Translations under genes and position numbers: made by a program | Notes under the pieces: generated by a model | The model's database searches: none | The model's input: only the letters and a program-made list of their open reading frames with translations | What the model was told of the DNA's origin: nothing | Shown here: one piece after another, positions 1-64,000 of the stretch | How positions within the stretch are numbered: the stretch's first letter is position 1 | Layout: every line of letters starts with the position of its first letter | Origin: Nonomuraea antri | Lineage (GTDB): Bacteria > Actinomycetota > Actinomycetes > Streptosporangiales > Streptosporangiaceae | NCBI RefSeq assembly: GCF_013283785.1 | Contig: NZ_JABCPZ010000005.1 | Location: 1-64,000 of the forward strand | Direction: 5' to 3' | Length of the DNA stretch: 64,000 nt

Positions 1-374
1 GCGAACTTTTGCAGGTCGGCGGCCTTGTGAACGTTGAAGTTGTCCCGGACGAGAACGATCGGGCCACTGAGCTGCTGGTGTGCTGCGATCAACAGGTCCC
101 GGTAGTCGCGCCAGGAGAAGCTCTTGCACCCATCGCGACGGCCGTCGTCATGGCGGGGCCGGTAGATGAGCCTGGAGCGGTGACCGGGTTTGTCGCAGGT
201 CAGCGCGGCGATGGAGATCCATCTGCGGGAGCGGCCGCGGACCCGCACCATCGAGGTCCGGCCGCGCTGTGACCAGGTCTTCGCGTGCGGCGGCGTCAGA
301 GACGTCGTGAACTGAGACGTCGGCCAGGAGCGGTGTGGTCGCGAGGAAACGGCGACCGATTGTGCAACACAAGA
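1..374 (-). pseudogene. IS630-type DDE transposase fragment, cut by the left window edge
   Basis: On the minus strand a frame is open from about 374 to the window edge. From about 299 leftwards it reads like the DDE domain of actinobacterial IS630-type transposases: a TPPHAKTWSQRGRTSMVRVR segment, then ISIAALTC, RSRLIYRPR, and the diagnostic IVLVRDNFNVH, where D supplies the second carboxylate and NxH follows. The N-terminal helix-turn-helix half is absent; upstream of about 299 the reading is not transposase-like and a stop follows near 375. The copy is therefore 5'-truncated and probably inactive. The rest of the C-terminus lies outside the window. Family assignment is from motif recognition only. 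Confidence 0.7.
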
Positions 375-516
375 CCATTTTCAGGGGCTGGTCCTGTTTG
401 GGAGGCGAGCTAGACTCCCAGCTAGATGATCTTCGGTAAGTTCTGGGGCATGACAGTACCGCGGGTTGGCGCGACAAGAGATGCCAAGGGTCTGGGTCTC
501 GGTCACAGCCAAACGG

Positions 517-1011
517 CTAGGGCAGGTCGTAGACCGTGACTGCGACGCCGCGCTCGGTCAGCTGCTTGAGGATGAGCGGTTCGATCTGCTCCCAGGAGCC
601 CCCTGCGAGACCCGCGCCGATCCGAGGCATGTGGACACTAGCTTGCAGGCTCAGCGATTCGTCGCCCAAAGTGGACAGGCAACGCTCCAGGGAGTCGTAG
701 CGGATGGGCGGGCCGTCTTTGGTGGGCCGGATGCCGTGCTGGCCGATCAGGTTGGCAACCCATAGCTCGGGCTCGACCTGTACCAGCTGGATTGCACCGA
801 GCTGGAAGTCGTGACCAGAGCGGTGCCAGGCCCGGTAGCTTGCTTCCGGCTGTGGCCAGCGCCGGGAGAGGGCAAGGACGAAGCCCTTGCCCCAGCCGCC
901 GACGTCGTTGCACACGTGGCTGATGACCTTTGGTCCCTGGCCGTGGGGATGGGTGGCGTCGCCGGTCACATAAGAGATCACGGTGTGGAAGGTACGCCTG
1001 CGCTCTGACAT
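517..1011 (-). CDS. Macro-domain protein (Appr-1''-p processing type)
   Basis: A 164-residue protein that is essentially one macro domain. Its N-terminus gives beta-strand VISYVTGDAT followed by the ADP-ribose loop region ISHVCNDVGGWGKGF. The middle has the conserved VANLIGQHG strand, and the C-terminus the second phosphate loop HMPRIGAGLAGGSW and the end strand VTVYDL. Macro domains bind ADP-ribose and related ligands or remove ADP-ribose from targets; which applies here cannot be told. The ATG at 1011 is chosen because residues upstream in the same frame are not macro-like. It lies between transposase remnants and stands alone. No DarT-like toxin partner is visible beside it. Confidence 0.82.
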   Translation of the reverse strand: MSERRRTFHTVISYVTGDATHPHGQGPKVISHVCNDVGGWGKGFVLALSRRWPQPEASYRAWHRSGHDFQLGAIQLVQVEPELWVANLIGQHGIRPTKDGPPIRYDSLERCLSTLGDESLSLQASVHMPRIGAGLAGGSWEQIEPLILKQLTERGVAVTVYDLP

Positions 1012-1063
1012 TGGTGCCCAAGCGATCTTCAGTAGAAGACGTTCTGCGGATGTCGAGCAGCGG

Positions 1064-1213
1064 AGGCTGTGGCTTTCGAACGTTAACCGGGGCGATCGGC
1101 TGCATGGTGGTGCGGGCGGTCTCGGCGAGGATCTGGCCGGCGTGGGTGATGCGCAAGGTATCGCCGACATCCTCGACGGTCACGGTCGTTCCAGCGTGGC
1201 TCGATACCGACAC
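1064..1213 (-). pseudogene. Probable C-terminal scrap of an IS481-type transposase
   Basis: The minus frame contains HAGTTVTVEDVGDTLRITHA, then GQILAETARTT and NVRKP. This resembles the C-terminal beta-rich tail of IS481-type integrases, which typically read HAGKTVTV...LDGE..AVVPRTT followed by a basic end. No catalytic domain is present in either direction, so this would be a decayed remnant just upstream of the macro-domain gene. The assignment is by recalled pattern and is weak. Confidence 0.35.
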
Positions 1214-1250
1214 GGATGTGGTCGGTGATGAGAGCTGGCGGCGGCTGGTC

Positions 1251-1674
1251 GAGGCTCGGGGTCGGCAGGGAGCAGATGGCCAGGTTGCCTGAACCGGATG
1301 AACTCGACGGTCAGATCAACCACGTCGGTTCCGTCAGTCGTCATCACCAGCAGCTGTCGGCCTGATTGGCGGCATCAGCATTGGCTCAGGCTGTGGTTCG
1401 GCTCAGGATCGGATGGCGGATCGGGAGGACGTGCAGGGCCGATGGCAGCCGCGGCAAGTGGTACGACTGGACATGTTCGCGCTGGGCTGCGGTGGTGGCG
1501 GACTGTGCGGGACACGGCGCGTCGGTGCGAGGGCGGGAATCGGCGTTGCGCTGGGAGTGGCAGGGCCGGACGTTGCTGGCGTCTGCTCCATCGACGAAAC
1601 CAAGCCGGGTGCGTTTTCCCGGCTTGGGTTGATTTCGCGGCCTCTAGGCGGGCGGTCTCGGTGTGGCCATGGAA
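1251..1674. other. Intergenic stretch without a convincing gene
   Basis: Frames are open on both strands because stops are rare at this GC content, but none has a ribosome-binding site plus a recognisable or compositionally coherent product. Given the transposase scraps next door it may be decayed mobile DNA. Confidence 0.5.
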
Positions 1675-1893
1675 TTACAGTTGGTGGCGGGCGAAGAGCT
1701 CCAGGTGATGGCATTGGGGGCAGCGATGAGCGTCCACTATCCATTTGGGGCGGCCCATCAGCTTGGGGCCGCCCAACAGTCCCCGTTCCAACTCGCCTTC
1801 CACCCAGACGTCGAAGGTGGGCTGTTGACGGTCGCTCAGGAAGCCTGGCTCCAGGCCCTGATGGCCGCAATGGGTGCACTTTTCATCAGACAT
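1675..1893 (-). CDS. Small zinc-ribbon protein
   Basis: A 72-residue protein with two CxxC knuckles: CTHC at residues 6-9 and CPQC near residue 59, followed by HHLELFA. The centre has a GGPKLMGRPKW stretch. Small actinobacterial zinc-ribbon proteins share this plan (N-terminal CxxCG, a spacer of about 45-55 residues, then RCPxCxHLELFA). Zinc binding is expected from the four cysteines; molecular function is unknown. It starts at ATG 1893 and has no operon partner. Plus-strand frames over the same bases are shadows. Confidence 0.75.
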   Translation of the reverse strand: MSDEKCTHCGHQGLEPGFLSDRQQPTFDVWVEGELERGLLGGPKLMGRPKWIVDAHRCPQCHHLELFARHQL

Positions 1894-2407
1894 TGGGCGA
1901 TCATACGGACTGCAATTGGATATTCGAAGAGGTATGCGGCCGCGGTTTCAGTGGTGCGGAGGCCTGGACAGGGTCGAGTGGCTCTGTGTGGGCACGAAAC
2001 GGTCGTCGGCCTCAAGGCCTACGATGATCGCCTCTTTCCTCTTCTCGCTCTGTCCGCCGAGAAGATGGCCTCGAACGAGGTGGCACGGTAGGTAGCGGGT
2101 GCCCATGGCTGAGGGTATGAGAGCTTTCTCGCCGGGGTCATCGAGTAGCTTCCATACGGCTTCTCAGGTCATTGCTCCGTTGCGGACGGTCTTGGCGATG
2201 TGGGCACCCCTTCATCGATGGGTGGCCGGCCCCGTCCGGATGAGGCGAGGGCGGTTGCCTGGTTGGGTGCTTCGGGCCGTGTTGGTGGTGCGGTCGTCCT
2301 GGTTGCGGGCTCCCGCGATCAGGAGCACGACTGGGTCGCTTTGACTGGTCGAGCGTACGGGAAGACCACGGCGATGGATCGCGTGCGGAGACGCCTGCGC
2401 GATCGAC
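1894..2407. other. Intergenic stretch without a supported gene
   Basis: About 510 bp. Open frames on both strands give arginine- and serine-rich translations with no recognisable motif, and I see no Shine-Dalgarno/start combination I trust. Possibly decayed accessory DNA. Confidence 0.45.
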
Positions 2408-2974
2408 TCAGGTGCTCCGGTTACGTGGAACGTTCAGCGCCGTCCGTGCTTCCTGCATGAATTGGTCGATCAAGTCGCGTCGGACCTTCAGTGCGCCTCG
2501 GATTTGTATGGTTGTTTTTTGTGCGTTTTCAGGGTGGTTGGTCAAGTCGAATAGCATGAGGCTTACCAGTTCGGCGTCCTTCAGTGTGAGCTTGTTGGTC
2601 GCCACCAAGAGTGCGTCGTCTGTCAAGTGGAGCAGCTCGATTTCGCGCTTTGCGCGCCAGAGGCGGTCAAATGTCCGGAGAAGTTCGATGCGTTCGTGTT
2701 TGGTGAGTGGCGGAATTGCTTCATTGAGATCCATCATTCCGCTGTTGGTTACTGTCTGCCCAGGTGGCGGGTCACGCAAGTCGCGGATCACACAACGGTA
2801 CAGTTCATCGTCGGCCTGGACGAGCTTGAGGTATGACCTTCTTCGATCCTGCTGCCAGCGCCTCAGATCGTCGCGCAGCCAGTTGCCCTGCTGGAGCAAT
2901 GATTGCCGCCAGGCGCCGACAAGCACCCCGACCACAACGCCGACAAGGCCGACAACAGCCGGCAATACCTGCAT
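2408..2974 (-). CDS. Membrane-anchored hypothetical protein
   Basis: 188 residues from ATG 2974. The first ~20 residues (MQVLPAVVGLVGVVVGVLVG) form one transmembrane anchor. The remainder is cytoplasmic-looking, charged and helical (WLRDDLRRWQQDRRRSYLKL near the membrane), which suggests a coiled-coil or bundle. A full-strength GGAGGTGATC Shine-Dalgarno sits upstream; its spacing suits the in-frame TTG at 2977, immediately before the ATG, slightly better. Family unknown. The 3' half has T-runs and AT-rich third positions unlike the rest of the window, consistent with recent acquisition together with the neighbouring mobile remnants. Confidence 0.7.
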   Translation of the reverse strand: MQVLPAVVGLVGVVVGVLVGAWRQSLLQQGNWLRDDLRRWQQDRRRSYLKLVQADDELYRCVIRDLRDPPPGQTVTNSGMMDLNEAIPPLTKHERIELLRTFDRLWRAKREIELLHLTDDALLVATNKLTLKDAELVSLMLFDLTNHPENAQKTTIQIRGALKVRRDLIDQFMQEARTALNVPRNRST

Positions 2975-3561
2975 CAAATGACGATCACCTCCGGGTCCTT
3001 CATTAGGAGGAAGTTGGGGCTCGGCCAGGGCGCGCGACTTATGAAAGCCCTGTGAAACGTCGACAATCAGCGGAAGTTGCAGTAGTAACAAGGGTAACGG
3101 CGCGACCCCAGAACCGCCCAAGATCGGCATGTAGCGTAGTTTCTTCGAGCATCGCTGGGCCCATTCAACGATTTACGGCCTACGGTCTTCGCTTCATACA
3201 TGATTTCGCGATACGCATATTGATCGTTACATAACGCTATCGGTCGACGGCCTGCAGGTCGGTGCGTATTCCACGAAAGCGCACGCTACGAAACCCGTGC
3301 CCAGCGGGTCGGGACCCTTTGGGTGCATGGATCCGCGAAGTGCTGGCGAACGATGACAGCGAACGGAAGTGTTTGCGCGGATGGCCCATGTTCGGAGTAG
3401 ATACGTGCAGGTGGAACGAGGGTGATCGCCGGATCGGCGATCACCGCCCTGTCGCGAGCTGTGACACTCCTTGGATTACGCAGGGGCGCATGGCTGGGCC
3501 AGGCGGCGTGATCCTGGTGGCAACTGAGTGGGCAAGCGTGGACGCTCGTGAGTGGGCCGAG
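2975..3561. other. Low-GC intergenic region
   Basis: About 590 bp between two minus-strand hypotheticals. It is locally AT-richer than the window average (for example around 3180-3240). A plus-strand frame at 3262-3594 is open but has weak codon bias and no recognisable product. I see no RNA gene or clear repeat. Confidence 0.45.
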
Positions 3562-4026
3562 CTAATCGAAGATGTCCTGCCCCTCGCGGCCTGATGGGTC
3601 CATGGTGAGCAGGTCCTCGTGAAGACTTCGTACAGCCCTGCCAGTGAGCTCGCCTGACGGCGTGGTTTCCATGAGGCTCCAGCCAGGGGCGTCCGCGGGT
3701 GCGTCGTCGTCGCGGCCGGAGGCGGTGAGGGTGTGAAGGAGGCCGAACGCTGTTTCGTAGGCTGCCACCTGGGCGACCCTCGCGAGGTCGGCAGGGTTCG
3801 CGCCGGCGGCGAGTAGTCGAGCGGCCGCGGGGATGTTCTCCAGTGCGCCTGGTGCAGCCCAGGCATTGATCAAGTCTGGCCATATGCGTCGCAGCGCCAG
3901 GAAGCGAGCCAACTGGGGTATGTCCTCCGAGATTTCTGACGCAGCCCATCCCTGAGGATCGTCGGCGCCCAGCGCCGCGAAGAGGTTCTGCAAGGTGCGC
4001 ACTTTGGCGCGATCGTTTTCGTTCAT
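3562..4026 (-). CDS. Hypothetical alanine-rich helical protein
   Basis: 154 residues from ATG 4026, with no signal peptide or membrane segment. The sequence is rich in Ala, Leu and Asp, with regular amphipathic stretches (LARFLALRRIWPDLINAW, LARVAQVAAYETAFGLLHTL) that suggest an all-helical fold, and an acidic C-terminus ending QDIFD. Amino-acid composition and codon bias look genuinely coding. I do not recognise the family. It is monocistronic on the minus strand. Confidence 0.6.
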   Translation of the reverse strand: MNENDRAKVRTLQNLFAALGADDPQGWAASEISEDIPQLARFLALRRIWPDLINAWAAPGALENIPAAARLLAAGANPADLARVAQVAAYETAFGLLHTLTASGRDDDAPADAPGWSLMETTPSGELTGRAVRSLHEDLLTMDPSGREGQDIFD

Positions 4027-4441
4027 TCCGTCATCTCAGCATGGGGCTTGTGATCTGCGACGGCCTCGCGTGCGTGGGGGCGTTGGTGGGTTTGCCGAGC
4101 GCGGCGGAGGATGAGTAGGTGCGTGTGTGTGCTTCTGACGTCGTTGACGTAGCGGGGCAGATTCCAGCGCAAAAATGCATGCGGGTTCTGGTCATCGCAT
4201 TGCCCTCGCGTAATGGCGTGCGGCCGCGCTGATCGTTCCCGCGAGAGCTCCCGATAATGCTGCCAAGGTGCGTGCCCCTCATAGGTCCTTCTTTCTAGAG
4301 GCTCGGGGCGTTCAGGCGTGGAACCTTTGCTGGACCGGTGCGGCTGTTCCTGGGCACGATGGTCGCCTGACGAACCCGTCGTCGACGATCCCCGGTCCTC
4401 GTCGTGCCTGCGAGGGCATGGCCATGTTGCGGAAGGCCTTC
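4027..4441. other. Intergenic region upstream of the M20 peptidase
   Basis: About 415 bp. A minus-strand frame (4031-4282) gives a Thr/Ser/Arg-rich product with no motif and is not accepted as a gene. The plus frame of the peptidase is open further upstream to 4268, but that extension is not M20-like. The promoter of the peptidase presumably lies here. Confidence 0.4.
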
Positions 4442-5611
4442 ATGCTGCCTGAACCCCCTGTGACCCCAGCGGCTTCCGACCCGGTTGCTCTTTTGGCGCG
4501 GTTGGTTGCCCTCGACTCCGTCAATCCCGACCTGGTGCCCGGCGGGGCGGGTGAGAGTGCCATCGCGGACTTCTGTGGTGAGTGGCTGGCCGGTCGGGGG
4601 TTCGAGGTGCATCGGGTGGAGGAGCGGCCGGGGCGTCCTTCGGTGGTCGGGGTCGCGCGTGGCACCGGTGGTGGACGGTCGCTCATGCTCAACGGCCATC
4701 TCGACACGGTCGGTCTCGCTGGTTACGACGGTGACCCCCTCGACCCTCGCGTCCACGACGGCAGGATGTTCGGGCGCGGGACGTTCGACATGAAGGGCGG
4801 CGTCGCCGCCATGATGGTCGCCGCCGCTCGCGCCACGGCCAGCGGTTCCCTGCGCGGGGACGTGATCGTCGCCTGCGTCGCCGACGAGGAGCACGCCAGC
4901 TTCGGTACCGAGGAGGTGCTGAAGTCCTTCACCGCCGACGCGGCGATCGTCACCGAGCCGAGCCATCTCGAACTCACCCTCGCTCACAAGGGTTTCGCCT
5001 GGTTCGACGTGGAGATCGAGGGGCGGGCCGCCCACGGCTCACGTCCTGAGCTCGGTATCGACGCGATCGTCAAGGCCGGTCACTTCCTGGTGGCGTTGGA
5101 GGACTTGGGTCGTCGCCTCGCCCAGGGGCCCGGTCACCCGCTTCTGGGCAACGGCACTGTGCATGCGTCGGTCATTCGGGGCGGCGAGGAGGCTTCCACC
5201 TATCCGGCGTACTGTCGCGTGACCCTTGAACGGCGCACCGTCCCGGGTGAGAGTGCCGACAGCGTCGAACGGGAGCTGATCGGCGTACTCGATCGCCTCA
5301 CCGACACCGTCGCGGACTTCCGGTACCGGCTGATCCGCGGGCTGTATCGAGAGCCCTTCGAAGCCGATCCGCAGTCCCTGATCGTCCGGACTCTGAGTCG
5401 CCATGCCGAGAAGGCGCTGGGGCGCCCGCCCGTGATACGCGGCGAGGCGTTCTGGACCGACTGCGCCCTGCTGGACCGCGCCGGCATCCCCTGCCTGCTC
5501 ATCGGCGTCGACGGCGCGGGCGCCCACGCGGCCACCGAGTACGTCGACCTCGCCTCGCTGCACCGCCTCACCGGCATCCTCGCCGACACCGTCGCGGACT
5601 TCTGCGCCTGA
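4442..5611 (+). CDS. M20-family metallopeptidase (ArgE/DapE type)
   Basis: 389 residues. A cytoplasmic dinuclear zinc hydrolase of the ArgE/DapE/carboxypeptidase G2 clan, expected to remove an acyl or amino-acid group from a small amide; the substrate is not predictable. Metal and catalytic motifs are in order: NGHLDTV (His ligand, Asp), GRGTFDMKGGVAAMM (bridging Asp), ADEEHAS (general-base Glu and Glu ligand), then TEPSHLELTLAHKGF leading into the dimerisation lid, and GVDGAGAHAATEYV with the C-terminal His. The start at 4442 has GGAAGG five bases upstream; ATGs at 4418 and 4424 are alternatives. Its 3' end is duplicated just downstream. Confidence 0.88.
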   Translation: MLPEPPVTPAASDPVALLARLVALDSVNPDLVPGGAGESAIADFCGEWLAGRGFEVHRVEERPGRPSVVGVARGTGGGRSLMLNGHLDTVGLAGYDGDPLDPRVHDGRMFGRGTFDMKGGVAAMMVAAARATASGSLRGDVIVACVADEEHASFGTEEVLKSFTADAAIVTEPSHLELTLAHKGFAWFDVEIEGRAAHGSRPELGIDAIVKAGHFLVALEDLGRRLAQGPGHPLLGNGTVHASVIRGGEEASTYPAYCRVTLERRTVPGESADSVERELIGVLDRLTDTVADFRYRLIRGLYREPFEADPQSLIVRTLSRHAEKALGRPPVIRGEAFWTDCALLDRAGIPCLLIGVDGAGAHAATEYVDLASLHRLTGILADTVADFCA

Positions 5612-5692
5612 GTCCTCGACGGTGGCTGTTGTGGGCTTGTGCGTCTGAATTCTCGACGGCCACTGTCGTTGGTTTCTGCGCCTGAATCTGCG
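5598..5692. repeat. Degenerate direct repeat spanning the M20 stop codon
   Basis: The 3' end of the peptidase gene (TTCTGCGCCTGA then CTCGACGG) recurs as TGCGTCTGAATTCTCGACGG and again as TTCTGCGCCTGAATCTGCGA. That is two full copies and one partial copy with a spacing of roughly 40-46 bp. Each copy carries the stop codon. Confidence 0.6.
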
Positions 5693-5770
5693 AGGTTCGC
5701 CGTCGGTGTGGTCGGAGTGGCATGGCGAGTCGGTCGTGGTGGTCGGTGTGCTCCCGCCCGGGTCTTGGTG

Positions 5771-6028
5771 TCAGTCCGTGGGTTCCGTGCCTGGTCGGCC
5801 GTTCTCCGGGCTCGTCTCCTCCGCGGCGTCAGCGGCTACCTCGCGCCGTTCCTCCTCGGCTCGCTGTTCGGGGTCGAGGGGTGGGTCGATCGGTTCCGCA
5901 GGGATGGGGCGGCGGGTCTCTCGTACTTCGACGCCTGCTCGGGCGGCTCGGGTGTCGGATTCTCCGCTCACCTGCCCGACGGCGGGCGGCATTTCCTCGG
6001 GGCGGCGTTGCTCGTCCTGTTCTTCCAT
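5771..6028 (-). CDS. Small acidic, probably disordered protein
   Basis: 85 residues from ATG 6028. It is almost entirely charged or small residues (E, R, P, D, A), with a MEEQDEQRRPEEMPP start and an EQRAEEERREVAADAAEETS helix-like stretch. No domain, Cys or membrane segment is visible. Low complexity makes the call less certain, although a purine-rich GAGAGCGG lies just upstream. Function unknown. It lies downstream of, and in the same direction as, the secreted-protein gene starting at 6947. Confidence 0.45.
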   Translation of the reverse strand: MEEQDEQRRPEEMPPAVGQVSGESDTRAARAGVEVRETRRPIPAEPIDPPLDPEQRAEEERREVAADAAEETSPENGRPGTEPTD

Positions 6029-6116
6029 GACACCGCTCTCTGCCCGGACACGCGCGGCACGAACGGGGAGCCCCCGTGTCGTGCCGGCGCGTATGCGAGT
6101 CGTAGTGGTGCGGGGT

Positions 6117-6947
6117 TTAGAAGGGGCCGCCGTCCGGGTAGCCGGCCTTGACGACTGCCTTGCGGGTCTTCGCATTGAGTTTCTTCTCGCTGATGACCTT
6201 GGCGGCGGCCGGTGCGGTGATCTTCACCTTGGCGCCCCAGCCCGAATATCTGGTGTCGGTGCGGAAGATCATCTGGTCGTAGGCAGAGCTGCCCTCGTCC
6301 GGGTACGTCGTGCTGTTGACGACCGTGCGGGTGAGCAGGTTGTTCTTGTCGAAGTACAGGCGGAACTCGACGGTGCCTTCTCCTGCGTTCTTGTCCTGCT
6401 GGAAGTCGACGAGCGACGCGGTTCCCTCGTATTCACCGGTCGTCACCATCGTGGAGTTCTTCAGCATGAACTGAAGATCCGCTGGAGTGATGCCATTGGT
6501 GAGTATGGAGTTTTCGCGCTCGCTGGTCTTCTCGTGGACCCAGGAACGGCCGGAAGGCAGTGCCTTGGCGATGCCGGGATTGGTCACGTAGGCGTTTCTG
6601 CCTTCGGCGACGACGCGGTAAGAAGGCCTCGACCCGTTCACGCGTGACGACATCCGGACCCGGAGGTCGGCCGCAGCCACCTTGCCCTTGCCGAAGGCCA
6701 GGGCGCCGGCCGTGCGGGTGCTCACCTTCACCTGCATGGACTGGCCGTCGATGGTGGCGTCGACGGTGATGCTGCTCGTCTCGGTGATTTTCACGCCTTT
6801 ACCCGCGACCAGTTGGGCCTTCAGGGCCTTCACCGGATCTGCCGAAGCGGCGGCCTGTGCGGAGGCGACGGGTGCCGACTGAGCGGGTACGGCCACCGTG
6901 GACATGGCCGCGGCCGCCGCGACGAGGCCTGCTAAGAAGAGCTTCAT
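6117..6947 (-). CDS. Secreted protein, possibly LppX/LprG-like fold
   Basis: 276 residues with a Sec signal peptide: MK, then about 20 hydrophobic residues (LFLAGLVAAAAAMSTVAVPA) and an Ala-x-Ala region near residue 23-30. There is no lipobox Cys. The mature part alternates beta-like stretches (ITETSSITVDATIDGQSMQV, LAFGKGKVAAADLRVRMSS) in the manner of lipid-binding LppX/LprAFG or LolA-like half-barrels. That fold is an inference from pattern, not a match. AAGGA stands six bases before the ATG. The gene is monocistronic. Confidence 0.75.
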   Translation of the reverse strand: MKLFLAGLVAAAAAMSTVAVPAQSAPVASAQAAASADPVKALKAQLVAGKGVKITETSSITVDATIDGQSMQVKVSTRTAGALAFGKGKVAAADLRVRMSSRVNGSRPSYRVVAEGRNAYVTNPGIAKALPSGRSWVHEKTSERENSILTNGITPADLQFMLKNSTMVTTGEYEGTASLVDFQQDKNAGEGTVEFRLYFDKNNLLTRTVVNSTTYPDEGSSAYDQMIFRTDTRYSGWGAKVKITAPAAAKVISEKKLNAKTRKAVVKAGYPDGGPF

Positions 6948-7210
6948 CAGCGTCCTTACTCGGGGGGATATGGCAGGGAAGAGAGTAAGGGCGTGATGCT
7001 GGTGGGATGAGGGTTTTCCGGTAACAATCTCGCGCGGGCAGAGAATCGCCTAATGGCGGCGATGACTTTCGGTGGTGTTCACCATCATTCGCCCGTCCAG
7101 GGAGACCATCGTGAACTCCGGTACGAAGCGTTCGGTGAACTGGCCCGCCATACTTCGCTTGTGACTCGAGAAGGCGTATCCGCAAGTGCTGGATGAGCAG
7201 GAGGCCGGCT

Positions 7211-7900
7211 CTACTGGCCGTGGCGGCGGCGGACGATTTCGGCGATCCAGGTGGGGGCGTACGGTGACGTGCAGCCGGGGGAGGTCGGGTAGTCCTTGAG
7301 CACCTCGAGGCGCTCGCCGATGCCGATCGCGCGGGCGCGGTGCTCGGCGTGGTCGATGCCGATCTGCGCCAGGCAGTTGTTCATCGCCCATTGCAGACGA
7401 TCTGGGGCGTCCTTCATCTCCGCCTCGATGACGTCGAGCAGCCCGGTGAGGTCGAGGACGTCGGGCTTCTTGGTCACGCGCTCGGTGGTCAGCGCCCAGC
7501 CGGCGCTCGCGACCGCCGGGTCGGGGTCGGCGAACCAGGCCAGACGCAGCTCCTCGGCGTGCGGGCTCTTCTTCACCACGTAGTTCACGAGCCAGTCGTG
7601 CACCTTGGGCGCGCGGGCCTCGCGCACCATGGTGTCGAGTTCGTCCCGCGAGAACGCCTTGGGACGGGCGATCAGGAGCGCCAGCAGCCGCGCCGCCGTG
7701 TCGTCCGTCGCCCACAGCCGGTACGCCAGCTCCTGCTGCGTCTTCAGCCGCTTCGCGACCGCGCGCAGTTTGCCGAGGTTCACCCCGTGATCGTCGCCGT
7801 GGCGCTCGTTCACCTCGCGCATCCTGGGGTCTTCGAGCTCGGCCAGTTCGGCCAGCACCTCGGCGAGCAGCGTCTCGGTGGGTGTCGTCGTCTCGGGCAC
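7211..7900 (-). CDS. DNA alkylation repair protein (AlkD/HEAT-like)
   Basis: 229 residues from GTG 7900, preceded by GGAGG at seven bases. The protein is built of helical HEAT-like repeats; segments such as AYRLWATDDTAARLLALLIA, VHDWLVNYVVKK and ERVTKKPDVLDLTGLLDVIE match the general plan of the PF08713 DNA alkylation repair family, which flips or captures alkylated bases. AEELRLAWFADPDPAVASAG resembles the canonical W-x-x-D region. Family-level assignment is fairly confident; whether it is an active N-glycosylase is not shown. It sits 67 bp downstream of a small membrane-protein gene, possibly in the same transcript. Confidence 0.72.
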   Translation of the reverse strand: MPETTTPTETLLAEVLAELAELEDPRMREVNERHGDDHGVNLGKLRAVAKRLKTQQELAYRLWATDDTAARLLALLIARPKAFSRDELDTMVREARAPKVHDWLVNYVVKKSPHAEELRLAWFADPDPAVASAGWALTTERVTKKPDVLDLTGLLDVIEAEMKDAPDRLQWAMNNCLAQIGIDHAEHRARAIGIGERLEVLKDYPTSPGCTSPYAPTWIAEIVRRRHGQ

Positions 7901-7967
7901 CTCGGCCTCCGTCCATCGCGTGCGAGCTTCACCATACGACGGACGCCCCGGTGCTGGGCCCGGGCGA

Positions 7968-8315
7968 TTACGGGAACGGGTGGACGATGGAGGTCCCCGT
8001 ACCGGATTCGCCGGTCTTTCTCCTGGACGGCGTGAAGTCCATCGCCGGACGGGACAGGAAATGGCAGGTGATGGCGGCCAGGATCCAGACGGCGCCGACC
8101 CCGATGCCAAGCCAGCCACCGATGATCAGCGCCTCGTAGGACGCGTCGGCGTGCGGCGTGGCGCCGAAGTACTGGTTGTCCCGCATCAGGGCCCAGTGTT
8201 CGCTGGACCGGGCTGTTTCCCTGGCGTCCATCGCGTGGCGTTCCAGGAGGATGCCGGGGACGAGAACCGCGCAGCCGATCCACAGCAGGACGAACCGTGC
8301 GCGTTTGATGGTCAC
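7968..8315 (-). CDS. Small integral membrane protein, two TM segments
   Basis: 115 residues. TM1 is near residues 7-24 (FVLLWIGCAVLVPGILL), TM2 near 64-88 (ALIIGGWLGIGVGAVWILAAI), with a soluble loop of about 40 residues between them and a polar C-terminal tail. No family recognised. ATG 8315. It lies between a lipoprotein gene and the AlkD-like gene on the same strand, with gaps of 46 and 67 bp, so the three may be cotranscribed. Confidence 0.65.
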   Translation of the reverse strand: MTIKRARFVLLWIGCAVLVPGILLERHAMDARETARSSEHWALMRDNQYFGATPHADASYEALIIGGWLGIGVGAVWILAAITCHFLSRPAMDFTPSRRKTGESGTGTSIVHPFP

Positions 8316-8361
8316 GTGCCGATGATGCCCGTCGTGCGGGACGGCGTCGAGATCGCGAGCG

Positions 8362-8949
8362 TCATCGGCGCGGCATCAGCGTCGGCGCGATCAGTTTCAT
8401 GAGGGCCAGGACGTCCGCGGCGCTGTCGCGACCGGGCACCCCGCGCTTGAGCCGGACGGCGACCTCGAATCGGTCCTTGAAGAGATAGGCCCGGGCTTCG
8501 CCGGACGGGTTCTCCTCGCCGGCTTCCGGGGACGGGCCGGTCCAGTAGACGCCGATCGCGCCGGGAAGCAGCTCCGGCATCGGCGTGCCGCCGGTGCGCA
8601 GCCGCCGATCCATCACGGCGTCCTTCCATCCCTCGCCGACCTCGGCGACGTAGATCTCCAGCACGTCCTCTTGAGCGGGATTCCGGCCGTCGCGCACCTT
8701 GCACAGGTTCGCGAGGAAGGCGGGAGTGGGCCCGAGATCGAAATAGCCGTGCACGTCCATCTCATAGGTGGACAGGCCGGTCATCAGCTCGACGGCCCGA
8801 GCAGGGACGCCCCCGTCCTCCCTGTCGCAGATGTACGCGCCGGGGGACGGGGCCGGAGGGTCGGCGGGTAAGGGGGTGAGGTCGACCGGGTCCGACCCGC
8901 AGCCGGACAGCGCGGTGCAGAGCACGAGCCCCAGTGTGAGCAGGGTCAC
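8362..8949 (-). CDS. Putative lipoprotein
   Basis: 195 residues from GTG 8949. The N-terminus VTLLTLGLVLCTALSGCGSD is a short lipoprotein signal with lipobox LSGC, so the mature protein starts at Cys near residue 17 and is anchored outside the membrane. The mature part has three further cysteines and no recognised domain; YICDREDGGVPARAVELMTG resembles DUF-type actinomycete lipoproteins. The frame is open upstream to 9255, but those residues precede a complete signal peptide, so the short form is preferred. Confidence 0.7.
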   Translation of the reverse strand: MTLLTLGLVLCTALSGCGSDPVDLTPLPADPPAPSPGAYICDREDGGVPARAVELMTGLSTYEMDVHGYFDLGPTPAFLANLCKVRDGRNPAQEDVLEIYVAEVGEGWKDAVMDRRLRTGGTPMPELLPGAIGVYWTGPSPEAGEENPSGEARAYLFKDRFEVAVRLKRGVPGRDSAADVLALMKLIAPTLMPRR

Positions 8950-9271
8950 GGCTCTCGCGGGTGGATCGTGGGCGGGGCGAGCGTGGGCCTGCGTGGCGGG
9001 TCGCGCGCATCGCCGGTTCCCGTGGCGGCCCAGGTCGGGCGCGGGTTTCCGGCTTGCCGTCCAGTGCGGGGATGCGGGGCCGCTGATCACCTTACGCCGC
9101 GGGAAAAACCGGGTGACATTTCGTGTCACTTCGCGGAATCCTGAAGACTGGCGATGAGTTTTGTCGGTGGCACCGGTCAGTCTGTGTATGACCGCAACGT
9201 CCGCTAAGGCCCGCAGCTGGGACTCCAGCCATGCCCACGCCATAACCGATGACAACCCCGATCGAGGTACC
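8950..9271. other. Divergent intergenic region, lipoprotein / MFS pump
   Basis: About 320 bp between the divergent starts at 8949 and 9272. Both flanking frames could extend into it (minus to 9255, plus to 9161), but neither extension resembles protein. A near-palindrome GTGACATTTCGTGTCAC at about 9112-9128 could be a regulator site for the pump; this is unproven. Confidence 0.4.
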
Positions 9272-10741
9272 GTGTCCAGCCTTCAGCTCGATTCACCTGC
9301 CACGCCCGCGACCGCCGTCCCGGGTCGCACCCCGGCCGTGATCCGGCTGCTGGTGCTGGCCACGTTCGTGGTCATCCTCAATGAGACGATCATGCTCATC
9401 GCGATCCCTGAGCTGATGAGCGCCTTGCAGATCACCGAGGCCACCGCCCAGTGGTTGTCGACCGCTTTCATGCTGACCATGGCCGCGGTCATCCCGATCA
9501 CCGGTTGGTTCCTGCAGCGGGTGACCACGAGGCAGGCGTACGCCACCGCGATGGGCTTGTTCCTGCTCGGCACGGCGTTGGGCGGTCTCGCGCCGACGTT
9601 CGAGGTGTTGCTCGGCGCCCGCATCATCCAGGCGTCCGGTACGGCCGTGATGATGCCGCTGCTGATGACCACCTTGATGCGGGTCGTCCCCGAGTCCGAC
9701 CGGGGCCGCGTGATGGGCAACGTCACGCTGGCGATCTCGGTCGCGCCCGCCATGGGGCCGACGGTCTCCGGCGCGATCCTGCAGGTCGGCACCTGGCGGA
9801 TGCTCTTCGCGGTGGTGCTGCCCATCGCCGCGCTGATCACCTGGGGCGGGCTGAAGCAGCTCAAGAACATCGGCGAGCCGAAGGTCAGCACCATCGACTG
9901 GCTGAGCGTGGTGACCGCCGCCGCCGGTTTCGGTGGCCTGGTCTACGGGCTCAGCAGGTTCGAGGGCGGCGAGACCGGCACCGCGTTCGCGATCGTGGGG
10001 GGCGGTCTGGTCGCCATCACCGTCTTCGTCGTCAGGCAGCTGCGGCTGCAGAAGCGCGGCACGCCGCTGATGGACCTGCGCACGCTGCGCAACCGTACCT
10101 ATCTGATCGCGCTGATCATGATGTCGATGGCGTTCATGGCGATGCTCGGCTCGATGATCCTGCTGCCGCTGTACCTGCAGAACATCCGCGGGCTCACCCC
10201 GCTGGAGACCGGGCTCCTGGTGATGCCGGGCGGTCTGGCGATGGGTCTGCTCGGTCCGACGGTCGGCCGCCTGTTCGACAAGTTCGGCGGCCGGGTGCTG
10301 GTCATCCCGGGCGCGATCGGGATCACGCTCGCGCTCGCCGGCTTCACGCAGGTCACGATGACCATGCCGTTCTGGCAGCTGCTCGGCCTGCACGCGCTGC
10401 TGATGGTGAGCCTGGCCGCGACGTTCACGCCGGTCTTCACCCTCGGGCTCGGCGCGGTGCCGCCGCACCTCTACTCCCACGGCAGTTCGATCCTGAGCAC
10501 GCTGCAGCAGGTCGCCGCGGCCATCGGCACCGCGCTGGTGATCACCGTGATGAGCGCGCGGGCCGAGGTGCTGAAGTCCGAGGGCGTCGAGACTGCGGTC
10601 GCCACCCTCGACGGCATGCGGCTGGCCTTCATCATCGGCGCGGCGTTGTCCGTGGTCGTGATCATCACCGCGGTGCTGCTCCCGGCCCGCGCGAACAACA
10701 CCGGCGAGCTCGACGAGCCGGCCAAGGGACACTTCGGCTGA
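9272..10741 (+). CDS. MFS multidrug exporter, DHA2 (EmrB/QacA) type
   Basis: 489 residues, about 14 membrane segments, a proton-driven exporter in the inner membrane. Early hallmarks are LLVLATFVVILNETIMLIAI (TM1 with the D/N-E pair), PELMSALQIT and TAQWLSTAFMLTMAAVIPIT (TM2). Motif A-like and motif C-like sequences follow (RVMGNVTLAISVAPAMGPTV). The length fits DHA2 rather than the 12-TM DHA1 group. GTG 9272 has GAGG five bases upstream; in-frame alternatives are 9161 and 9188. The substrate is unknown. No TetR regulator is adjacent, though a short inverted repeat lies upstream. Confidence 0.85.
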   Translation: MSSLQLDSPATPATAVPGRTPAVIRLLVLATFVVILNETIMLIAIPELMSALQITEATAQWLSTAFMLTMAAVIPITGWFLQRVTTRQAYATAMGLFLLGTALGGLAPTFEVLLGARIIQASGTAVMMPLLMTTLMRVVPESDRGRVMGNVTLAISVAPAMGPTVSGAILQVGTWRMLFAVVLPIAALITWGGLKQLKNIGEPKVSTIDWLSVVTAAAGFGGLVYGLSRFEGGETGTAFAIVGGGLVAITVFVVRQLRLQKRGTPLMDLRTLRNRTYLIALIMMSMAFMAMLGSMILLPLYLQNIRGLTPLETGLLVMPGGLAMGLLGPTVGRLFDKFGGRVLVIPGAIGITLALAGFTQVTMTMPFWQLLGLHALLMVSLAATFTPVFTLGLGAVPPHLYSHGSSILSTLQQVAAAIGTALVITVMSARAEVLKSEGVETAVATLDGMRLAFIIGAALSVVVIITAVLLPARANNTGELDEPAKGHFG

Positions 10742-10792
10742 GCACGAGTGCGGGCGCGAGCGTGGGCGGGGCCGGACAGGCAGCGGGGCAGA

Positions 10793-12286
10793 TTACCGGG
10801 CTTGGCGGAGGTAGGCGGCGACCTCGGGGTTGCCGCCGTACTCGGCCCAGCCGAGCGGGGTCGCCCCGTGTTCGGCATCCTTGATCGTTGGATCCGCGCC
10901 CAGCTCGATCAACGTCCTGGCCGTCTCCACGTCGTCGTTCCAGGCCGCCGCGTGCAGTGGGGTGGCGCGGCTGAGGTGGTTGACGTCGAAGCCGAGACCG
11001 GCGAGCAGCCGTACGGCGCCTGGCTTGCGTTGCTCGGCCGCGTGGTTGATCAGTTCGGGGTGCTGGGCGAGCGCCAGTGCCGGCAGGTCCGGGCCCAGCG
11101 CGGCCACCGCCGCCGCGTCGGCGCGCATGCAGGCCGCGGCGAACGTCTCCAGCTCCGTCAGATCGGCCGAGGCCCCAGCTGCGGCGAGGAGTTCGGCGAC
11201 CTCGGTGTGGCCGTTCATGAGGGCGAGCTCGTAGGGGGTGTGGCCGCCGAAAGCGGGATGGCCGCCGCGTCCGTCCACCTCGGCGCCGTGGGCGAGGAGC
11301 AGCCTGGTCCGCCGTGGGCCGCCGCGCAGCGCGGCGGTGGACAGTTCCTCGCGCAGCAGTTGCCGCGGTGACGGCAGCGTCGGTCCCAGCCGGACGTGCC
11401 ACGCCCCGCCGGAACCCCGGCCGAGCCCGAACTCCAGCAGCAGCTGCAGGTGAGCGGTGTCGTCGGTGAAGACGCCGCCGAGGCCCCGGTTGTACAGGGT
11501 CTGGCTGTCGTTGGGGTCGGCCCCGGCGGTCAGGAGCAGCCTGGCCAGCGCCAGAGATTCGGGATGCGGTGGCTGGTCGCCTTCCCCGCCGCCGAACGCC
11601 CCGGTGAGCGCGGTGAACGGCGAGGTCAGCCCGTCCCAGAGGAAGCCGGCATCGGGGTCGGCGCCGTGGTTGAGCAGGAGCCCGGCCGCCGCCAGGTACC
11701 GGCCCGGCGTCCGCGCCTCGGCCGGGTGCCGGTCCGACGTCCCCGGCCGTGCGTCGGCCGGGGGCCGGAGCCGGGCGTAGGCCAGGTACAGCAGTGGCTC
11801 CCAGCCGAACGGGCCGCCCTGGGCGCGGGCGAGCGCGGGATCCCCGGCCAAGGTCTCGGCCAGGGCGTCGGCCGAGCCGGTCGCGGCCATGGTGAAGACG
11901 TTCGCGGTGGCCAGCGCCGGATGCCTGGACAGCAGCAGGTCGGCTTCGCGGGTGCGGCCCGGGTGTTCGGCGCCGTAGGTGAGGCAGGCCAGGCGCAGGA
12001 ACTCCGTCGGCAGGTCCGGGCTGGACGCGACCCGGTGCGGCGCGCGGGAGTAACGCTCGACGGTGTCGAGGTGCGCTTTCAGCCGGGGCCAGCCGGTGAA
12101 GCCGTATTCGCGGGCGGTGACGAGCTGCGCGTCGGACAGCCTGGGCGTCCGCGGCGGCCGGGGGTGGAACTCGGCGAGGAGGCCGAGCGCCTCGGGATCT
12201 CCCGCCAGCGCCTGGCGGAGCAGCGTCTTGGCCTGCTTGCGGAGTCGTTCGAGGCTGGGGTTGTCGGGCAGGCGACGGACGGCCAT
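10793..12286 (-). CDS. Ankyrin-repeat protein
   Basis: 497 residues from ATG 12286, with GGAGG six bases upstream. The N-terminal ~70 residues (LERLRKQAKTLLRQALAGDP, then FTGWPRLKAHLDTVE) are typical of a family of actinobacterial ankyrin proteins. The rest is ankyrin repeats, clearest at the C-terminus (TPLHAAAWNDDVETARTLIE then LGADPTIKD) and in ARLLLTAGADPN and AGLLLNHGADPD. Repeats mediate protein-protein contacts; no enzymatic domain is present, so a role in binding is inferred. It converges with the MFS gene 51 bp away. Confidence 0.85.
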   Translation of the reverse strand: MAVRRLPDNPSLERLRKQAKTLLRQALAGDPEALGLLAEFHPRPPRTPRLSDAQLVTAREYGFTGWPRLKAHLDTVERYSRAPHRVASSPDLPTEFLRLACLTYGAEHPGRTREADLLLSRHPALATANVFTMAATGSADALAETLAGDPALARAQGGPFGWEPLLYLAYARLRPPADARPGTSDRHPAEARTPGRYLAAAGLLLNHGADPDAGFLWDGLTSPFTALTGAFGGGEGDQPPHPESLALARLLLTAGADPNDSQTLYNRGLGGVFTDDTAHLQLLLEFGLGRGSGGAWHVRLGPTLPSPRQLLREELSTAALRGGPRRTRLLLAHGAEVDGRGGHPAFGGHTPYELALMNGHTEVAELLAAAGASADLTELETFAAACMRADAAAVAALGPDLPALALAQHPELINHAAEQRKPGAVRLLAGLGFDVNHLSRATPLHAAAWNDDVETARTLIELGADPTIKDAEHGATPLGWAEYGGNPEVAAYLRQAR

Positions 12287-12418
12287 CGCGGCCTCCTTTC
12301 CATCTGGCCTGGCGTCCGCTTGATCAGACCGGAAAAGAGGTCGGCCGGTGGTTCGATGAGGTCGGGTGGGCTTGGCCCTTCCCGCGGACCGGGGGCGCCC
12401 CGAACGCGCCACTTTCAG

Positions 12419-12450
12419 CTTATCCCCGGCACGGCTTATCCCCGGCACGG
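12419..12450. repeat. 16-bp tandem repeat, two perfect copies
   Basis: CTTATCCCCGGCACGG occurs at 12419-12434 and again at 12435-12450 without mismatch. Confidence 0.85.
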
Positions 12451-12508
12451 CGAATTCGCCCGCCATAAAACCTGTACAAAACAGACAAAGCGTCATAATC
12501 TCGGTCAT

Positions 12509-12533
12509 GCCCCAGCCGGGGAGTGGCTGGGGC
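12509..12533 (+). other. Perfect hairpin in the glycosyltransferase leader
   Basis: GCCCCAGCC (12509-12517) pairs with GGCTGGGGC (12525-12533) around a 7-nt loop. There is no U-run after it, so it is not a standard terminator. It lies about 200 nt before the ATG and just after a possible -10 box, so it may be at the 5' end of the mRNA. Confidence 0.5.
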
Positions 12534-12732
12534 GCCAAACCTCTTCGCTCCCGGGTGCCGAACCTCTCCGCGCCCGCCCGCGCTCCGGCTCATGCTGCCC
12601 GATCGGGCACCGCTCTCCCGGCCCTTCCGGCGGCAAGAACACGTCGAAGCCGCGGCAAAGAACGTCCGGGCCCGCGATCCCGCCTGACACTGTCGTGCTG
12701 GCCAGGCGACAAATACCGCGGAGAGAGAGCGC

Positions 12733-14379
12733 ATGCATCTAGTCGGAGATGACGAACAGTTCGATCGCCTGATCATCGCCGCCGAGGCGTACTGGGCGCA
12801 CCGCCCGGCTAGCGCCGCAACCAGCAGATACGTCGTGGCCGAGGCCATGCACGAGGACGTCCGGGTCATCGTACGCAACCTCCTGATGGCCAACGTGATC
12901 TGCGAGCTGACGTCGTCCAGGCTGATCGTGCTCACCGGCACGGACGCCGAGTGGACCGAGGCGCTGTGGGAGGAGTTCGACGTCGAACGGGTCAGGCGGC
13001 TGGCCGAGGCGTTCGGCGCGGCCGAGGTCATCGACGCCCACGACCTCGTGGACCGCCACCTGGCCGACGGCGGCGACGGTCCGGCGCCGGGGATCGACCC
13101 GGAGGCGATGACCGCGATGGAGAACGCCACCCTGGTCAGACTGGCCAGGGTGCCCCGAATCCCGGAGGGGCCGCAGGACGAGCGGCAGCTCGCCCGCCGC
13201 CGCCGCACCAGGGCGTTCGCGGCCGTGTACGAGCGCCTGTTCGCCGAACGGGACGTGGAGGCGCTGGTCACCAGCCACGTGGACTACGACCAGTGGGGAC
13301 TGGCGGTCGACGCGGCCATGCGCGGGAACATCCCCGTCGTGCACGTGCAGAGCACCGGGTCGATGAAGGCGTACGCGCTCTTCCCCGAGCGACGCAGGGG
13401 GCTGGGCACGTTCAGGGCCGAGCTGACCTGCCTGATCGGCGAGTTCTTCGACGAGCACGTCTGGCCGCACCGGGACCTCATCAGGCCGAACGCCGAACTG
13501 GTGGCCTGGCGGGCCAAGGTCAACCTGGGCCGCCCGAGCTGGTGGCGGGCCGGTCACGTGAGCAACTTCGAGCTGCACACCGAGACGGAACGCCGCCAGC
13601 TGCGCCGGCACGCCTGCGACAGGCTCGGCCTGGACCCCGACCGCCCGGTGCTCACCGTCTTCAACCACGCCGTCTCCGACGCTCTCGGCACGAACCGGGA
13701 GATCTTCCACGATCTCGCTCAATGGTTCGAGGAGACCGCGGACTTCGCCGCTGCGCACGATTCGGTGAACTGGCTCTTCCTCGACCATCCCAGCCAGGTC
13801 CGCTACGACACCACCGAGCACTTCGCGTCGGTCGCCGCCGGGCACGCCGGCCGTGGCCACCTGGTCTTCGCGCCCAGCCTGGTGTTGTCGAAGAACCTGC
13901 TGTGGAGCATGACCGACGTGGGCGTGACCGTGCGCGGCAGCGTCTCGAACGAGCTGCCCGCGTTCGGCATCCCCGTCGTCCAGGCCGGCTGGTCGGAGTG
14001 GAGCGGCTGCGGCCTGTCGCACGTCGCCAGAACGCGGGACGACTACTGGCGACTGCTCGGCGAGGCCATGGCCGCGCACGCCAAGGGCGAGAGCGTGCTC
14101 GGCGCCGAGCAGCGGGAACGGGCCAGGCTGTGGCTCTGGCTCTACCGCGGCGGCGCCGACGTGCCGGGCCCGCTGACGCCGCACTGGGAGATCGGGCAGG
14201 GCGACGAGTACCTGCAGACGCTCGCGGTCGGCATGCGGCACGTGGAGCGCGACGGCGACCCGTTCGTGTGCGCGGTGCGCCGGATGTGGGAGCGGCGCGA
14301 CCCGTTGTTGTGCCGGTTCGACCTGCGGGACCCAGGAGCGCTGTCGAGCGCGCTGACGGGGTCGAGGAGTGCGGCATGA
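12733..14379 (+). CDS. Capsule-polysaccharide-type glycosyltransferase/biosynthesis protein
   Basis: 548 residues, soluble. The C-terminal half has the architecture of surface-polysaccharide enzymes of the Capsule_synth type (GT-B-like): DPDRPVLTVFNHAVSDALG opens a nucleotide-binding Rossmann half, DSVNWLFLDHPSQVRYDTTE carries the conserved HPS/HPxxR-like motif, and TDVGVTVRGSVSNELPAFGI gives the sugar-nucleotide loop with S-x-x-x-E-L-P. It probably elongates or modifies a cell-surface glycan in the cytoplasm; substrate unknown. GGAGAGAGA precedes the ATG. Its TGA overlaps the ATG of the next gene (ATGA), so the two are translationally coupled. Confidence 0.75.
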   Translation: MHLVGDDEQFDRLIIAAEAYWAHRPASAATSRYVVAEAMHEDVRVIVRNLLMANVICELTSSRLIVLTGTDAEWTEALWEEFDVERVRRLAEAFGAAEVIDAHDLVDRHLADGGDGPAPGIDPEAMTAMENATLVRLARVPRIPEGPQDERQLARRRRTRAFAAVYERLFAERDVEALVTSHVDYDQWGLAVDAAMRGNIPVVHVQSTGSMKAYALFPERRRGLGTFRAELTCLIGEFFDEHVWPHRDLIRPNAELVAWRAKVNLGRPSWWRAGHVSNFELHTETERRQLRRHACDRLGLDPDRPVLTVFNHAVSDALGTNREIFHDLAQWFEETADFAAAHDSVNWLFLDHPSQVRYDTTEHFASVAAGHAGRGHLVFAPSLVLSKNLLWSMTDVGVTVRGSVSNELPAFGIPVVQAGWSEWSGCGLSHVARTRDDYWRLLGEAMAAHAKGESVLGAEQRERARLWLWLYRGGADVPGPLTPHWEIGQGDEYLQTLAVGMRHVERDGDPFVCAVRRMWERRDPLLCRFDLRDPGALSSALTGSRSAA

Positions 14380-15401
14380 GCAACACGCTGATCCCCGGCA
14401 CCGCCACCGGCTTCGACCGGCTCGTCGCCCCGGCCGAGCCGCCCGTCACGTTCACCGGCGGCCAGGAGCCCGCGCTGAAGGCCGTCGACCAGTTGCATCG
14501 CGGGGTGCACATCGTGGGCCGGTTCGCGAACTCGGGCCTGGCCGGCTTCAAGGTGGCCGCGCGTGGCCGCCGGCTGCGGGTCAAGGTCGTGATGACGGTG
14601 GACGCGGCCTCCGTCCGCGGCTGGCAACACGGCGAGGAACTCGACGCGGCGGCGCGGCCGGGCAAGTGCCTGCCGCGGCTCGTCCAGGTCCGCTCCCAGG
14701 GACGGCTGCGCCAGTGCCTCATGCTGGCCGGCGGCGGCGAGGTGCGCAGGGGCGTGGCGGTCTTCGACCTGCTGCCGGACGAGACCCCGGACGACGGCCT
14801 GATCTGCGTCGAGGCGCTGGACGTCACCGAGGGCCGCGACGTCTCCGGGGCGTTCAGGACCGCCGTGGCCGGCGCGGTCGGCGACGACGGCGTGGCCGGG
14901 CTGCGCATCGACAGCGTCGAGTTCGCCGAGTGCGAAGGCGAGCGGGCCGCGGCGCTCGACCCGCTCGATCCGCTCGACCGGACGCTCGACGGCTCGCGGT
15001 GCGAGGCGTCCTCGCTGGTCAGCTCCGGCGGGCTGGCCGGGCTCGACCGGCAGGGGCCGCGTCCGCTGCGCTCGCGCATGCTCGTGGTCAACCCGGTGCC
15101 GCCGGGGATGTTCGGCTCGGGCGGCGTCCTGACGCTCAGGCTCGGCTGCAGGACGGGTTCCAGCGCGGGCCGGGGCCGGGGGCGGCGGCCGTGGTTCGGC
15201 GGCGGCGGGACGTCCGCGGCGGTGACCGTCAGGAAGCTGCTGAGCGTCAAGGACGGCGACCACGAGCCGCCCACGCAGTCGACCAGCGGGGACATCACCG
15301 AGCTCACGCTGCCCGCGCCGACGCACGCGCCCGCGCTGGCGATCGTGGAGGCGAAGAAGGGCGTCGTCCCGACCCTGCTGTCCACGGTCTGGGCGCCATA
15401 G
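14376..15401 (+). CDS. Unknown protein coupled to the glycosyltransferase
   Basis: 341 residues starting at ATG 14376, which overlaps the upstream stop by four bases. No signal peptide and no obvious membrane span. The sequence is Gly/Arg/Val-rich with beta-like strands (GGVHIVGRFANSG..., GFKVAARGRRLRVKVVMTVD) and a segment LRSRMLVVNPVPPGMFGSGG. I do not recognise a family. Strict coupling to the glycosyltransferase suggests it acts with it, as accessory subunit, glycan modifier or enzyme of the same pathway. Coding is supported by the overlap and by frame composition; the large minus-strand frames across it are shadows. Confidence 0.65.
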   Translation: MSNTLIPGTATGFDRLVAPAEPPVTFTGGQEPALKAVDQLHRGVHIVGRFANSGLAGFKVAARGRRLRVKVVMTVDAASVRGWQHGEELDAAARPGKCLPRLVQVRSQGRLRQCLMLAGGGEVRRGVAVFDLLPDETPDDGLICVEALDVTEGRDVSGAFRTAVAGAVGDDGVAGLRIDSVEFAECEGERAAALDPLDPLDRTLDGSRCEASSLVSSGGLAGLDRQGPRPLRSRMLVVNPVPPGMFGSGGVLTLRLGCRTGSSAGRGRGRRPWFGGGGTSAAVTVRKLLSVKDGDHEPPTQSTSGDITELTLPAPTHAPALAIVEAKKGVVPTLLSTVWAP

Positions 15402-15451
15402 CGCGCCGGGATCGGTGAAACCGGCCGGGGCCCGCTGCCGTCTGAGACGGT

Positions 15452-16315
15452 ATGAGAGCCATCGGGTTCCTGGCCGGGTTCGTGCTGCTCGCCGCCTGTG
15501 GCAGCGTCCCGGCGAACCCCGCGTCCCCGGCGTCCGGCGTGCGTTATCAGGCGGACCTGACCGTGCTCTCGGACGCCGGGCACGGACCGCAGCTCTGCTG
15601 GGAGGTCCAGACGTCCGCGCCGCCGCAGTGCGCCGGGCCGGACATCGTCGGGTGGGACTGGAGCGCGGTCGAGCACACCGAGGAGCGCGGGACGCGCTGG
15701 GGCCGATACCACGTGGTCGGCACCTGGGACGGGGCGCGGCTCACGCTCACCGAGCCCCCGGGCCCCGTCGACCCCGACGCCGAGCGGGGCGAGGAGACCG
15801 ATCTGCGCTCCTCGTGTACCGCGCCGCCCGGCGGCTGGCGGCCGGTGGACCCGGCGAAGGCCACGGAGAAGGCCATGCGGGCCGCGATCCGGCGCGCCGA
15901 GCGGCTCGACGGGCACGCGGCCACCTGGCTCGACCAGAGCTACCTGGACACCGTCGACGGCTTCGACCTCGACGACCCCGATTCGGTGGAGCGGTACGGC
16001 AACGACTCGAAACGTCTCGTGCTGAACCTGCTCTTCACCGGCGACCCCACCAGGCACGAGGCAGCGATCCGCGAGCTCTGGGGCGGCGCGCTGTGCCTGG
16101 GCCGGGCCGAGCGCAGCGCCGCGGAGCTGGCCGAGGCCACGAAGCGGGCGGAGAAGGAGATCACGGACCGCGTCTACGTCGTGACGGACGGACGGGCAGG
16201 CCGGGTCGAGATCGGGCTCTGGGTGGCCACGCCGGAGCGGCAGCGCGAGGCCAACCGAAGGTACGGCGAGGGCGTGGTGGTGCTCAGGGGCCTGCTCCAG
16301 CCGGTGACCGGGTAG
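15452..16315 (+). CDS. Putative lipoprotein
   Basis: 287 residues. The N-terminus MRAIGFLAGFVLLAACGSVP is a lipoprotein signal with lipobox LAAC, so Cys16 would be lipidated. The mature chain contains a few cysteines (CWEVQTSAPPQCAGPD) that could pair outside the cell and a Trp-rich section (VGWDWSAVEHTEERG), but no known domain. It is preceded by a small CCGTC/GACGG inverted repeat that touches the ATG. The gene lies 50 bp after the coupled glycosyltransferase pair and may be in the same transcript. Confidence 0.7.
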   Translation: MRAIGFLAGFVLLAACGSVPANPASPASGVRYQADLTVLSDAGHGPQLCWEVQTSAPPQCAGPDIVGWDWSAVEHTEERGTRWGRYHVVGTWDGARLTLTEPPGPVDPDAERGEETDLRSSCTAPPGGWRPVDPAKATEKAMRAAIRRAERLDGHAATWLDQSYLDTVDGFDLDDPDSVERYGNDSKRLVLNLLFTGDPTRHEAAIRELWGGALCLGRAERSAAELAEATKRAEKEITDRVYVVTDGRAGRVEIGLWVATPERQREANRRYGEGVVVLRGLLQPVTG

Positions 16316-16342
16316 CGTCACACTCGCGCGTCCCGGCGGGTC
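16316..16342 (+). promoter_or_regulatory. Candidate ECF41-type autoregulatory promoter
   Basis: CGTCACA at 16316-16322, then 16 bases, then GGTC at 16339-16342. As I recall it, the ECF41 consensus is TGTCACA-N16-CGTC, so each element has one mismatch and the spacing is exact. It ends 37 bp before the start of the ECF41 sigma gene, the usual place for autoregulation. Confidence 0.5.
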
Positions 16343-16379
16343 TAGCGTTTGACGACTCGCCGGAAGAAGGGGTGACGCG

Positions 16380-17264
16380 GTGGACGAGCGTGAGTGGCTG
16401 GCCGAGCGCTTCGAGGGGCATCGGCCCAGGCTGCGGGCGGTGGCCTACCGGATGCTCGGCTCGATGAGCGAGGCCGACGACGCGCTGCAGGAAGCCTGGC
16501 TGCGGCTCAGCCGCACCGACGCGGCCGCCGTGGAGAACCTCGGCGCCTGGCTGACCACGGTGGTCGGCCGCGTCTGCCTGAACGTGCTGCGCTCGCGGGC
16601 CTCCCGCCGTGAGGAGCCCTACGATGTGCGCGTCCCCGACCCGATCGTCAGCCCGGAGCACGGCGTCGACCCCGAGCACGAGGCGCTGCTCGCCGACTCG
16701 GTCGGGCTGGCCCTGCTGGTGGTGCTCGACACGCTGACCCCGGCCGAGCGGCTGGCCTTCGTGCTGCACGACATGTTCGCCGTGCCGTTCGACGAGATCG
16801 GGCCGATGATCGAGCGTTCTCCGGCCGCGGCCAGGCAGCTGGCCAGCCGGGCCCGGCGCCGGGTGCGCGGCCAGGCGCCGGCGCCCGATCCCGACCTCGC
16901 CAGGCAGCGCGACGTGGTGAACGCCTTCCTCGCCGCCGCCCGCGACGGTGACTTCGACGCGCTGGTCGCGGTGCTCGATCCGGACGTGGTGCTGCGTGCC
17001 GACGGCGGCGTCGTGCAGGCCGGGCGTTCGGTCGTGCTGCGCGGCGCGCGGGAGGTGGCCGGTCAGGCGGTCATGTGGGGACGGTTGTCGCCGTTCGCGC
17101 GTCCCGCGCTGGTCAACGGGGCGGCCGGGGTGCTGGTGGCGCCGAAGGGCCGGCCGCTGTCCGTCATGGGGTTCATCGTCACGAACGGCAGGATCGCCGA
17201 GATCGACGTGATCGCCGATCCCGATCGGCTGAGCCGGCTCGACCTCACCGTGCTCGACACCTGA
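16380..17264 (+). CDS. RNA polymerase sigma factor, ECF41 (SigJ-like) group
   Basis: 294 residues from GTG 16380. Sigma-2: FEGHRPRLRAVAYRMLGSMS then EADDALQEAWLRL. Sigma-4: ALLVVLDTLTPAERLAFVLH, DMFAVPFDEIG and SPAAARQLASRARRRV. A C-terminal ~110-residue SnoaL/NTF2-like domain follows (VVNAFLAAARDGDFDALVAV, DPDVVLRADGGV). This fused C-terminal domain is the hallmark of ECF41, where it modulates activity in place of an anti-sigma factor. No anti-sigma gene is adjacent, as expected. ECF41 genes often pair with an oxidoreductase or carboxymuconolactone-decarboxylase-like gene; here the neighbour is a methyltransferase on the opposite strand. Confidence 0.9.
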   Translation: MDEREWLAERFEGHRPRLRAVAYRMLGSMSEADDALQEAWLRLSRTDAAAVENLGAWLTTVVGRVCLNVLRSRASRREEPYDVRVPDPIVSPEHGVDPEHEALLADSVGLALLVVLDTLTPAERLAFVLHDMFAVPFDEIGPMIERSPAAARQLASRARRRVRGQAPAPDPDLARQRDVVNAFLAAARDGDFDALVAVLDPDVVLRADGGVVQAGRSVVLRGAREVAGQAVMWGRLSPFARPALVNGAAGVLVAPKGRPLSVMGFIVTNGRIAEIDVIADPDRLSRLDLTVLDT

Positions 17265-17283
17265 CGACCCCGCGCGGTCGCGA

Positions 17284-18036
17284 TCAGCCGCGGACCGCGC
17301 AGAGCAGGCGGTTGTTGCCGCGCTGCCAGAGCGGCCCGACCTCGCTGAACCCGGCCGCGCGCAGCGCCGTGACGTGCTGCGACAACATCGGGGACTCGGT
17401 GTGGTCGGTCCGCACGGCGGCGCGGGCCGCCGACAGGTTGACGAAGGCCGGGTCGGCGTTGATCGCGTCCCACCACGACCGCCAGTCCTCCGGCGGGTTC
17501 TCGGCGAACACCCGCTCGGTCTCCTTGTCGTGCACGGCCCGCTCCAGCCGGGCGAGCACGGGCGTGAGCGCGGGGTCGGCGTCGAGGTGGTCGCCGTTGA
17601 GCAGCAGGCCGCCCGGCCGCATGACGCCGGCCAGCTCGGTGTAGGCGCGGGTCAGGTCCTCCTCGCCGATCCAGTGCAGCGCCGTGGTGCTGACCGCCAG
17701 GTCGACCGGACGGTCCAGGTCGAGCGCGCGCGTCCAGCCGGGTACGCGCAGGTCGGTCTGGACGAACGTGAGCTGCGGGTAGGCGGCGCGGCCCAGCCCG
17801 AGCAGCAGCGGATCGGCGTCGATCGAGATGACCTTGGCCTTGGGCAGCCGGTCGAGCAGCCGCGCGGACAGCGAGCCGGGGCCGCAGCCCAGGTCGAGAA
17901 CGAGCGGGTCGGCGCGACCGGCGGCTTCCGCGGCGTCGATCAGCGCGGTGAAGCGGGCCTCGCGGTCGGGCAGGTAGCCCTCCTGCTGCCGATCCCAGCG
18001 AACGATCCACTCGAGTGCGGCTTCGTGGGTGAGCAT
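17284..18036 (-). CDS. Class I SAM-dependent methyltransferase
   Basis: 250 residues. Motif I is VLDLGCGPGSLSARLLDRLP near residue 46, followed by the acidic loop VISIDADPLLL, post-I motif FVQTDLRVP, and motif ALHWIGEEDLTRAYTELAGV with VMRPGGLLL. This is a trans-aconitate/UbiE-like small-molecule methyltransferase architecture; substrate unknown. ATG 18036 has GGAGA seven bases upstream; a longer form from 18081 is less likely. It is divergent from the CGNR regulator across a 76-bp gap containing an inverted repeat. Confidence 0.87.
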   Translation of the reverse strand: MLTHEAALEWIVRWDRQQEGYLPDREARFTALIDAAEAAGRADPLVLDLGCGPGSLSARLLDRLPKAKVISIDADPLLLGLGRAAYPQLTFVQTDLRVPGWTRALDLDRPVDLAVSTTALHWIGEEDLTRAYTELAGVMRPGGLLLNGDHLDADPALTPVLARLERAVHDKETERVFAENPPEDWRSWWDAINADPAFVNLSAARAAVRTDHTESPMLSQHVTALRAAGFSEVGPLWQRGNNRLLCAVRG

Positions 18037-18049
18037 CGTCGTCGTCTCC

Positions 18050-18083
18050 TTGTGACCGTCGTCTAAGCTTTTGGTAGTCACAA
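18050..18083. promoter_or_regulatory. Inverted repeat in the methyltransferase/CGNR divergent promoter
   Basis: TTGTGAC (18050-18056) and GTCACAA (18077-18083) are exact inverses separated by 20 bp, midway between the divergent starts. Probable operator, perhaps for the CGNR protein; inference only. Confidence 0.4.
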
Positions 18084-18112
18084 CCGTAGACCGGAAAGGT
18101 GTAACTGGTCAA

Positions 18113-18691
18113 GTGGATTACAACAGTCACACGGATGGAGTCGTCCGGGCCGCGGTCGGGCTGGTCAACACGCTGACGCCGGGGGAGCGGCGCGGGCGGC
18201 CGTACACGCCGCCGGCCGGGGACCTGGGCGGCGCCGCGACGAACGGGCTGCGCGCGGTCTACCCGACCCATCGCGCGGTCGTCGAGTCGGAGGGCGCCGA
18301 GCTGGCCGAGGTCGCCACGCGGCTGCGGGTGGTGTTCGCGGCCATCGCGGACGGCGACATCGACGCGGCCGCCGAGCAGGTCAACCTGCTGCTGGAACAG
18401 ACCGCCGCGCGGCCGATGCTGGAGCGGCACGACGGCGAGCCGTGGCACCTGCACTTCCACGGCCCGGGCGGGACGATGGCCGGAGACTGGGCGGCGAGCT
18501 GCGCCACCGGGCTGGCGATCGTGCTGGGCAGCGAGTTCCACGACCGGCTGGGCGTCTGCACGGCGCCGCACTGCGACCGGGTCTACGTGGACGTCTCACG
18601 CAACGGCACCCGCCGCTTCTGCGGGACCGCCTGCCAGAACCGGGTCAAGACGGCCGCGTTCCGGGCCAGGAGCAAGACGGACCAGCCGTGA
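18113..18691 (+). CDS. CGNR zinc-finger transcriptional regulator
   Basis: 192 residues from GTG 18113. The N-terminal two thirds is an ABATE-like helical stress-sensing domain (VVRAAVGLVNTLTPGERRGR, AEVATRLRVVFAAIADGDID). The C-terminus is the CGNR-type treble-clef finger: LGVCTAPHCDRVYVDVSRNG, then TRRFCGTACQNRVK. The four ligands are Cys-x5-Cys and Cys-x3-Cys; the name-giving CGNR tetrad appears as C-G-T-A-C-Q-N-R. Such proteins are presumed transcription regulators. It ends before a strong terminator and is divergent from the methyltransferase it may control. Confidence 0.85.
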   Translation: MDYNSHTDGVVRAAVGLVNTLTPGERRGRPYTPPAGDLGGAATNGLRAVYPTHRAVVESEGAELAEVATRLRVVFAAIADGDIDAAAEQVNLLLEQTAARPMLERHDGEPWHLHFHGPGGTMAGDWAASCATGLAIVLGSEFHDRLGVCTAPHCDRVYVDVSRNGTRRFCGTACQNRVKTAAFRARSKTDQP

Positions 18692-18732
18692 GCCCGGCGC
18701 TCGGATTCGACGGACGAGGCCCGATCCCCCTG

Positions 18733-18766
18733 CTCCAGCTCCCCGGGTGCGGCCGGGGAGCTGGAG
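18733..18766 (+). terminator. Strong hairpin terminator after the CGNR gene
   Basis: CTCCAGCTCCCCGG (18733-18746) pairs perfectly with CCGGGGAGCTGGAG (18753-18766) around a 6-nt loop. There is no long T-run, as is common in actinomycetes. It also sits just past the stop of the 34-codon minus-strand gene and may serve both. Confidence 0.8.
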
Positions 18767-18770
18767 CCCG

Positions 18771-18875
18771 TCATTCGGCGGCCAGCCGGTCCGCCTCTTC
18801 GTGCAGCGCCGCGATGAGCACGAGTTCCCAGTGGAGCTCGGTCAGTTCGGGCGCCCCATCCAGCAAGACGTGCAT
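18771..18875 (-). CDS. 34-residue small protein
   Basis: ATG 18875 to TGA 18771-18773 gives a 34-residue, acidic, Leu-rich peptide (begins MHVLLDGAPELTELHWELVL, ends with AALHEEADRLAAE). It would form one or two amphipathic helices. GGGAGG lies about six bases before the ATG, and a possible -35/-10 pair (TTGTGA, then TTATCT) lies upstream on the minus strand. No homolog recognised. It is short, but ribosome-binding site, promoter-like sequence and flanking terminator agree. Confidence 0.55.
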   Translation of the reverse strand: MHVLLDGAPELTELHWELVLIAALHEEADRLAAE

Positions 18876-18990
18876 ATCGGGCCTCCCTGTAGATAAGACG
18901 CCCCATATGTCACAAAGGTTTACGGAGTTCTAAAACGCCCCCAAGCGGATTGGCGAGGGCGCGACCTGTCGCCGGCCTGCCGGTAAAGCG

Positions 18991-19350
18991 TCAGGCCACA
19001 CCGGACAAGCCTGACTTGCGATCCCGCTCCATCTGCGCCTGCACGATCGACAACCGTTCCTCGTTGATGCGCCGGCTGATCGCGACATAGGCGATCAACA
19101 CCTTGTCGTAGGACGCGCGCGCCTCCTCGAACCTGTCGCGCAAGATCGGCACCAGGTCCGCGTCGCCTCGCCCCTCGGCCGCCAGGAGCAGCGTGCGGGC
19201 CTCGTCGACGATCTCTTCGGACCGCATCCGCGTCCGCCGCAACAGGGCCGAGCACTCGTGCAGCTCGGCCAGCCGAGCCGACGAGACGATGAACTCGGCC
19301 GTGTGCACCGCCGAGCCGTTCGCCGCAGGCCTGCGGAGATTCGATCCCAT
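18991..19350 (-). CDS. Helical hypothetical protein
   Basis: 119 residues from ATG 19350 with GAGAGG nine bases upstream. It is mostly helical and charged (AEFIVSSARLAELHECSALL, RRTRMRSEEIVDEARTLLLA, ISRRINEERLSIVQAQMERD), with no membrane span and one Cys. It may form a coiled coil. Family not recognised. A 19-bp iron-box-like sequence lies 13 bp upstream of the start, so iron-dependent control by the IdeR-like protein encoded in this window is possible. Confidence 0.6.
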   Translation of the reverse strand: MGSNLRRPAANGSAVHTAEFIVSSARLAELHECSALLRRTRMRSEEIVDEARTLLLAAEGRGDADLVPILRDRFEEARASYDKVLIAYVAISRRINEERLSIVQAQMERDRKSGLSGVA

Positions 19351-19362
19351 ACCCGCCACCTC

Positions 19363-19381
19363 TCAGGTCAAGGTTGCCTAA
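19363..19381 (-). promoter_or_regulatory. Iron-box-like (DtxR/IdeR) site
   Basis: On the minus strand: TTAGGCAACCTTGACCTGA. It matches the DtxR/IdeR consensus TTAGGTTAGGCTAACCTAA at 12 of 19 positions, including the outer TTAGG and ACCT half-sites with the right 9-bp inner spacing. It is weak enough to be chance. Confidence 0.35.
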
Positions 19382-19664
19382 CTGTAGACGCGCGCAAACC
19401 TTCCGCGGATCACTCGGCCTCTGGGGTGGTAAGGCATCTCTCCCGGTGGAGAGCTTTCTACTTCCCGGTGGAAAAAGAGGCTCCCTGAACCTCATTCGGC
19501 AGGGGCAAAATGTGCTACTAAACGCGCCTAGATAGGGCTATCGGCGGTATACGGCGAATCTACGGGGATGGCAAAACCAGGGGATGAAGACCGCCGGATC
19601 GCCCCCGCGACGAGCGGTCACCGTCACATACTGAAATCAGACGGGAGCACTGAGTGACTCTGGG

Positions 19665-21491
19665 GTGGGCGCCGTGGTGGCATTGTCAGAAGCAGGCAAC
19701 GGCGACGACGCGGCGGACGTCAGCGTCGTCATCCCGGCGCGCGACTGCCGCCCCTACCTCGACAGGTGCCTGACCGCCGCGCTCGTCCAGCGGGTGAAGA
19801 AGGAGATAGTCGTCGTGGACGACGGCTCCACCGACGGCAGCACCGACCTGCTCCGGCTCTACGCCGCCTACCACCGCGCCAGCGTCAAGGTCGTCCGCGT
19901 CGAGCACCGCGCCGGCGGCCCGGGACGCCCGCGCAACATCGGCCTGGAACACGCCACCGGCAGATACGTCTTCTTCTGCGACGCCGACGACTACCTCGGC
20001 CCCGAGGCGCTGGAACGCATGGTCGCGGTGGCCGACAGGAACCGCTCCGACATCGTGCTCGGCAAGATCGTCGGACACGGCAGGCGGGCGCCGGTGTCGA
20101 TGTTCCAGTGCGGCGCCGACCGGGTCGACCTCGGCGACAGCACCGTCTACAACAGCCTGAGCTGCTACAAGCTGTTCCGCAGAGAAATGCTCGAACGCCA
20201 CCGCATCAGGTTCGGCGAGGGCCTGGGGCTCGGCGAGGACGTGCACTTCACCGTGCACGCCTACTGCCACGCCAGGACGATCTCGGTGGTCGCCGACCAC
20301 GACTGCTACCACCTGGTCGCCAGGCCGGGCCGGGCGCGGCGCTCGGTGCGCAAGGACCCGATCGCCTGGCTCACCATGATCCGCGGCCCGATGCGGCTCA
20401 TGGCCGAGCATGTCGAGCCCGGCCCGCTGCGCGACCACCTGCTGCGCCGGCATTTCAGGCTCGACGCGTTCGCCCAGCTCGGCGGGGTGTTCCTGGAGTC
20501 CGACGACATCCAGCGCAAGAACATCGCCCAGGAGGTGGCGGCGCTGTGCGACGAGTGGCTGACGCTCGGCGTGGTCGAGCGGCTGAACAGCATCGACACC
20601 CAGCGGCTCGCCGCGCTGGGCGACATCGACCGCCTGGTCCGCCTGGCCCGCATCGAGAACGCCACCGTCCGGCGAAGACTGACGGGCCTGCGCTGGGACG
20701 GCGACCACCTGGTCATCACCGGCACCGCCGTGCTCGACGGGATCGGCAACGACGACGGGATCTCGATCGTGCTGCGGGCCAGGCACGTGCCGGGCTCGGA
20801 ACTGGTCGTGCCGGCCGAGCGCAAGGGCGCCGCGTTCACCGCCAGGCTCGACGTCTCCGCCCTCGACTCGGGCGTGTGGGACCTGCGGGTGGCGGTCGAG
20901 GTCGAAGGCGTGGTGCGGTTCGGCAGGCTGGGCGCCGACCGCGACAGCGAGGTCACCAGGCCGCCGGCCAAGCTGTTCGACCGGGTCGTCGCGCTGCCCT
21001 ACTTCACCAGGGACAACGGCAACCTCAGCGTCGACGTCGGCGGCCACGTGCTGGCGGTGCCCGGCGGCGCGACACTGACCGCCACCCGCTGGACGTTCGG
21101 CCGCCGGCTGGCCATGGACGGCCGCGTCGAGGTCGCGGGCGAGTCGCCGCCCCCGGCCGCGATCGGGCGGCTGGTCTGGCGCGAGCGCGACACCGGGCTG
21201 GAACGCGCCGAGCGGGTCGCCGGGCTGCCCGGCGGCTGTTTCACGGCCAGACCGGCGGTGGGCAGGTTCGGGCCGGGCACCTGGGACGCCTACCTGGAGG
21301 TCGAGCTCGGCGGCCCGCCCGCCCGCTTCAGGATCGAGGCCGACAACCGGACCGTGGCCCTGCCCCGCAGGTGGTGGGGGATGACCTTGCTGCGCAGCGT
21401 GCGGCCGTACGCGACCTCGGGCAAGGGGCGGCTGAGCGCGGCCGTGCGCAGGCTGACGCCGCGATCGGCGTTCAAAAGAATCACGCGCTAA
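19665..21491 (+). CDS. Family 2 glycosyltransferase with long C-terminal region
   Basis: 608 residues. Residues ~15-240 are a GT-A glycosyltransferase: VSVVIPARDCRPYLDRCL, EIVVVDDGSTDGSTDLLRLY, PGRPRNIGLEHATGRYVFFC and the DxD metal motif CDADDYLG, then LGLGEDVHFTVHAYCH with the ED catalytic pair. The remaining ~350 residues are beta-rich and repeat a pattern of short strands (GLRWDGDHLVITGTAVLDG, LTATRWTFGRRLAMDGRVEV), as in teichoic-acid or capsule polymerases with appended domains. The protein lacks a signal peptide and is probably membrane-associated on the cytoplasmic side. GTG 19665 is followed by alternative GTGs at 19674 and 19677. The 280-bp upstream gap holds a CTCTCC-CGGT-GGAGAG hairpin near 19438. 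Confidence 0.85.
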   Translation: MGAVVALSEAGNGDDAADVSVVIPARDCRPYLDRCLTAALVQRVKKEIVVVDDGSTDGSTDLLRLYAAYHRASVKVVRVEHRAGGPGRPRNIGLEHATGRYVFFCDADDYLGPEALERMVAVADRNRSDIVLGKIVGHGRRAPVSMFQCGADRVDLGDSTVYNSLSCYKLFRREMLERHRIRFGEGLGLGEDVHFTVHAYCHARTISVVADHDCYHLVARPGRARRSVRKDPIAWLTMIRGPMRLMAEHVEPGPLRDHLLRRHFRLDAFAQLGGVFLESDDIQRKNIAQEVAALCDEWLTLGVVERLNSIDTQRLAALGDIDRLVRLARIENATVRRRLTGLRWDGDHLVITGTAVLDGIGNDDGISIVLRARHVPGSELVVPAERKGAAFTARLDVSALDSGVWDLRVAVEVEGVVRFGRLGADRDSEVTRPPAKLFDRVVALPYFTRDNGNLSVDVGGHVLAVPGGATLTATRWTFGRRLAMDGRVEVAGESPPPAAIGRLVWRERDTGLERAERVAGLPGGCFTARPAVGRFGPGTWDAYLEVELGGPPARFRIEADNRTVALPRRWWGMTLLRSVRPYATSGKGRLSAAVRRLTPRSAFKRITR

Positions 21492-21566
21492 TTGCCATCC
21501 ATATGCAGGTGCAAGACGATGTCCTAAAGTAGGGAGGCTTGTCCGTCCTCTTTGGGAGGGTTTGTC

Positions 21567-22589
21567 GTGCACGTACCCGATGGCTTCTTCAACGCGGCCG
21601 TCTCCGTCTCCGCGGGCGTGGTGGCCGCCGCCGGTGTCGCCGTCTGCCTGCGCGGGGCCAAGCGCGAGCTGGACGACAGGACCGCGCCCATGGCCGGACT
21701 CGTCGCCGCGTTCATCTTCGCCGTCCAGATGCTCAACTTCCCCGTCGCCGCGGGCACGTCCGGGCACCTGCTCGGCGGCGCGCTGGCCGCGATACTCGTC
21801 GGACCCTATACAGGCGTGCTCTGTATGGCGGTCGTGCTGCTCGTCCAGGGCGTCTTCTTCGCCGACGGCGGCCTGACCGCGCTCGGGATCAACATCACGA
21901 TCATGGGCATCGTCACCGTGCTGGCCGGCTGGTGGATCTTCCAGCTCGTCACGCGGGTCGCCCGCGGCAAGGGCGGGGTGACGGCGGCGGCCTTCATCGC
22001 CTCGCTGATCTCCGTGCCGGTGTCCGCGCTGACGTTCACGCTGCTGTTCTGGCTCGGCGGCACCGCGCCGATCGAGGTGTCGGCGGTGGCCGCCGCGATG
22101 GGCGGCGTGCACCTGCTCATCGGCATCGGCGAAGGCGTGATCACCGCGGTGACCGTGGGCGCGGTGCTGGCCGTCCGTCCCGACCTGGTGTACGGCGCGC
22201 GCGGCCTGGCCAGGCCGCTGGTGCTGCGCGGCGCGGCGGGCACGACCACCGTGGCGGAGCCCGCGGCGCCGGCCGCGCCCGCCGCGCGCCCGCTCGGCTG
22301 GGTGTTCGCGGTCAGCGGCCTGGTGCTCACGCTGCTGCTGGCCGGGATCGTGTCGTTCTTCGCCTCGGGCGACCCCGACGGTCTCGAGCGGGTCGCCGAG
22401 GACAAGGGCTTCCTCGACCGGGCCACCGACCACCTGTTCGGCTCATCGGCCCTGGCCGACTACGGTGATGTCGGCGGCATCCCCGTCGGCGCGGCCGGGG
22501 TGCTCGGCGTGGTGATCATGCTGATCGTCGCCGGTGGCGTGGCCTACGCCGTCAGGAGCCGCGGCAGGGCGGCGAGCGAGAGCCGGTGA
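21567..22589 (+). CDS. Ni/Co ECF transporter substrate component, fused CbiM/NikM-CbiN (PDGLE)
   Basis: 340 residues from GTG 21567, with GGGAGGG seven bases upstream. This start makes the mature N-terminus Met-His-Val-Pro-Asp-Gly-Phe, the hallmark of CbiM/NikM, whose His2 binds the metal; an earlier TTG would bury it. Residues 1-215 are the multi-span S component (MAGLVAAFIFAVQMLNFPVA, SGHLLGGALAAILVGPYTG). A linker of Ala/Pro leads to a CbiN/NikN-like part with one TM, the PDGLERVAEDKGF (PDGLE) loop, and a final TM. Fusion of M and N is common in actinobacteria. It is first in the operon with cbiQ and cbiO. Ni versus Co cannot be decided from sequence. Confidence 0.92.
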   Translation: MHVPDGFFNAAVSVSAGVVAAAGVAVCLRGAKRELDDRTAPMAGLVAAFIFAVQMLNFPVAAGTSGHLLGGALAAILVGPYTGVLCMAVVLLVQGVFFADGGLTALGINITIMGIVTVLAGWWIFQLVTRVARGKGGVTAAAFIASLISVPVSALTFTLLFWLGGTAPIEVSAVAAAMGGVHLLIGIGEGVITAVTVGAVLAVRPDLVYGARGLARPLVLRGAAGTTTVAEPAAPAAPAARPLGWVFAVSGLVLTLLLAGIVSFFASGDPDGLERVAEDKGFLDRATDHLFGSSALADYGDVGGIPVGAAGVLGVVIMLIVAGGVAYAVRSRGRAASESR

Positions 22590-22596
22590 TCGACGA

Positions 22597-23348
22597 GTGA
22601 GCGCGGGGCACCGGCACCAGCTCTACCTGCCAGGCGACTCGGCGGTGCACCGGCTGCCGCCGCAGTGCAAGCTGCTGGCCGTCTTCGCGTTCGCCGTCGT
22701 CGTGGTGGCCACGCCGCGCGAGCACTTCTGGGCCTTCGCCCTGTACGCGATCCTGCTCGCGGCCGTCGCGCTGACGGCCCGGGTGCCCCTGACGTACGTG
22801 CTGCGCCGGATGGTCATCGAGCTGCCCTTCGTGCTGTTCGCCTTCCTCATCCCGGTGATCGGCATGGGGGAGCGCACCACGGTCCTCGGGCTCTCGCTGA
22901 GCGTGGCCGGGCTCTGGGCGGCCTGGAACATCCTGGCCAAGGCCACGCTCGGGGTGATCGCCTCCATCCTGCTCGCGGCCACCACCGAGCCGCGGGTCAT
23001 CCTCATCGGGGCGCAGCGGCTCCGGCTGCCGAGCCTGCTGGTGCAGATCGCCATGTTCATGCTCAGATACCTGGACGTGATCGTGGACGAGATGCGCCGC
23101 ATGCGCGTGGCCAGGGAGTCGCGCGGATTCGAGGCCAGGAACTTCCGCCACGTCCCGGTCATCGCCCGCTCGGCCGGGGCCTTGTTCATCCGCTCCTACG
23201 AGCGCGGAGAAAGGGTGCATCTGGCCATGCTGAGCCGCGGCTACACCGGCCAGATGCCAACCATCCACGATATTTCGGCATCTGCCCGCGAATGGGGGAC
23301 GGCGCTCGCCCTGCCCCTGCTGGCACTCGCTGTGTTGGGACTGACCTG

Positions 23349-23352
<4 letters not shown>
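22597..23352 (+). CDS. cbiQ: ECF transporter T component CbiQ
   Basis: 251 residues from GTG 22597. An integral membrane protein (about five TM) that couples the S component to the ATPase. Diagnostic sequences are LPGDSAVHRLPPQCKLLAVF at the N-terminus and, in the cytoplasmic coupling helices, two Ala-Arg-Gly-like signatures: RRMRVARESRGF and HLAMLSRGYTG. It follows cbiM-cbiN by 7 bp and overlaps cbiO by 4 bp (GTGA), so the three genes form one translationally coupled operon. Confidence 0.9.
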
Positions 23353-24093
<741 letters not shown>

Positions 24094-24122
<29 letters not shown>

Positions 24123-25116
24123 CCACCAGCCGGTCGCCGGCCAGCAGGGCCGAGGCCCGGGGATCGGCGTAGGTGAGGGTCTGGCCGTCGCGTACCACGG
24201 CCACCACGAACCCGTCGGAGACCGAGGGGGCCTTGCCCACCTCCAGTGAGGTCACCGGCCGCTCGTAGAGGTCCAGGCCCTTGCCGTAGGCCAGGAAGTC
24301 CTCGATCAGGCTGCTGACGGCCGGGCTCTGGGTGGCCACGCCGAGCATGCGCCCGGCCGCGTCGGAGGAGGTGATGACCACGTCCGCGCCGCTCTGGCGC
24401 ACCAGCGGGTCGTTCTCCGCCTCGCGGACGGCGGCCACGATCATGGCCGCGGAGTTGAGCTGGCGGGCGGTGAGCGTCACCAGGGCGGCGGTGTCGTCCC
24501 GCTGCGTGGCGATGATGATCTCCTTGGCGACCGGGACGCCCGCGCGGTTGAGCACCTCGCTGCGGGTGGCGTCGCCGTGGACGCCGACGAAGCCGTCGGC
24601 CGCCGCCTCCTGGATGATGCCGTGGTCGGGATCGACCACCACGATCGAGTCCTTGGTGCGGTCGTTCTCCAGGAGCGTCCTGCTGGCCGCCCGGCCCTTG
24701 GTGCCGAAGCCGATGATCACCGTGTGGTCGCGCAACCTGGCCCTCCAGCGTCGGATCCTGATGGCGTCGTGCGTCCGCCTGGTGAGCACTTCCAGCGTGG
24801 TGCCCACGAGGACGACGAGGAAGGCGATGCGCAGGGGCGTGACCGCCAGGATGTTCACGATCCTGGCCTCGGGTGAGACCGGGGTGATGTCACCGTAACC
24901 GGTGGTGGAGATGGAGACGGTGACGTAGTAGAGCGCGTCGAGCGCCGAGACCTGGCCGTCGGCGCCGTCGCGGTAGCCGTCCAGATCCATCATGACCAGC
25001 GCGAACATCGCCAGCACGATCGCCAGCGCGATGGCCACCCGGACGAGCACCGCGCGCAACGGGCCCAGTGCGATGGACGGCAGACGTACGCCTAGTCCCG
25101 TCTCGTCCTCCTGCAT
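24094..25116 (-). CDS. K+ channel with TrkA-N (RCK) domain
   Basis: 340 residues from ATG 25116. TM1 lies near residues 21-42; the pore helix and filter STTGYGDIT at ~70-78 give K+ selectivity; TM2 follows (PLRIAFLVVLVGTTLEVLTR). Residues from ~130 form an RCK/TrkA-N domain (VIIGFGTKGRAASRTLLEND, VVDPDHGIIQEA), then a TrkA-C-like end (LLAGDRLVVIHV). This is a homotetrameric ligand-gated potassium channel. It is divergent from the STAS gene 74 bp away, with an inverted repeat between them. Confidence 0.92.
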
Positions 25117-25143
25117 ACACCTGATCGTAGTTTGTGCATGCCC

Positions 25144-25166
25144 GTACTTCGGGGATGTCGAAGTAC
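25144..25166. promoter_or_regulatory. Inverted repeat between K+ channel and STAS genes
   Basis: GTACTTC (25144-25150) and GAAGTAC (25160-25166) are exact inverses with a 9-bp spacer, placed 24 bp before the STAS start. It may be an operator or a leader hairpin. Confidence 0.4.
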
Positions 25167-25190
25167 AGTGGCTCATCGAGGAGGGGCCAA

Positions 25191-25529
25191 ATGAAGCTGC
25201 GGCTTGCGCGACACGCCCTGGGTGACGCCGTGGTGGTGGCCGTTGAGGGCGAGCTCGACCTGTTCACCGCACCGTTCCTCCGAGATGAGGTGCGCGACGC
25301 CATCAAGCAGGACGGCGCCAGGCTCGTGCTCGATCTGCAGCAGCTGTCGTTCATGGATTCCAGCGGCCTGTCGGTGCTGATCGAGGCCTGGCGGCTGGCG
25401 ACGGGCGAGGGCGGTGGGGTGTCACTGGCCGCGCCCCAGGCGCCGGTCGCGCGCATTCTCCGCACGACCGGGCTCGACCGGCGCATCAAGGTGTACTCCG
25501 ACGTGGACAGCGCCGTGGGCGAGATTTAA
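25191..25529 (+). CDS. STAS-domain anti-sigma factor antagonist
   Basis: 112 residues, one STAS domain: VVVAVEGELDLFTAPFLRDE, then LVLDLQQLSFMDSSGLSVLI. The Ser in MDSSG is the residue normally phosphorylated by an anti-sigma kinase; the dephosphorylated form would bind and remove the kinase from a sigma factor. The start ATG 25191 has GAGGAGGGG just upstream. No kinase is adjacent; a SpoIIE-type phosphatase with an HATPase domain is encoded at 34295 and could belong to the same pathway (inference). Confidence 0.88.
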   Translation: MKLRLARHALGDAVVVAVEGELDLFTAPFLRDEVRDAIKQDGARLVLDLQQLSFMDSSGLSVLIEAWRLATGEGGGVSLAAPQAPVARILRTTGLDRRIKVYSDVDSAVGEI

Positions 25530-25564
25530 CCCACCCCGAGTAGAACTTCATTCGGTTGGCGGGT

Positions 25565-25570
25565 TAGGGT
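25565..25570 (+). promoter_or_regulatory. -10 box of a leaderless start (SDR gene)
   Basis: TAGGGT followed by exactly 7 bases and then the ATG at 25578, with no Shine-Dalgarno. This is the usual layout of leaderless actinobacterial genes (TAnnnT-N7-ATG). Confidence 0.5.
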
Positions 25571-25577
25571 CCGGGAT

Positions 25578-26351
25578 ATGGACGTCAACGGATCTGCAGC
25601 AATCATCTCCGGCGGTGCCAGCGGCCTCGGCGAGGCCACGGCCCGCGAGCTCGCCAGGGCGGGCGCCACGGTGGTCATCGCCGACCTGAACGAGGAGCGC
25701 GGCAAGGCCGTCGCCGACGAACTGGGCGGCGTGTTCGCCAGGACGGACGTGTCGGACGACGACCAGGTGCAGGCGGCCGTCGACGCCGCCGTGGCCACCG
25801 GCAAGCCGCTGCGCGTGATCGTCAACAGCGCGGGCATCGGCTGGGCCGAGCGCACGGTCAACCGCGAAGGCAACCCGCACCACCCGGCCTCCTACCGCAA
25901 GGTCATCGAGGTCAACCTGATCGGCACGTTCAACCTCATGCGCATCGGGGCCGCCGCGATCGCCAGGACCGAGCCGGCCGACGCCGACGGCCAGCGCGGC
26001 GTGGTGATCAACACCGCCTCCGTGGCCGCGCTGGAAGGACAGACCGGGCAGCTCGCCTACTCCGCCTCCAAGGGCGGCATCGTGGGCATGACCGTGCCGG
26101 CCGCGCGCGACCTGGCCGCGATCGGCGTCCGGGTGAACACGATCTGCCCCGGCATCATCGACACCCCGATCTACGGCTTCAACCCCGACTCCGACGCGTT
26201 CAAGGCCAAGCTCGTCGCGCCGGTGGTCTTCCCCAAGCGCATGGGCCGCGCCGACGAGTTCGCCCACCTGGTGCACTCGCTCGTCCAGAACGACTACATG
26301 AACGCCGAGGTCATCCGCTTCGACGGCGGCATCCGCTTCCAGCCCAAGTGA
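25578..26351 (+). CDS. SDR-family oxidoreductase (3-hydroxyacyl-CoA dehydrogenase type II-like)
   Basis: 257 residues. NAD-binding GGASGLGEATARELA, acidic residue after beta-2 (VVIADLNEE) favouring NAD over NADP, NSAGIGWAE, catalytic Ser in NTASVAALEGQTG and YSASK with catalytic Tyr and Lys. The arrangement (IINTASVAA...GQ.GQ.AYSASKGGI) fits the HSD10/3-hydroxy-2-methylbutyryl-CoA dehydrogenase type. It is followed 6 bp later by a crotonase gene, so the pair may do consecutive hydration and dehydrogenation steps of beta-oxidation or branched-chain acyl-CoA breakdown. Confidence 0.88.
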   Translation: MDVNGSAAIISGGASGLGEATARELARAGATVVIADLNEERGKAVADELGGVFARTDVSDDDQVQAAVDAAVATGKPLRVIVNSAGIGWAERTVNREGNPHHPASYRKVIEVNLIGTFNLMRIGAAAIARTEPADADGQRGVVINTASVAALEGQTGQLAYSASKGGIVGMTVPAARDLAAIGVRVNTICPGIIDTPIYGFNPDSDAFKAKLVAPVVFPKRMGRADEFAHLVHSLVQNDYMNAEVIRFDGGIRFQPK

Positions 26352-26357
26352 GGTCTC

Positions 26358-27134
26358 GTGTCTGAAGAAGTGCTCGTCGAGGAATCCGGCGGTGAGTCCA
26401 ACAGGGTCGCCGTCATCACGATCAACCGTCCCGCCGCGCGCAACGCGGTCAACGGGGCGGTCGCGCGCGGCATCGCGGCGGCGCTGGACGAGCTCGATGC
26501 CCGCCCGGACATCTCCGCCTACGTCCTGACCGGGGCGGGCGGCACCTTCAGCGCCGGCATGGACCTGAAGGGCTTCCTGTCCGGCGACTTCCCGGTGGTC
26601 GAAGGCCGCGGCTTCGGCGGGCTCACCGAGGCCCCGCCGAACAAGCCGCTGGTGGCCGCGGTCGAGGGCTACGCGCTCGCGGGCGGGTTCGAGCTGGCGC
26701 TGTCGTGCGACGTGATCGTGGCGTCGTCGGAGTCGAAGTTCGGGCTGCCCGAGCCCAAGCGCGGCCTGGTGGCCGGGGCCGGCGGCATCATGCGGCTGCC
26801 GCGCAGGATCCCGTACCACGTGGCCATGGAGATCGCGCTGACCGGCGACCACTACCCGGCCGCCCGCCTGTACGAGCTGGGCCTGGTCAACCGCATCACC
26901 GAGCCGGGCCAGGCACTGGCCGGCGCGCTCGAACTGGCCGCGAAGATCGCCGCCAACGCCCCGCTGGCGCTCGCCGCCACCAAGAAGGTGGTCATCGAGT
27001 CGCAGGACTGGCCGCTGGAGGAGATGTTCAAGCGGCAAGGGCCGATCATCAACCCGGTGTTCGGCTCCAAGGACGCCATGGAGGGCGCCGCGGCCTTCGC
27101 CGAGAAGCGCGCGCCCCAGTGGAAGGGCGAGTAG
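26358..27134 (+). CDS. Crotonase/enoyl-CoA hydratase family protein
   Basis: 258 residues from GTG 26358. First oxyanion-hole segment AGGTFSAGMDLKGFLSG, second segment VEGYALAGGFELALSCD, then ASSESKFGLPEPKRGLVAGA with the position of the second catalytic Glu (PEPKRG). The central fold matches enoyl-CoA hydratases such as EchA proteins. In the operon with the SDR it would hydrate an enoyl-CoA; isomerase or hydrolase activity is not excluded. A terminator follows. Confidence 0.88.
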   Translation: MSEEVLVEESGGESNRVAVITINRPAARNAVNGAVARGIAAALDELDARPDISAYVLTGAGGTFSAGMDLKGFLSGDFPVVEGRGFGGLTEAPPNKPLVAAVEGYALAGGFELALSCDVIVASSESKFGLPEPKRGLVAGAGGIMRLPRRIPYHVAMEIALTGDHYPAARLYELGLVNRITEPGQALAGALELAAKIAANAPLALAATKKVVIESQDWPLEEMFKRQGPIINPVFGSKDAMEGAAAFAEKRAPQWKGE

Positions 27135-27146
27135 CGCACGCTCCCG

Positions 27147-27183
27147 CGCCCCTCCCGCCGGCCTGGCGCGGACGGGAGGGGCG
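27147..27183 (+). terminator. Hairpin terminator after the crotonase gene
   Basis: CGCCCCTCCCG (27147-27157) pairs with CGGGAGGGGCG (27173-27183), an 11-bp stem with a 15-nt loop. Confidence 0.7.
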
Positions 27184-27247
27184 TACCCGACGCATCCGGT
27201 CGTCTTCCTGCGTACGGTAAAGGAAGACGACCTTCTGGGGAGAGCGC

Positions 27248-27868
27248 ATGAGCGAGCATTCGAGTTCCCGATTCGAGTCGGCCAAGCGCGGCGCCGGAGC
27301 ACTCCTGTCGGGCGCGGCCGCCGCGCTCCTCGTCATGATCGGGCTGCTCGCCGCCATGTGGGCCATCGAGGTCATCGACTACATGCTGCCCGGCTCGTTC
27401 GACACCGAGTTCGGCATCGCCGGCTGGATGCCGTCCGGGCTGTTCGGGATCTTCTTCGCGCCCTTCCTGCACGTCGGATTCGCGCACCTCATGGCCAACT
27501 CGCTGCCGCTGCTCATCCTCGGCTTCCTGGCCGGGCTGCGCGGTCTGGGCAAGTTCTTCGCGGCCAGCGGCCTCATCGTGGTGATCGGCGGCCTGGGCAC
27601 CTGGCTCACCAGCCCGGGCATCATCACCGTGGGCGCCAGCGGGCTGGTGTTCGGCTACTTCGGCTACGTCCTGGCCCGCGGCCTGTTCGACCGCAGCGCG
27701 ATCGACATCGTCATCGGGATCGGCGTGGCCATCGCCTACTACTCGATCCTGTGGGGCCTGCTGCCGAACCAGGAGGGCATCTCCTGGCAGGGGCACCTGT
27801 TCGGCCTCATCGGCGGCGTGGTGGCCGCCTGGGTCTTGCGCCGTAAACGCCCGAGTATCTCCTACTAG
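27248..27868 (+). CDS. Rhomboid-family intramembrane serine protease
   Basis: 206 residues, about six TM. HVGFAHLMANSLPLLILG gives the conserved H-x-x-x-N of TM2; VGASGLVFGYFGYVLARG holds the nucleophile Ser in GASG; SWQGHLFGLIGGVVAAW holds the catalytic His in TM6. The substrate is unknown. It starts at ATG 27248, following GGGGAGAG. The next gene, a BlaI-type regulator, is on the same strand 50 bp away behind a palindrome. Confidence 0.9.
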   Translation: MSEHSSSRFESAKRGAGALLSGAAAALLVMIGLLAAMWAIEVIDYMLPGSFDTEFGIAGWMPSGLFGIFFAPFLHVGFAHLMANSLPLLILGFLAGLRGLGKFFAASGLIVVIGGLGTWLTSPGIITVGASGLVFGYFGYVLARGLFDRSAIDIVIGIGVAIAYYSILWGLLPNQEGISWQGHLFGLIGGVVAAWVLRRKRPSISY

Positions 27869-27877
27869 CCCGCGTTA

Positions 27878-27896
27878 TAGGCAAGAATGTTGCCTA
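27878..27896 (+). promoter_or_regulatory. Palindromic operator upstream of the BlaI-type gene
   Basis: TAGGCAA-GAATG-TTGCCTA: perfect 7-bp arms around 5 bp, ending 22 bp before the TTG start. Position and symmetry fit an autoregulatory site. The AGG/CCT spacing (11 bp) does not fit DtxR boxes. Confidence 0.55.
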
Positions 27897-27918
27897 AACG
27901 AGCCGGAAGGTAGATCAG

Positions 27919-29501
<1,583 letters not shown>

Positions 29502-29518
29502 TCAGGTGCGGTGAGACG

Positions 29519-30625
29519 TCAGACGGTGCCGACGACCTCGGCGGCGCCGGGCACGTCGCTGAGCGGACGCGAAGCCGGGCCGGTGTAGTTCGCGCTCGGG
29601 CGGACGAGCCTGCCGGTGCGCTTCTGCTCCAGGATGTGCGCGGCCCAGCCGGCCGTGCGGGCGCAGGTGAACATCGAGGTGAACATGTGCGAAGGCACCT
29701 CGGCGAAGTCCAGCACGACCGCGGCCCAGTACTCCACGTTGGTGGCGAGCACCCGGTCGGGCTTGCGCGCGTGCAGCTCCTCCAGCGCGGCCTGCTCCAG
29801 CGCCGCGGCGACCTCGTAGCGAGGCGCGTCGAGCTCCTTGGCGGTGCGGCGCAGCACGCGGGCCCGCGGGTCTTCGGCGCGATAGACGCGGTGGCCGAAG
29901 CCCATGAGCCTGTTGCCCTTGTCCAGCTCGCTCTGGACGTACTTCTTGGCGTCGCCGAGCTGCTCGACGCCCTCGATCATGTGCAGCACCCGGGCCGGGG
30001 CGCCGCCGTGCAGCGGACCCGACATGGCGCCGACGGCGCCCGACAGCGCGGCGGCCACGTCAGCGCCGGTGGAGGCGATGACGCGGGCGGTGAACGTGGA
30101 AGCGTTCATGCCGTGCTCGGCCGCGGAGGTCCAGTACGCGTCGATGGCCTTGACGTGCTTGGGGTCGGGCTCACCGCGCCAGCGGACCATGAAGCGCTCG
30201 ACGATGGTCTTGGCCTCGTCGACGCGGCTCTGCGGAACCATCGGCAGCCCCAGGCCGCGCGCGGACTGCGCGACGAACGACAGGGCCATCACAGAGGCAC
30301 GGGCGAGCTGGTCGCGAGCCTCTTCGTCACTGATGTCGAGCAGGGGCTTGAAGCCATAGGCCGGAGCCAGCATGGCCAGCGCGCTCTGCACGTCTACGCG
30401 GATGTCACCGGAGTGGACAGGGATGGGGTACGGCTCCGCCGGGGGCAGGCCCGGCTGGAACTTGTTGTCGACCAGCAGGCCCCAAACGTGCCCGAACGGG
30501 ACACGGCCGACCAGCTCTTCGATGTCGACGCCCCGGTATCGAAGGGCGCCCCCTTCTTTGTCCGGTTCCGCGATCTCGGTCTCGAAGGCTACAACCCCTT
30601 CGAGGCCGGGTTTGAAGTCGGACAT
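29519..30625 (-). CDS. Citrate synthase (type 2, CitA-like)
   Basis: 368 residues from ATG 30625, with GGGAGG eight bases upstream. Condenses acetyl-CoA and oxaloacetate (or acts on propionyl-CoA as 2-methylcitrate synthase). Sequences seen: LRYRGVDIEELVGRVPFGHV, catalytic His in AEHGMNASTFTARVIASTGA, SGPLHGGAPARVLHMIE, and NRLMGFGHRVYRAEDPRARV with the second active-site His. The third catalytic residue is Asp in VVLDFAEVP. The length and LVGRVPFGHVWGLL segment match the actinobacterial secondary citrate synthase. Divergent from pdxH. Confidence 0.93.
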   Translation of the reverse strand: MSDFKPGLEGVVAFETEIAEPDKEGGALRYRGVDIEELVGRVPFGHVWGLLVDNKFQPGLPPAEPYPIPVHSGDIRVDVQSALAMLAPAYGFKPLLDISDEEARDQLARASVMALSFVAQSARGLGLPMVPQSRVDEAKTIVERFMVRWRGEPDPKHVKAIDAYWTSAAEHGMNASTFTARVIASTGADVAAALSGAVGAMSGPLHGGAPARVLHMIEGVEQLGDAKKYVQSELDKGNRLMGFGHRVYRAEDPRARVLRRTAKELDAPRYEVAAALEQAALEELHARKPDRVLATNVEYWAAVVLDFAEVPSHMFTSMFTCARTAGWAAHILEQKRTGRLVRPSANYTGPASRPLSDVPGAAEVVGTV

Positions 30626-30802
30626 ACTCGGCCGCCTCCCTTTCTTGCCATGTTCCGGCAATGCCTTGATGTCGAGATACCGGCGGGTCAATTTAACCCC
30701 CTCCCAGCTCGTGCTCGGTTCTCGGACCCGCCGAAAGGCCAAACCCGCTGGTCGGGAGCGGTGCGTGGGATCTTCCACACAAGCGCGCAAGAATACCGTC
30801 TC

Positions 30803-31456
30803 GTGGATGCCACCCCGCGCCCGCCCGTGCTGGCGGGGCTTCGCCGGACGTACGAGGGCGAGCCGATGCTCGAAGCCGACCTCGCGTCCGACCCCATCGC
30901 CCAGTTCACCGTCTGGTTCCAGGACGCGCTCGAATCCGGACTGCCGGAACCCAACGCCATGGTGCTGGCCACCGCCTCGGCCGGCGGCCGCCCCAGCGCC
31001 AGAACCGTGCTGCTCAAGGGCTACGACGAACGAGGTTTCGTCTTCTACACCAACTACGAGTCGCGCAAGGGCCGCGACCTGACCGAGAACCCCCGGGCCT
31101 CCCTGCTGTTCCCCTGGCACCCGATCCGCCGTCAGGTGCGCGTCGAGGGCTCGGTGCGGCGGCTGTCGCACGAGGAGTCGGCCGAGTACTTCGACTCCCG
31201 CCCGTACGGCTCACGCATCGGCGCCTGGGCGTCCAGGCAGTCGGCCGTCGTGCGTTCGAGACAGGAGCTGGACGACCGCTACGAGGAGCTGGCCGCGCGC
31301 TGGCCCGAGGACCCGCCGGTGCCCGACTTCTGGGGCGGGTTCCGCGTCACCCCGGTCGAGGTGGAGTTCTGGCAGGGCCAGCTCGACCGCATGCACGACA
31401 GGCTCCGCTACCGCCGCACGCCACCCGGCTGGGCGCTGGAGCGGCTCGCACCGTAA
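30803..31456 (+). CDS. pdxH: Pyridoxamine 5'-phosphate oxidase
   Basis: 217 residues from GTG 30803 (GTG 30827 or ATG 30866 are shorter alternatives; the LRRTYEGEPMLEADLASDPI segment is family-conserved, so the longer forms are favoured). FMN enzyme oxidising pyridoxine/pyridoxamine phosphate to PLP. Diagnostic: NAMVLATASAGGRPSARTVL, LKGYDERGFVFYTNYESRKG, WHPIRRQVRVEGSVRRLS, ESAEYFDSRPYGSRIGAWAS and the C-terminal FWQGQLDRMHDRLRYRR with substrate-binding R and H. Its stop codon overlaps the next gene's -10 element. Confidence 0.95.
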   Translation: MDATPRPPVLAGLRRTYEGEPMLEADLASDPIAQFTVWFQDALESGLPEPNAMVLATASAGGRPSARTVLLKGYDERGFVFYTNYESRKGRDLTENPRASLLFPWHPIRRQVRVEGSVRRLSHEESAEYFDSRPYGSRIGAWASRQSAVVRSRQELDDRYEELAARWPEDPPVPDFWGGFRVTPVEVEFWQGQLDRMHDRLRYRRTPPGWALERLAP

Positions 31457-31459
31457 TCT
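31454..31459 (+). promoter_or_regulatory. -10 box of a leaderless start (MFS gene) overlapping the pdxH stop
   Basis: TAATCT, then exactly 7 bases, then ATG 31467, with no ribosome-binding site. The first three bases are the pdxH TAA stop codon. Confidence 0.5.
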
Positions 31460-31466
31460 CCGTGGA

Positions 31467-32702
31467 ATGGCTATCGGGGAGCTGGTGAAACGTCACCTGG
31501 TGGACACCGCGCCCCTGTCCGTGCCCGCCTACCGGCGGTTGTGGATGGGGCAGGCGTTCTCCCACGTCGGCGTGGCGGTCACCGTGGTGGCCGTCAGCCA
31601 GCAGGTGTGGGAGCTGACCGGCTCCTCGCTCTGGGTCGGCCTGCTCGGCCTGGCCAACCTGGTGCCGCTGGTGGTGTTCGGCCTGTGGGGCGGCGCCGTC
31701 GCCGACGCGATGGACCGCCGCAAGCTGCTCATCACCGGCTCCTTCGTGGCCTGGGGCGGCACGCTGCTCATCCTGCTGCAGGCGCTGATCGGCCTGAACA
31801 ACGTGTACGTCCTGCTCGCCCTGGTCGCGGTGAGCGCCACCGGCTTCGCCGTCACCTCGCCGGCCAGGGGCGCGATCATCCCCAGGGTGCTCGAACCCGA
31901 GCTGGTGCCCGCGGCCAACGCGCTCAACTCCCTGGTCTTCAGCCTCGGCGCGGTGGCCGGCCCGATGATCGGCAGCGTCGTGCTGGCCGGCGGCGGTTTC
32001 GCGGCCGCCTACGCCGTCGACGCGGTGCTGTTCGCCGGCGGCCTGTACGCCGCGCTCAGGCTGCCGCCGGTGCCTCCGCTCGGCCAGGTGCGCCGGCCGG
32101 GCGCGCGGGCCGTGTTCGAGGGCCTGCGCTTCATCGCGGGCAGCCCGGTGCTGCTGATGTCGTTCGTGGTGGACATCATCGCGATGGTGTTCGCGCTGCC
32201 CCGGGCGCTGTTCCCGCAGGCGGCGGCCGAGCAGTTCGGCGGCTCGCTGATCGCGCTCGGCTGGCTGACCTCCGCGATGGCCATCGGCTCGGTGCTGGGC
32301 GCGCTGTTCTCCGGCTGGGTCGGGCGGATCAAGCGTCAGGGCCTGGCGCTGGTCGTGGTGATCGCCGTCTGGGGCCTGGCGGTGGCGGCGGCCGGGCTGG
32401 TGGGCCCGCTGTGGCTGGTGGTGGCGTTCATGGCGGTCGGCGGCGCCGCCGACGTGGTCTCGTCGGTGTGGCGGCAGTCCATCCTGCAGCTCTACGCGCC
32501 CGACGAGATGCGCGGACGCCTGCAGGGGGTGTTCATGGTGGTCGTGGCCGGCGGGCCGCGCCTGGGCGACATCAGGGCCGGCGCGACGGCCACCGCCTTC
32601 GGCATGACCGGGGCCTGGGTCGGGGGCGGGCTGGCGTGCGCCGTCACCGTGCTGGTCGTCGGGCTCTCGGTGGCCGGCTTCAGGAAGTACCGGGCGGATT
32701 AG
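31467..32702 (+). CDS. MFS transporter (EntS/MFS_3-like)
   Basis: 411 residues, 12 TM predicted. N-terminus VPAYRRLWMGQAFSHVGVAV then VAVSQQVWELTGSSLWVGLL, motif A GLWGGAVADAMDRRKLLITG, TGFAVTSPARGAIIPRVLEP and LVPAANALNSLVFSLGAVAG are typical of the EntS/NreB-like exporter group. The second half ends DVVSSVWRQSILQLYAPDEM then RGRLQGVFMVVVAGGP. The ligand is unknown; relatives export siderophores or metals. Proximity to the iron regulator at 33467 is only suggestive. Confidence 0.87.
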   Translation: MAIGELVKRHLVDTAPLSVPAYRRLWMGQAFSHVGVAVTVVAVSQQVWELTGSSLWVGLLGLANLVPLVVFGLWGGAVADAMDRRKLLITGSFVAWGGTLLILLQALIGLNNVYVLLALVAVSATGFAVTSPARGAIIPRVLEPELVPAANALNSLVFSLGAVAGPMIGSVVLAGGGFAAAYAVDAVLFAGGLYAALRLPPVPPLGQVRRPGARAVFEGLRFIAGSPVLLMSFVVDIIAMVFALPRALFPQAAAEQFGGSLIALGWLTSAMAIGSVLGALFSGWVGRIKRQGLALVVVIAVWGLAVAAAGLVGPLWLVVAFMAVGGAADVVSSVWRQSILQLYAPDEMRGRLQGVFMVVVAGGPRLGDIRAGATATAFGMTGAWVGGGLACAVTVLVVGLSVAGFRKYRAD

Positions 32703-32747
32703 CGCCGGGCCCGGCCTGGGCGCGCGCTGTCAGGTCGCTGCGCGCGG

Positions 32748-33365
32748 CTAGGCCACGCGCTTGGCGGCCTGGAGATCGGCCAGGAAGCCCGCGTAGGCCG
32801 CGTCCCTGTCCGGGGCCCGCAGCACCGCCGACGGGTGGATGGTGGGCACCGCCAGCGCCTCGCCGAGCGGCACCGCCTCGCCGCGGTGCTGCGTCACCTT
32901 GAACGCACGCCCCAGCAGCGCCCGCGCGGCCGTGGCGCCCATCACCACCACGACCTCCGGACGCACCACCGACAGCTCGGCGTCGAGCCACGGATGGCAG
33001 GCGTCGATCTCGGCGGCCGTCGGTTTCTGATGGATGCGCCGTTTGCCGCGAGGCACGAAGGAGAAGTGCTTTACGGCGTTCGTCAGATATACGTCGTCCC
33101 GCGCGATCCCGGCCTCCTGCAGCCCTTTGTCGAGAATGCGGCCCGCCGGGCCCACGAACGGGTGCCCCCGCAGGTCCTCCTGGTCGCCGGGCTGCTCGCC
33201 GACGAGCATGAACCGCGCACGCGCCGGGCCTTCGCCGAACACCGTCTGGGTGGCGTTCCGGTACAGGTCACAGCCTTCGCAGCAGGCCGCGGCCCCGCGC
33301 AACGCGCCCAGATCCCGGCGATCGGGAAGGAACTGGGCTGCTCCGTTGTTTGCGTCCTTTGCCAT
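32748..33365 (-). CDS. udgX: UdgX-family uracil-DNA-binding protein
   Basis: 205 residues. Family 4-like uracil-DNA glycosylase fold with an N-terminal cysteine cluster (CCEGC) and a later Cys (DACHPWL) for an iron-sulfur centre, motif A GEQPGDQEDLRGHPFVGPAG, and motif HPSAVLR. The loop GKRRIHQKP (residues 108-115) with His112 in RRIH is the UdgX signature: in the Mycobacterium smegmatis enzyme this His attaches covalently to the abasic sugar after uracil excision, giving a stable protein-DNA adduct. A role in handling uracil in DNA is known for the family; the biological purpose remains debated. Confidence 0.93.
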   Translation of the reverse strand: MAKDANNGAAQFLPDRRDLGALRGAAACCEGCDLYRNATQTVFGEGPARARFMLVGEQPGDQEDLRGHPFVGPAGRILDKGLQEAGIARDDVYLTNAVKHFSFVPRGKRRIHQKPTAAEIDACHPWLDAELSVVRPEVVVVMGATAARALLGRAFKVTQHRGEAVPLGEALAVPTIHPSAVLRAPDRDAAYAGFLADLQAAKRVA

Positions 33366-33466
33366 CGCTGGTCGTTCTCCCCATAGGGTTTCCTGTAACC
33401 CCTGTGCCCGCGACGGACGGGCTCAGTCCCCGCTACGACCGGCGTAGCATGCAGATGGGAGGAGCC

Positions 33467-34171
33467 TTGACCGCACACGGCCTGATCGACACCACGGAGA
33501 TGTATCTCCGTACGATTTACGAGCTCGAAGAGGAGGGCATCGTCCCCCTCAGGGCCCGCATCGCCGAACGCCTCCAGCAGAGCGGGCCCACGGTGAGCCA
33601 GACCGTCGCCAGGATGGAACGTGACGGACTGGTCCGCGTCGAAGGCGACAGGCACCTGTCGATGACCGACCTGGGCCGCACCCTGGCCACCCGCGTGATG
33701 CGCAAGCACCGCCTGGCGGAATGCCTGCTCACGCAGGTCATCGGCCTGCCATGGGAAGAGGTGCACATCGAGGCGTGCCGCTGGGAGCACGTCATGTCGG
33801 AGTCCGTCGAGACGCGCCTGGTGACGTTGCTCGACAACCCCACGGTCTGCCCGCACGGCAACCCCATCCCCGGGCTGAGCGAGCTGGGCGCCAGGGAGCC
33901 CGCCGAGGGCGGGGCCAACGCGCTGGCGTCGATGTCGGATCTCGCCGGACCCAGAGATGTACCCGTCGTGGTCCGCCGAATCAGCGAACAAGTGCAAAGT
34001 GATCCCGCTGTGATGCTTAAACTCAAGCAAGTTGGGATACAACCCGGACGCGAGGTGACGCTCGCGGCGAGCGACGACGGTGTGCGGGTGACAGGTGACG
34101 GAGACGCGAACGACACTCCCGCGGAGCTTCCGCGCGATGTTGCCGCGCACGTTTTTGTCTCCAAGCGCTGA
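33467..34171 (+). CDS. ideR: Iron-dependent regulator, DtxR/IdeR family
   Basis: 234 residues from TTG 33467, placed by GGGAGGA just upstream and by alignment with the usual GLIDTTEMYLRTIYELEEEG start. HTH: RARIAERLQQSGPTVSQTVA, RMERDGLVRVEGDRHLSMT. Metal sites: RKHRLAECLL (His, Glu) and EACRWEHVMSE (Cys, Glu, His). Then CPHGNPIPGLSELG and an SH3-like C-terminal domain (VGIQPGREVTLAASDDGVRV). With Fe2+ it dimerises on 19-bp iron boxes. Family identity is near certain; the IdeR/DmdR1 orthology is strongly suggested by this DNA-binding half. Confidence 0.93.
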   Translation: MTAHGLIDTTEMYLRTIYELEEEGIVPLRARIAERLQQSGPTVSQTVARMERDGLVRVEGDRHLSMTDLGRTLATRVMRKHRLAECLLTQVIGLPWEEVHIEACRWEHVMSESVETRLVTLLDNPTVCPHGNPIPGLSELGAREPAEGGANALASMSDLAGPRDVPVVVRRISEQVQSDPAVMLKLKQVGIQPGREVTLAASDDGVRVTGDGDANDTPAELPRDVAAHVFVSKR

Positions 34172-34294
34172 CGCGCGCGCGGCGGCTTGGTTGAATCCCT
34201 CCTGGGAGACCCTCCACTCCTACCTGGCCAAGACTGTTGCAGGAGCGCCCGTGGTCCGCTTTGCGCACATGCCACCCCGAGGAGTGGTCGCCGG

Positions 34295-36517
34295 ATGAAG
34301 CGATGGGGGGATTTGTCGCAGGAAACGGCTGATCACCTTGCTGCCGGATCCGTGCTAGATCATGCAGAGATGGCGGTGGTGGTCACCGACCGTTTCAGCA
34401 ATCTCCTCTACTGGAACCCGTTCGCGGAGAAACTGTTCGGCCGTCCGGGCAAGAGCGCCGCGCGCGATACGTCCGTGTTGTCGCTCGGCATCATGGAGAA
34501 GGATCACCCGCTGGCCGTCGAGCTGGCCAAGCACGTGCTCAAGGGCGGCGTGTGGGAGGGCACGTTCGACGTCAAGCGCGGCGACGGCACGATCGTCTAC
34601 GTGCGCGCGCAGGCGGTGCCGCTGCGGCACGCGTCCGGCTCGGTGACGGGCATCGTCATCCTGGCCAGGGAGGCGCTGCGCAGCAACGAACGCGAGAAGG
34701 ACCGCTTCGGCCTGCTCGAACGCATCGGCGAGCGGCTGGCGGGCTCCCTCTACGTCGAGGAGACGCTCAAGCGGGTCGCCGAGATGCTCGTGCCGCAGTT
34801 CGCCGACCACTGCTTCATCGAGCTGATGGAGGGCGACAGGCTCGTCCGCCGGGTCTCACAGCACGTGCAGGGGTGGAATCCGCCGTCGGGAACATGGATG
34901 CCGGTGGGCGCGGAGATCCGCTACCCCTCCGGCCACTACGCCGACACCGCCATGCGCCGCCAGGAGACCATCCTGGTGGAGGACTTCGCGACCAGCAGCT
35001 TCCCGATCCCGCACGAAGGCAGCGCCCGGCTGTGCGGTGAGATCGGCATGAGCTCGGCCATCGTGGCCCCCCTGTGCGTGCGCGGCGAGACACTCGGCCT
35101 GATGTACCTGGGCCTGTCCAACCTGACCGACCGCCGCAGCCCCCACTACGACGCCTTCGACCGCGACTTCGTCGGCGCGATCGCCACCCGGGTGGCGCTG
35201 GCCATCGACAACGCGCTGCTGTTCGAGGAAGAGCGGCACACCGCCGAGTCCTTTCAGAAGCACCTGCTGCCCAGGGCGCTGCCCCAGCTCGACGGCCTGG
35301 AGATCGCGGTCCGCTACTACCCGGCCGCGCCGCTGGCCTCCCACGGCCAGGGCATCCAGACCCAGGTGGGCGGCGACTGGTACGACGTCATCCCGCTGTC
35401 GGCCGGCCGCGTCGGCATCGTCATCGGCGACGTGGAGGGCCGGGGCGCCAAGGCCGCGGCCATCATGGGCCAGCTGCGCGCCGCGCTGCGCGCCTTCGCT
35501 CAAGACGACAAGTCGCCCGCCGACATCCTGGCCAGGCTCGACGAGTGGACCCGCATCATCGCCACCCCCGAGCAGGACGACACCGGCGCCGACATCAGCG
35601 TCCCGCCGATCGTGACCTGCCAGTACCTGGTCTACGACGCCTGGTCGCGGCAGCTCTCCTTCGCCAACGCCGGGCACGCGCCGCCGCTGCTGCTGGTCAA
35701 CGGCCAGTGCGTCGAGCTCGACATCGAGGAGGTCGGCCAGCCGCTGGGCGTGCGGGCCAAGGGCATGCACGCCGACCTGGTCTACAAGGAGGAGACCCGC
35801 ACGCTGCCGCCGGGCGCGGCGCTGCTGCTCTACACCGACGGCCTGGTCGACCGGCGCCCGGCCCGCGACGGGCGCATGCCGTCGGAGGCCGAGACGCTGG
35901 GCGTGCTCTGCGAGAAGCTGGCCAAGCTCTCCGACGCCGAGGTGGAGCAGATCGCCGACGCCGCCACGGTCGCGGTGCCCGGCGAGATCGACGACGACAT
36001 GGCCATCCTGGTGGTGCGCTCCAGCGAGATCGACCTCGACGTCGAGGAGCGCACGTTCCCCGCCCAGCCCATCATGGTGGGTGAGGCGCGCCGCATGGCC
36101 TCCGAGGCGTTCTCCGGCTGGAACGTGCCGGAGGAGCGCGCGGAGCTGGCCTGCCTGCTGGTCTCCGAGGTCGTCACCAACGTGGTGCTGCACGCCTCCA
36201 CCGCGAACGTGCCGCGCAGGGAACTGGTCGTGGAAGGGCCGCCGCTGCCGTTCGAGGAGTCCTGGGACATGCCGGGCTTCGAGGACGAAGTGATCAGCGA
36301 CAAGGAGTTCACCCTCCGGCTGCGCAGGGGCGACGAATCGGTCTGGGTCGAGGTGTTCGATCAAGACCTGCGCCTGCCCCGCATCCGCAGCGCCGGCGAG
36401 AACGACGAGGGCGGCCGCGGCCTCTACCTGGTCGACCAGCTCGCGAAGCGCTGGGGTTCGCGTCCCACCAGGGAAGGCAAAGCGGTCTGGTTCGAGATTC
36501 CCACGCGCAGCCGCTGA
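34295..36517 (+). CDS. SpoIIE-type PP2C phosphatase with PAS, GAF and HATPase domains
   Basis: 740 residues from ATG 34295. Order: PAS at ~20-130 (MAVVVTDRFSNLLYWNPFAE, YVRAQAVPLRHASGSVTGIV), GAF at ~150-320 (FGLLERIGERLAGSLYVEET, SSAIVAPLCVRGETLGLMYL), PP2C/SpoIIE at ~330-560 (QKHLLPRALPQLDGLEIAVR, VGGDWYDVIPLSAGRVGIVI, GDVEGRGAKAAAIMGQLRAA, DDMAILVVR), then an anti-sigma-like HATPase at ~580-735 (LLVSEVVTNVVLHAS, GGRGLYLVDQLAKRWG). It would dephosphorylate a STAS protein in response to a small signal, and its own HATPase domain could rephosphorylate one. The STAS protein at 25191 is a candidate partner. Confidence 0.93.
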   Translation: MKRWGDLSQETADHLAAGSVLDHAEMAVVVTDRFSNLLYWNPFAEKLFGRPGKSAARDTSVLSLGIMEKDHPLAVELAKHVLKGGVWEGTFDVKRGDGTIVYVRAQAVPLRHASGSVTGIVILAREALRSNEREKDRFGLLERIGERLAGSLYVEETLKRVAEMLVPQFADHCFIELMEGDRLVRRVSQHVQGWNPPSGTWMPVGAEIRYPSGHYADTAMRRQETILVEDFATSSFPIPHEGSARLCGEIGMSSAIVAPLCVRGETLGLMYLGLSNLTDRRSPHYDAFDRDFVGAIATRVALAIDNALLFEEERHTAESFQKHLLPRALPQLDGLEIAVRYYPAAPLASHGQGIQTQVGGDWYDVIPLSAGRVGIVIGDVEGRGAKAAAIMGQLRAALRAFAQDDKSPADILARLDEWTRIIATPEQDDTGADISVPPIVTCQYLVYDAWSRQLSFANAGHAPPLLLVNGQCVELDIEEVGQPLGVRAKGMHADLVYKEETRTLPPGAALLLYTDGLVDRRPARDGRMPSEAETLGVLCEKLAKLSDAEVEQIADAATVAVPGEIDDDMAILVVRSSEIDLDVEERTFPAQPIMVGEARRMASEAFSGWNVPEERAELACLLVSEVVTNVVLHASTANVPRRELVVEGPPLPFEESWDMPGFEDEVISDKEFTLRLRRGDESVWVEVFDQDLRLPRIRSAGENDEGGRGLYLVDQLAKRWGSRPTREGKAVWFEIPTRSR

Positions 36518-36534
36518 ATGATTCACTCGACCCC

Positions 36535-37308
36535 ATGGAGCTGGCCTTCGAACGCCGGGGCACCGGCGAGCCGCTGATCCTGATCCACGGCATCGGCCAC
36601 CACTGGCAGGCCTGGCTGCCGGTGCTCGACCGGCTGGCCGCCGAGCGCACCGTGATCGCCGTCGACCTGCCGGGGTTCGGGGTGTCTCCCGGGCTGCCCG
36701 ACGGGATCCCGTACACGCCTGAGGCGCTGGCCGACGCGGTGGAATCGTTCTGCGCGCTGCTCGGCATCAGGGAGCCGCACGTCGCGGGCAACTCCCTCGG
36801 CGGGTACGTGGCGCTGGAGCTGGCCTCGCGCGGCGGGGTGCGCACGGCCACCGCGCTGTCGCCGGCCGGGTTCTGGACCGGGCCCGAGCTGCTCTACTGC
36901 CAGGCGGTGCTGCGGGCGATGCGGGCCTCGGCCAGGTCCATGCCGTTCGAGCGGCTCATCCGGACCGCCGAGAATCCGGCGTTGCGCGCGGTGAGCGCGG
37001 GCGTCCTGGTGGCGCGTCCGTCCAGGCTCTCGCCGACGGCGCTGATCGCCGCCTCCCAGGCGCTGGGCGCGGCGGCGGGGTTCGACGAGACGCTGGAGTC
37101 GTTCTCCGGCCTGATGCCGCCCGCGCCGCCCAAGGCGCCGATCACCATCGCCTGGGGCGAGCACGACCGGCTGCTGCCGCGCCGCCAGGCGGTACGCGCG
37201 GCCAAGTGGTCGGGGCAACGGGTGAAGCTGCTCAAAGGGTGCGGGCACGTGCCGATGAGCGACGATCCCGAACTGGTCGCCCGGGTGCTCCTGGAAGCCA
37301 CCGTCTGA
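36535..37308 (+). CDS. Alpha/beta-fold hydrolase
   Basis: 257 residues. Oxyanion His-Gly in LILIHGIGHHWQAWLP, nucleophile elbow GNSLGGY (Ser), acid in AWGEHDRLLPRRQAVRA (Asp) and His in KGCGHVPMSDDPELVA complete the triad. Close in type to esterases/epoxide-hydrolase-like proteins; substrate unknown. It lies 17 bp after the phosphatase gene and is likely cotranscribed. Confidence 0.88.
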   Translation: MELAFERRGTGEPLILIHGIGHHWQAWLPVLDRLAAERTVIAVDLPGFGVSPGLPDGIPYTPEALADAVESFCALLGIREPHVAGNSLGGYVALELASRGGVRTATALSPAGFWTGPELLYCQAVLRAMRASARSMPFERLIRTAENPALRAVSAGVLVARPSRLSPTALIAASQALGAAAGFDETLESFSGLMPPAPPKAPITIAWGEHDRLLPRRQAVRAAKWSGQRVKLLKGCGHVPMSDDPELVARVLLEATV

Positions 37309-37385
37309 GCCGCTGACCTGCGGTTGTAACCCTTTTGTCGGTTCTCGCCAAGCAGGGGTGCGAATCGACGAAGGGAGCTCGACCG

Positions 37386-37937
37386 GTGCGTCGCGAACAG
37401 GCGAAGATCGCCACGGATCCAGTGGCTTTCGAAGCCTTCTACCGGCGGCACGTCGATGCGGTCACCCGTTTCCTGGCCCGCCGCGTCGACGACCCGCACA
37501 CGGTCGCCGACCTGGTGGCGGAGGTGTTCGTGGCGGTGCTCGACTCGGCCCACACCTACCGGGCCGAGCTCGGCACCGAGATCGCCTGGCTCTACGGCGT
37601 GGCGCGCAAGACGATCTCGGCCGAGCGGCGGCGGGCGTACCGGCGGATGATGCTCACGGACCGGGTGAACGGACGGCGTCAGCTCGACACCGACGACCTC
37701 GCCAGGCTCGAGGAACGCATCGACGCGGAACGGGAGTCCAGGCGGGCCTTCGAGGCCATGGCCGAGCTGCCCGAGGGCGAGCGCGCCGTGCTGGAGCTGG
37801 TCGTCATCGACCAGCTCTCGGTCACGGAGGCGGCGCTGGCCCTCGGCATCCGGCAGGGGACCGCCAAGGTACGTCTGCACCGCGCCCGCAACACGCTGCG
37901 CAAGCTGCCCTTCGTCATGGATGGAGCATCTGGATGA
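37386..37937 (+). CDS. ECF RNA polymerase sigma factor
   Basis: 183 residues from GTG 37386, GGGAG eight bases upstream. Sigma-2: FEAFYRRHVDAVTRFLARRV, VADLVAEVFVAVLDSAHTYR, IAWLYGVARKTISAERRRAY. Sigma-4: AMAELPEGERAVLELVVIDQ, LSVTEAALALGIRQGTAKVR, LHRARNTLRK. Its stop overlaps the next gene's ATG (ATGA), so it is coupled to a membrane-anchored partner that probably restrains it. Upstream TGTAACC and a CGTC-like element at 37325 and beyond may be an own-type promoter (weak). Confidence 0.88.
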   Translation: MRREQAKIATDPVAFEAFYRRHVDAVTRFLARRVDDPHTVADLVAEVFVAVLDSAHTYRAELGTEIAWLYGVARKTISAERRRAYRRMMLTDRVNGRRQLDTDDLARLEERIDAERESRRAFEAMAELPEGERAVLELVVIDQLSVTEAALALGIRQGTAKVRLHRARNTLRKLPFVMDGASG

Positions 37938-38518
37938 GATACGAGGAGCAGTTGCTGATGGAACTCAAGGCCGAGATCACGCACCGGGCCGAACGCCGCC
38001 GCCGCCTCACCCGCCGGCTGTACGCCGGAGGGGCGGTGGCCGCGCTGGCCGCCGCGGCGGCGTTCGCGGTGCCGCTGCTGACGGGCACGGAGTCGCCGGC
38101 GTACGCGGTGAGCAAGAAGTCCGACGGGACGATCGGGGTGGAGATCCGCGAGTTCAAGGACGCCGACCGGCTGGAGCAGGACCTACGGGAGGCGGGCGTC
38201 CGAGCGGACGTCACATACATGGGTTCGGGCAAGATGTGCGCGAAGAACCGGGGGGAGATCCGCACGCTGCCCGACGACGCCATCCGCATGCGGCAGGGCG
38301 GCCTGGACATCGACCCCAGGCTCGTCGACGAGAACAGCACGCTGGTGCTGGAGTTCGCCGGGAACGACCGGGCGGACGACACTACTCCGGCGCCGCGGAC
38401 GTGGTGGGTGCTGGCGACGCTGCAGATCGCCGGTGAGGTCGGGCCGTGCACCGTCATCGAGGACCCGACCTGGGACGACCCGGGCGGCCCCGAGGGCCGG
38501 CCGCCGGCCGGGAGCTAG
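37934..38518 (+). CDS. Membrane-anchored partner of the ECF sigma factor
   Basis: 194 residues from ATG 37934 (4-bp overlap with the sigma gene). A cytoplasmic N-tail of ~30 residues (MRYEEQLLMELKAEITHRAE), one TM at ~33-52 (GGAVAALAAAAAFAVPLLTG), then a 140-residue extracytoplasmic domain with two Cys, CAKN and PCTVIED. This is the plan of SigE-type anti-sigma-like membrane proteins, but the N-tail lacks the HxxxCxxC zinc motif of ZAS anti-sigmas. Function as an inhibitor is an inference from coupling and topology. Confidence 0.7.
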   Translation: MRYEEQLLMELKAEITHRAERRRRLTRRLYAGGAVAALAAAAAFAVPLLTGTESPAYAVSKKSDGTIGVEIREFKDADRLEQDLREAGVRADVTYMGSGKMCAKNRGEIRTLPDDAIRMRQGGLDIDPRLVDENSTLVLEFAGNDRADDTTPAPRTWWVLATLQIAGEVGPCTVIEDPTWDDPGGPEGRPPAGS

Positions 38519-38525
38519 CCGGGCG

Positions 38526-38891
38526 TCAGGCCAGGTTGGCGGCCATGCGGCGGAGCACGTCCACGGTGGTGGCGTACTCCTCGGGCGTGAGACCTTCCGC
38601 GGCCTTCCAGCGGAAGGCCCGCACCCGGTCGCTGATCGCCTCGTGCGCGGCCCGGCCGGCGGGGGTGAGCTCGGCGCCGGCCAGCCAGCCCCTGGCGGTC
38701 AGGCCGGCCATCGCGTCGTCCACCCCGGCGAACGGGGCCAGCGCGGTGACCGGGTCGTCTCCGGTGGTGGCCAGCGTGTTGAGCGCCTGCCATTCGCGCC
38801 GGCTCACGCCCTGCGCGGCCAGTTCCCGATCCATGGCCTCGTCGAGCAACGTGTCGAGCCGCTTGGCCCAGTAACCGATCGGCTTGTTCAT
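38526..38891 (-). CDS. MarR-like winged-helix regulator
   Basis: 121 residues from ATG 38891. GYWAKRLDTLLDEAMDRELA then VSRREWQALNTLATTGDDPV, a winged-helix core and RGWLAGAELTPAGRAAHEAI wing as in MarR regulators of the small HTH_20/DUF-type. Its start codon is only 20 bp from that of the divergent MarR gene at 38912 with a palindrome in the gap, so each promoter must lie inside the other gene and the two proteins probably control a common operator. Confidence 0.78.
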   Translation of the reverse strand: MNKPIGYWAKRLDTLLDEAMDRELAAQGVSRREWQALNTLATTGDDPVTALAPFAGVDDAMAGLTARGWLAGAELTPAGRAAHEAISDRVRAFRWKAAEGLTPEEYATTVDVLRRMAANLA

Positions 38892-38898
38892 GCATGTA

Positions 38899-38913
38899 AT
38901 ATAGCAACTATAT
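38899..38913. promoter_or_regulatory. Palindrome between divergent MarR genes
   Basis: ATATAG-CAA-CTATAT: 6-bp perfect arms with a 3-bp centre, filling most of the 20-bp gap between the start codons. It fits a MarR operator. Confidence 0.65.
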
Positions 38914-39361
38914 GTATGAAGACAATGAAGTGGTCGCGGCCGTCGCCGTCGAACGGGCGATGGTGGCGATCAGGCGGCGGCAGAGCAGGCGGGCGCTGGC
39001 CCGCGCGCACGGCGCGCACACGGCGCCGGGCCCGGAGTTCGACGTGCTCGACGTGATCGAGGCCGCCGCCGAGCCGGTGTCGGTGGCCGGCGTGGCGCAG
39101 GCGCTCGGCGTCGACCAGCCGCGGGCGAGCAGGCTCGTCGCGGCGGCCGTGGCGGCGGGCACCGTGCGCAGGCAGGCCGACCAGGCCGACGGGCGGCGGG
39201 CGTGGCTGGTGCTCACCGACGCCGGGCGGGCGGCGCTGGAACAGGCCCACGGCCACCGGCAGGCGGCGTTCGCCGCGGCGATGTCGGAGTGGACGGAGGC
39301 CGAGCGGGCCGAGTTCGCCCGGCTGCTGACCCGGTTCGTCGCCGCCCTGCCCGGCGCCTGA
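38912..39361 (+). CDS. MarR-family transcriptional regulator
   Basis: 149 residues from ATG 38912. AVERAMVAIRRRQSRRALAR, FDVLDVIEAAAEPVSVAGVA, QALGVDQPRASRLVAAAVAA (recognition helix), AGTVRRQADQADGRRAWLVL (wing with the DGR motif) and TDAGRAALEQAHGHRQAAFA are classic MarR. The ATG directly follows the palindrome, so translation probably starts on a leaderless or very short-leader mRNA. The gene's 3' end is repeated downstream. Confidence 0.9.
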   Translation: MYEDNEVVAAVAVERAMVAIRRRQSRRALARAHGAHTAPGPEFDVLDVIEAAAEPVSVAGVAQALGVDQPRASRLVAAAVAAGTVRRQADQADGRRAWLVLTDAGRAALEQAHGHRQAAFAAAMSEWTEAERAEFARLLTRFVAALPGA

Positions 39362-39425
39362 CCACGACTTCGGCGGTCGGCGGAGCGCCTGACCACGACT
39401 TCTGGGGTCAGCGGAGTGTCTGACC
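39354..39425. repeat. 31-bp direct repeat spanning the MarR stop codon
   Basis: GCGCCTGACCACGACTTC starts at 39354 and again at 39385; a shortened copy GTGTCTGACC starts at 39416. The period is exactly 31 bp. The TGA of the MarR gene lies in the first copy, and the stop codon of the small membrane-protein gene on the other strand lies at 39408-39410. Confidence 0.75.
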
Positions 39426-39569
39426 CCAGACCAGCAGCATGGCGATGACGAACACGATCATCACGCCGACGTAGCCCACCGGGCCCAGGCGCAGGGCGCG
39501 GCGCACGCGGTTGAGTCCCCAGGCGAACAGCAACGCCAGGAAGACCAGGAGGATCAGGCCGCTGTCCAT
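39408..39569 (-). CDS. 53-residue membrane protein
   Basis: ATG 39569 to TGA at 39408-39410. Two TM helices: residues ~3-19 (SGLILLVFLALLFAWGL) and ~33-50 (YVGVMIVFVIAMLLVWGQ), with a basic loop NRVRRALRLG between them. The hydrophobicity pattern and loop charge make it a good membrane hairpin. No strong ribosome-binding site is seen. It sits between the MarR gene and the acyl-CoA dehydrogenase gene. Confidence 0.6.
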   Translation of the reverse strand: MDSGLILLVFLALLFAWGLNRVRRALRLGPVGYVGVMIVFVIAMLLVWGQTLR

Positions 39570-39629
39570 GGTGACCAGTATGCGGCGCGACGCCGCTTCC
39601 CGCGCGGGGGAGGCGGCGCCGGATATGGG

Positions 39630-40775
39630 TCAGAAGCCGAAGGACCGGCCGATGATCTCCTTCATGATCTCGGTGGTGCCGCCGTAGATCGTCTGGACGC
39701 GGCTGTCGAGCCAGGCCTTGGCCACCGGGTACTCCATCATGTAGCCGTAACCGCCGTGCAGTTGCAGGCAGCGGTCGATGACCTTGTTCTGCAGCTCGGT
39801 CGTCCACCACTTGGCCTTGGCGGCGTCGACCACGGTGAGCTGCCCGGCGTTCAGCGCCAGGATGCACTTGTCCACGTAGTGGCGGGCGATCTCGGTCTCG
39901 GTGGCCAGCTCGGCCAGCACGAACCGGGTGTTCTGGAACTTGCCGATGCTGCGGCCGAAGGCCTGGCGGGTCCGGCAGTACTCGATGGTCTGCTCCAGCA
40001 CCGCCTCGGCCGCGGCCACCGCCGCCACCGCGATCGACAGGCGCTCCTGCGGGAGGTTGTTCATGAGCTGGATGAAGCCCTCGCCCTCGGCCGGGCCGAG
40101 CCGGTTGGCGACGGGCACGCGCACGTTCTCGAAGAACAACTCGGCCGTGTCCTGCGCCTTCATGCCGACCTTGTCCAGGTTGCGGCCGCGGCCGAAGCCG
40201 TCCATGCCGCGCTCGACCATCAGCAGCGTGGTGCCGCGCGCCCCGGCCTCCGGGTCGGTCTTGGCCACCACGACCACCAGGTCGGCGTTGATGCCGTTGG
40301 TGATGAACGTCTTCTGCCCGTTCAGCACGTAGTGGTCGCCCTCGCGCACCGCCGTGGTCCTGATGCCCTGCAGGTCGCTGCCGGCCCCGGGCTCGGTCAT
40401 GGCGATCGCGGTGATCAGCTCCCCGGTGACGAAGCCGGGCAGCCACCGCTGCTTCTGCTCGTCGTCGGTCAAGTCCACCAGGTACGGCGCCATCACGTCG
40501 TTGTGCAGCGAGAACCCGAGCCCGGACGCCGCGTTCCCGATGATCTCCTCGACGATCACCGCGTTGAACCTGAAGTCCGTGATGCCCGCCCCGCCGTACT
40601 CCTCGGGCACCGAGAAGCCGAACATCCCCAGCTCCCCGGCCTTCTTCCAGACCTCGCGGGGCACGATGCCGTCCTTCTCCCACTGCTCGTGGTGCGGCAC
40701 GACCTCGCGGGCCATGAACTCGCGCACGGTCTCCCGGAACAGCAGGTGTTCCTCGTCGAAGAGGTCTCGCTGCAT
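39630..40775 (-). CDS. Acyl-CoA dehydrogenase (long-chain type)
   Basis: 381 residues. FAD enzyme for the first step of beta-oxidation. N-domain LLFRETVREFMAREVVPHHE, EYGGAGITDFRFNAVIVEEI, the FAD/substrate strands AIAMTEPGAGSDLQGIRTTA, then YGYMMEYPVAKAWLDSRVQT and IYGGTTEIMKEIIGRSFGF. At the usual catalytic position (the E of YEGT) there is a Gly (YGGT); the base is instead in helix G, LPQERLSIAVAAVAAAE, as in the mitochondrial LCAD/IVD type. This is the family's rule, not a defect. Starts at ATG 40775. Confidence 0.92.
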   Translation of the reverse strand: MQRDLFDEEHLLFRETVREFMAREVVPHHEQWEKDGIVPREVWKKAGELGMFGFSVPEEYGGAGITDFRFNAVIVEEIIGNAASGLGFSLHNDVMAPYLVDLTDDEQKQRWLPGFVTGELITAIAMTEPGAGSDLQGIRTTAVREGDHYVLNGQKTFITNGINADLVVVVAKTDPEAGARGTTLLMVERGMDGFGRGRNLDKVGMKAQDTAELFFENVRVPVANRLGPAEGEGFIQLMNNLPQERLSIAVAAVAAAEAVLEQTIEYCRTRQAFGRSIGKFQNTRFVLAELATETEIARHYVDKCILALNAGQLTVVDAAKAKWWTTELQNKVIDRCLQLHGGYGYMMEYPVAKAWLDSRVQTIYGGTTEIMKEIIGRSFGF

Positions 40776-40974
40776 CAGTCGCCTCCCAGCGGATGTCGTG
40801 CACGACAGAATACGATTCTGTTACCCGGAGGTATACCCGGTTTCGGGGGACGGCAGGCTGCTGGGGACACGGGTTCATCACAAGTGCCGGAAGTTGTGGC
40901 GTTAGGCCTGCGTTACAGGTGGTTGCGACCCTAAGATCTACACTCGGTCTATTTGTGTGTGATCGGAGTGTCCC

Positions 40975-42423
40975 GTGACTCGGTGGCGCAAGGCGTTGCT
41001 CGCCGCATCGGTCGGATCCGTGGCTGCCTTAGGTCTAGTGGCGTTGCACAACGCCCCTGCCGCCGCCGCACCCGCCAACCTCGTGGTCAACTACAACTGC
41101 AAGCCTGCTCCGGGAACCACGAGGAGCATCGTCAAGTACGGCGATGTCAAGCTGGAGACGCGGCTCACCTTCGCCACCGACCTGTACAAGGGCGAACCGC
41201 TCAACTTCACCTGGAAGCTCGACCAGATCGGGGTCAACCGCTTCCTGTCGCCCGGCTACTACGAGGCCGGCGGCACGGTGCACGTGGTCGGCAAGGTCGA
41301 GCTCGCGAGCAGCTGGTTCGGGACCGTCAAGCCGCAGGGCGAGGCCACCCAGGCGCAGGCGTTGCGCCCGGAGTCGGTGCTCTCGCTGCCGGAGACGCTC
41401 TCCGACCCCGCGCACATGCATGAGACCGGCACCATCAGCGTCACCCCGAGCGACATCGAGGTCGACTTCCTGCCGCCCGACGGCGCCGCACTCGTCAACG
41501 ACGGCAACGACAACGACAACCCGTCGGATCTGCAGATCCAGTACGGCGGAGCGTGGACGTCGCTGGACGACCGGCCGTCCTCGGAGAACCACGAGCACAA
41601 CGACCTGCACGCGACCAGCCAGTCCGGCGCCTCCGCCGAGCTCAAGTTCGTGGGTACCGGCGTGCAGTACATCGGCCCCAAGGACAAGGACGCGGGCCCG
41701 GTGGACATCTACCTCGACGGCGAGAAGGTGGCCACGGTCAACCCCTCGCGCGACGAGTCCGACGACCCGGTCAACTCCGACCTCGACGGCGGCTTCGTCA
41801 TCTGGGAATCCCCGGTGCCGCTGAAGTACGGCGAGCACACCATCAAGATCGTCAACGCTTCCGCCAAGGAGGCCTGGCTGGACGCGTTCCGGGTGATCAC
41901 CGACTCCTCCCGGGTGCCGACCGGATACCACAAGGCGATCTGCACGCTCATCAGCGACCCGGTCTCCATCGAGGTGACCGTCAAGGAGCGGACGACTCAG
42001 CCGCCGACGAGCAACCCGCCGTCCAGCACTCCGCCGCCCACCAGCGGCGGCCCGACGACGCCTGGGCCGACCACCAACGGTCCGTCCACGCCGCCGCCGA
42101 CCACCAACCACCCCGGTCCCGGGCATCCCAACCCGCACTACACCTGGCCGACCGGACGGCACGTGGCCGTGGCGCCCCCGGCCACCAGCACCACCACGAC
42201 CACGGCCACACCCACGAAGACCGGCGCCACCGCCACCAAGTACGTCAAGGCGCAGGTGGCCAAGACGCCCCAGGGCGGTGTGGACACCGGCGAGGCGCCG
42301 GAGAGCCCGGCGAACGCCCCGTACGGCCTGATGGCCGCCGGATCCGTGATGCTGATCGGCAGTGCCGGCAGTGGGCTGCTGCTGCGCAGGCGTAAGGCCG
42401 CGCACGCGGGAGGAGTGAAGTGA
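40975..42423 (+). CDS. Cell-wall-anchored protein 1 with non-LPXTG sorting signal
   Basis: 482 residues from GTG 40975. A signal peptide (residues 1-32), then an Ig/beta-sandwich-like domain (35-170, Cys42). Residues ~185-310 form a galactose-binding-like module (SGASAELKFVGTGVQYIGPK, VDIYLDGEKVATVN, KYGEHTIKIVN). A Thr/Pro-rich wall-spanning region follows (340-430), then the sorting signal TPQGGVDTG at 431-439, a TM at 449-470 and the basic tail RRRK. The signal is not LPXTG or LAXTG. The next gene, a sortase, overlaps its stop codon by one base. It is inferred to be a surface glycan-binding or adhesive protein. Confidence 0.8.
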   Translation: MTRWRKALLAASVGSVAALGLVALHNAPAAAAPANLVVNYNCKPAPGTTRSIVKYGDVKLETRLTFATDLYKGEPLNFTWKLDQIGVNRFLSPGYYEAGGTVHVVGKVELASSWFGTVKPQGEATQAQALRPESVLSLPETLSDPAHMHETGTISVTPSDIEVDFLPPDGAALVNDGNDNDNPSDLQIQYGGAWTSLDDRPSSENHEHNDLHATSQSGASAELKFVGTGVQYIGPKDKDAGPVDIYLDGEKVATVNPSRDESDDPVNSDLDGGFVIWESPVPLKYGEHTIKIVNASAKEAWLDAFRVITDSSRVPTGYHKAICTLISDPVSIEVTVKERTTQPPTSNPPSSTPPPTSGGPTTPGPTTNGPSTPPPTTNHPGPGHPNPHYTWPTGRHVAVAPPATSTTTTTATPTKTGATATKYVKAQVAKTPQGGVDTGEAPESPANAPYGLMAAGSVMLIGSAGSGLLLRRRKAAHAGGVK

Positions 42424-43193
42424 TGTCCGAGCGGAAGACGCCGATGCAGCGGGCGATGCCCGGGTTGCTGATCGCCGGCTCGCTGGCCGGTGTCGGCGCC
42501 GTCATGGTGGGCCTGCTGTCGCTCGCCCCGACCGTGGACGACGGCTCCAGCCCCGCGCTGGTGGCCCAGGACCAGCCCGGCGTGCAGATCGAGAACGCGG
42601 GCGCGTTCGTGCTGCCCGCCACCGTGGGTCCCGGCGGCGACGCGCCGCTGACCCCGGCCAGGCTGGAGGCGCCGCCGCCCCCGGCCGCCCTGCCCACCGT
42701 GGCCCCCATCAAGGCGCCCAAGACGAAGGCGGCCAAGGCCAGGCCGACGCGGATCAGGATCCCGAAGCTCAAGGTCAACGCCCCGATCGGCGCGGTCACC
42801 GTGGACATCAAGGGCAACCTGGGCGTCCCGCCGCTGTCCAGGCCGAACCAGACCGGCTGGTACCGCTTCTCGCCGGTCCCCGGCGAGGTCGGCCCGGCGA
42901 TCATCAACGGCCACGTCAGCACCCGCAAGGGCCCGGCCGTCTTCGACCGCCTGCGCAACCTGGCCAAGGGCGACCAGATCTACGTCTACCGCTCCGACGG
43001 CAAGGTCACCCGGTTCACGGTGAGCGGCATCGAGCAGGCCAGCAAGTCCGCGTTCCCGACCAACCGCGTGTACGGGAACACGAACGACTCACAGCTTCGG
43101 TTGATCACGTGTGGCGGCGTCTACAACAAGCAGGCGCACAGCTACACGGACAACATCATCGTGTACGCAACGTTGTCCAAGAAGAAGGGCTGA
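42423..43193 (+). CDS. Sortase, class E/F-like (partner of wall protein 1)
   Basis: 256 residues; ATG 42423 overlaps the upstream stop (TGATG) with GGAGGAG eight bases before. TM anchor near 12-33, a Pro-rich linker, then the sortase barrel from ~108 (RIRIPKLKVNAPIGAV, GWYRFSPVPGEVGPAIINGH). His164 (INGHVS) and Cys230 (LITCGG) are the catalytic pair. The segment after Cys, VYNKQAHSYTDNIIVYA, has Asp243-Asn244 where class A sortases have the catalytic Arg 13 residues after Cys; there is no Arg there. Proposed to join TPQGGVDTG-type signals to the wall. Confidence 0.87.
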   Translation: MSERKTPMQRAMPGLLIAGSLAGVGAVMVGLLSLAPTVDDGSSPALVAQDQPGVQIENAGAFVLPATVGPGGDAPLTPARLEAPPPPAALPTVAPIKAPKTKAAKARPTRIRIPKLKVNAPIGAVTVDIKGNLGVPPLSRPNQTGWYRFSPVPGEVGPAIINGHVSTRKGPAVFDRLRNLAKGDQIYVYRSDGKVTRFTVSGIEQASKSAFPTNRVYGNTNDSQLRLITCGGVYNKQAHSYTDNIIVYATLSKKKG

Positions 43194-43195
43194 GG

Positions 43196-43215
43196 GAAAC
43201 CCGGGTGTGGGTTTC
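43196..43215 (+). other. Intercistronic hairpin between the two sortase cassettes
   Basis: GAAACCC (43196-43202) pairs with GGGTTTC (43209-43215) around a 6-nt loop, just after the first sortase stop. It may be a weak terminator separating the two cassettes. Confidence 0.45.
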
Positions 43216-43230
43216 ACGGTTTACGGGAAC

Positions 43231-43260
43231 TTGACAGGGACAGTTCGTAGGATCCTTACC
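43231..43260 (+). promoter_or_regulatory. Candidate vegetative promoter of the second sortase cassette
   Basis: TTGACA at 43231-43236 (perfect -35), 18-bp spacer, then CTTACC at 43255-43260 (poor -10). Placed 66 bp before the start of wall protein 2, it would give a short leader. Confidence 0.5.
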
Positions 43261-43325
43261 TAACCGTGACCCACGGCTGCAATTCTGGTACGCCTGTTGA
43301 AACTGCGCTGAAACGGAGAAGGACA

Positions 43326-44186
43326 GTGCCGACGTCCAAGGCGCACCGACGCCTTGCCATCAAGTCATCTGCTCTGGCTCTTCTCGGTGCGGGTATCTTC
43401 GGCGGGTTACCGGCCATCGCGGCTCTCGCGGAGCCCGTGACCGTCACGTACACCTGTGTTCCGCAGGGTGGCGGGAACAGCGTCTCGGTTCCCTTCGAGA
43501 TGGAGCTGGAAGCCCCCTACACGACGCCGACCCCCAGCTCGACCGTCACCCTGAGCTGGGTGATCAACCAGCCGACCTCCACCGCCAGCGGCACACCGCT
43601 GCCGGCGTTGTCGAGCATCGCGCCGACGAGCACGATCGGGGCCACGGGCACGATCAGCCCGTCGGGCAGCGCCCTTCCTTCGGCGCAGGTGACGGCGACG
43701 GCCGTGGCCACGAACTACGCCAGCGTGGCCGCCCGGTCCCCGATGCCGCTGGCCACCATGGACTTCGTGGTCAAGCCGACCGCCACCGGCAACGTCATTC
43801 TCAAGGGCGCCGGTTTCTCGCTCAGCGTGAACGGCACCGTCTGGTACAACTGCGCCCCCGGCACCGGCGGCGGCCCGTCGATGACGCTGACCGTCGCCAC
43901 CGGGACCAGCACCGCCACCACCAGCGCCAGCAACTCGCCCACCACGTCCAACTCGCCGACGAACACGCAGACGTCCAGCAGTCCCAAGCCGACCAAGACC
44001 ACCACCCACTACAAGACCATCACCCCCAGCAGGAAGTCCCAGACCCCCAAGGCGGGTGCGGACACCGGCTTCGGCGGTGACATGGGTCCCGACGGGCGGA
44101 TCTTCATCCTGGCCGGCGGCGCGCTGATCGGCGCCGCGGCGGTCGGCGGGCTGGTCATGCGACGGCGTTCCGTCCGCAAGGGCTGA
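43326..44186 (+). CDS. Cell-wall-anchored protein 2 with the same sorting signal
   Basis: 286 residues from GTG 43326, GGAGAAGG just upstream. A signal peptide (1-36), then a beta-rich domain (VTVTYTCVPQGGGNSVSVPF..., Cys44 and Cys176) that looks homologous to the first domain of wall protein 1 and resembles DUF6801-type domains. A Thr/Ser-rich linker (185-240) leads to the sorting signal TPKAGADTG at 240-248, a TM at 259-277 and a basic end RRRSVRKG. The next gene, its sortase, starts 5 bp after the stop. The C-terminal layout matches wall protein 1 without being LPXTG. Confidence 0.8.
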   Translation: MPTSKAHRRLAIKSSALALLGAGIFGGLPAIAALAEPVTVTYTCVPQGGGNSVSVPFEMELEAPYTTPTPSSTVTLSWVINQPTSTASGTPLPALSSIAPTSTIGATGTISPSGSALPSAQVTATAVATNYASVAARSPMPLATMDFVVKPTATGNVILKGAGFSLSVNGTVWYNCAPGTGGGPSMTLTVATGTSTATTSASNSPTTSNSPTNTQTSSSPKPTKTTTHYKTITPSRKSQTPKAGADTGFGGDMGPDGRIFILAGGALIGAAAVGGLVMRRRSVRKG

Positions 44187-44191
44187 GCGGC

Positions 44192-44947
44192 GTGTCGGGG
44201 CACTATCCGTACGGCGGCGCGCCGGTTCCGCCCGAGGACAAGGGCAGTACGGCGCTCAGGACCGTGCTGATCGTGGCGGCCATCGCGGGCATCGTGACCG
44301 TGGTGGCCGGGCTGCTGATCGTGGTGAAGTCGCCGGAGGAGTACGGCCTGGCGGCCAGGGACACCCTGGAGCTGCAGGCGCAGCCGAAGGAGAAGGCGAG
44401 CGGGCAGCCGCAGCAGGCGCTGTTCCAGGCGGCGCCCGAGGTGCCCGCCCCGCTGCCGCCGATCAAGGCCGCGCCGGCGATGCTGCCGTCCAGCCCGACC
44501 CGGCTGATCATCAGGAAGCTGGGGATCAACGCCCCGGTCAAGTCCCTCGGCCTGGCCAAGGACGGGACGATCCAGGTGCCGGCGGCGGAGAACTCGAATC
44601 TGGTCGGCTGGTACCGGAACATGTCCACCCCCGGCGAGGCCGGGCCCGCCGTGATGCTCGGGCACAAGGACACGCGCACGCGCAGCGCCGTCTTCAGCCG
44701 GCTGTACGAGCTGAAGAACGGTGACACGATCGAGGTCAAGCGGCAGGATGGCATCACGGCCGTGTTCCAGGTCGGCGGCATCGAGCAGGCGAACAAGAAG
44801 ACTTTCCCCACCCAGCGCGTCTACGGCACGTACGAGAACGCGCAGCTGCACCTGATCACCTGCGGCGGCACGTACGACCGGACGAGCGGACACTACACCG
44901 ACAACATCATCGTCTACGCGACGATGACGAGCTCCTATCGAAGCTGA
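44192..44947 (+). CDS. Sortase, class E/F-like (partner of wall protein 2)
   Basis: 251 residues from GTG 44192. TM anchor near 25-45, linker with Pro, catalytic barrel from ~103 (RLIIRKLGINAPVKSLGLAK, VGWYRNMSTPGEAGPAVMLG). His158 (LGHKD) and Cys224 (LITCGG) are catalytic; after Cys comes TYDRTSGHYTDNIIVYATMT, again Asp237-Asn238 at the expected Arg position. It is distinct from sortase 1 (for example, MLGHKDTRTR against INGHVSTRKG) but shares the YTDNIIVYAT end, so the two are paralogs, each with its own substrate. Confidence 0.87.
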   Translation: MSGHYPYGGAPVPPEDKGSTALRTVLIVAAIAGIVTVVAGLLIVVKSPEEYGLAARDTLELQAQPKEKASGQPQQALFQAAPEVPAPLPPIKAAPAMLPSSPTRLIIRKLGINAPVKSLGLAKDGTIQVPAAENSNLVGWYRNMSTPGEAGPAVMLGHKDTRTRSAVFSRLYELKNGDTIEVKRQDGITAVFQVGGIEQANKKTFPTQRVYGTYENAQLHLITCGGTYDRTSGHYTDNIIVYATMTSSYRS

Positions 44948-44961
44948 TCGCGGAGGCGGGC

Positions 44962-45621
44962 ATGGGCTGGATGGCGAAGCGGAGACTGCGTACTGGCCCC
45001 ACGGCGGCACTGCCCGCCAAACCGGCGCACGACGAGCTGCTGCGGCTCGTCCGGCTGGCCGATCCCGACGCCAGGAGCGATGGCGGCGACATCGTGGCGG
45101 TGGACGTGCGCATCCACGCCCCGGTCGAGGCCGAGCCCGAGCTGGTGGGCGGCGAGCTGGAGAAGGTGTGGGCGTGCCGGGTGTCGGCTGAGGGCCCGCT
45201 GCCGTTCGACTTCTTCGACCGCTACCTGGCCGAGGGCCTGGCCTTCCGGCTGGGCGGGCTGGCGGTGTGCCGGGGCGAGGTGAGCGATCCCGCCGACGCC
45301 GACCAGGGTGGTCCGGCGGTGATCGTCCCGGTGCGTCCGGAGCCGGAGGAGCTGGCGCCGCTGCTGGAGCTGCAGGAGGACGGGTTCACCTTCACCGCGG
45401 GCGAGGTCAGGGCGGCGCTGGTGCCGCAGGCGGGCCGGCCGCCGGCGGTGCGCGATCTGCTGCCGTACGCCACCGAGTTGACCGCGATCGAGTTGCGCGG
45501 TGACGAGCCGGTCAAGCTGGGCACGCTCGCGCTGGAGCTGTCCGAGGCCTTGAACGGCCTGGTCGTGGACCGGTGGCGGTTCCGGGTCGATACGGCGGAG
45601 GACCTTCTGCCTCCGGCGTAG
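44962..45621 (+). CDS. Unknown soluble protein downstream of the sortase cassettes
   Basis: 219 residues from ATG 44962 with GGAGG five bases upstream. No signal peptide or TM. Acidic and Leu/Val-rich with strand-like stretches (GGDIVAVDVRIHAPVEAEPE, LAFRLGGLAVCRGEVSDPAD, IELRGDEPVKLGTLALELSE). Family not recognised. It is separated from sortase 2 by 14 bp and ends the cluster, so it may be cotranscribed with it. Confidence 0.6.
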   Translation: MGWMAKRRLRTGPTAALPAKPAHDELLRLVRLADPDARSDGGDIVAVDVRIHAPVEAEPELVGGELEKVWACRVSAEGPLPFDFFDRYLAEGLAFRLGGLAVCRGEVSDPADADQGGPAVIVPVRPEPEELAPLLELQEDGFTFTAGEVRAALVPQAGRPPAVRDLLPYATELTAIELRGDEPVKLGTLALELSEALNGLVVDRWRFRVDTAEDLLPPA

Positions 45622-45660
45622 CAGCCACAGAGCATCGTTCTGTTGTAGTCTCTCCTTAAC

Positions 45661-45679
45661 AACCGAATAATGCTCGGTT
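45661..45679. promoter_or_regulatory. Inverted repeat upstream of the thiolase gene
   Basis: AACCGA (45661-45666) and TCGGTT (45674-45679) around ATAATGC, 14 bp before the thiolase GTG. TetR-type fatty-acid regulators often use such sites; the cognate regulator is not in the neighbourhood. Confidence 0.45.
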
Positions 45680-45692
45680 TTCAGGAGGCACT

Positions 45693-46838
45693 GTGGCAGA
45701 GGCGTACATCGTTGGGGCGGTCCGCACCCCGGTCGGCAAGAAGAAGGGCGGGCTGTCCGCCGTCCACCCCGTTGACCTGGCCGCCCACACGCTGAAGGCG
45801 CTGATCGACCGCACCGGCGTCGACCCCTCGGCGGTGGAGGACGTCATCATGGGGTGCGTCATGCAGTTCGGCCCCCAGAGCCTGGACATCGCGCGTAACG
45901 CGTGGCTGTCGGCCGGCCTGCCCGAGACCACGGCCGGTGTCACGATCGACCGGCAGTGCGGCTCCTCGCAGCAGTCGATCCACTTCGCCGCGCAGGGCGT
46001 CATGTCCGGCACTCAAGACCTGGTCGTGGCGGCCGGGGTCGAGTCGATGAGCATCGTCCCGATGGGCTCGTCGATCACCGCCGCGCTCGAGAAGGGCATG
46101 CCGTTCCCGTTCGGCGAGATGTGGGTCGAGCGGTACGGCAAGCAGGAGATCTCCCAGTTCCGCGGCGCCGAGCTGATGTGCGAGAAGTGGGGACTCAAGC
46201 GGGACGAGCTGGAGCGGTTCGCCTTCGAGTCGCACCAGCGCGCTGCCAAGGCCATCGCGAACGGCTACTTCAAGGACCAGATCGCGCCCATCGCCGGCGT
46301 CGAGGACGACGAGGGCCCGCGCCCCGACTCCACGCTGGAGAAGCTGGCCGGGCTGAAGACGCTCAAGGAGGGCGGCCAGATCACCGCGGCCACCTCCTCG
46401 CAGATCTCCGACGGTTCCGGCGCGGTGCTGATCGCCTCGGCGCAGGCGGTCAAGGACCACGGCCTGACCCCGCGGGCCCGCATCCACCAGCTCGCCCTCA
46501 TGGGCGACGACCCGGTCTACATGCTGACCGCGCCGATCCCGGCCACCCAGCGGGCGCTGCAGAAGGCCGGCATGTCGATCGACGACATCGACGTCACGGA
46601 GATCAACGAGGCGTTCGCGCCGGTGCCGCTGGCCTGGATGAAGGAACTGGGCGCCGACCCGGCCAAGGTCAACCCGAACGGCGGCGCGATCGCGCTGGGC
46701 CACCCGCTGGGCGGCACGGGCGCGATCCTGATGACCAAGCTGCTGCACGAGCTGGAGCGCTCCGGCGGCCGCTACGGCCTGCAGACGATGTGCGAGGGCG
46801 GCGGCCAGGCCAACGTCACGATCATCGAGCGTCTCTGA
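45693..46838 (+). CDS. Acetyl-CoA acetyltransferase/thiolase (FadA type)
   Basis: 381 residues from GTG 45693, GGAGG five bases upstream. Catalytic Cys in TIDRQCGSSQQSIHF, His in PNGGAIALGHPLGGTGAILM, second Cys in MCEGGGQANVTIIE. The N-terminus AYIVGAVRTPVGKKKGGLSA and VDLAAHTLKALIDRTGVDPS are thiolase-like; the RMCxxG.. layout and GKKKGGLS match the FadA5/FadA6-like degradative group. It would cleave 3-ketoacyl-CoA; pathway (fatty acid, steroid) is not resolved. A strong terminator follows. Confidence 0.93.
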   Translation: MAEAYIVGAVRTPVGKKKGGLSAVHPVDLAAHTLKALIDRTGVDPSAVEDVIMGCVMQFGPQSLDIARNAWLSAGLPETTAGVTIDRQCGSSQQSIHFAAQGVMSGTQDLVVAAGVESMSIVPMGSSITAALEKGMPFPFGEMWVERYGKQEISQFRGAELMCEKWGLKRDELERFAFESHQRAAKAIANGYFKDQIAPIAGVEDDEGPRPDSTLEKLAGLKTLKEGGQITAATSSQISDGSGAVLIASAQAVKDHGLTPRARIHQLALMGDDPVYMLTAPIPATQRALQKAGMSIDDIDVTEINEAFAPVPLAWMKELGADPAKVNPNGGAIALGHPLGGTGAILMTKLLHELERSGGRYGLQTMCEGGGQANVTIIERL

Positions 46839-46859
46839 GCGAGGCGGGAGCGAAGGGGT

Positions 46860-46896
46860 GAGCCGCCGCCTCCATGGCGTTGGGAGGCGGCGGCTC
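46860..46896 (+). terminator. Strong terminator after the thiolase gene
   Basis: GAGCCGCCGCCTCC (46860-46873) pairs perfectly with GGAGGCGGCGGCTC (46883-46896), loop 9 nt, followed by GTTTC. Confidence 0.88.
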
Positions 46897-46922
46897 GTTT
46901 CACTACCCATCCCGGTAGTTGT

Positions 46923-47051
46923 CTAGCGGCCCTTGGGCGGGATGCGCCTGGGCGGGGCGATGGGACGCTGCGGCAGTCGCTTCGGCAGCGGCAACGGCGG
47001 GAGCCCCTGACCGTTCTTGCGTGGGTTCTTCTTGGCTGCGCGGACGCGCAT
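46923..47051 (-). CDS. 42-residue basic, proline-rich small protein
   Basis: ATG 47051 to the stop at 46923. Begins MRVRAAKKNPRKNGQGLP and then alternates Pro with Arg/Lys and Leu (PKRLPQRPIAPPRR), net charge strongly positive. AAAGGAG lies about eight bases before the ATG, good for a start. A GTG/ATG further upstream gives a 74-residue version but without ribosome-binding site. Function unknown; a basic ribosomal- or membrane-associated peptide is possible. It is flanked by the thiolase terminator. Confidence 0.55.
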   Translation of the reverse strand: MRVRAAKKNPRKNGQGLPPLPLPKRLPQRPIAPPRRIPPKGR

Positions 47052-47243
47052 GAGACCAGCTCCTTTACGTAACTCACGACGCGGCGCGAACGGCCGGTCG
47101 GCAAGCTCAGCTGCCGCGTCTGCACGGACGAAGGCGGGAACGCACACCGCCGGACGGTTTCGCTGAGTTGGGCGCGTGGCCCGTTACTGGTAAAGGCGCA
47201 TGTCGGTGACCCTACGCGGGCCCCGGATCCGGCCGCAAGCGAT

Positions 47244-47837
47244 TTATCGGCCGACCAGCTGGCGCTCGAACCCGGTCACCATGGCCAGCAGCCCGGCGTC
47301 GAACCACTGGTCGTAGAACGCGGCCGCGGCCGGCTCCTGTGCGGTGCCGGGGGTGGTGCCGGGGGTGGTGCCGACCTGGGCCAGGGCGTGGCCCAGGACG
47401 TACACGCCGACCGACTGGACGGCGGTCAGCGCGTCGGACTGCGCGACGCCGCCCGCCTCGAACCGTGTCAGCAGCCCGGTGAGCAGGCGCAGCCCCAGAT
47501 CGACGTCCACCGGGTGGGTGGCCAGCAGCGGGACGGCGTTCGGATGGGCCAGCAGCACCCGCCGGTACGACGCGCCGAACGCCATCAGCGCCTCCGGCCA
47601 GGCCGTCTCCTCGGGCTGCTCGGTGACGGACTCGGCGAAGATCCGGTTGACCACCTCGGCCAGCAGCGCCTCCCTGTTCGGCACGTGCCGGTAGAGGGAC
47701 ATGGCCGCGACCCCGAGTACGGTGCCCAGGCGGCGCATGGTCAGGGCGTCGAGGCCTTCGCCGTCGAGGATCTCGACGGCCGCCGCCACGATGCGTTCCG
47801 TGGTCAGCACGGCCGGCCGGCCGGGTCGTCCCTTCAT
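47244..47837 (-). CDS. TetR-family transcriptional regulator
   Basis: 197 residues from ATG 47837. HTH: VLTTERIVAAAVEILDGEGL, DALTMRRLGTVLGVAAMSLY, RHVPNREALLAEVVNRIFAE. The C-terminal half is of the TetR_C type. A TTPGTTPGT duplication (47342-47372, GTGCCGGGG repeats) near residue 160 is a slippage-prone insert. The ATG lies within the 4-bp ATGA overlap with the upstream membrane-protein gene, so both are coupled. A 36-bp palindrome 17 bp upstream of that membrane gene is the likely operator. Confidence 0.92.
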   Translation of the reverse strand: MKGRPGRPAVLTTERIVAAAVEILDGEGLDALTMRRLGTVLGVAAMSLYRHVPNREALLAEVVNRIFAESVTEQPEETAWPEALMAFGASYRRVLLAHPNAVPLLATHPVDVDLGLRLLTGLLTRFEAGGVAQSDALTAVQSVGVYVLGHALAQVGTTPGTTPGTAQEPAAAAFYDQWFDAGLLAMVTGFERQLVGR

Positions 47838-48265
47838 GGGGTCAGCGTAGCGGCGAGCGTGGTCGCCAGCATGATCACGGACAGCACTCCCACCACCAGG
47901 TGCTGGACATCGATGACCACGTCCCGGCCCGCGGTCGGCAGGATCTTGAGCGTGCGGGCGTAGTCGGTGCGGTAGACCTCGTGCTGCGCCTCGGTGCTGA
48001 ACCCGAAGTAGGGCAGCCACCAGCTCCACACGTGCCCGGCCAGGATCAGCGCGCACAGGGCGCTGGCCGCGATCAGTGACCAGGTCTGGTCCAGCGCGAT
48101 TCCGGCCGCGATGAGCAGCGGGAACGGGTAGTTGATCGCGGCGGCGAGCAGCCGGTGCTTGAGGTTGCCCGGGGCCAGGTCGTTGAGCGGGTACATCGGG
48201 ACCCATTCGGTGAGTGCGAGCCAGCCGAGCCAGACGAAGGGGACGACGAACGCGATCGTGTGCAT
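47834..48265 (-). CDS. Integral membrane protein coupled to a TetR regulator
   Basis: 143 residues from ATG 48265, GAGGAG upstream. About four TM: AFVVPFVWLGWLALTEWVPM, INYPFPLLIAAGIALDQT, LIAASALCALILAGHVWSWW and the C-terminal VVGVLSVIMLATTLAATLTP, with a conserved-looking WLPYFGFSTEAQHEVYRTDY loop. Transcribed with the TetR gene. Its function is unknown; the TetR is expected to control it. Confidence 0.72.
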   Translation of the reverse strand: MHTIAFVVPFVWLGWLALTEWVPMYPLNDLAPGNLKHRLLAAAINYPFPLLIAAGIALDQTWSLIAASALCALILAGHVWSWWLPYFGFSTEAQHEVYRTDYARTLKILPTAGRDVVIDVQHLVVGVLSVIMLATTLAATLTP

Positions 48266-48281
48266 GAACCGCTCCTCTTCT

Positions 48282-48317
48282 ATTTGTGTACGACGTAAGC
48301 TTACGTCGTACACAAAT
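48282..48317. promoter_or_regulatory. Perfect 36-bp palindrome, probable TetR operator
   Basis: Eighteen-base arms, ATTTGTGTACGACGTAAG on the left half (48282-48299) and its exact complement on the right (48300-48317), with no spacer. It sits 17 bp upstream of the start of the membrane gene on the minus strand, overlapping its likely promoter (TTGTGT and GTACAC as -35/-10-like boxes inside it). The same bases are read as the C-terminal codons of the serine hydrolase frame. Confidence 0.8.
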
Positions 48318-49721
48318 TCTGCGCAAGCGCGTCAGGCGAACGGCCGCGGTCAGCGTCCCGGCGACGGCGGCGACCAGGAGGGTGATCGACAGCGGCACGG
48401 CGAAGTAGGTGAGCTGGCTCCAGGTGACCGCACGGCCGTTGAGCAGGAACGAGACCAGGTTCGGATAGAAGGCGAACAGCGCGGCGGGCAGCAGCACCGG
48501 GATCATCCGCAGCCCGATCCGCAGCCGGCTCCGGCCCGCCCGACGCGCGGCCCAGCGGCGGGCCCGCAGCACGCCCAGCGCGCCGAGCGCGGCCGACAGC
48601 AGCGCGATCGCGGCCAGCACCAGCTCAAATTGCTGCCGCTCACCCCCGCCCGGCGCCGGCGTCCTGCCCTCGCTCATCGCCGCCAGCCCCATGGCCACCG
48701 CGTACGTCTCGTCGGTCAGCGCGGCGTTGTTCGTCATGACGGCGAACCCGTAGCCGGTCTTCGGCGAGATGGCCTGGGCGGCGTTGTAGGTGAACAGGTT
48801 GCCCGAGTGCGTGAGCAGCCCGCTCTCGCCGTCGACGCCCCAGCCCATGCCGTAGTCGCGCAGCTCGCCCGGCGTGTGCATGGTACGCAGGCTCTGCGCC
48901 GAGACCAGCGGGGCGCCGTCGCCGGTCTGCGCGCTCAGCCACCTGCCCATGTCCGCGGCGGTGGTGATGACGCCGCCGCCTCCGCTGTCGTCGTGGAAGC
49001 CGGGCATCTCCGGACGAGACACCCACAGGCCGAAGACCGAGTTGTAGCCGTCGGCCGGCTTGATCTCGTCGTCGCTGAGCGCGCTGGTCTTCATGCCGAG
49101 CGGGCCGAAGACGCGCTCGCGCATGTAGTCGCCGAAGCGGCGGCCGCTCGCGGTCTCGACCAGCCGCGCGGCCAGGTCGTAGTTGACGTTGCAGTACTCC
49201 CACTTGGCACCGGGCTCGCCGGCGAGCTCGTCGTCGGCCAGGCGGGCGGTGTAGTCGGCGAGCGAGGTGGCGCTCTCCAGGTCGTCGATGTCGATCGTGC
49301 GGTCCGACAGGCCGGAGGTCTGGTTCAGCAACTGGCGCACGGTGATCCTGGACGCCCGCGGGTCGGCCATGCGAAATCCCGGCAACTGGGCGGCCACCGG
49401 CTCGTCGAGCGCGATCTTCCCGTCCTCCACCAGCGTCATGACGGCCATCGCGGTGAACGACTTGCTCAGCGAGGCCACCCGCATGGGGGTGTCGGCGGTG
49501 ACCGGGGCGCCCGAAGAGTCATGGCCGTAGCCGGCCGCGTGCACGGTCTTGCCGCCCTGGGTCACCACGACCGACATGCCGGGCACGCCGCTGGACTCCA
49601 TCGTCTGCCGGACATAGGCGTCGATGGCGGCGGGGGTCAGCTCGGCCGCCGAAGCGGTGGCCGCGGCGGGGGTCGCGGTGAACGTCAAGGCCGCGGCGAG
49701 GCCGATCAACAGGGATTTCAT
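48318..49721 (-). CDS. Serine hydrolase (beta-lactamase/class C-like) with membrane C-terminus, stop codon lost
   Basis: 468 residues of recognisable protein from ATG 49721: signal peptide (1-28), serine beta-lactamase-like domain with SLSK (nucleophile Ser84 and Lys87), the YCN motif (EYCNVNYDLA) and GVITTAADMGRWLSAQTGDG, then about three TM (LVLAAIALLSAALGALGVLR, MIPVLLPAALFAFYPNLVSF, VPLSITLLVAAVAGTLTAAV). Homologs would stop soon after RLTRLRR. Here the frame has no stop: it enters the 36-bp palindrome (residues 469 on) and stays open to 47246, the end of the TetR gene, giving a formal 825-codon frame. The coordinates given are the recognisable part. Confidence 0.85.
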
Positions 49722-49798
49722 GCGAGAAACCTACGAAGCGGCGGCATCGCCGCGGATCGGCCGACCGGCCAGTCCCGACCCTGACGAAAGTAAGGAGT

Positions 49799-50269
49799 TC
49801 AGCCGTCCTCGGGGTCGGGCAGGCGGCCCGGCGCCGACTTCTGCACCTGCTGGAAGATCACCGACGTGCGGAAGCCGGTGATCTCCCTGCGCTTGCTGAG
49901 CCGGTCGAGCAGGAAGGCGTGCAGGTGGTCCAGGTCCTGCACGGCCACGTGCAGCAGGAAGTCGTCGCCGCCGGCCAGGACGAAGACGCTGAGCACCTCG
50001 GGCTGCTCGGCCACGGACTGCTTGAACGTGTTGATGACCGTGCGGCTGAGCGGGCGCACCTGGACCGAGACCATGGCCTGCACGCCGCGGTTGAGCGCCG
50101 CCGGGTCGATGTCGGCGTGGTAGCCGCGGATGACGCCGCGCCTGGTCAGCGCCCGCACCCGCTCCAGGCAGGTGGAGGGCGCGATGCCCAGCTTGCGGGC
50201 CAGTTCGCGGTTCGACTGCCGCGCATCTGTTTGGAGCAACCGCACGATCTCCGAATCAAGTTCGTCCAT
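49799..50269 (-). CDS. Lrp/AsnC-family transcriptional regulator
   Basis: 156 residues from ATG 50269. N-terminal HTH: LDSEIVRLLQTDARQSNREL, ARKLGIAPSTCLERVRALTR, RGVIRGYHADIDPAALNRGV. C-terminal RAM domain: AMVSVQVRPLSRTVINTFKQ, EVLSVFVLAGGDDFLLHVAV. Binds amino acids. Divergent from a membrane-protein gene 82 bp away, which could be its target. An AT-richer stretch between the starts likely holds both promoters. Confidence 0.92.
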   Translation of the reverse strand: MDELDSEIVRLLQTDARQSNRELARKLGIAPSTCLERVRALTRRGVIRGYHADIDPAALNRGVQAMVSVQVRPLSRTVINTFKQSVAEQPEVLSVFVLAGGDDFLLHVAVQDLDHLHAFLLDRLSKRREITGFRTSVIFQQVQKSAPGRLPDPEDG

Positions 50270-50351
50270 GACCGGATTCTCGCAGCTTGTTCCGGCCGTA
50301 CGTTCGATCGGGCGGGGGTAGCGCCGAACGTCCGGACTAGCTTGGGCGCTC

Positions 50352-50765
50352 GTGACGACACGAATGACTGGACGGATGAGCGCGATGCAGGGCGCGGCGC
50401 TGCTGGTGGGCTGGTTCGCGGCGGGCGGCGAGCCGGGCAGGACACCGCTGCGCAGCCTCGGGCTGCTGGCCGCGCTCACCGTGCCGGTGCTGGTCACGGC
50501 GGCCGACCTGGACGTGCTCATGCGGGCCACCTCCGCCTGCCTGGCGGCCGTCACGGCGGTGGGCGTGCTGGCCGCGGTCCGCGCCCTGCCCGCCGGCCGG
50601 CAGCGGGGGACGGCCGTGGTGGCCGGTGCGCTGTCGGTGGTGGCGCTGGCGTGCTGCGGCGCGTACCTGCTCGTGCCGGCCGCGCTCGCCGTGGTGGCGC
50701 TGGTCGTGTCGCTGGTCGTGGCGCGGCTCGGGACTCGGCGCGGTTTTGGGGGTAGGGGCCTCTGA
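50352..50765 (+). CDS. Membrane protein, resembling the tail of an APC amino-acid permease
   Basis: 137 residues from GTG 50352, about four TM. The stretch LDVLMRATSACLAAVTAVGV followed by LAAVRALP recalls the last spans of APC-superfamily permeases, which are usually ~450 residues long; the first two thirds would be missing. A 5'-truncated permease or a stand-alone small protein are both possible. The location next to an Lrp regulator fits a former amino-acid permease. Several in-frame ATG starts (50364, 50376, 50385) are possible. Confidence 0.5.
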   Translation: MTTRMTGRMSAMQGAALLVGWFAAGGEPGRTPLRSLGLLAALTVPVLVTAADLDVLMRATSACLAAVTAVGVLAAVRALPAGRQRGTAVVAGALSVVALACCGAYLLVPAALAVVALVVSLVVARLGTRRGFGGRGL

Positions 50766-50816
50766 GCAAGCGGGTTATAAACGGGAAAAGGGCGCGGCCG
50801 TCGCCGGGAGGTGCCG

Positions 50817-52688
50817 ATGAGCGAGCACGTCAAGTACGCCGAGGCCAGGCAGGTCGGAGAGCAGGCGCGGGAGAAGGAGTGGACGCGCCCGAGCTTCGCC
50901 AAGCAGTTGTTCCTCGGGGACTTCCGGCTGGATCTGGTGTATCCGGCTCCCCAGTTGTCCGAGGAGGCGGCCAAGCGGGGCGAGGAGTTCGTCCGGGCGG
51001 TACGCAGGTACCTCGACGCGCACGTCGACCCCGCGCTCATCGAGCGCACCGGGCAGATCCCCGACGAGGTGGTCAAGGGCTTGGCCGGGCTGGGCGCGTT
51101 CGGCATCACGACCAGCGAGCAGTACGGCGGGCTGGGCCTGCCCTACCTGTACTACTGCCGCGCGCTCACGCTGGTCGGCTCGTACTGCCCGGCGCTGGCC
51201 ACGCTGCTGTCCGCGCACCAGTCGATCGGGGTGCCGCAGCCGCTGAAGATGTTCGGCACCGAGGAGCAGAAGCGCGAGTTCCTGCCGCGCTGCGCGGCGG
51301 GCGAGGTCTCGGCGTTCCTGCTCACCGAGCCCGACGTGGGCTCCGACCCGGCCCGCCTGTCCACCACCGCGGTACGCGACGGCGACGAGTACGTGATCGA
51401 CGGCGTCAAGCTGTGGACCACCAACGGCGTGGTCGCCGACCTGCTCGTGGTCATGGCCAGGACCGGCAAGAAGATCAGCGCGTTCGTGGTCGAGGCCGAC
51501 TCGCCCGGCATCACGGTCAAGCGGCGCAACACGTTCATGGGGCTGCGTGGCATCGAGAACGGCGTCACCGAGTTCTCGCAGGTCAGGGTGCCGGCCAAGA
51601 ATCTGATCGGCAAGGAGGGCGAAGGGCTCAAGATCGCGCTCACCACGCTCAACACCGGACGGCTCTCGCTGCCCGCCACCTGCGCGGGCGGCGCCAAGTG
51701 GGCCGTCAAGATCGCCCGCGAGTGGGGCAACGCGCGGGTGCAGTGGGGGCGCAAGGTCGGCGAGCACGAGGCCGTGGCCACCAAGATCGCTTTCATCGCG
51801 GCCAGCGCGTACGCGCTCGAAGCCGTCTGCGACCTGACCGCCAGGATGGCCGACGACAAGCGCAACGACATCAGGATCGAGGCCGCGCTGGCCAAGCTCT
51901 ACGCCTCGGAGCTGTCGTACCAGGCGCTGGACGAACTGGTCCAGATCAGGGGCGGGCGTGGCTACGAGACCGCCGAGTCGCTGGCCGCCCGCGGCGAGCG
52001 CGGCGTGCCGGCCGAGCAGATGCTGCGCGACTCGCGCATCAACCGCATCTTCGAGGGCTCGTCGGAGATCATGCGGCTGCTCATCACCAGGGAGGCGGTC
52101 GACGCGCACCTGTCGGCGGCCGGCGAGCTGATCAACCCCGAGGCGTCACGCCAGGAGCGCGCCCAGGCGTTGCGCCGGGCCAGTCGTTTCTACGCCAAGT
52201 GGCTGCCCTCGCTGGTGGCCGGCTCGGGCAACCTGCCCACCGCGTACGCCGACTTCGGCCCGCTCGCCGCCCACCTGCGCTTCGTGGAGCGGACCAGCAG
52301 GAAGCTGGCCAGGTCCACCTTCTACGGCATGTCACGCTGGCAGGGCAGGCTGGAGCACAAGCAGTCGTTCCTGGGCCGGATCGTGGACATCGGGGCCGAG
52401 CTGTTCGCCATGACCGCGGTCTGCGTCAAGGCCGAGGAGGACTCCCGCGACCTGGGACGGCGGCCGTACGAGCTGGCCGACACCTTCTGCCAGCAGGCCA
52501 GACGCCGGGTCGACGCGCTGTTCGAGCGGCTCTGGGACAACAGCGACAACGCCGACACCCGGCTGGCCCGATACGTGCTCGACGGCCGTTACACGTTCCT
52601 GGAGGAGGGCGTGCTCGACCCGTCCACGGACGGTCCGTGGATCGGGACGCCGCAGGGTGGGGAGAACGTCAGGCGAAAGATCCTTTGA
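50817..52688 (+). CDS. Acyl-CoA dehydrogenase (large, FadE type)
   Basis: 623 residues from ATG 50817; GGGAGG six bases upstream. About 220 residues longer than short/medium-chain enzymes because of a C-terminal helical domain (residues ~430-620, LRRASRFYAKWLPSLVAGSG, YGMSRWQGRLEHKQSFLGRI). Core signatures: AFLLTEPDVGSDPARLSTTA, VIDGVKLWTTNGVVADLLVV, and the catalytic Glu in RIFEGSSEIMRLLI. FAD-dependent acyl-CoA oxidation. Its stop is close to a dre-like site serving the next operon. Confidence 0.93.
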   Translation: MSEHVKYAEARQVGEQAREKEWTRPSFAKQLFLGDFRLDLVYPAPQLSEEAAKRGEEFVRAVRRYLDAHVDPALIERTGQIPDEVVKGLAGLGAFGITTSEQYGGLGLPYLYYCRALTLVGSYCPALATLLSAHQSIGVPQPLKMFGTEEQKREFLPRCAAGEVSAFLLTEPDVGSDPARLSTTAVRDGDEYVIDGVKLWTTNGVVADLLVVMARTGKKISAFVVEADSPGITVKRRNTFMGLRGIENGVTEFSQVRVPAKNLIGKEGEGLKIALTTLNTGRLSLPATCAGGAKWAVKIAREWGNARVQWGRKVGEHEAVATKIAFIAASAYALEAVCDLTARMADDKRNDIRIEAALAKLYASELSYQALDELVQIRGGRGYETAESLAARGERGVPAEQMLRDSRINRIFEGSSEIMRLLITREAVDAHLSAAGELINPEASRQERAQALRRASRFYAKWLPSLVAGSGNLPTAYADFGPLAAHLRFVERTSRKLARSTFYGMSRWQGRLEHKQSFLGRIVDIGAELFAMTAVCVKAEEDSRDLGRRPYELADTFCQQARRRVDALFERLWDNSDNADTRLARYVLDGRYTFLEEGVLDPSTDGPWIGTPQGGENVRRKIL

Positions 52689-52692
52689 CGGG

Positions 52693-52704
52693 CGGTCTAG
52701 ACCG
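52693..52704. promoter_or_regulatory. dre-like DasR site 1
   Basis: CGGTCTAGACCG, a perfect 12-bp palindrome with the DasR core GGTCTAGACC. It lies just after the FadE stop and about 190 bp before the sugar-binding-protein gene. Confidence 0.5.
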
Positions 52705-52748
52705 GTTGTGAGCATTTTCCGATCCGACTGTTTTCAAACCGATACCGA

Positions 52749-52762
52749 CCGGTATAGACCGG
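52749..52762. promoter_or_regulatory. dre-like DasR site 2
   Basis: CCGGTATAGACCGG: the same core with one base differing from perfect symmetry. It is 55 bp centre to centre from site 1 and about 130 bp before the binding-protein gene. Confidence 0.45.
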
Positions 52763-52892
52763 CTGGTGAACGCGGGCTTACTCTGGCGAAAACGCGTCGA
52801 GCTGCGGCTCGCGCACCCCCAATCCCTTTGGGCGGGGTCCGGTAGCTGGTACGGACCAGCCTCACCCGTCCGATGAGAAGGCGGTATCTCCA

Positions 52893-54164
52893 GTGAACAT
52901 GAAGCTTGTGGGCGGCGCCGCTCTCGGCCTGGCGACCATGCTGGTCCTGTCCAGCTGCGGCTCCAGCACGCCCAGCACCGGTGGCGGCGAGACCAAGGCC
53001 AGCGGCGGCGGTCCGGTCACCCTCAAGATGGTGGCCGCCGACTACGGCGACGGCCCCGGCGCCCCGAACGCGGGCGAGGCCTTCTGGAAGGAAGTCGTCG
53101 ACGGCTTCCAGGCGGCCAACCCGAACATCAAGGTCGAGGTCCAGGTCATCAACTGGAACGACATCGACAAGCAGGTCGCCACCATGGTCCAGAACGGCCA
53201 GGTGCCCGACATCCTGCAGACCGGCGACTACTCCGGTTTCGCCAAGGACGGCCTGCTGCACAAGGTCGACGAGGTCCTGTCCCCGAACGTGTCCGGCGAC
53301 ATGCTGCAGAAGTTCGCCGAGTTCGGCAAGGTGGACGGCAACGCGTTCGGCATCCCGTTCGTCTCCTCCGCCCGGGCCCTGTTCTACAACAAGGACCTGT
53401 TCACCAAGGCCGGCATCGCCGAGCCGCCGAAGACCTGGGACGAGCTCAAGGCCGCGGCCGAGAAGCTGAAGAAGGCCGGTGTCACCCAGCCGTTCGGCAT
53501 GCCGCTCGGTCAGGAGGAGGCCCAGGCCGAGTCCTTCCTGTGGATGCTCGGCAACGGCGGCGGCTACAAGGACGCCTCCGGCAAGTGGGCGATCAACTCC
53601 CCGCAGAACGTCGAGACCTTCACCTACATGAAGGGCCTCGTCGAGGCCGGTCTGACCACCCCGAACCCGGGCACCAAGGACCGTAAGACGGTCTGGGAGG
53701 ACTTCGGCGCCGGCAAGGTCGGCATGGTCAACGGCGGCCCCATGTCGATTCCGATCTTCGACAAGGCCGGTCTGAAGAACTACGGCGTCGCGCCGATCCC
53801 CGGCAAGGCCGGCCCGCTCGACACCACGCTGGGCGTCATGGACTGGATCATGGCGTTCAACAAGAACGGCCACGCCGAAGAGATCAAGAAGTTCATGGAC
53901 TACTTCTACACCGGCCCGGCCGCCGAGAAGATCTCCGAGCTGTACAAGCTGCTGCCCGTCACCAACGGCGGCATCCAGAAGCTGTCCGGCGACGAGAAGC
54001 TCAAGCCGTTCCTCGACGCGCTGCCCAACGCCAGCTTCTACCCGTTCCAGGACCCCAAGTGGGCGGACGTGAACCCGGCGATCAAGCAGACCATCGGCGG
54101 GGCCGTCAAGGACGACCCGGCCACGGTCCTGGGTGAGCTCCAGAAGACCGCCGAGGCCAGCTGA
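52893..54164 (+). CDS. Sugar ABC transporter substrate-binding lipoprotein
   Basis: 423 residues from GTG 52893 (ATG 52899 possible). Lipoprotein signal MKLVGGAALGLATMLVLSSC with lipobox LSSC. Mature protein of the SBP_bac_1/MalE-type sugar family: FWKEVVDGFQAANPNIKVEV, MVQNGQVPDILQTGDYSGFA, GIPFVSSARALFYNKDLFTK, WDELKAAAEKLKKAGVTQPF, FGAGKVGMVNGGPMSIPIFD. Two permease genes follow, no ATPase gene, so the shared ATPase MsiK probably energises the complex. With dre-like sites upstream, N-acetylglucosamine or chitobiose is the most plausible ligand (inference). Confidence 0.9.
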   Translation: MNMKLVGGAALGLATMLVLSSCGSSTPSTGGGETKASGGGPVTLKMVAADYGDGPGAPNAGEAFWKEVVDGFQAANPNIKVEVQVINWNDIDKQVATMVQNGQVPDILQTGDYSGFAKDGLLHKVDEVLSPNVSGDMLQKFAEFGKVDGNAFGIPFVSSARALFYNKDLFTKAGIAEPPKTWDELKAAAEKLKKAGVTQPFGMPLGQEEAQAESFLWMLGNGGGYKDASGKWAINSPQNVETFTYMKGLVEAGLTTPNPGTKDRKTVWEDFGAGKVGMVNGGPMSIPIFDKAGLKNYGVAPIPGKAGPLDTTLGVMDWIMAFNKNGHAEEIKKFMDYFYTGPAAEKISELYKLLPVTNGGIQKLSGDEKLKPFLDALPNASFYPFQDPKWADVNPAIKQTIGGAVKDDPATVLGELQKTAEAS

Positions 54165-54179
54165 TCCATCGGTGGGCTG

Positions 54180-54209
54180 TACGGCCGGCGCTCTCGGGCG
54201 CTGGCCGTA
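54180..54209 (+). other. Intercistronic hairpin between binding-protein and permease genes
   Basis: TACGGCC (54180-54186) pairs with GGCCGTA (54203-54209), extended by GCGC/GCGC pairs. Such stem-loops often stabilise the upstream mRNA so that the binding protein is made in excess over the permeases. Confidence 0.6.
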
Positions 54210-54228
54210 CCGTCATGGAAGGTTCCTC

Positions 54229-55113
54229 ATGAAGAGATTGCGCGCCCTGGAGCCGATCGCCTGGGTCGGGCCCGCCGTCGTGCTGATCGCGTTGGTCGTC
54301 CTGTGGCCCGTGATCGAGATGATCCGCTCGTCGTTCCTCAGGATCAACCGGTGGGGCCTGGTTCAAGGGAGCAACTTCCCGGACAACTACGACAAGTTGT
54401 TCAACGAGAAGGACTTCTGGGACATCATGTTCCGCAGCGTGATCTGGGTGGTCGCGGTCGTCGGCCTCACCGTCCTGATCTCGCTCGCCCTGGCCCAGCT
54501 GTTCAACCAGCGCTTCCCCGGCCGCAAGGTCGCCCGTTGGGCTCTCATCGCCCCCTGGGCCGCCTCGGTGCTGATGACGGCGATCATCTTCAAGTGGATG
54601 CTCGACCCCGAGGTCGGCGTGATCAACCAGATCCGCGTGAAGCTCGGGCTGATCGACGCCATGGGCGGCGCGGCCGCCGACCAGCTCGGCGACGCCGCCA
54701 GCGCCATGCCGTGGCTGGTGTTCGTGGCCGTGTTCGTGTCGGTGCCGTTCACCACGTACGCGCTGCTGGCCGGCCTGGCCACCATCCCGGCCGACGTCTA
54801 CGAGGCCGCCAAGATGGACGGCGCCACCAAGTTCAGGACGTACTGGTCGATCACGCTGCCGCTGCTGCGCCCGGCGCTCACCGTGGCCGCGCTGATCAAC
54901 ATGATGAACGTCTTCAACAGCTTCCCGATCATCTGGGCCATGACCCACGGCCAGCCCGGCTACTCCACCGCGACCTCCACGATCCTGATGTTCATCCTGA
55001 AGAACCGGGACATCGGTGAGTCCGCGGCGATGTCGGTGGTCAACTTCGCCATGGTGGTCGTGCTGACCGGGATCTTCCTCAAGGTCTCCCGCTGGAACAA
55101 GGAGGTGGCGTGA
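54229..55113 (+). CDS. Sugar ABC transporter permease (MalF type)
   Basis: 294 residues from ATG 54229, GGAAGG seven bases upstream. Six TM. EAA-loop-like segment TYALLAGLATIPADVYEAAK, MDGATKFRTYWSITLPLLRP, the G of the coupling loop preceding LLRPALTVAALINMMNVFNS. First-permease type (short N-terminus, LEPIAWVGPAVVLIALVVLW). It overlaps the second permease by one base (TGATG) and forms the channel with it. Confidence 0.92.
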   Translation: MKRLRALEPIAWVGPAVVLIALVVLWPVIEMIRSSFLRINRWGLVQGSNFPDNYDKLFNEKDFWDIMFRSVIWVVAVVGLTVLISLALAQLFNQRFPGRKVARWALIAPWAASVLMTAIIFKWMLDPEVGVINQIRVKLGLIDAMGGAAADQLGDAASAMPWLVFVAVFVSVPFTTYALLAGLATIPADVYEAAKMDGATKFRTYWSITLPLLRPALTVAALINMMNVFNSFPIIWAMTHGQPGYSTATSTILMFILKNRDIGESAAMSVVNFAMVVVLTGIFLKVSRWNKEVA

Positions 55114-55997
55114 TGGCCGTCAAGACCGCTCCCCAGGCCAGGCCGCGCCCCCACGCCAAGCCGCGCGGCGCCACGCCGCGCCGCATGCCCAAGATCAAGA
55201 CGGTGCTCGTGGCCGCCAGCGCCTACGTCATCGCCTTCATCTTCCTGTTCCCGTACGTGGTGATGCTGCTCACCTCGCTGCGCTCCGGCGACTCGCTGCG
55301 CGAGGTGTCGTTCTGGCCGGAGGAGTGGGTGTGGTCGAACCTCACCAACTTCTGGACCAGCGGCCTGGCCGGCAACCTCTGGGTCACGCTCAAGGTCGCC
55401 TTCGGCTCCACGATCCTGGTCCTGCTGGTGGCGCTGCCGGCCGCGTACTACTCGGCCAGGCACAACTTCCGGGGACGCACCGCGTTCCTGATCTTGGTGC
55501 TGATCACCCAGATGTTCCAGCCCACGGCCATGCTGGTCGGCATCTACCGCGAGTTCTACCAGTTCGGCCTGGTGGACTCGATCTGGTCGCTGATCCTGGT
55601 CAACGGCGGGTTCAACCTGGCGTTCGCGGTGTGGATCCTGAACGCGTACTTCGCCTCGATCCCGCGTGAGCTGGAGGAGGCCGCGTTCATCGACGGCAAC
55701 GGCCGCTTCGGCGCGCTCTTCCGGGTCACCCTGCCCCTGGCCATGCCGGGCGTGATCACCGCGCTGATCTTCACGTTCATCGCGGCCTGGAACGAGTTCG
55801 TCGTCGCGCTGACCCTGACCACCACGCCGGAGAAGCAGCCGCTGACGGTGGCGCTGAACTCGTTCATCGGCCAGTACCAGGTGGACTGGCAGAACCTGTT
55901 CGCGGGCTCGGTCATCGCCACCATCCCGGTGATCATCCTGTTCGCGCTGATCGAGCGGAAGGTCGTCGGCGGTCTCACCGCCGGATCGATCAAGTAG
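55113..55997 (+). CDS. Sugar ABC transporter permease (MalG type)
   Basis: 294 residues from ATG 55113, GGAGG seven bases upstream. Six TM, a basic N-terminal extension (KTAPQARPRPHAKPRGATPR), then IFLFPYVVMLLTSLRSGDSL. EAA loop: ELEEAAFIDGNGRFGALFRV followed by TLPLAMPGVI, and WNEFVVALTLTTTPEKQPLT and LFALIERKVVGGLTAGSIK at the C-terminus, typical of MalG-type sugar permeases. End of the operon. Confidence 0.92.
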   Translation: MAVKTAPQARPRPHAKPRGATPRRMPKIKTVLVAASAYVIAFIFLFPYVVMLLTSLRSGDSLREVSFWPEEWVWSNLTNFWTSGLAGNLWVTLKVAFGSTILVLLVALPAAYYSARHNFRGRTAFLILVLITQMFQPTAMLVGIYREFYQFGLVDSIWSLILVNGGFNLAFAVWILNAYFASIPRELEEAAFIDGNGRFGALFRVTLPLAMPGVITALIFTFIAAWNEFVVALTLTTTPEKQPLTVALNSFIGQYQVDWQNLFAGSVIATIPVIILFALIERKVVGGLTAGSIK

Positions 55998-56033
55998 CTC
56001 CCTTCCCCGGGCCACTCCTCCCGCCCGGCCGAC

Positions 56034-56070
56034 CCGCCCCACGTTCCTCCACGCGTGGGGCGGTTCGCGT
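56034..56070 (+). terminator. Terminator after the sugar transporter operon
   Basis: CCGCCCCACG (56034-56043) pairs with CGTGGGGCGG (56054-56063), followed by TTCGCGTTTT. Confidence 0.8.
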
Positions 56071-56116
56071 TTTCAGTGGAAGGCTGACGGCGCCCTGGAC
56101 GTTCCGGCACCTGGTC

Positions 56117-56122
56117 TAGGGT
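56117..56122 (+). promoter_or_regulatory. -10 box of a leaderless start (DinB-like gene)
   Basis: TAGGGT, 7 bases, then ATG 56130; no ribosome-binding site in between. Confidence 0.5.
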
Positions 56123-56129
56123 GCACGTC

Positions 56130-56672
56130 ATGACCGATGACACCATCATCAACGAACCATCCCTGACCGCGGGCGAAGTGGAGATGTTGCGGTTCGCGCT
56201 GGACCGTTCCCGCGCCATGTTCGCCTGGAAGACCGGCGGGCTGGACGCTGCCGCGCTGAACCGGCCGCAGCCGCCGAGCTCGATGACCCTCGGCGGGCTG
56301 ATCAAGCACCTGACGCGGGTCGAGGACGACACGGCGACCTGGCGGTTGTTCGGTGAGCGGCCCACGGCGCCTTGGGACACCGCCGAGAACGGCTGGGAAT
56401 GGCAGTCCGCCGCCGCTGACACGCCCGATGAGCTCTACACCCGCTGGCGCGAGGCCGTCGCGCGCACCCGGGCCGCCGTCGACAAGGTGCTGGCCGACGG
56501 CGGTCTCGACCGGCCCGCCGGGTTCACGCCCAGCCGCGGAGGGCCGCCGCCCAACGTGCGCCGCGTCCTGGTCGACCTGCACGACGAATACGCCAGGCAC
56601 GTGGGTCACGCGGACCTGTTCCGCGAGGCGGTGGACGGCCTGGTGGGCGAGGACCCGCCCCAGCCGTCGTAG
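56130..56672 (+). CDS. DinB-family protein
   Basis: 180 residues. Four-helix DinB-like bundle: MLRFALDRSRAMFAWKTGGL, GGLIKHLTRVEDDTATWRLF (helix with metal His), TRWREAVARTRAAVDKVLAD and VLVDLHDEYARHVGHADLFR, where HDEYARHVGH supplies the other metal ligands. The related DUF664/mycothiol-dependent group conjugates thiols; the specific reaction is not evident. The start is ATG 56130 behind a leaderless-type promoter. Confidence 0.85.
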   Translation: MTDDTIINEPSLTAGEVEMLRFALDRSRAMFAWKTGGLDAAALNRPQPPSSMTLGGLIKHLTRVEDDTATWRLFGERPTAPWDTAENGWEWQSAAADTPDELYTRWREAVARTRAAVDKVLADGGLDRPAGFTPSRGGPPPNVRRVLVDLHDEYARHVGHADLFREAVDGLVGEDPPQPS

Positions 56673-56759
56673 GCGCACCGGCTGTGAGAATCCCGGCCCG
56701 GCCGGCATAGATCGAGGCGCTGCCCACGTCCTTGCCTGTGAACGGCGCGAGGAGGATGG

Positions 56760-57272
56760 GTGGATCCAGGATTTGATGCGGACTTCCGGCAGTTCGTCGT
56801 CGACCGGTCGGGGGCGTTGTTCCGCACCGCGTACCTCCTGACCGGCGACCGGCACGCCGCCGAGGACCTGGTGCAGTCGGCCCTGGCCAAGACGGCCGCG
56901 AAGTGGCGCGGTCTGCGCGATCCCGCCGCCGTCGAGGGCTACGTCCGCCGAGTCATGTACCACGAGCAGGTGAGCTGGTGGCGGCGGCGCTCACGGGTGG
57001 CGGAGGTGTCCACCGGCCGGCTGCCCGACCCGGCCGGCGACGGGCACGCCGACGCCGCGGACCTGCGCATGGTGATGCGCGCGGCGCTCGCCCGGCTCAC
57101 CCCCAGACAGCGGACCATGCTCGTGCTGCGCTACTTCGAGGACCTCTCCGAGACCGAGATCGCGCGGTTGCTCGGCATCCGGGTCGGGTCGGTACGCAGC
57201 CAGATCTACCGCTCCCCGGAACGCCTGAAGCGGACGGCGCCGGAACTGACCACGGTGAGGGAGTTCGGATGA
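56760..57272 (+). CDS. RNA polymerase sigma factor, SigE-type ECF
   Basis: 170 residues from GTG 56760. Sigma-2: FRQFVVDRSGALFRTAYLLT, GDRHAAEDLVQSALAKTAAK then WRGLRDPAAVEGYVRRVMYH. Sigma-4: LARLTPRQRTMLVLRYFEDL, SETEIARLLGIRVGSVRSQI, YRSPERLKR. The compact length and DPAAVEGYVRRVM segment are typical of the actinobacterial SigE-family ECF proteins that lie upstream of a membrane protein. It overlaps the next gene by 4 bp (ATGA). Confidence 0.9.
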   Translation: MDPGFDADFRQFVVDRSGALFRTAYLLTGDRHAAEDLVQSALAKTAAKWRGLRDPAAVEGYVRRVMYHEQVSWWRRRSRVAEVSTGRLPDPAGDGHADAADLRMVMRAALARLTPRQRTMLVLRYFEDLSETEIARLLGIRVGSVRSQIYRSPERLKRTAPELTTVREFG

Positions 57273-58192
57273 ACCTCGAGAACCTGCTGCGTGAGACCCT
57301 CACCGACATGGCCGACGAGGAGCGGCCACCCGCGCCCGACCGTTTTCTCCGGGTTCGCGAGCGCCGTTCCCGTGGCCGCGGGCTCGCCCTGGTGGCGGCG
57401 TCGGCCGTGGCCGCGATCGCGATCGGCGCCGCGGTCGTGGTGCACGGGCCGTCGTCGCGGGCGCCAGGCGACGTCGCCGGGCCGCCGACCGCTCTCTCGC
57501 GGCCGGACGTGCGCGTGACCGTGGCGGCGGGCACGCGGCTCTCGCGGCTCTTCGCGGAGTTGTCGTCGCGCACCGGCCGGCCGGTGGCGGAGTTCGAACG
57601 GGCCGCCGCGGACGGCGCGGCGCTCGGCCTGCCGTCCTATGCCGGGGGGAAGCTCGAAGGGTTCGCCTTCCCCGGCGTCTACGAGTTCTCGCCCACCGCC
57701 GGCCCCGACGAGATCCTCAGGACGATGCTGACCCGGTTCGCAGCGGCGGCCGAGGACACCGGCCTGGTCGCCGGCGCCCGGCGGGCCGGCCGGACACCGC
57801 TGGAGGTGCTGACCATCGCCAGCATCGTCCAGGCCGAGGCGGGCCGGGCCGAGGACATGCCCAAGATCGCCCGGGTCATCCACAACCGGCTGAACAGGAA
57901 GATGCGGCTGCAGATCGACAGCACGGTCAGGTACGGCCTGGGCGAGCAGGCCACCGGCACGCTGCGCGCGCGGGATCTCAAGAGCCCGTCGCCGTACAAC
58001 ACCTACCAGCGCGTTGGCTTGCCGCCCGGGCCCATCGGCAACCCGGGCGAGGACGCCATCAGGGCCGCGCTGCGGCCGGCCGCCGGGCCCTGGCTCTACT
58101 ACGTGACCACGGACCCGGCGAACGGCATCACGAAGTTCGCCGCCACCGAGGCTGAGTTCGCCGAACTGGTCGACGAGCAGCGCGGCGAGTAG
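57269..58192 (+). CDS. Membrane MltG-like endolytic transglycosylase coupled to a sigma factor
   Basis: 307 residues from ATG 57269 (4-bp overlap with the sigma gene). Cytoplasmic tail 1-37 (LENLLRETLTDMADEERPPA) like those of SigE-partner membrane proteins, TM 38-59, then an extracytoplasmic YceG/MltG domain: TPLEVLTIASIVQAEAGRAE with catalytic Glu190 in QAEAGR, KIARVIHNRLNRKMRLQIDS, SPYNTYQRVGLPPGPIGNPG, WLYYVTTDPANGITKFAATE. MltG cleaves nascent glycan strands at the membrane. Here the enzyme takes the place an anti-sigma factor would have. Confidence 0.82.
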   Translation: MNLENLLRETLTDMADEERPPAPDRFLRVRERRSRGRGLALVAASAVAAIAIGAAVVVHGPSSRAPGDVAGPPTALSRPDVRVTVAAGTRLSRLFAELSSRTGRPVAEFERAAADGAALGLPSYAGGKLEGFAFPGVYEFSPTAGPDEILRTMLTRFAAAAEDTGLVAGARRAGRTPLEVLTIASIVQAEAGRAEDMPKIARVIHNRLNRKMRLQIDSTVRYGLGEQATGTLRARDLKSPSPYNTYQRVGLPPGPIGNPGEDAIRAALRPAAGPWLYYVTTDPANGITKFAATEAEFAELVDEQRGE

Positions 58193-58207
58193 CCCGGCGA
58201 GTAGCCC
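58184..58207. repeat. 12-bp tandem duplication spanning the MltG stop codon
   Basis: GGCGAGTAGCCC at 58184-58195 and again at 58196-58207; each carries the TAG stop. Confidence 0.8.
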
Positions 58208-58208
58208 G

Positions 58209-58658
58209 CTAGGGGGCGGTGGCGCCGTCGGCGGCGGCCCGCTCGGTGAGCCGTTCGTGACGCTGGCGGGCGGCCTGCGGGCTGCCCAGGCCGAGACCGA
58301 ACGCGATCTCCTGCCAGGTCATGCCGCGGCCCCTGGCCATCTCCAGCAGCGCCGTCTCCAGGTCGTCGAACTCGGCGCGGGCCCGGGGGAGCAGGGTCAG
58401 CGCCGCCATCAGGTCGGCCCGGTCCACCTCCGCCTCGCCGTCCATGGCCGGGGCCGCGCCGGAGAGCAGGAAGGTGACGAGCCGGACGGCCTCGTGCGGG
58501 CCGAGAACGTCCGGATGCACCTGGCGCGAGCGTGCCTGCGAATCGGCCGCGTGCCGCCCGGCGATCCTGAACAAGGCTTCGACCTCGCGCTGGGCCCGGG
58601 TCTGGTTGGGGTCGGGAGCCGTGAAGGGGTCGTCGGACGACCGCGTCGTGGAAGCCAT
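58209..58658 (-). CDS. Putative DNA-binding protein with C-terminal HTH
   Basis: 149 residues from ATG 58658. C-terminal LETALLEMARGRGMTWQEIA, FGLGLGSPQAARQRHERLTE reads as a helix-turn-helix with a basic recognition helix, similar to small actinomycete 'DNA-binding protein' genes. The N-terminal part is helical and charged. No ligand domain. It lies downstream of the TetR gene on the same strand, 66 bp from it. Confidence 0.7.
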   Translation of the reverse strand: MASTTRSSDDPFTAPDPNQTRAQREVEALFRIAGRHAADSQARSRQVHPDVLGPHEAVRLVTFLLSGAAPAMDGEAEVDRADLMAALTLLPRARAEFDDLETALLEMARGRGMTWQEIAFGLGLGSPQAARQRHERLTERAAADGATAP

Positions 58659-58724
58659 GCCATCACGATGCCGTGCAAACTTCGTGTTGTCAACAAGTTG
58701 TTTTGAACGAAATGTTCAAGCGCT

Positions 58725-59297
58725 CTACTTGGTGAAACGGGCCAGGAGCAGCGCGAGCCGGTGGTCGTGGTATTCGCGCGGGAGCCGGCCGCCGCGCATC
58801 AGGGTCACCAGGCCGTGCAGGGCGGCCCAGAACGTCTCGGTCAGCAGGCCGACGTCGTCGCCGTCCGCGTGCGGGGCGATGGCCGCGGCGATCGTGTTGA
58901 ACGACGCGTGCAGGGTGGCCGGCGCCTGCGGCGTGGCGAAGGGCAGGTCGACGCTCTGGCGGAACATGGCGTCGTAGAGCGCCGGGCGCTGCTCGGCGAA
59001 CGCCACGTAGGCGGCGCTGATGCGGGCGAGTGCCTGGGCCGGGTCGGGAACCTGGCGGGCGGCCGCGTCCAGCTCTTCCGCCATGACCCCGAAGCCCTCC
59101 AAAGCGACGGCCGTCATGATCGCGTCCTTGCCCTTGAAGTGGCTGTACAGGACGGGCTGGCTGTACTCGACGCGCTCGGCCAGCCGGCGGGTGGTCACTG
59201 CCTCCCAGCCCTCGGCCTCGGCCAGCTCGCGCGCGGCCGTGATGATCAGTTTCTCGCGCTGGGCGCGTTCACGCTCCTTGCGTGCCTGAATCGACAT
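58725..59297 (-). CDS. TetR/AcrR-family regulator
   Basis: 190 residues from ATG 59297. HTH: KLIITAARELAEAEGWEAVT, TRRLAERVEYSQPVLYSHFK, GKDAIMTAVALEGFGVMAEE. The C-terminal domain includes a WHG-like helix (LTETFWAALHGLVTLMRGGR). Divergent from a DUF4267 gene 91 bp away; two copies of a CTAGC...GCTAG/CTAGCA...TGCTAG palindrome in the gap are its likely operators. Confidence 0.9.
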   Translation of the reverse strand: MSIQARKERERAQREKLIITAARELAEAEGWEAVTTRRLAERVEYSQPVLYSHFKGKDAIMTAVALEGFGVMAEELDAAARQVPDPAQALARISAAYVAFAEQRPALYDAMFRQSVDLPFATPQAPATLHASFNTIAAAIAPHADGDDVGLLTETFWAALHGLVTLMRGGRLPREYHDHRLALLLARFTK

Positions 59298-59307
59298 GCT
59301 CAGAAAT

Positions 59308-59320
59308 CTAGCACCGCTAG
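59308..59320. promoter_or_regulatory. TetR operator candidate 1
   Basis: CTAGCACCGCTAG: CTAGC and GCTAG arms around ACC, 11 bp from the TetR start. Confidence 0.6.
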
Positions 59321-59357
59321 CGCCAGGGGCAATGCTCTGCTAGCGTCAATTCTGCTC

Positions 59358-59370
59358 CTAGCAGTGCTAG
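59358..59370. promoter_or_regulatory. TetR operator candidate 2
   Basis: CTAGCAGTGCTAG: perfect CTAGCA and TGCTAG arms around G, 18 bp before the DUF4267 gene; same length and outer bases as candidate 1, 50 bp apart. Confidence 0.65.
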
Positions 59371-59388
59371 AAAATTTTTGGAGAAGTC

Positions 59389-59754
59389 ATGCTCGTCACC
59401 ATCGCCTACGGCCTCGCCATCGCCCTGAACCTGCTCTGCCTGCTCATCGGCGCGCGCTTCCTGTTCACGCCGCGCGCCGCCGCCGCGGGGTACGGCGTCC
59501 CCGCGAAGGAGGACGGCGCGTACCTGACGATCAAGGGATTGCGCGACGGCACCTACGGGCTGCTCGGCCTGGCCCTGCTGATCTTCGCCGGTCCCCACGC
59601 GGAGGCGGTGTTCATGCTGGTCGTCGCGCTGCTCCCGCTGGGCGACACCCTGATCGTGCTGCGCAACGGCGGCGCCAAGGCGGTGGCGTTCGGCGTGCAC
59701 TTCGCGACCGCCGTCGCCATCCTGGTCAGCGCCGCCCTGCTCTTCGCCGTCTGA
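59389..59754 (+). CDS. DUF4267 integral membrane protein
   Basis: 121 residues from ATG 59389 with GGAGAAG upstream. About four TM: VTIAYGLAIALNLLCLLIGA, GTYGLLGLALLIFAGPHAEA, VFMLVVALLPLGDTLIVLRN, GVHFATAVAILVSAALLFAV. The RFLFTPRAAAAGYGVPAKED segment after TM1 is characteristic of DUF4267. Function unknown. Probably repressed by the divergent TetR regulator. Confidence 0.85.
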   Translation: MLVTIAYGLAIALNLLCLLIGARFLFTPRAAAAGYGVPAKEDGAYLTIKGLRDGTYGLLGLALLIFAGPHAEAVFMLVVALLPLGDTLIVLRNGGAKAVAFGVHFATAVAILVSAALLFAV

Positions 59755-59776
59755 GCCGCGTCTTGGCCGCGTCTTG
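59755..59776. repeat. 11-bp tandem duplication after the DUF4267 stop
   Basis: GCCGCGTCTTG at 59755-59765 and 59766-59776, starting immediately after the TGA. Confidence 0.8.
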
Positions 59777-59804
59777 TCGGTGCCGGCTGGCATGCTTTCC
59801 CGCC

Positions 59805-60350
59805 ATGGACACCTCCCGGTTCTGGAAGATGATCGAGGACACCCGCGCCCAGGTCTCCGACCCCACCGGCGACGCGGTTCCCGACCGGCTCACCGCGTCG
59901 CTGGCGGCGCTGCCACCGGCGGAGATCGCCGCGGCTGAGCGGGTGTTCTGGGATCTGATGGCCGCGTCCTACCGCAACCCCCTCTGGGCCGCCGCCTACC
60001 TGATCAACGGTGGCTGCTCCGACGACCTCTTCGACTACTTCCGCGGCTGGCTGATCAGCCAGGGGCGTGAAGTGTTCGAACGCGCCGTCGCCGACCCCGA
60101 CACGCTGGCCGAACTGCCGGTCGTCAGAGCGGCGGCGGAGAACGGCGAAGACCTCGAGTGCGAGGAGATGCTGGGCGTCGCCCGGCGGGCACACGTCGCG
60201 GCGACGGGTGCGGAACCTCCGGCCGGCTCCTTCACCGTCCGGTACCCGGAACTCGATCCCGAGTGGAACTTCGACTTCGACGACGTCGCGGAGATGACCC
60301 GGCGGCTGCCTCGCCTGGCCGCCCTGTACTTAGCGCCGATCGGGCGCTGA
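59805..60350 (+). CDS. DUF4240-domain protein
   Basis: 181 residues from ATG 59805. N-terminus MDTSRFWKMIEDTRAQVSDP then EIAAAERVFWDLMAASYRNP, LWAAAYLINGGCSDDLFDYF, RGWLISQGREVFERAVADPD and the conserved acidic end YPELDPEWNFDFDDVAEMTR are the full DUF4240 plan (helical, often about 180 residues). Function unknown; related proteins appear beside toxins and immunity genes. A CATGCT box lies 8 bases before the ATG, so the start may be leaderless. Confidence 0.85.
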   Translation: MDTSRFWKMIEDTRAQVSDPTGDAVPDRLTASLAALPPAEIAAAERVFWDLMAASYRNPLWAAAYLINGGCSDDLFDYFRGWLISQGREVFERAVADPDTLAELPVVRAAAENGEDLECEEMLGVARRAHVAATGAEPPAGSFTVRYPELDPEWNFDFDDVAEMTRRLPRLAALYLAPIGR

Positions 60351-60367
60351 GGCCGGGCCGCGCGAGG

Positions 60368-61102
60368 TCACTTGGGGACGCGGGCGACGCAGAAGACGGT
60401 CTGGCCGAAGGGCGGGCGGATGAACCGCTCGATGAGCCGGGTCGCCGGCACCACCGTACGGTCGTAGATCTTGACCAGGCGCGGGTCCGGGTAGCCGACG
60501 CCGCCCCGGCGGACCGCCGCCCACCAGGCGATGCCGCCCAGGAAGTTGATCGGCTTGAGCACGTCGATGTCGAGACCGGCCTTGGCGACCGTGGCGCGCA
60601 GGGTCTTGGGGGTGTAGCGCTGCACGTGGCCGACCTTGCGGTCGAAGTCTCCGTACAGCTGCATGTAGCCGGGCACCCAGATCACGATGCGGCCGCCCGG
60701 GAGCGTGACGCGGGCCAGCGAGCGGAGGGCTTCCGCGTCGTCCTCGATGTGCTCCAGCACGTTCATGAGCACGACCGTGTCGACCTTGTCCTTGAGCGGG
60801 ATCTCGGTCGGCAGGCCGAACTGCAGGACGTCGATCTCGTCGCGGCCGGCGAAGCGCTTCTGCAGCTGCTCCACGCAGTACGGGTCGAAGTCGCTGACCA
60901 CGAGCCGGTCGAGCCGCGGCAGGAACTGCTCGGCGAAGTGGCCCAGACCGGAGCCGATCTCCAGCATGGAACGGCCGACGTGCGGGGCGACCATGTCGAA
61001 CTCGTACTGCCGATAGTTCTTGGCCTCGTCCCCACCCAGGTGGTTCTCCAGGGCCTCGTCACCGGCCGCCGGTTGCACTACACGGTCATACCCAGAAGAC
61101 AT
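60368..61102 (-). CDS. Class I SAM-dependent methyltransferase
   Basis: 244 residues from ATG 61102, GAAGGAA eight bases upstream. Motif I SMLEIGSGLGHFAEQFLPRL, acidic LVVSDFDPYCVEQLQKRF, motif TVVLMNVLEHIEDDAEALRS, GGRIVIWVPGYMQLYGDFDR and GHVQRYTPKTLRATVAKAGL, the last typical of the methyltransferases with glycan or lipid-linked acceptors. The C-terminal region (FLGGIAWWAAVRRGGVGYPD) may contact the membrane. Acceptor unknown. Confidence 0.88.
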   Translation of the reverse strand: MSSGYDRVVQPAAGDEALENHLGGDEAKNYRQYEFDMVAPHVGRSMLEIGSGLGHFAEQFLPRLDRLVVSDFDPYCVEQLQKRFAGRDEIDVLQFGLPTEIPLKDKVDTVVLMNVLEHIEDDAEALRSLARVTLPGGRIVIWVPGYMQLYGDFDRKVGHVQRYTPKTLRATVAKAGLDIDVLKPINFLGGIAWWAAVRRGGVGYPDPRLVKIYDRTVVPATRLIERFIRPPFGQTVFCVARVPK

Positions 61103-61218
61103 AGTCCCGTTCCTTCGAGGGGGCACACGGATTTGCCTGAGTCTAGTGCCCAGATCGAAGGCCGACGGTCAAACGCTCTTCCCCCGGCGGCCTCGAATAC
61201 GGTGGAATCTGACCCGAC

Positions 61219-61758
61219 ATGGACGACGACGAGGCGATTGCCCGTGCGCTCGAAGGTGACCTGGCGGCCTATGAGGTGCTGGTCGCTCGCTACAGCACGC
61301 TCGCCCATCGCACGGCCGCCATGCTCGGGGCCGGCGACGAGGCCGAGGACGTGGTGCAGGAGGCGTTCGTCAAGGCGTTCAGGCATCTGTCGAGCTTCCG
61401 GCGGGACGCGCCGTTCCGCCCGTGGTTGTTGCGTATCGTCGCGAACGAGACGCACAACCTGACCCGGTCGCGCGGGCGTAGGTCCGAGCTGGCGGTGCGG
61501 CTGAGCGCCACCGCCGACGTCAGGTCGCCGGACGATCCCGAAGGCGCGGCGGTCGCCACCGACCGGCGGGCCCGGCTGCTGGCGGCGGTGCGCGGGCTGC
61601 CCGAACGGGAACGTCAGGCCGTCGTGTGCCGGTACTTCTTACAGCTGACCGAAGCGGAGACCGCCCAGGTGCTCGATTGGCCCGTCGGCACCGTCAAGTC
61701 CAGCACGCATCGGGGGCTGGCCCGGCTGAGGGAGGAGGTGGGCGATGAACTCGGATGA
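61219..61758 (+). CDS. ECF RNA polymerase sigma factor
   Basis: 179 residues. Sigma-2: LAAYEVLVARYSTLAHRTAA, EAEDVVQEAFVKAFRHLSSF, RRDAPFRPWLLRIVANETHN. Sigma-4: AAVRGLPERERQAVVCRYFL, QLTEAETAQVLDWPVGTVKS, STHRGLARLREEV. Overlaps the next gene by 14 bp; that gene encodes a membrane partner. Confidence 0.9.
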   Translation: MDDDEAIARALEGDLAAYEVLVARYSTLAHRTAAMLGAGDEAEDVVQEAFVKAFRHLSSFRRDAPFRPWLLRIVANETHNLTRSRGRRSELAVRLSATADVRSPDDPEGAAVATDRRARLLAAVRGLPERERQAVVCRYFLQLTEAETAQVLDWPVGTVKSSTHRGLARLREEVGDELG

Positions 61759-62692
61759 GCGCGACCCTTCCGACGAGCCGACGCCTGCGTCCGACTCCGT
61801 CCCAGGCTCCGTGCCAGCCCCTGGGCCAGCCTCTGAACCCGCCTCTGAGCTGGAGGCCGAGTTGCTGGCGCTCGGCGGGCTGCTCGACCTCGACGCGCCC
61901 GCACCGCCGCCCGCGGACGTGGCCGCCCGCGTCCGCGCCCGCCTGGAATCCCCCGACGAAGCGCCCGGCGAAGCCTCCAGCGAAGCGCCCGACGAATCTC
62001 CCGACGAAGCCCCCGATGAAACGCCCGGCGAAGCCCCCGACGAGGTGTCCGGCGGGGCGCCCGTCAGGCGGCATCGGCCGGCCGGGCGTCCCACGCGTCC
62101 CGGGTGGTCCCGGCGGACCAGGTGGAAGGTGGTGACGGCGGTCGTTCTCGCGATCGTCGCCGTCACCGCGGCCACCCCCCAGGGCCGGGCGGCCGTGGCG
62201 CGGATCCTGCGCTTCGCCGGCATCGAGCTGCAGGTCGGGGAGACCACCCCGCCACCCGTCACCACCACCGCGCCGCTGCCGGGCGAACGCACCGTCCCGC
62301 CGAGCGACCTCGGCGGCCGGGCGAAGTTCCCGGTCAGGACCATCACCGCGCTCGGACCGCCAGAGAAGACCACCGTCGCCGACGCCGGCCGCGTGGTCTC
62401 GATGTTCTGGCCGGGCGGCATCAGGCTCGACCAGTTCGACGGCGGGGTCAGCCCGTTCTTCTTCAAGAAACTCGGGCCGCCAGGACCCGAGTACGTCCAG
62501 GTCGGCGGGCGGCAGGCGTGGTGGGTGCCCGGCGAACATCCGCTCGGCTACCTGTGGCGCGAGGACGGCTCGGTGCTGCCGCTGCGCCAGGCCGAGCCCA
62601 CGCTCATCTGGCAGCGGGACACGGTCGGCTTCCGGCTGGAAGGCGCGGGGAGCAGGGAACGCGCGATCGAGCTGGCCGAATCACTCCGGTGA
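61745..62692 (+). CDS. Membrane-anchored partner (anti-sigma-like) of the ECF sigma factor
   Basis: 315 residues from ATG 61745. Cytoplasmic part 1-125 is Pro/Glu/Ser-rich, with EAPxE-type four-residue repeats at ~69-100 (SPDEAPGEASSEAPDESPDE, then APDETPGEAPDE) and an LEAELLALGGLLDLDAPAPP helix that could hold a sigma factor. TM ~128-144. The extracytoplasmic part (150-315) has beta-like strands (YVQVGGRQAWWVPGEHPLGY). No zinc motif. Its 3' end is duplicated downstream. Confidence 0.72.
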   Translation: MNSDERDPSDEPTPASDSVPGSVPAPGPASEPASELEAELLALGGLLDLDAPAPPPADVAARVRARLESPDEAPGEASSEAPDESPDEAPDETPGEAPDEVSGGAPVRRHRPAGRPTRPGWSRRTRWKVVTAVVLAIVAVTAATPQGRAAVARILRFAGIELQVGETTPPPVTTTAPLPGERTVPPSDLGGRAKFPVRTITALGPPEKTTVADAGRVVSMFWPGGIRLDQFDGGVSPFFFKKLGPPGPEYVQVGGRQAWWVPGEHPLGYLWREDGSVLPLRQAEPTLIWQRDTVGFRLEGAGSRERAIELAESLR

Positions 62693-62714
62693 GCCTGCCG
62701 AATCACTCCGGTGA
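62675..62714. repeat. 18-bp direct duplication bridging two convergent stop codons
   Basis: GCCGAATCACTCCGGTGA at 62675-62692 (ends with the anti-sigma stop) and at 62697-62714. The second copy also contains the stop codon of the convergent adenosine deaminase (62703-62705). Confidence 0.85.
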
Positions 62715-63731
62715 ACTGACCAGCCAGCCGTCGATCTCCGTCAGCAGCTCCTTGCGCACCGACTCGGGCGCCGTGGACGACCTGATCGACTGCCTGGCCA
62801 GCTCGGAGATCTCGGCGTCGGTGAAGCCGTAGGTGTCGCGGGCCAGCTCGTACTGGCGCAGCAGCCGCGCGCCGAACAGCAGCGGGTCGTCGGAGCCCAG
62901 CGCGATGGGCACCCCGGCGTCGAACAGCCGCCGCACCGGTACGTCGCCGGCCCGCTCGGCCACGCCCAGGCCCACGTTGGACGTGGGGCAGACCTCGCAG
63001 CAGATCTGCCGGTCGGCCAGGCGTTCCATCAGCCGCGGGTCCTCGGCGGCGCGTACGCCGTGGCCGACGCGGTCGGCGGCCAGGTCGTCCACGCACTGGG
63101 CGACGCTGCGCGGCCCGAGCAGCTCGCCGCCGTGCGGCACGGCCAGCAGCCCGGCGCGCTTGGCGATCCTGAACGCGCGCTCGAACTCGCGTGCCTCGCC
63201 GCGCCGCTCGTCGTTGGACAGCCCGAAGCCGACCACGCCCTTGCCCGCGTACTGGGCGGCGAGCCTGGCCAGGGTGTTGGCGTCGAGCGGGTGCTTGGTC
63301 CGGTTCGCCGCCACGACCACCGCCATGCCCACCCGGGCGTGCTCGGCGGCCTTGGCGACGGCGTCCAGCATGAGTTCGAGCGTGGCGGTGAGCCCGCCGA
63401 AGCGCTGCGCGAACCCGGACGGATCGACCTGGATCTCCAGCCACCGCGACCCGGCGGCGGCCTCGTCCTCGGCGGTCTCGCGCATCAGCCGGTAGACGTG
63501 CTCGGGAGTGCTCAGCACGGACCTGGCGATGTCGTAGAGCCGCTGGAAGCGGAACCAGCCGCGTTCGTCGGTGGCCCGCAGCTTGGGCGGCCAGTCCTCT
63601 TCGAGCGCGTCAGGCAGGTGCAGTCCCTGTTCCCTGGCCAGTTCGATCAGCGTCGAGTGCCGCATCGAGCCGGTGAAGTGCAGGTGCAGGTGAGCCTTCG
63701 GGAGCGAATGTAGAGGCCGTGGCATTTCCAT
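62703..63731 (-). CDS. Adenosine deaminase
   Basis: 342 residues from ATG 63731 (ATG 63725 also possible). Zn enzyme converting adenosine to inosine. Zn ligands: LPKAHLHLHFTGSMRHSTLI (HxH), AGLLAVPHGGELLGPRSVA (His, catalytic Glu), VGHGVRAAEDPRLMERLADR, and IALGSDDPLLFGARLLRQYE (Asp-Asp). The ICCEVCPTSNVGLGVAERAG strand and GLSNDERRG are as in the family. The HFTG in place of the more usual HLDG fits actinobacterial forms. Confidence 0.93.
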   Translation of the reverse strand: MEMPRPLHSLPKAHLHLHFTGSMRHSTLIELAREQGLHLPDALEEDWPPKLRATDERGWFRFQRLYDIARSVLSTPEHVYRLMRETAEDEAAAGSRWLEIQVDPSGFAQRFGGLTATLELMLDAVAKAAEHARVGMAVVVAANRTKHPLDANTLARLAAQYAGKGVVGFGLSNDERRGEAREFERAFRIAKRAGLLAVPHGGELLGPRSVAQCVDDLAADRVGHGVRAAEDPRLMERLADRQICCEVCPTSNVGLGVAERAGDVPVRRLFDAGVPIALGSDDPLLFGARLLRQYELARDTYGFTDAEISELARQSIRSSTAPESVRKELLTEIDGWLVSSPE

Positions 63732-63911
63732 ATCTTGCCACTCAACCCGCGGCCGGATTCGCGCGTCGGGGAGGTCGCCCCGGCTGCCTGAAGCGGGTGG
63801 ACGGAGAGACCGGCCACAAGAAGATCGCCGAAGAGATCACAGCCACCGGCTGAACCAGCGGTATGGATGGGGCAAATTGGGGATCAACCCTTCATGACGC
63901 CTGAGGGTCAG

Positions 63912-64000
63912 ATGAGCGGGCAGGGATGGCGTGCGTTACTCGCGCTGACCGCGCTGGGTGTGACGGGTGCCATCATTTACGGACTCTTCTCCTCAGGTTT
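63912..64000 (+). CDS. Partial gene: N-terminus of a membrane-anchored protein
   Basis: ATG 63912 (alternative ATG 63894), GAGG five bases upstream, open to the window edge. About 29 residues are visible: MSGQGWRALLALTALGVTG, then AIIYGLFSSG, a hydrophilic start followed by a TM or signal anchor. The rest is outside the window; product unknown. The preceding ~160 bp have no supported gene. Confidence 0.55.
   Translation, partial: MSGQGWRALLALTALGVTGAIIYGLFSSG

What the first reader, a model, noticed from the sequence alone, without database searches (positions are those of the whole stretch)
40975..44947. Two back-to-back sortase/substrate cassettes using a shared non-LPXTG signal, TPxxGxDTG
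Seen: two wall proteins (482 and 286 aa) each with signal peptide, Thr/Pro linker, the motif TP[QK][GA]G[VA]DTG, one TM and a basic tail, each followed at once (1-bp overlap, 5-bp gap) by its own sortase. Known: class A/B signals are LPXTG/NPQTN-like and class E is LAXTG-like. Inference: this is a dedicated, specialised anchoring system with paralogous sortases each matched to a nearby substrate. The two substrates share a first domain and may assemble on the same surface structure.
Basis: partly seen in the sequence, partly recalled or inferred. Interest (0 to 1): 0.7.

Follow-up and report, generated by a model that had tools for sequence, protein, structure and literature searches.

The report
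Two class F sortase–substrate gene pairs
A soil actinomycete carries two neighbouring gene pairs, each a surface protein followed by a class F sortase, and the proteins share a glycine-rich tail signal that is not the classic LPXTG; similar signals sit beside many other actinobacterial class F sortases, whose targets have been unclear.

Summary
In detail: S1 (40975-42423), sortase a (42420/42423-43193), S2 (43326-44186), sortase b (44192-44947). Both enzymes pass NCBI's class F cut-off; both substrates end in TP-x-x-G-[AV]-x-T-G, one TM and a basic tail. The nearest named loci are Nonomuraea. All four genes are seen in 52 of 80 named loci (Streptosporangiaceae and kin). A looser signal, [GAP][AVMPI]-x-[TSA]-G-x-[GA], lies in the protein upstream of 72 of 106 other class F sortases, against 1 of 30 class E loci (pattern set after seeing most loci). 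NCBI already holds a GVDTG sorting-domain model (NF058571), but S1 and S2 miss its cut-off. The published Arg-to-Asn change of actinobacterial class F enzymes is present. Best reading: class F pairs anchoring two related surface proteins by a non-LPXTG signal; cleavage, wall linkage and enzyme-substrate specificity are inferred. New variant of a known kind; its value is that it makes the open class F substrate question testable.

The parts
40975..42423 (+). S1: secreted protein, 482 aa; N-terminal hydrophobic signal peptide, Y-x-C...C domain with an inserted CE2_N-like beta-sandwich, Thr/Pro linker, sorting signal, TM, basic tail
41065..42009 (+). S1 mature domain used for the model (AF2 pLDDT 93.3); first part homologous to S2, middle part CE2_N-like
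42265..42291 (+). S1 sorting signal TPQGGVDTG (inferred cleavage between T and G)
42322..42420 (+). S1 TM stretch and basic tail
42420..43193 (+). sortase a, class F (NF033748 194 bits, cut-off 166)
42912..42914 (+). sortase a catalytic His codon (inferred from alignment)
43110..43112 (+). sortase a catalytic Cys codon (inferred from alignment)
43152..43154 (+). sortase a Asn where class E has its catalytic Arg
43194..43325 (+). intergenic stretch before S2 with DNA conserved among Nonomuraea loci; possible promoter of the second cassette
43326..44186 (+). S2: secreted protein, 286 aa; signal peptide, Y-x-C...C domain, Thr/Ser/Pro linker, sorting signal, TM, basic tail
43422..43907 (+). S2 mature domain used for the model (AF2 pLDDT 93.8, mostly beta strands, no close PDB match)
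44043..44069 (+). S2 sorting signal TPKAGADTG
44070..44099 (+). S2 conserved extension after the signal, FGGDMGPDGR
44100..44183 (+). S2 TM stretch and basic tail
44192..44947 (+). sortase b, class F (NF033748 200.9 bits, cut-off 166)
44861..44863 (+). sortase b catalytic Cys codon (inferred from alignment)
44903..44905 (+). sortase b Asn where class E has its catalytic Arg

Best explanation
Two class F sortase-substrate pairs. S1 and S2 are secreted by Sec, held in the membrane by the C-terminal TM and basic tail, and cut between T and G of TP-x-x-G-[AV]-x-T-G by the class F sortase encoded directly behind each; the new C-terminal Thr is then joined to a peptidoglycan precursor, leaving the Y-x-C...C domain (with a carbohydrate-binding-type insert in S1) on the cell surface behind a Thr/Pro stalk. 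Shown: gene order, close coupling, families, motif, shared domain, conservation. Inferred: cleavage site, wall linkage, that each sortase prefers its neighbour, and that S1 binds glycan.
For: Both sortases pass the class F cut-off, with His and Cys invariant in 16 of 16 aligned sequences. Both substrates have the full anatomy. S1-a-S2-b in 52 of 80 named loci (36, plus 8 with an extra S2-like gene; plus 8 whose S2 the pattern had missed, seen). A start codon in the sortase frame lies within -11 to +20 nt of the substrate's stop in 85 of 88 a-pairs and 67 of 71 b-pairs. Positions outside the collecting pattern are conserved: in S1-type, T at -7 82/88, G at -3 80/88, A or V at -2 86/88, [EVQ]AP after TG 71/88; in S2-type, T at -7, G at +3, G at +7 and G[PA]D[GA]R 71/71. 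A looser signal precedes 47 of 59, 16 of 29 and 9 of 18 other class F sortases (shuffle means 7.8, 2.2, 1.6, which drops three repeated places's 48/60, 16/29, 10/20) against 1 of 30 class E loci. 52 of 68 listed GVDTG-model hits of genomes G000-G060 lie within 2 kb of a listed class F sortase (from the capped lists). Signal subtype follows sortase clade: 18 changes, shuffled mean 62.6, 0 of 200 as low; sortases behind S2-type signals form one side of a branch, support 99.
Against: No biochemistry anywhere here. In two Sinosporangium loci (L250, L251) S1 keeps the signal but ends without TM or tail. In 24 of 80 loci the pattern saw only S1-a: 8 of these show an S2-like gene with its downstream cut off by the locus end, 2 end on their contig, and 14 have no b within about 3.5 kb (read; in one of the 14, L260, b lies about 10 kb off, L053). 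The one class F enzyme reported in the papers seen, from Cutibacterium acnes, is said to use LPXTG (passages in PMC13257024 and PMC7913060). A quadruple class F deletion in Actinoplanes missouriensis had no visible phenotype (PMC13251363). 34 of 106 other class F loci did not show the loose signal. The loose pattern was written after seeing most of these loci. P(-6), [GA](-4), [TSA](0) and G(+1) are fixed by the pattern that collected the rows (eight S2 proteins with another residue at -4 were missed by it). On the tree the generic GGxxTG subtype is not clustered (14 changes, shuffled 15.1, 111 of 500 as low). S1 and S2 miss the cut-off of the curated GVDTG model.
Confidence: 0.75

Rival explanations
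1. Same anchoring, no private pairing: either class F sortase (or any of the other four in the genome) handles both substrates, and adjacency only reflects duplication of an ancestral pair.
For: The genome has six class F sortases over the cut-off. S1 and S2 share a domain and the signal core. 16 of 68 listed GVDTG hits lie away from any listed class F sortase, so some substrates may be served in trans (lists capped). Two S2-like substrates precede one sortase b in 8 loci.
Against: Signal subtype follows sortase clade; the sequence after TG differs between the two types ([EVQ]AP in 71 of 88 against G[PA]D[GA]R in 71 of 71); each cassette can occur without the other close by.
Confidence: 0.35
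2. The GVDTG stretch is just a conserved hinge next to the TM; S1 and S2 are tail-anchored membrane proteins, and the sortases act on something else.
For: No experiment shows cleavage. The constant GPD[GA]R after TG would stay on the membrane stub, which suits a membrane-proximal role. LPXTG is the reported substrate of the one class F enzyme described in the papers seen.
Against: The stretch recurs in proteins of very different size and make-up placed before class F sortases and is rare beside class E sortases (1 of 30). 13 of 13 proteins with 2-7 tandem copies adjoin a class F sortase frame (three of the 13 loci had been fetched through the sortase). Two S1 proteins keep the signal without the TM, which does not suit a mere TM hinge.
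Confidence: 0.12
3. S1 and S2 are joined into a pilus-like polymer, with b adding S2 to S1.
For: Two related surface proteins and two sortases in one locus; oligo-Gly after TG in S2 could serve as a nucleophile (inference).
Against: Neither enzyme passes the class C cut-off; no Lys is among the invariant or nearly invariant columns of S1 or S2; cassettes occur singly.
Confidence: 0.05

Closest known systems
NCBIfam NF058571 GVDTG sorting domain
   Same: Same core (P-x-GGVDTG, TM, basic tail) and association with class F sortases (52 of 68 listed hits within 2 kb).
   Different: S1 and S2 score 18.4 and 23.1 against a cut-off of 29 (S2's stretch 27.5 in the six-frame search). Of four relatives scanned, L183 S2 and L228's S2-like gene scored 25.2 and 25.3, and L220 S1 and L222 S2 gave no hit. 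S2-type tails add GxG[GA]xxGPD[GA]R; S1-type mostly add EAP.
Class F sortase (NCBIfam NF033748)
   Same: Both enzymes pass the cut-off; His and Cys conserved; Arg replaced by Asn as already published for Actinobacteria (PMC6998099 passage).
   Different: Tandem paralogues in a conserved locus, each behind a substrate. No paper listed in my searches names such a signal for this group.
Class E sortase with LAXTG substrates (Streptomyces SrtE1, chaplins; PMC5148588 passages)
   Same: S2's GADTG has the A-x-T-G of LAXTG.
   Different: Gly, not Leu, at the first position; enzymes score far below the class E cut-off; class E keeps its Arg.
Cutibacterium acnes SrtF (Di Girolamo 2019, not read; known through passages in PMC13257024 and PMC7913060, and recalled)
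   Same: Named class F.
   Different: Reported to recognise LPXTG; I did not have its sequence to compare with NF033748.

Membership tests
class F sortase (NF033748) | score over curated cut-off (166 bits) | tested here: met
   194.0 and 200.9 bits
class F sortase (NF033748) | conserved His and Cys of the active site | tested here: met
   invariant in 16 of 16 aligned
sortase superfamily, canonical triad | catalytic Arg on strand beta8 | tested here: not met
   x-N in 262 of 274 class F sequences, 7 not parsed, 5 other; hhalign against 23 class E sequences pairs their Arg with this Asn. Already reported for actinobacterial class F (passage)
GVDTG_CTERM (NF058571) | score over curated cut-off (29 bits) | tested here: not met
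   S1 18.4, S2 23.1 bits
GVDTG_CTERM (NF058571) | GVDTG-like core, TM, basic tail, class F sortase beside it (my description; the model's own text was not seen) | tested here: met
LPXTG substrate (Pfam Gram_pos_anchor) | LPXTG motif and score over cut-off (20 bits) | tested here: not met
   S1 10.8 bits, S2 no hit; no LPXTG in either C-terminus
class E substrate | LAXTG | tested here: not met
   G at the L position in both
sortase-built pilus | class C sortase | tested here: not met
   class C model 24.3 and 14.5 bits, cut-off 160
wall-anchored protein | covalent link to peptidoglycan | not testable with these tools
   needs wall fractionation and mass spectrometry

The most novel reading that the evidence does not exclude
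Actinobacterial class F sortases are a separate sorting pathway: a His-Cys-Asn enzyme reading a glycine-rich signal, G-[AVMP]-x-[TA]|G-x-G-G, that extends past the cut (GPD[GA]R in the S2 type), with a dedicated enzyme per substrate; in Asp-rich relatives a single precursor carries up to seven such signals and could be cut several times.
Probability: 0.4. Interest if true: 0.72.

Novelty: new variant of a known kind. Interest (0 to 1): 0.5.

Why it matters
Passages I read call class F function or role unknown (PMC6998099; PMC13251363), and the A. [quoted passage not shown] A defined signal and a ready pair of enzyme and substrate turn the question into simple peptide-cleavage and deletion tests, and would let more actinobacterial surface proteins be recognised.

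Tried and rejected
Class E membership rejected (26.5 and 27.7 bits against 160). Pilus assembly rejected as main reading (no class C enzyme in the locus). DUF6801: weak in 8 of 53 S1 relatives, best E 0.0011, not claimed. CE2_N: 25 of 53, best E 1.2e-4, but not in the window protein itself, so called CE2_N-like only; Foldseek lists glycoside hydrolases and CBM6-type modules, but also Cry toxins and a viral capsid protein, at low TM-scores (at most 0.34 for the query among the 50 rows shown). S2's domain has no convincing PDB match (best E 7.3e-4; TM at most 0.42 for the query among the 50 rows shown). The bare DNA motif count alone is weak. A first pair of patterns (48 of 60 family loci, 13 of 29 phylum loci, 2 of 4 own loci, 0 of 30 class E; shuffles of the 60: mean 3.6) was replaced by a looser one. 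Sequence search of solved structures found one weak relative, 4d70, a sortase family protein (E 8.3e-6). Elements of the conserved upstream DNA were not resolved. Papers: searches; none of the papers listed was seen to describe a GVDTG-type signal (searches listed only part of their hits). Only passages were read of PMC13251363, PMC5148588, PMC13257024, PMC7913060 and PMC6998099.

Rows dropped: L039 left out; 171 substrates reduced to 159 distinct (88 S1-type, 71 S2-type). Tree: 95 of 222 labelled sortases; 58 without label not used. Alignments for folding: 53 of 77 distinct S1 and 26 of 49 distinct S2 segments. Class E alignment: 23 of 30 loci. One search drops L079 (same place as L256), L286 (as L129) and L289 (as L139) from the 109 loci. 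51 of the 60 family loci were picked from places with no listed GVDTG-model hit within 2.5 kb (list), which works against the signal. The 100 loci include some places fetched twice.
Full report
What is there. Four genes in a row on the + strand: S1 (40975-42423), sortase a (GTG 42420 or ATG 42423 to 43193), S2 (43326-44186) and sortase b (44192-44947). Both substrates have an N-terminal hydrophobic signal stretch, a globular domain, a Thr/Pro- or Thr/Ser-rich linker, TPQGGVDTG or TPKAGADTG, one TM stretch and a basic tail. Both sortases score over NCBIfam's class F cut-off and far below the class E, C and D cut-offs. The substrates match NCBI's GVDTG sorting-domain model NF058571 but miss its cut-off (18.4 and 23.1 bits against 29), so the kind of signal is already catalogued, while these proteins do not reach the model's cut-off.

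Conservation. The 80 best loci found with a class F profile in named genomes are this locus or its first cassette, from Nonomuraea and related genera, with two metagenome-assembled genomes. By pattern, 36 show S1-a-S2-b, 8 have an extra S2-like gene before b, 8 show S1-a-b with S2 unseen, 24 S1-a, 3 a-S2-b and 1 a alone. The 8 unseen S2 proteins are all present, with K, E, D or S at -4 of the motif, so 52 of 80 have all four genes in the pattern's sense. Of the 24 S1-a loci, 8 show an S2-like gene and are cut off by the locus end, 2 end on their contig and 14 have no b within about 3.5 kb (read); in some genomes b lies further off (L053, L057) and in one b's cassette was seen without a (L055). 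S1's signal is present in 79 of 79 loci with sequence upstream of a; in two (L250, L251) the protein ends right after the signal, without TM or tail. An acyl-CoA dehydrogenase homologue lies in 91 of 100 loci examined and a thiolase homologue in 58 (many loci end before its place), so the place in the chromosome looks old (some places are held twice).

The signal. In 88 distinct S1-type proteins: T at -7 in 82, G at -3 in 80, A or V at -2 in 86, T in 78 and S in 10 at position 0, then E/V/Q-A-P in 71. In 71 distinct S2-type proteins: T at -7 and T at 0 in 71, G at +3 in 71, G at +7 and G[PA]D[GA]R in 71. P at -6, G or A at -4, [TSA] at 0 and G at +1 were fixed by the pattern that collected the rows; the 8 S2 proteins that it missed differ at -4 but keep TG-x-GG-xx-GPDGR. 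Such conservation after TG is unusual for an LPXTG-like signal, where recognition is centred on the pentapeptide (general knowledge); it may mean that the enzyme reads both sides of the cut, or that the membrane stub has a role.

Generality. A looser signal, [GAP][AVMPI]-x-[TSA]-G-x-[GA] before a TM and basic tail, occurs in the protein just upstream of 47 of 59 other class F sortases of the family, and 16 of 29 and 9 of 18 across the phylum; residue shuffles give 7.8, 2.2 and 1.6 on average, at most 15, 8 and 6 (with three repeated places had 48/60, 16/29, 10/20). Beside 30 class E sortases it occurs once (shuffles 0.8), although there every TM-tail ORF of the locus was counted. An LP/LAxTG or -TA match occurs in 1 of the 106 class F loci. 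The pattern was set after looking at most of these loci, so the counts describe rather than test. Of the four other class F loci of this genome over the cut-off, two match; the third has VPKGHPETGGGG and the fourth the tandem-repeat protein described below.

Pairing. On a tree of 95 class F sortase domains (of 222 labelled), signal subtypes need 18 changes against a shuffled mean of 62.6 (0 of 200 as low); sortases behind S2-type signals are one side of a branch (support 99) and those behind S1-type need 3 changes. The generic GGxxTG subtype is not clustered (14 changes, shuffled 15.1, 111 of 500 as low). Start codons overlap or closely follow the substrate's stop in 85 of 88 and 67 of 71 pairs. 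This fits dedicated pairs, but inherited neighbourhood would give the same picture.

Substrate domains. Profile comparison places S1's first domain and S2's domain in one family (probability 96.5, E 8.7e-10). AlphaFold models are confident (mean pLDDT 93.8 for S2; 93.3 for S1). S2's is made of beta strands and has no close match. In S1 a second sandwich lies between the two conserved cysteines; 25 of 53 relatives, not the window protein itself, hit CE2_N weakly, and Foldseek lists glycoside hydrolases and CBM6-type modules among weak matches, beside unrelated beta proteins. Glycan binding is therefore a guess with some support.

Enzyme. His and Cys are invariant in 16 aligned sequences. The strand after Cys reads D-N-[IV]-[IV]-V-Y-A in most; in 262 of 274 class F sequences Asn stands where the class E Arg aligns. 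This is already in print for actinobacterial class F (passage in PMC6998099), while PMC13257024 states a His-Cys-Arg triad for all classes (passage).

Tandem signals nearby. Thirteen distinct proteins in the fetched loci carry 2-7 copies of P-x-GGV[DE]TG-x-GG-like motifs between Asp-rich runs; each adjoins a class F sortase frame, one of them (L263) being fused to it. Three of these loci had been fetched through the sortase, the others through the GVDTG model. One lies in this genome (contig C568, L041).

Known and unknown. The passages I read say that class F roles are unknown, that C. acnes SrtF uses LPXTG or acts like SrtA, and that deleting all four class F genes of A. missouriensis has no visible phenotype. 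No paper listed in my searches was seen to describe this signal; most subscription papers are not held.

Verdict. Real, conserved and well explained as two class F sortase-substrate pairs with a non-LPXTG signal. New variant of a known kind; interest about 0.5, because it makes an open question testable.

Noticed in passing
L041:4688-5845 (own genome, contig C568; same as L006), and L010, L011, L012, L014, L019, L025, L092, L106, L263, L265, L267, L268: 13 distinct proteins with 2-7 tandem copies of P-x-GGV[DE]TG-x-GG-like motifs between Asp-rich runs; all 13 overlap a class F sortase reading frame end to start or are fused to it. One precursor with several sorting signals would be unusual.
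   Followed up: partly
L263:1746-2708: In one genome three such copies are fused in frame to the class F sortase domain itself (both NCBIfam models over cut-off in one protein). Could be an assembly error.
   Followed up: no
43194-43325 and 40845-40974: DNA upstream of S2 and of S1 is strongly conserved in the loci aligned, nearly all Nonomuraea (26 and 37 sequences, starts picked by script), including TTGACAGGGACAGTTCGTAGGATC before S2 in the window; suggests a separate start for each cassette.
   Followed up: partly
L250 and L251, S1 ending at 3180: In two Sinosporangium loci S1 stops right after the sorting signal, without TM or basic tail.
   Followed up: no
L183:4136-5455 and other Nonomuraea S2 proteins: Many S2 orthologues are about 430-470 aa (stop to stop) with four or five or more cysteines, which may mean a doubled Y-x-C...C domain.
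   Followed up: no
44962-45621: A 219-aa protein without Pfam hit follows sortase b and has homologues in 51 of 100 related loci.
   Followed up: no
47244-49721 (- strand): One 825-aa open frame joins a beta-lactamase-family domain and a TetR-type regulator; a frameshift or a real fusion.
   Followed up: no
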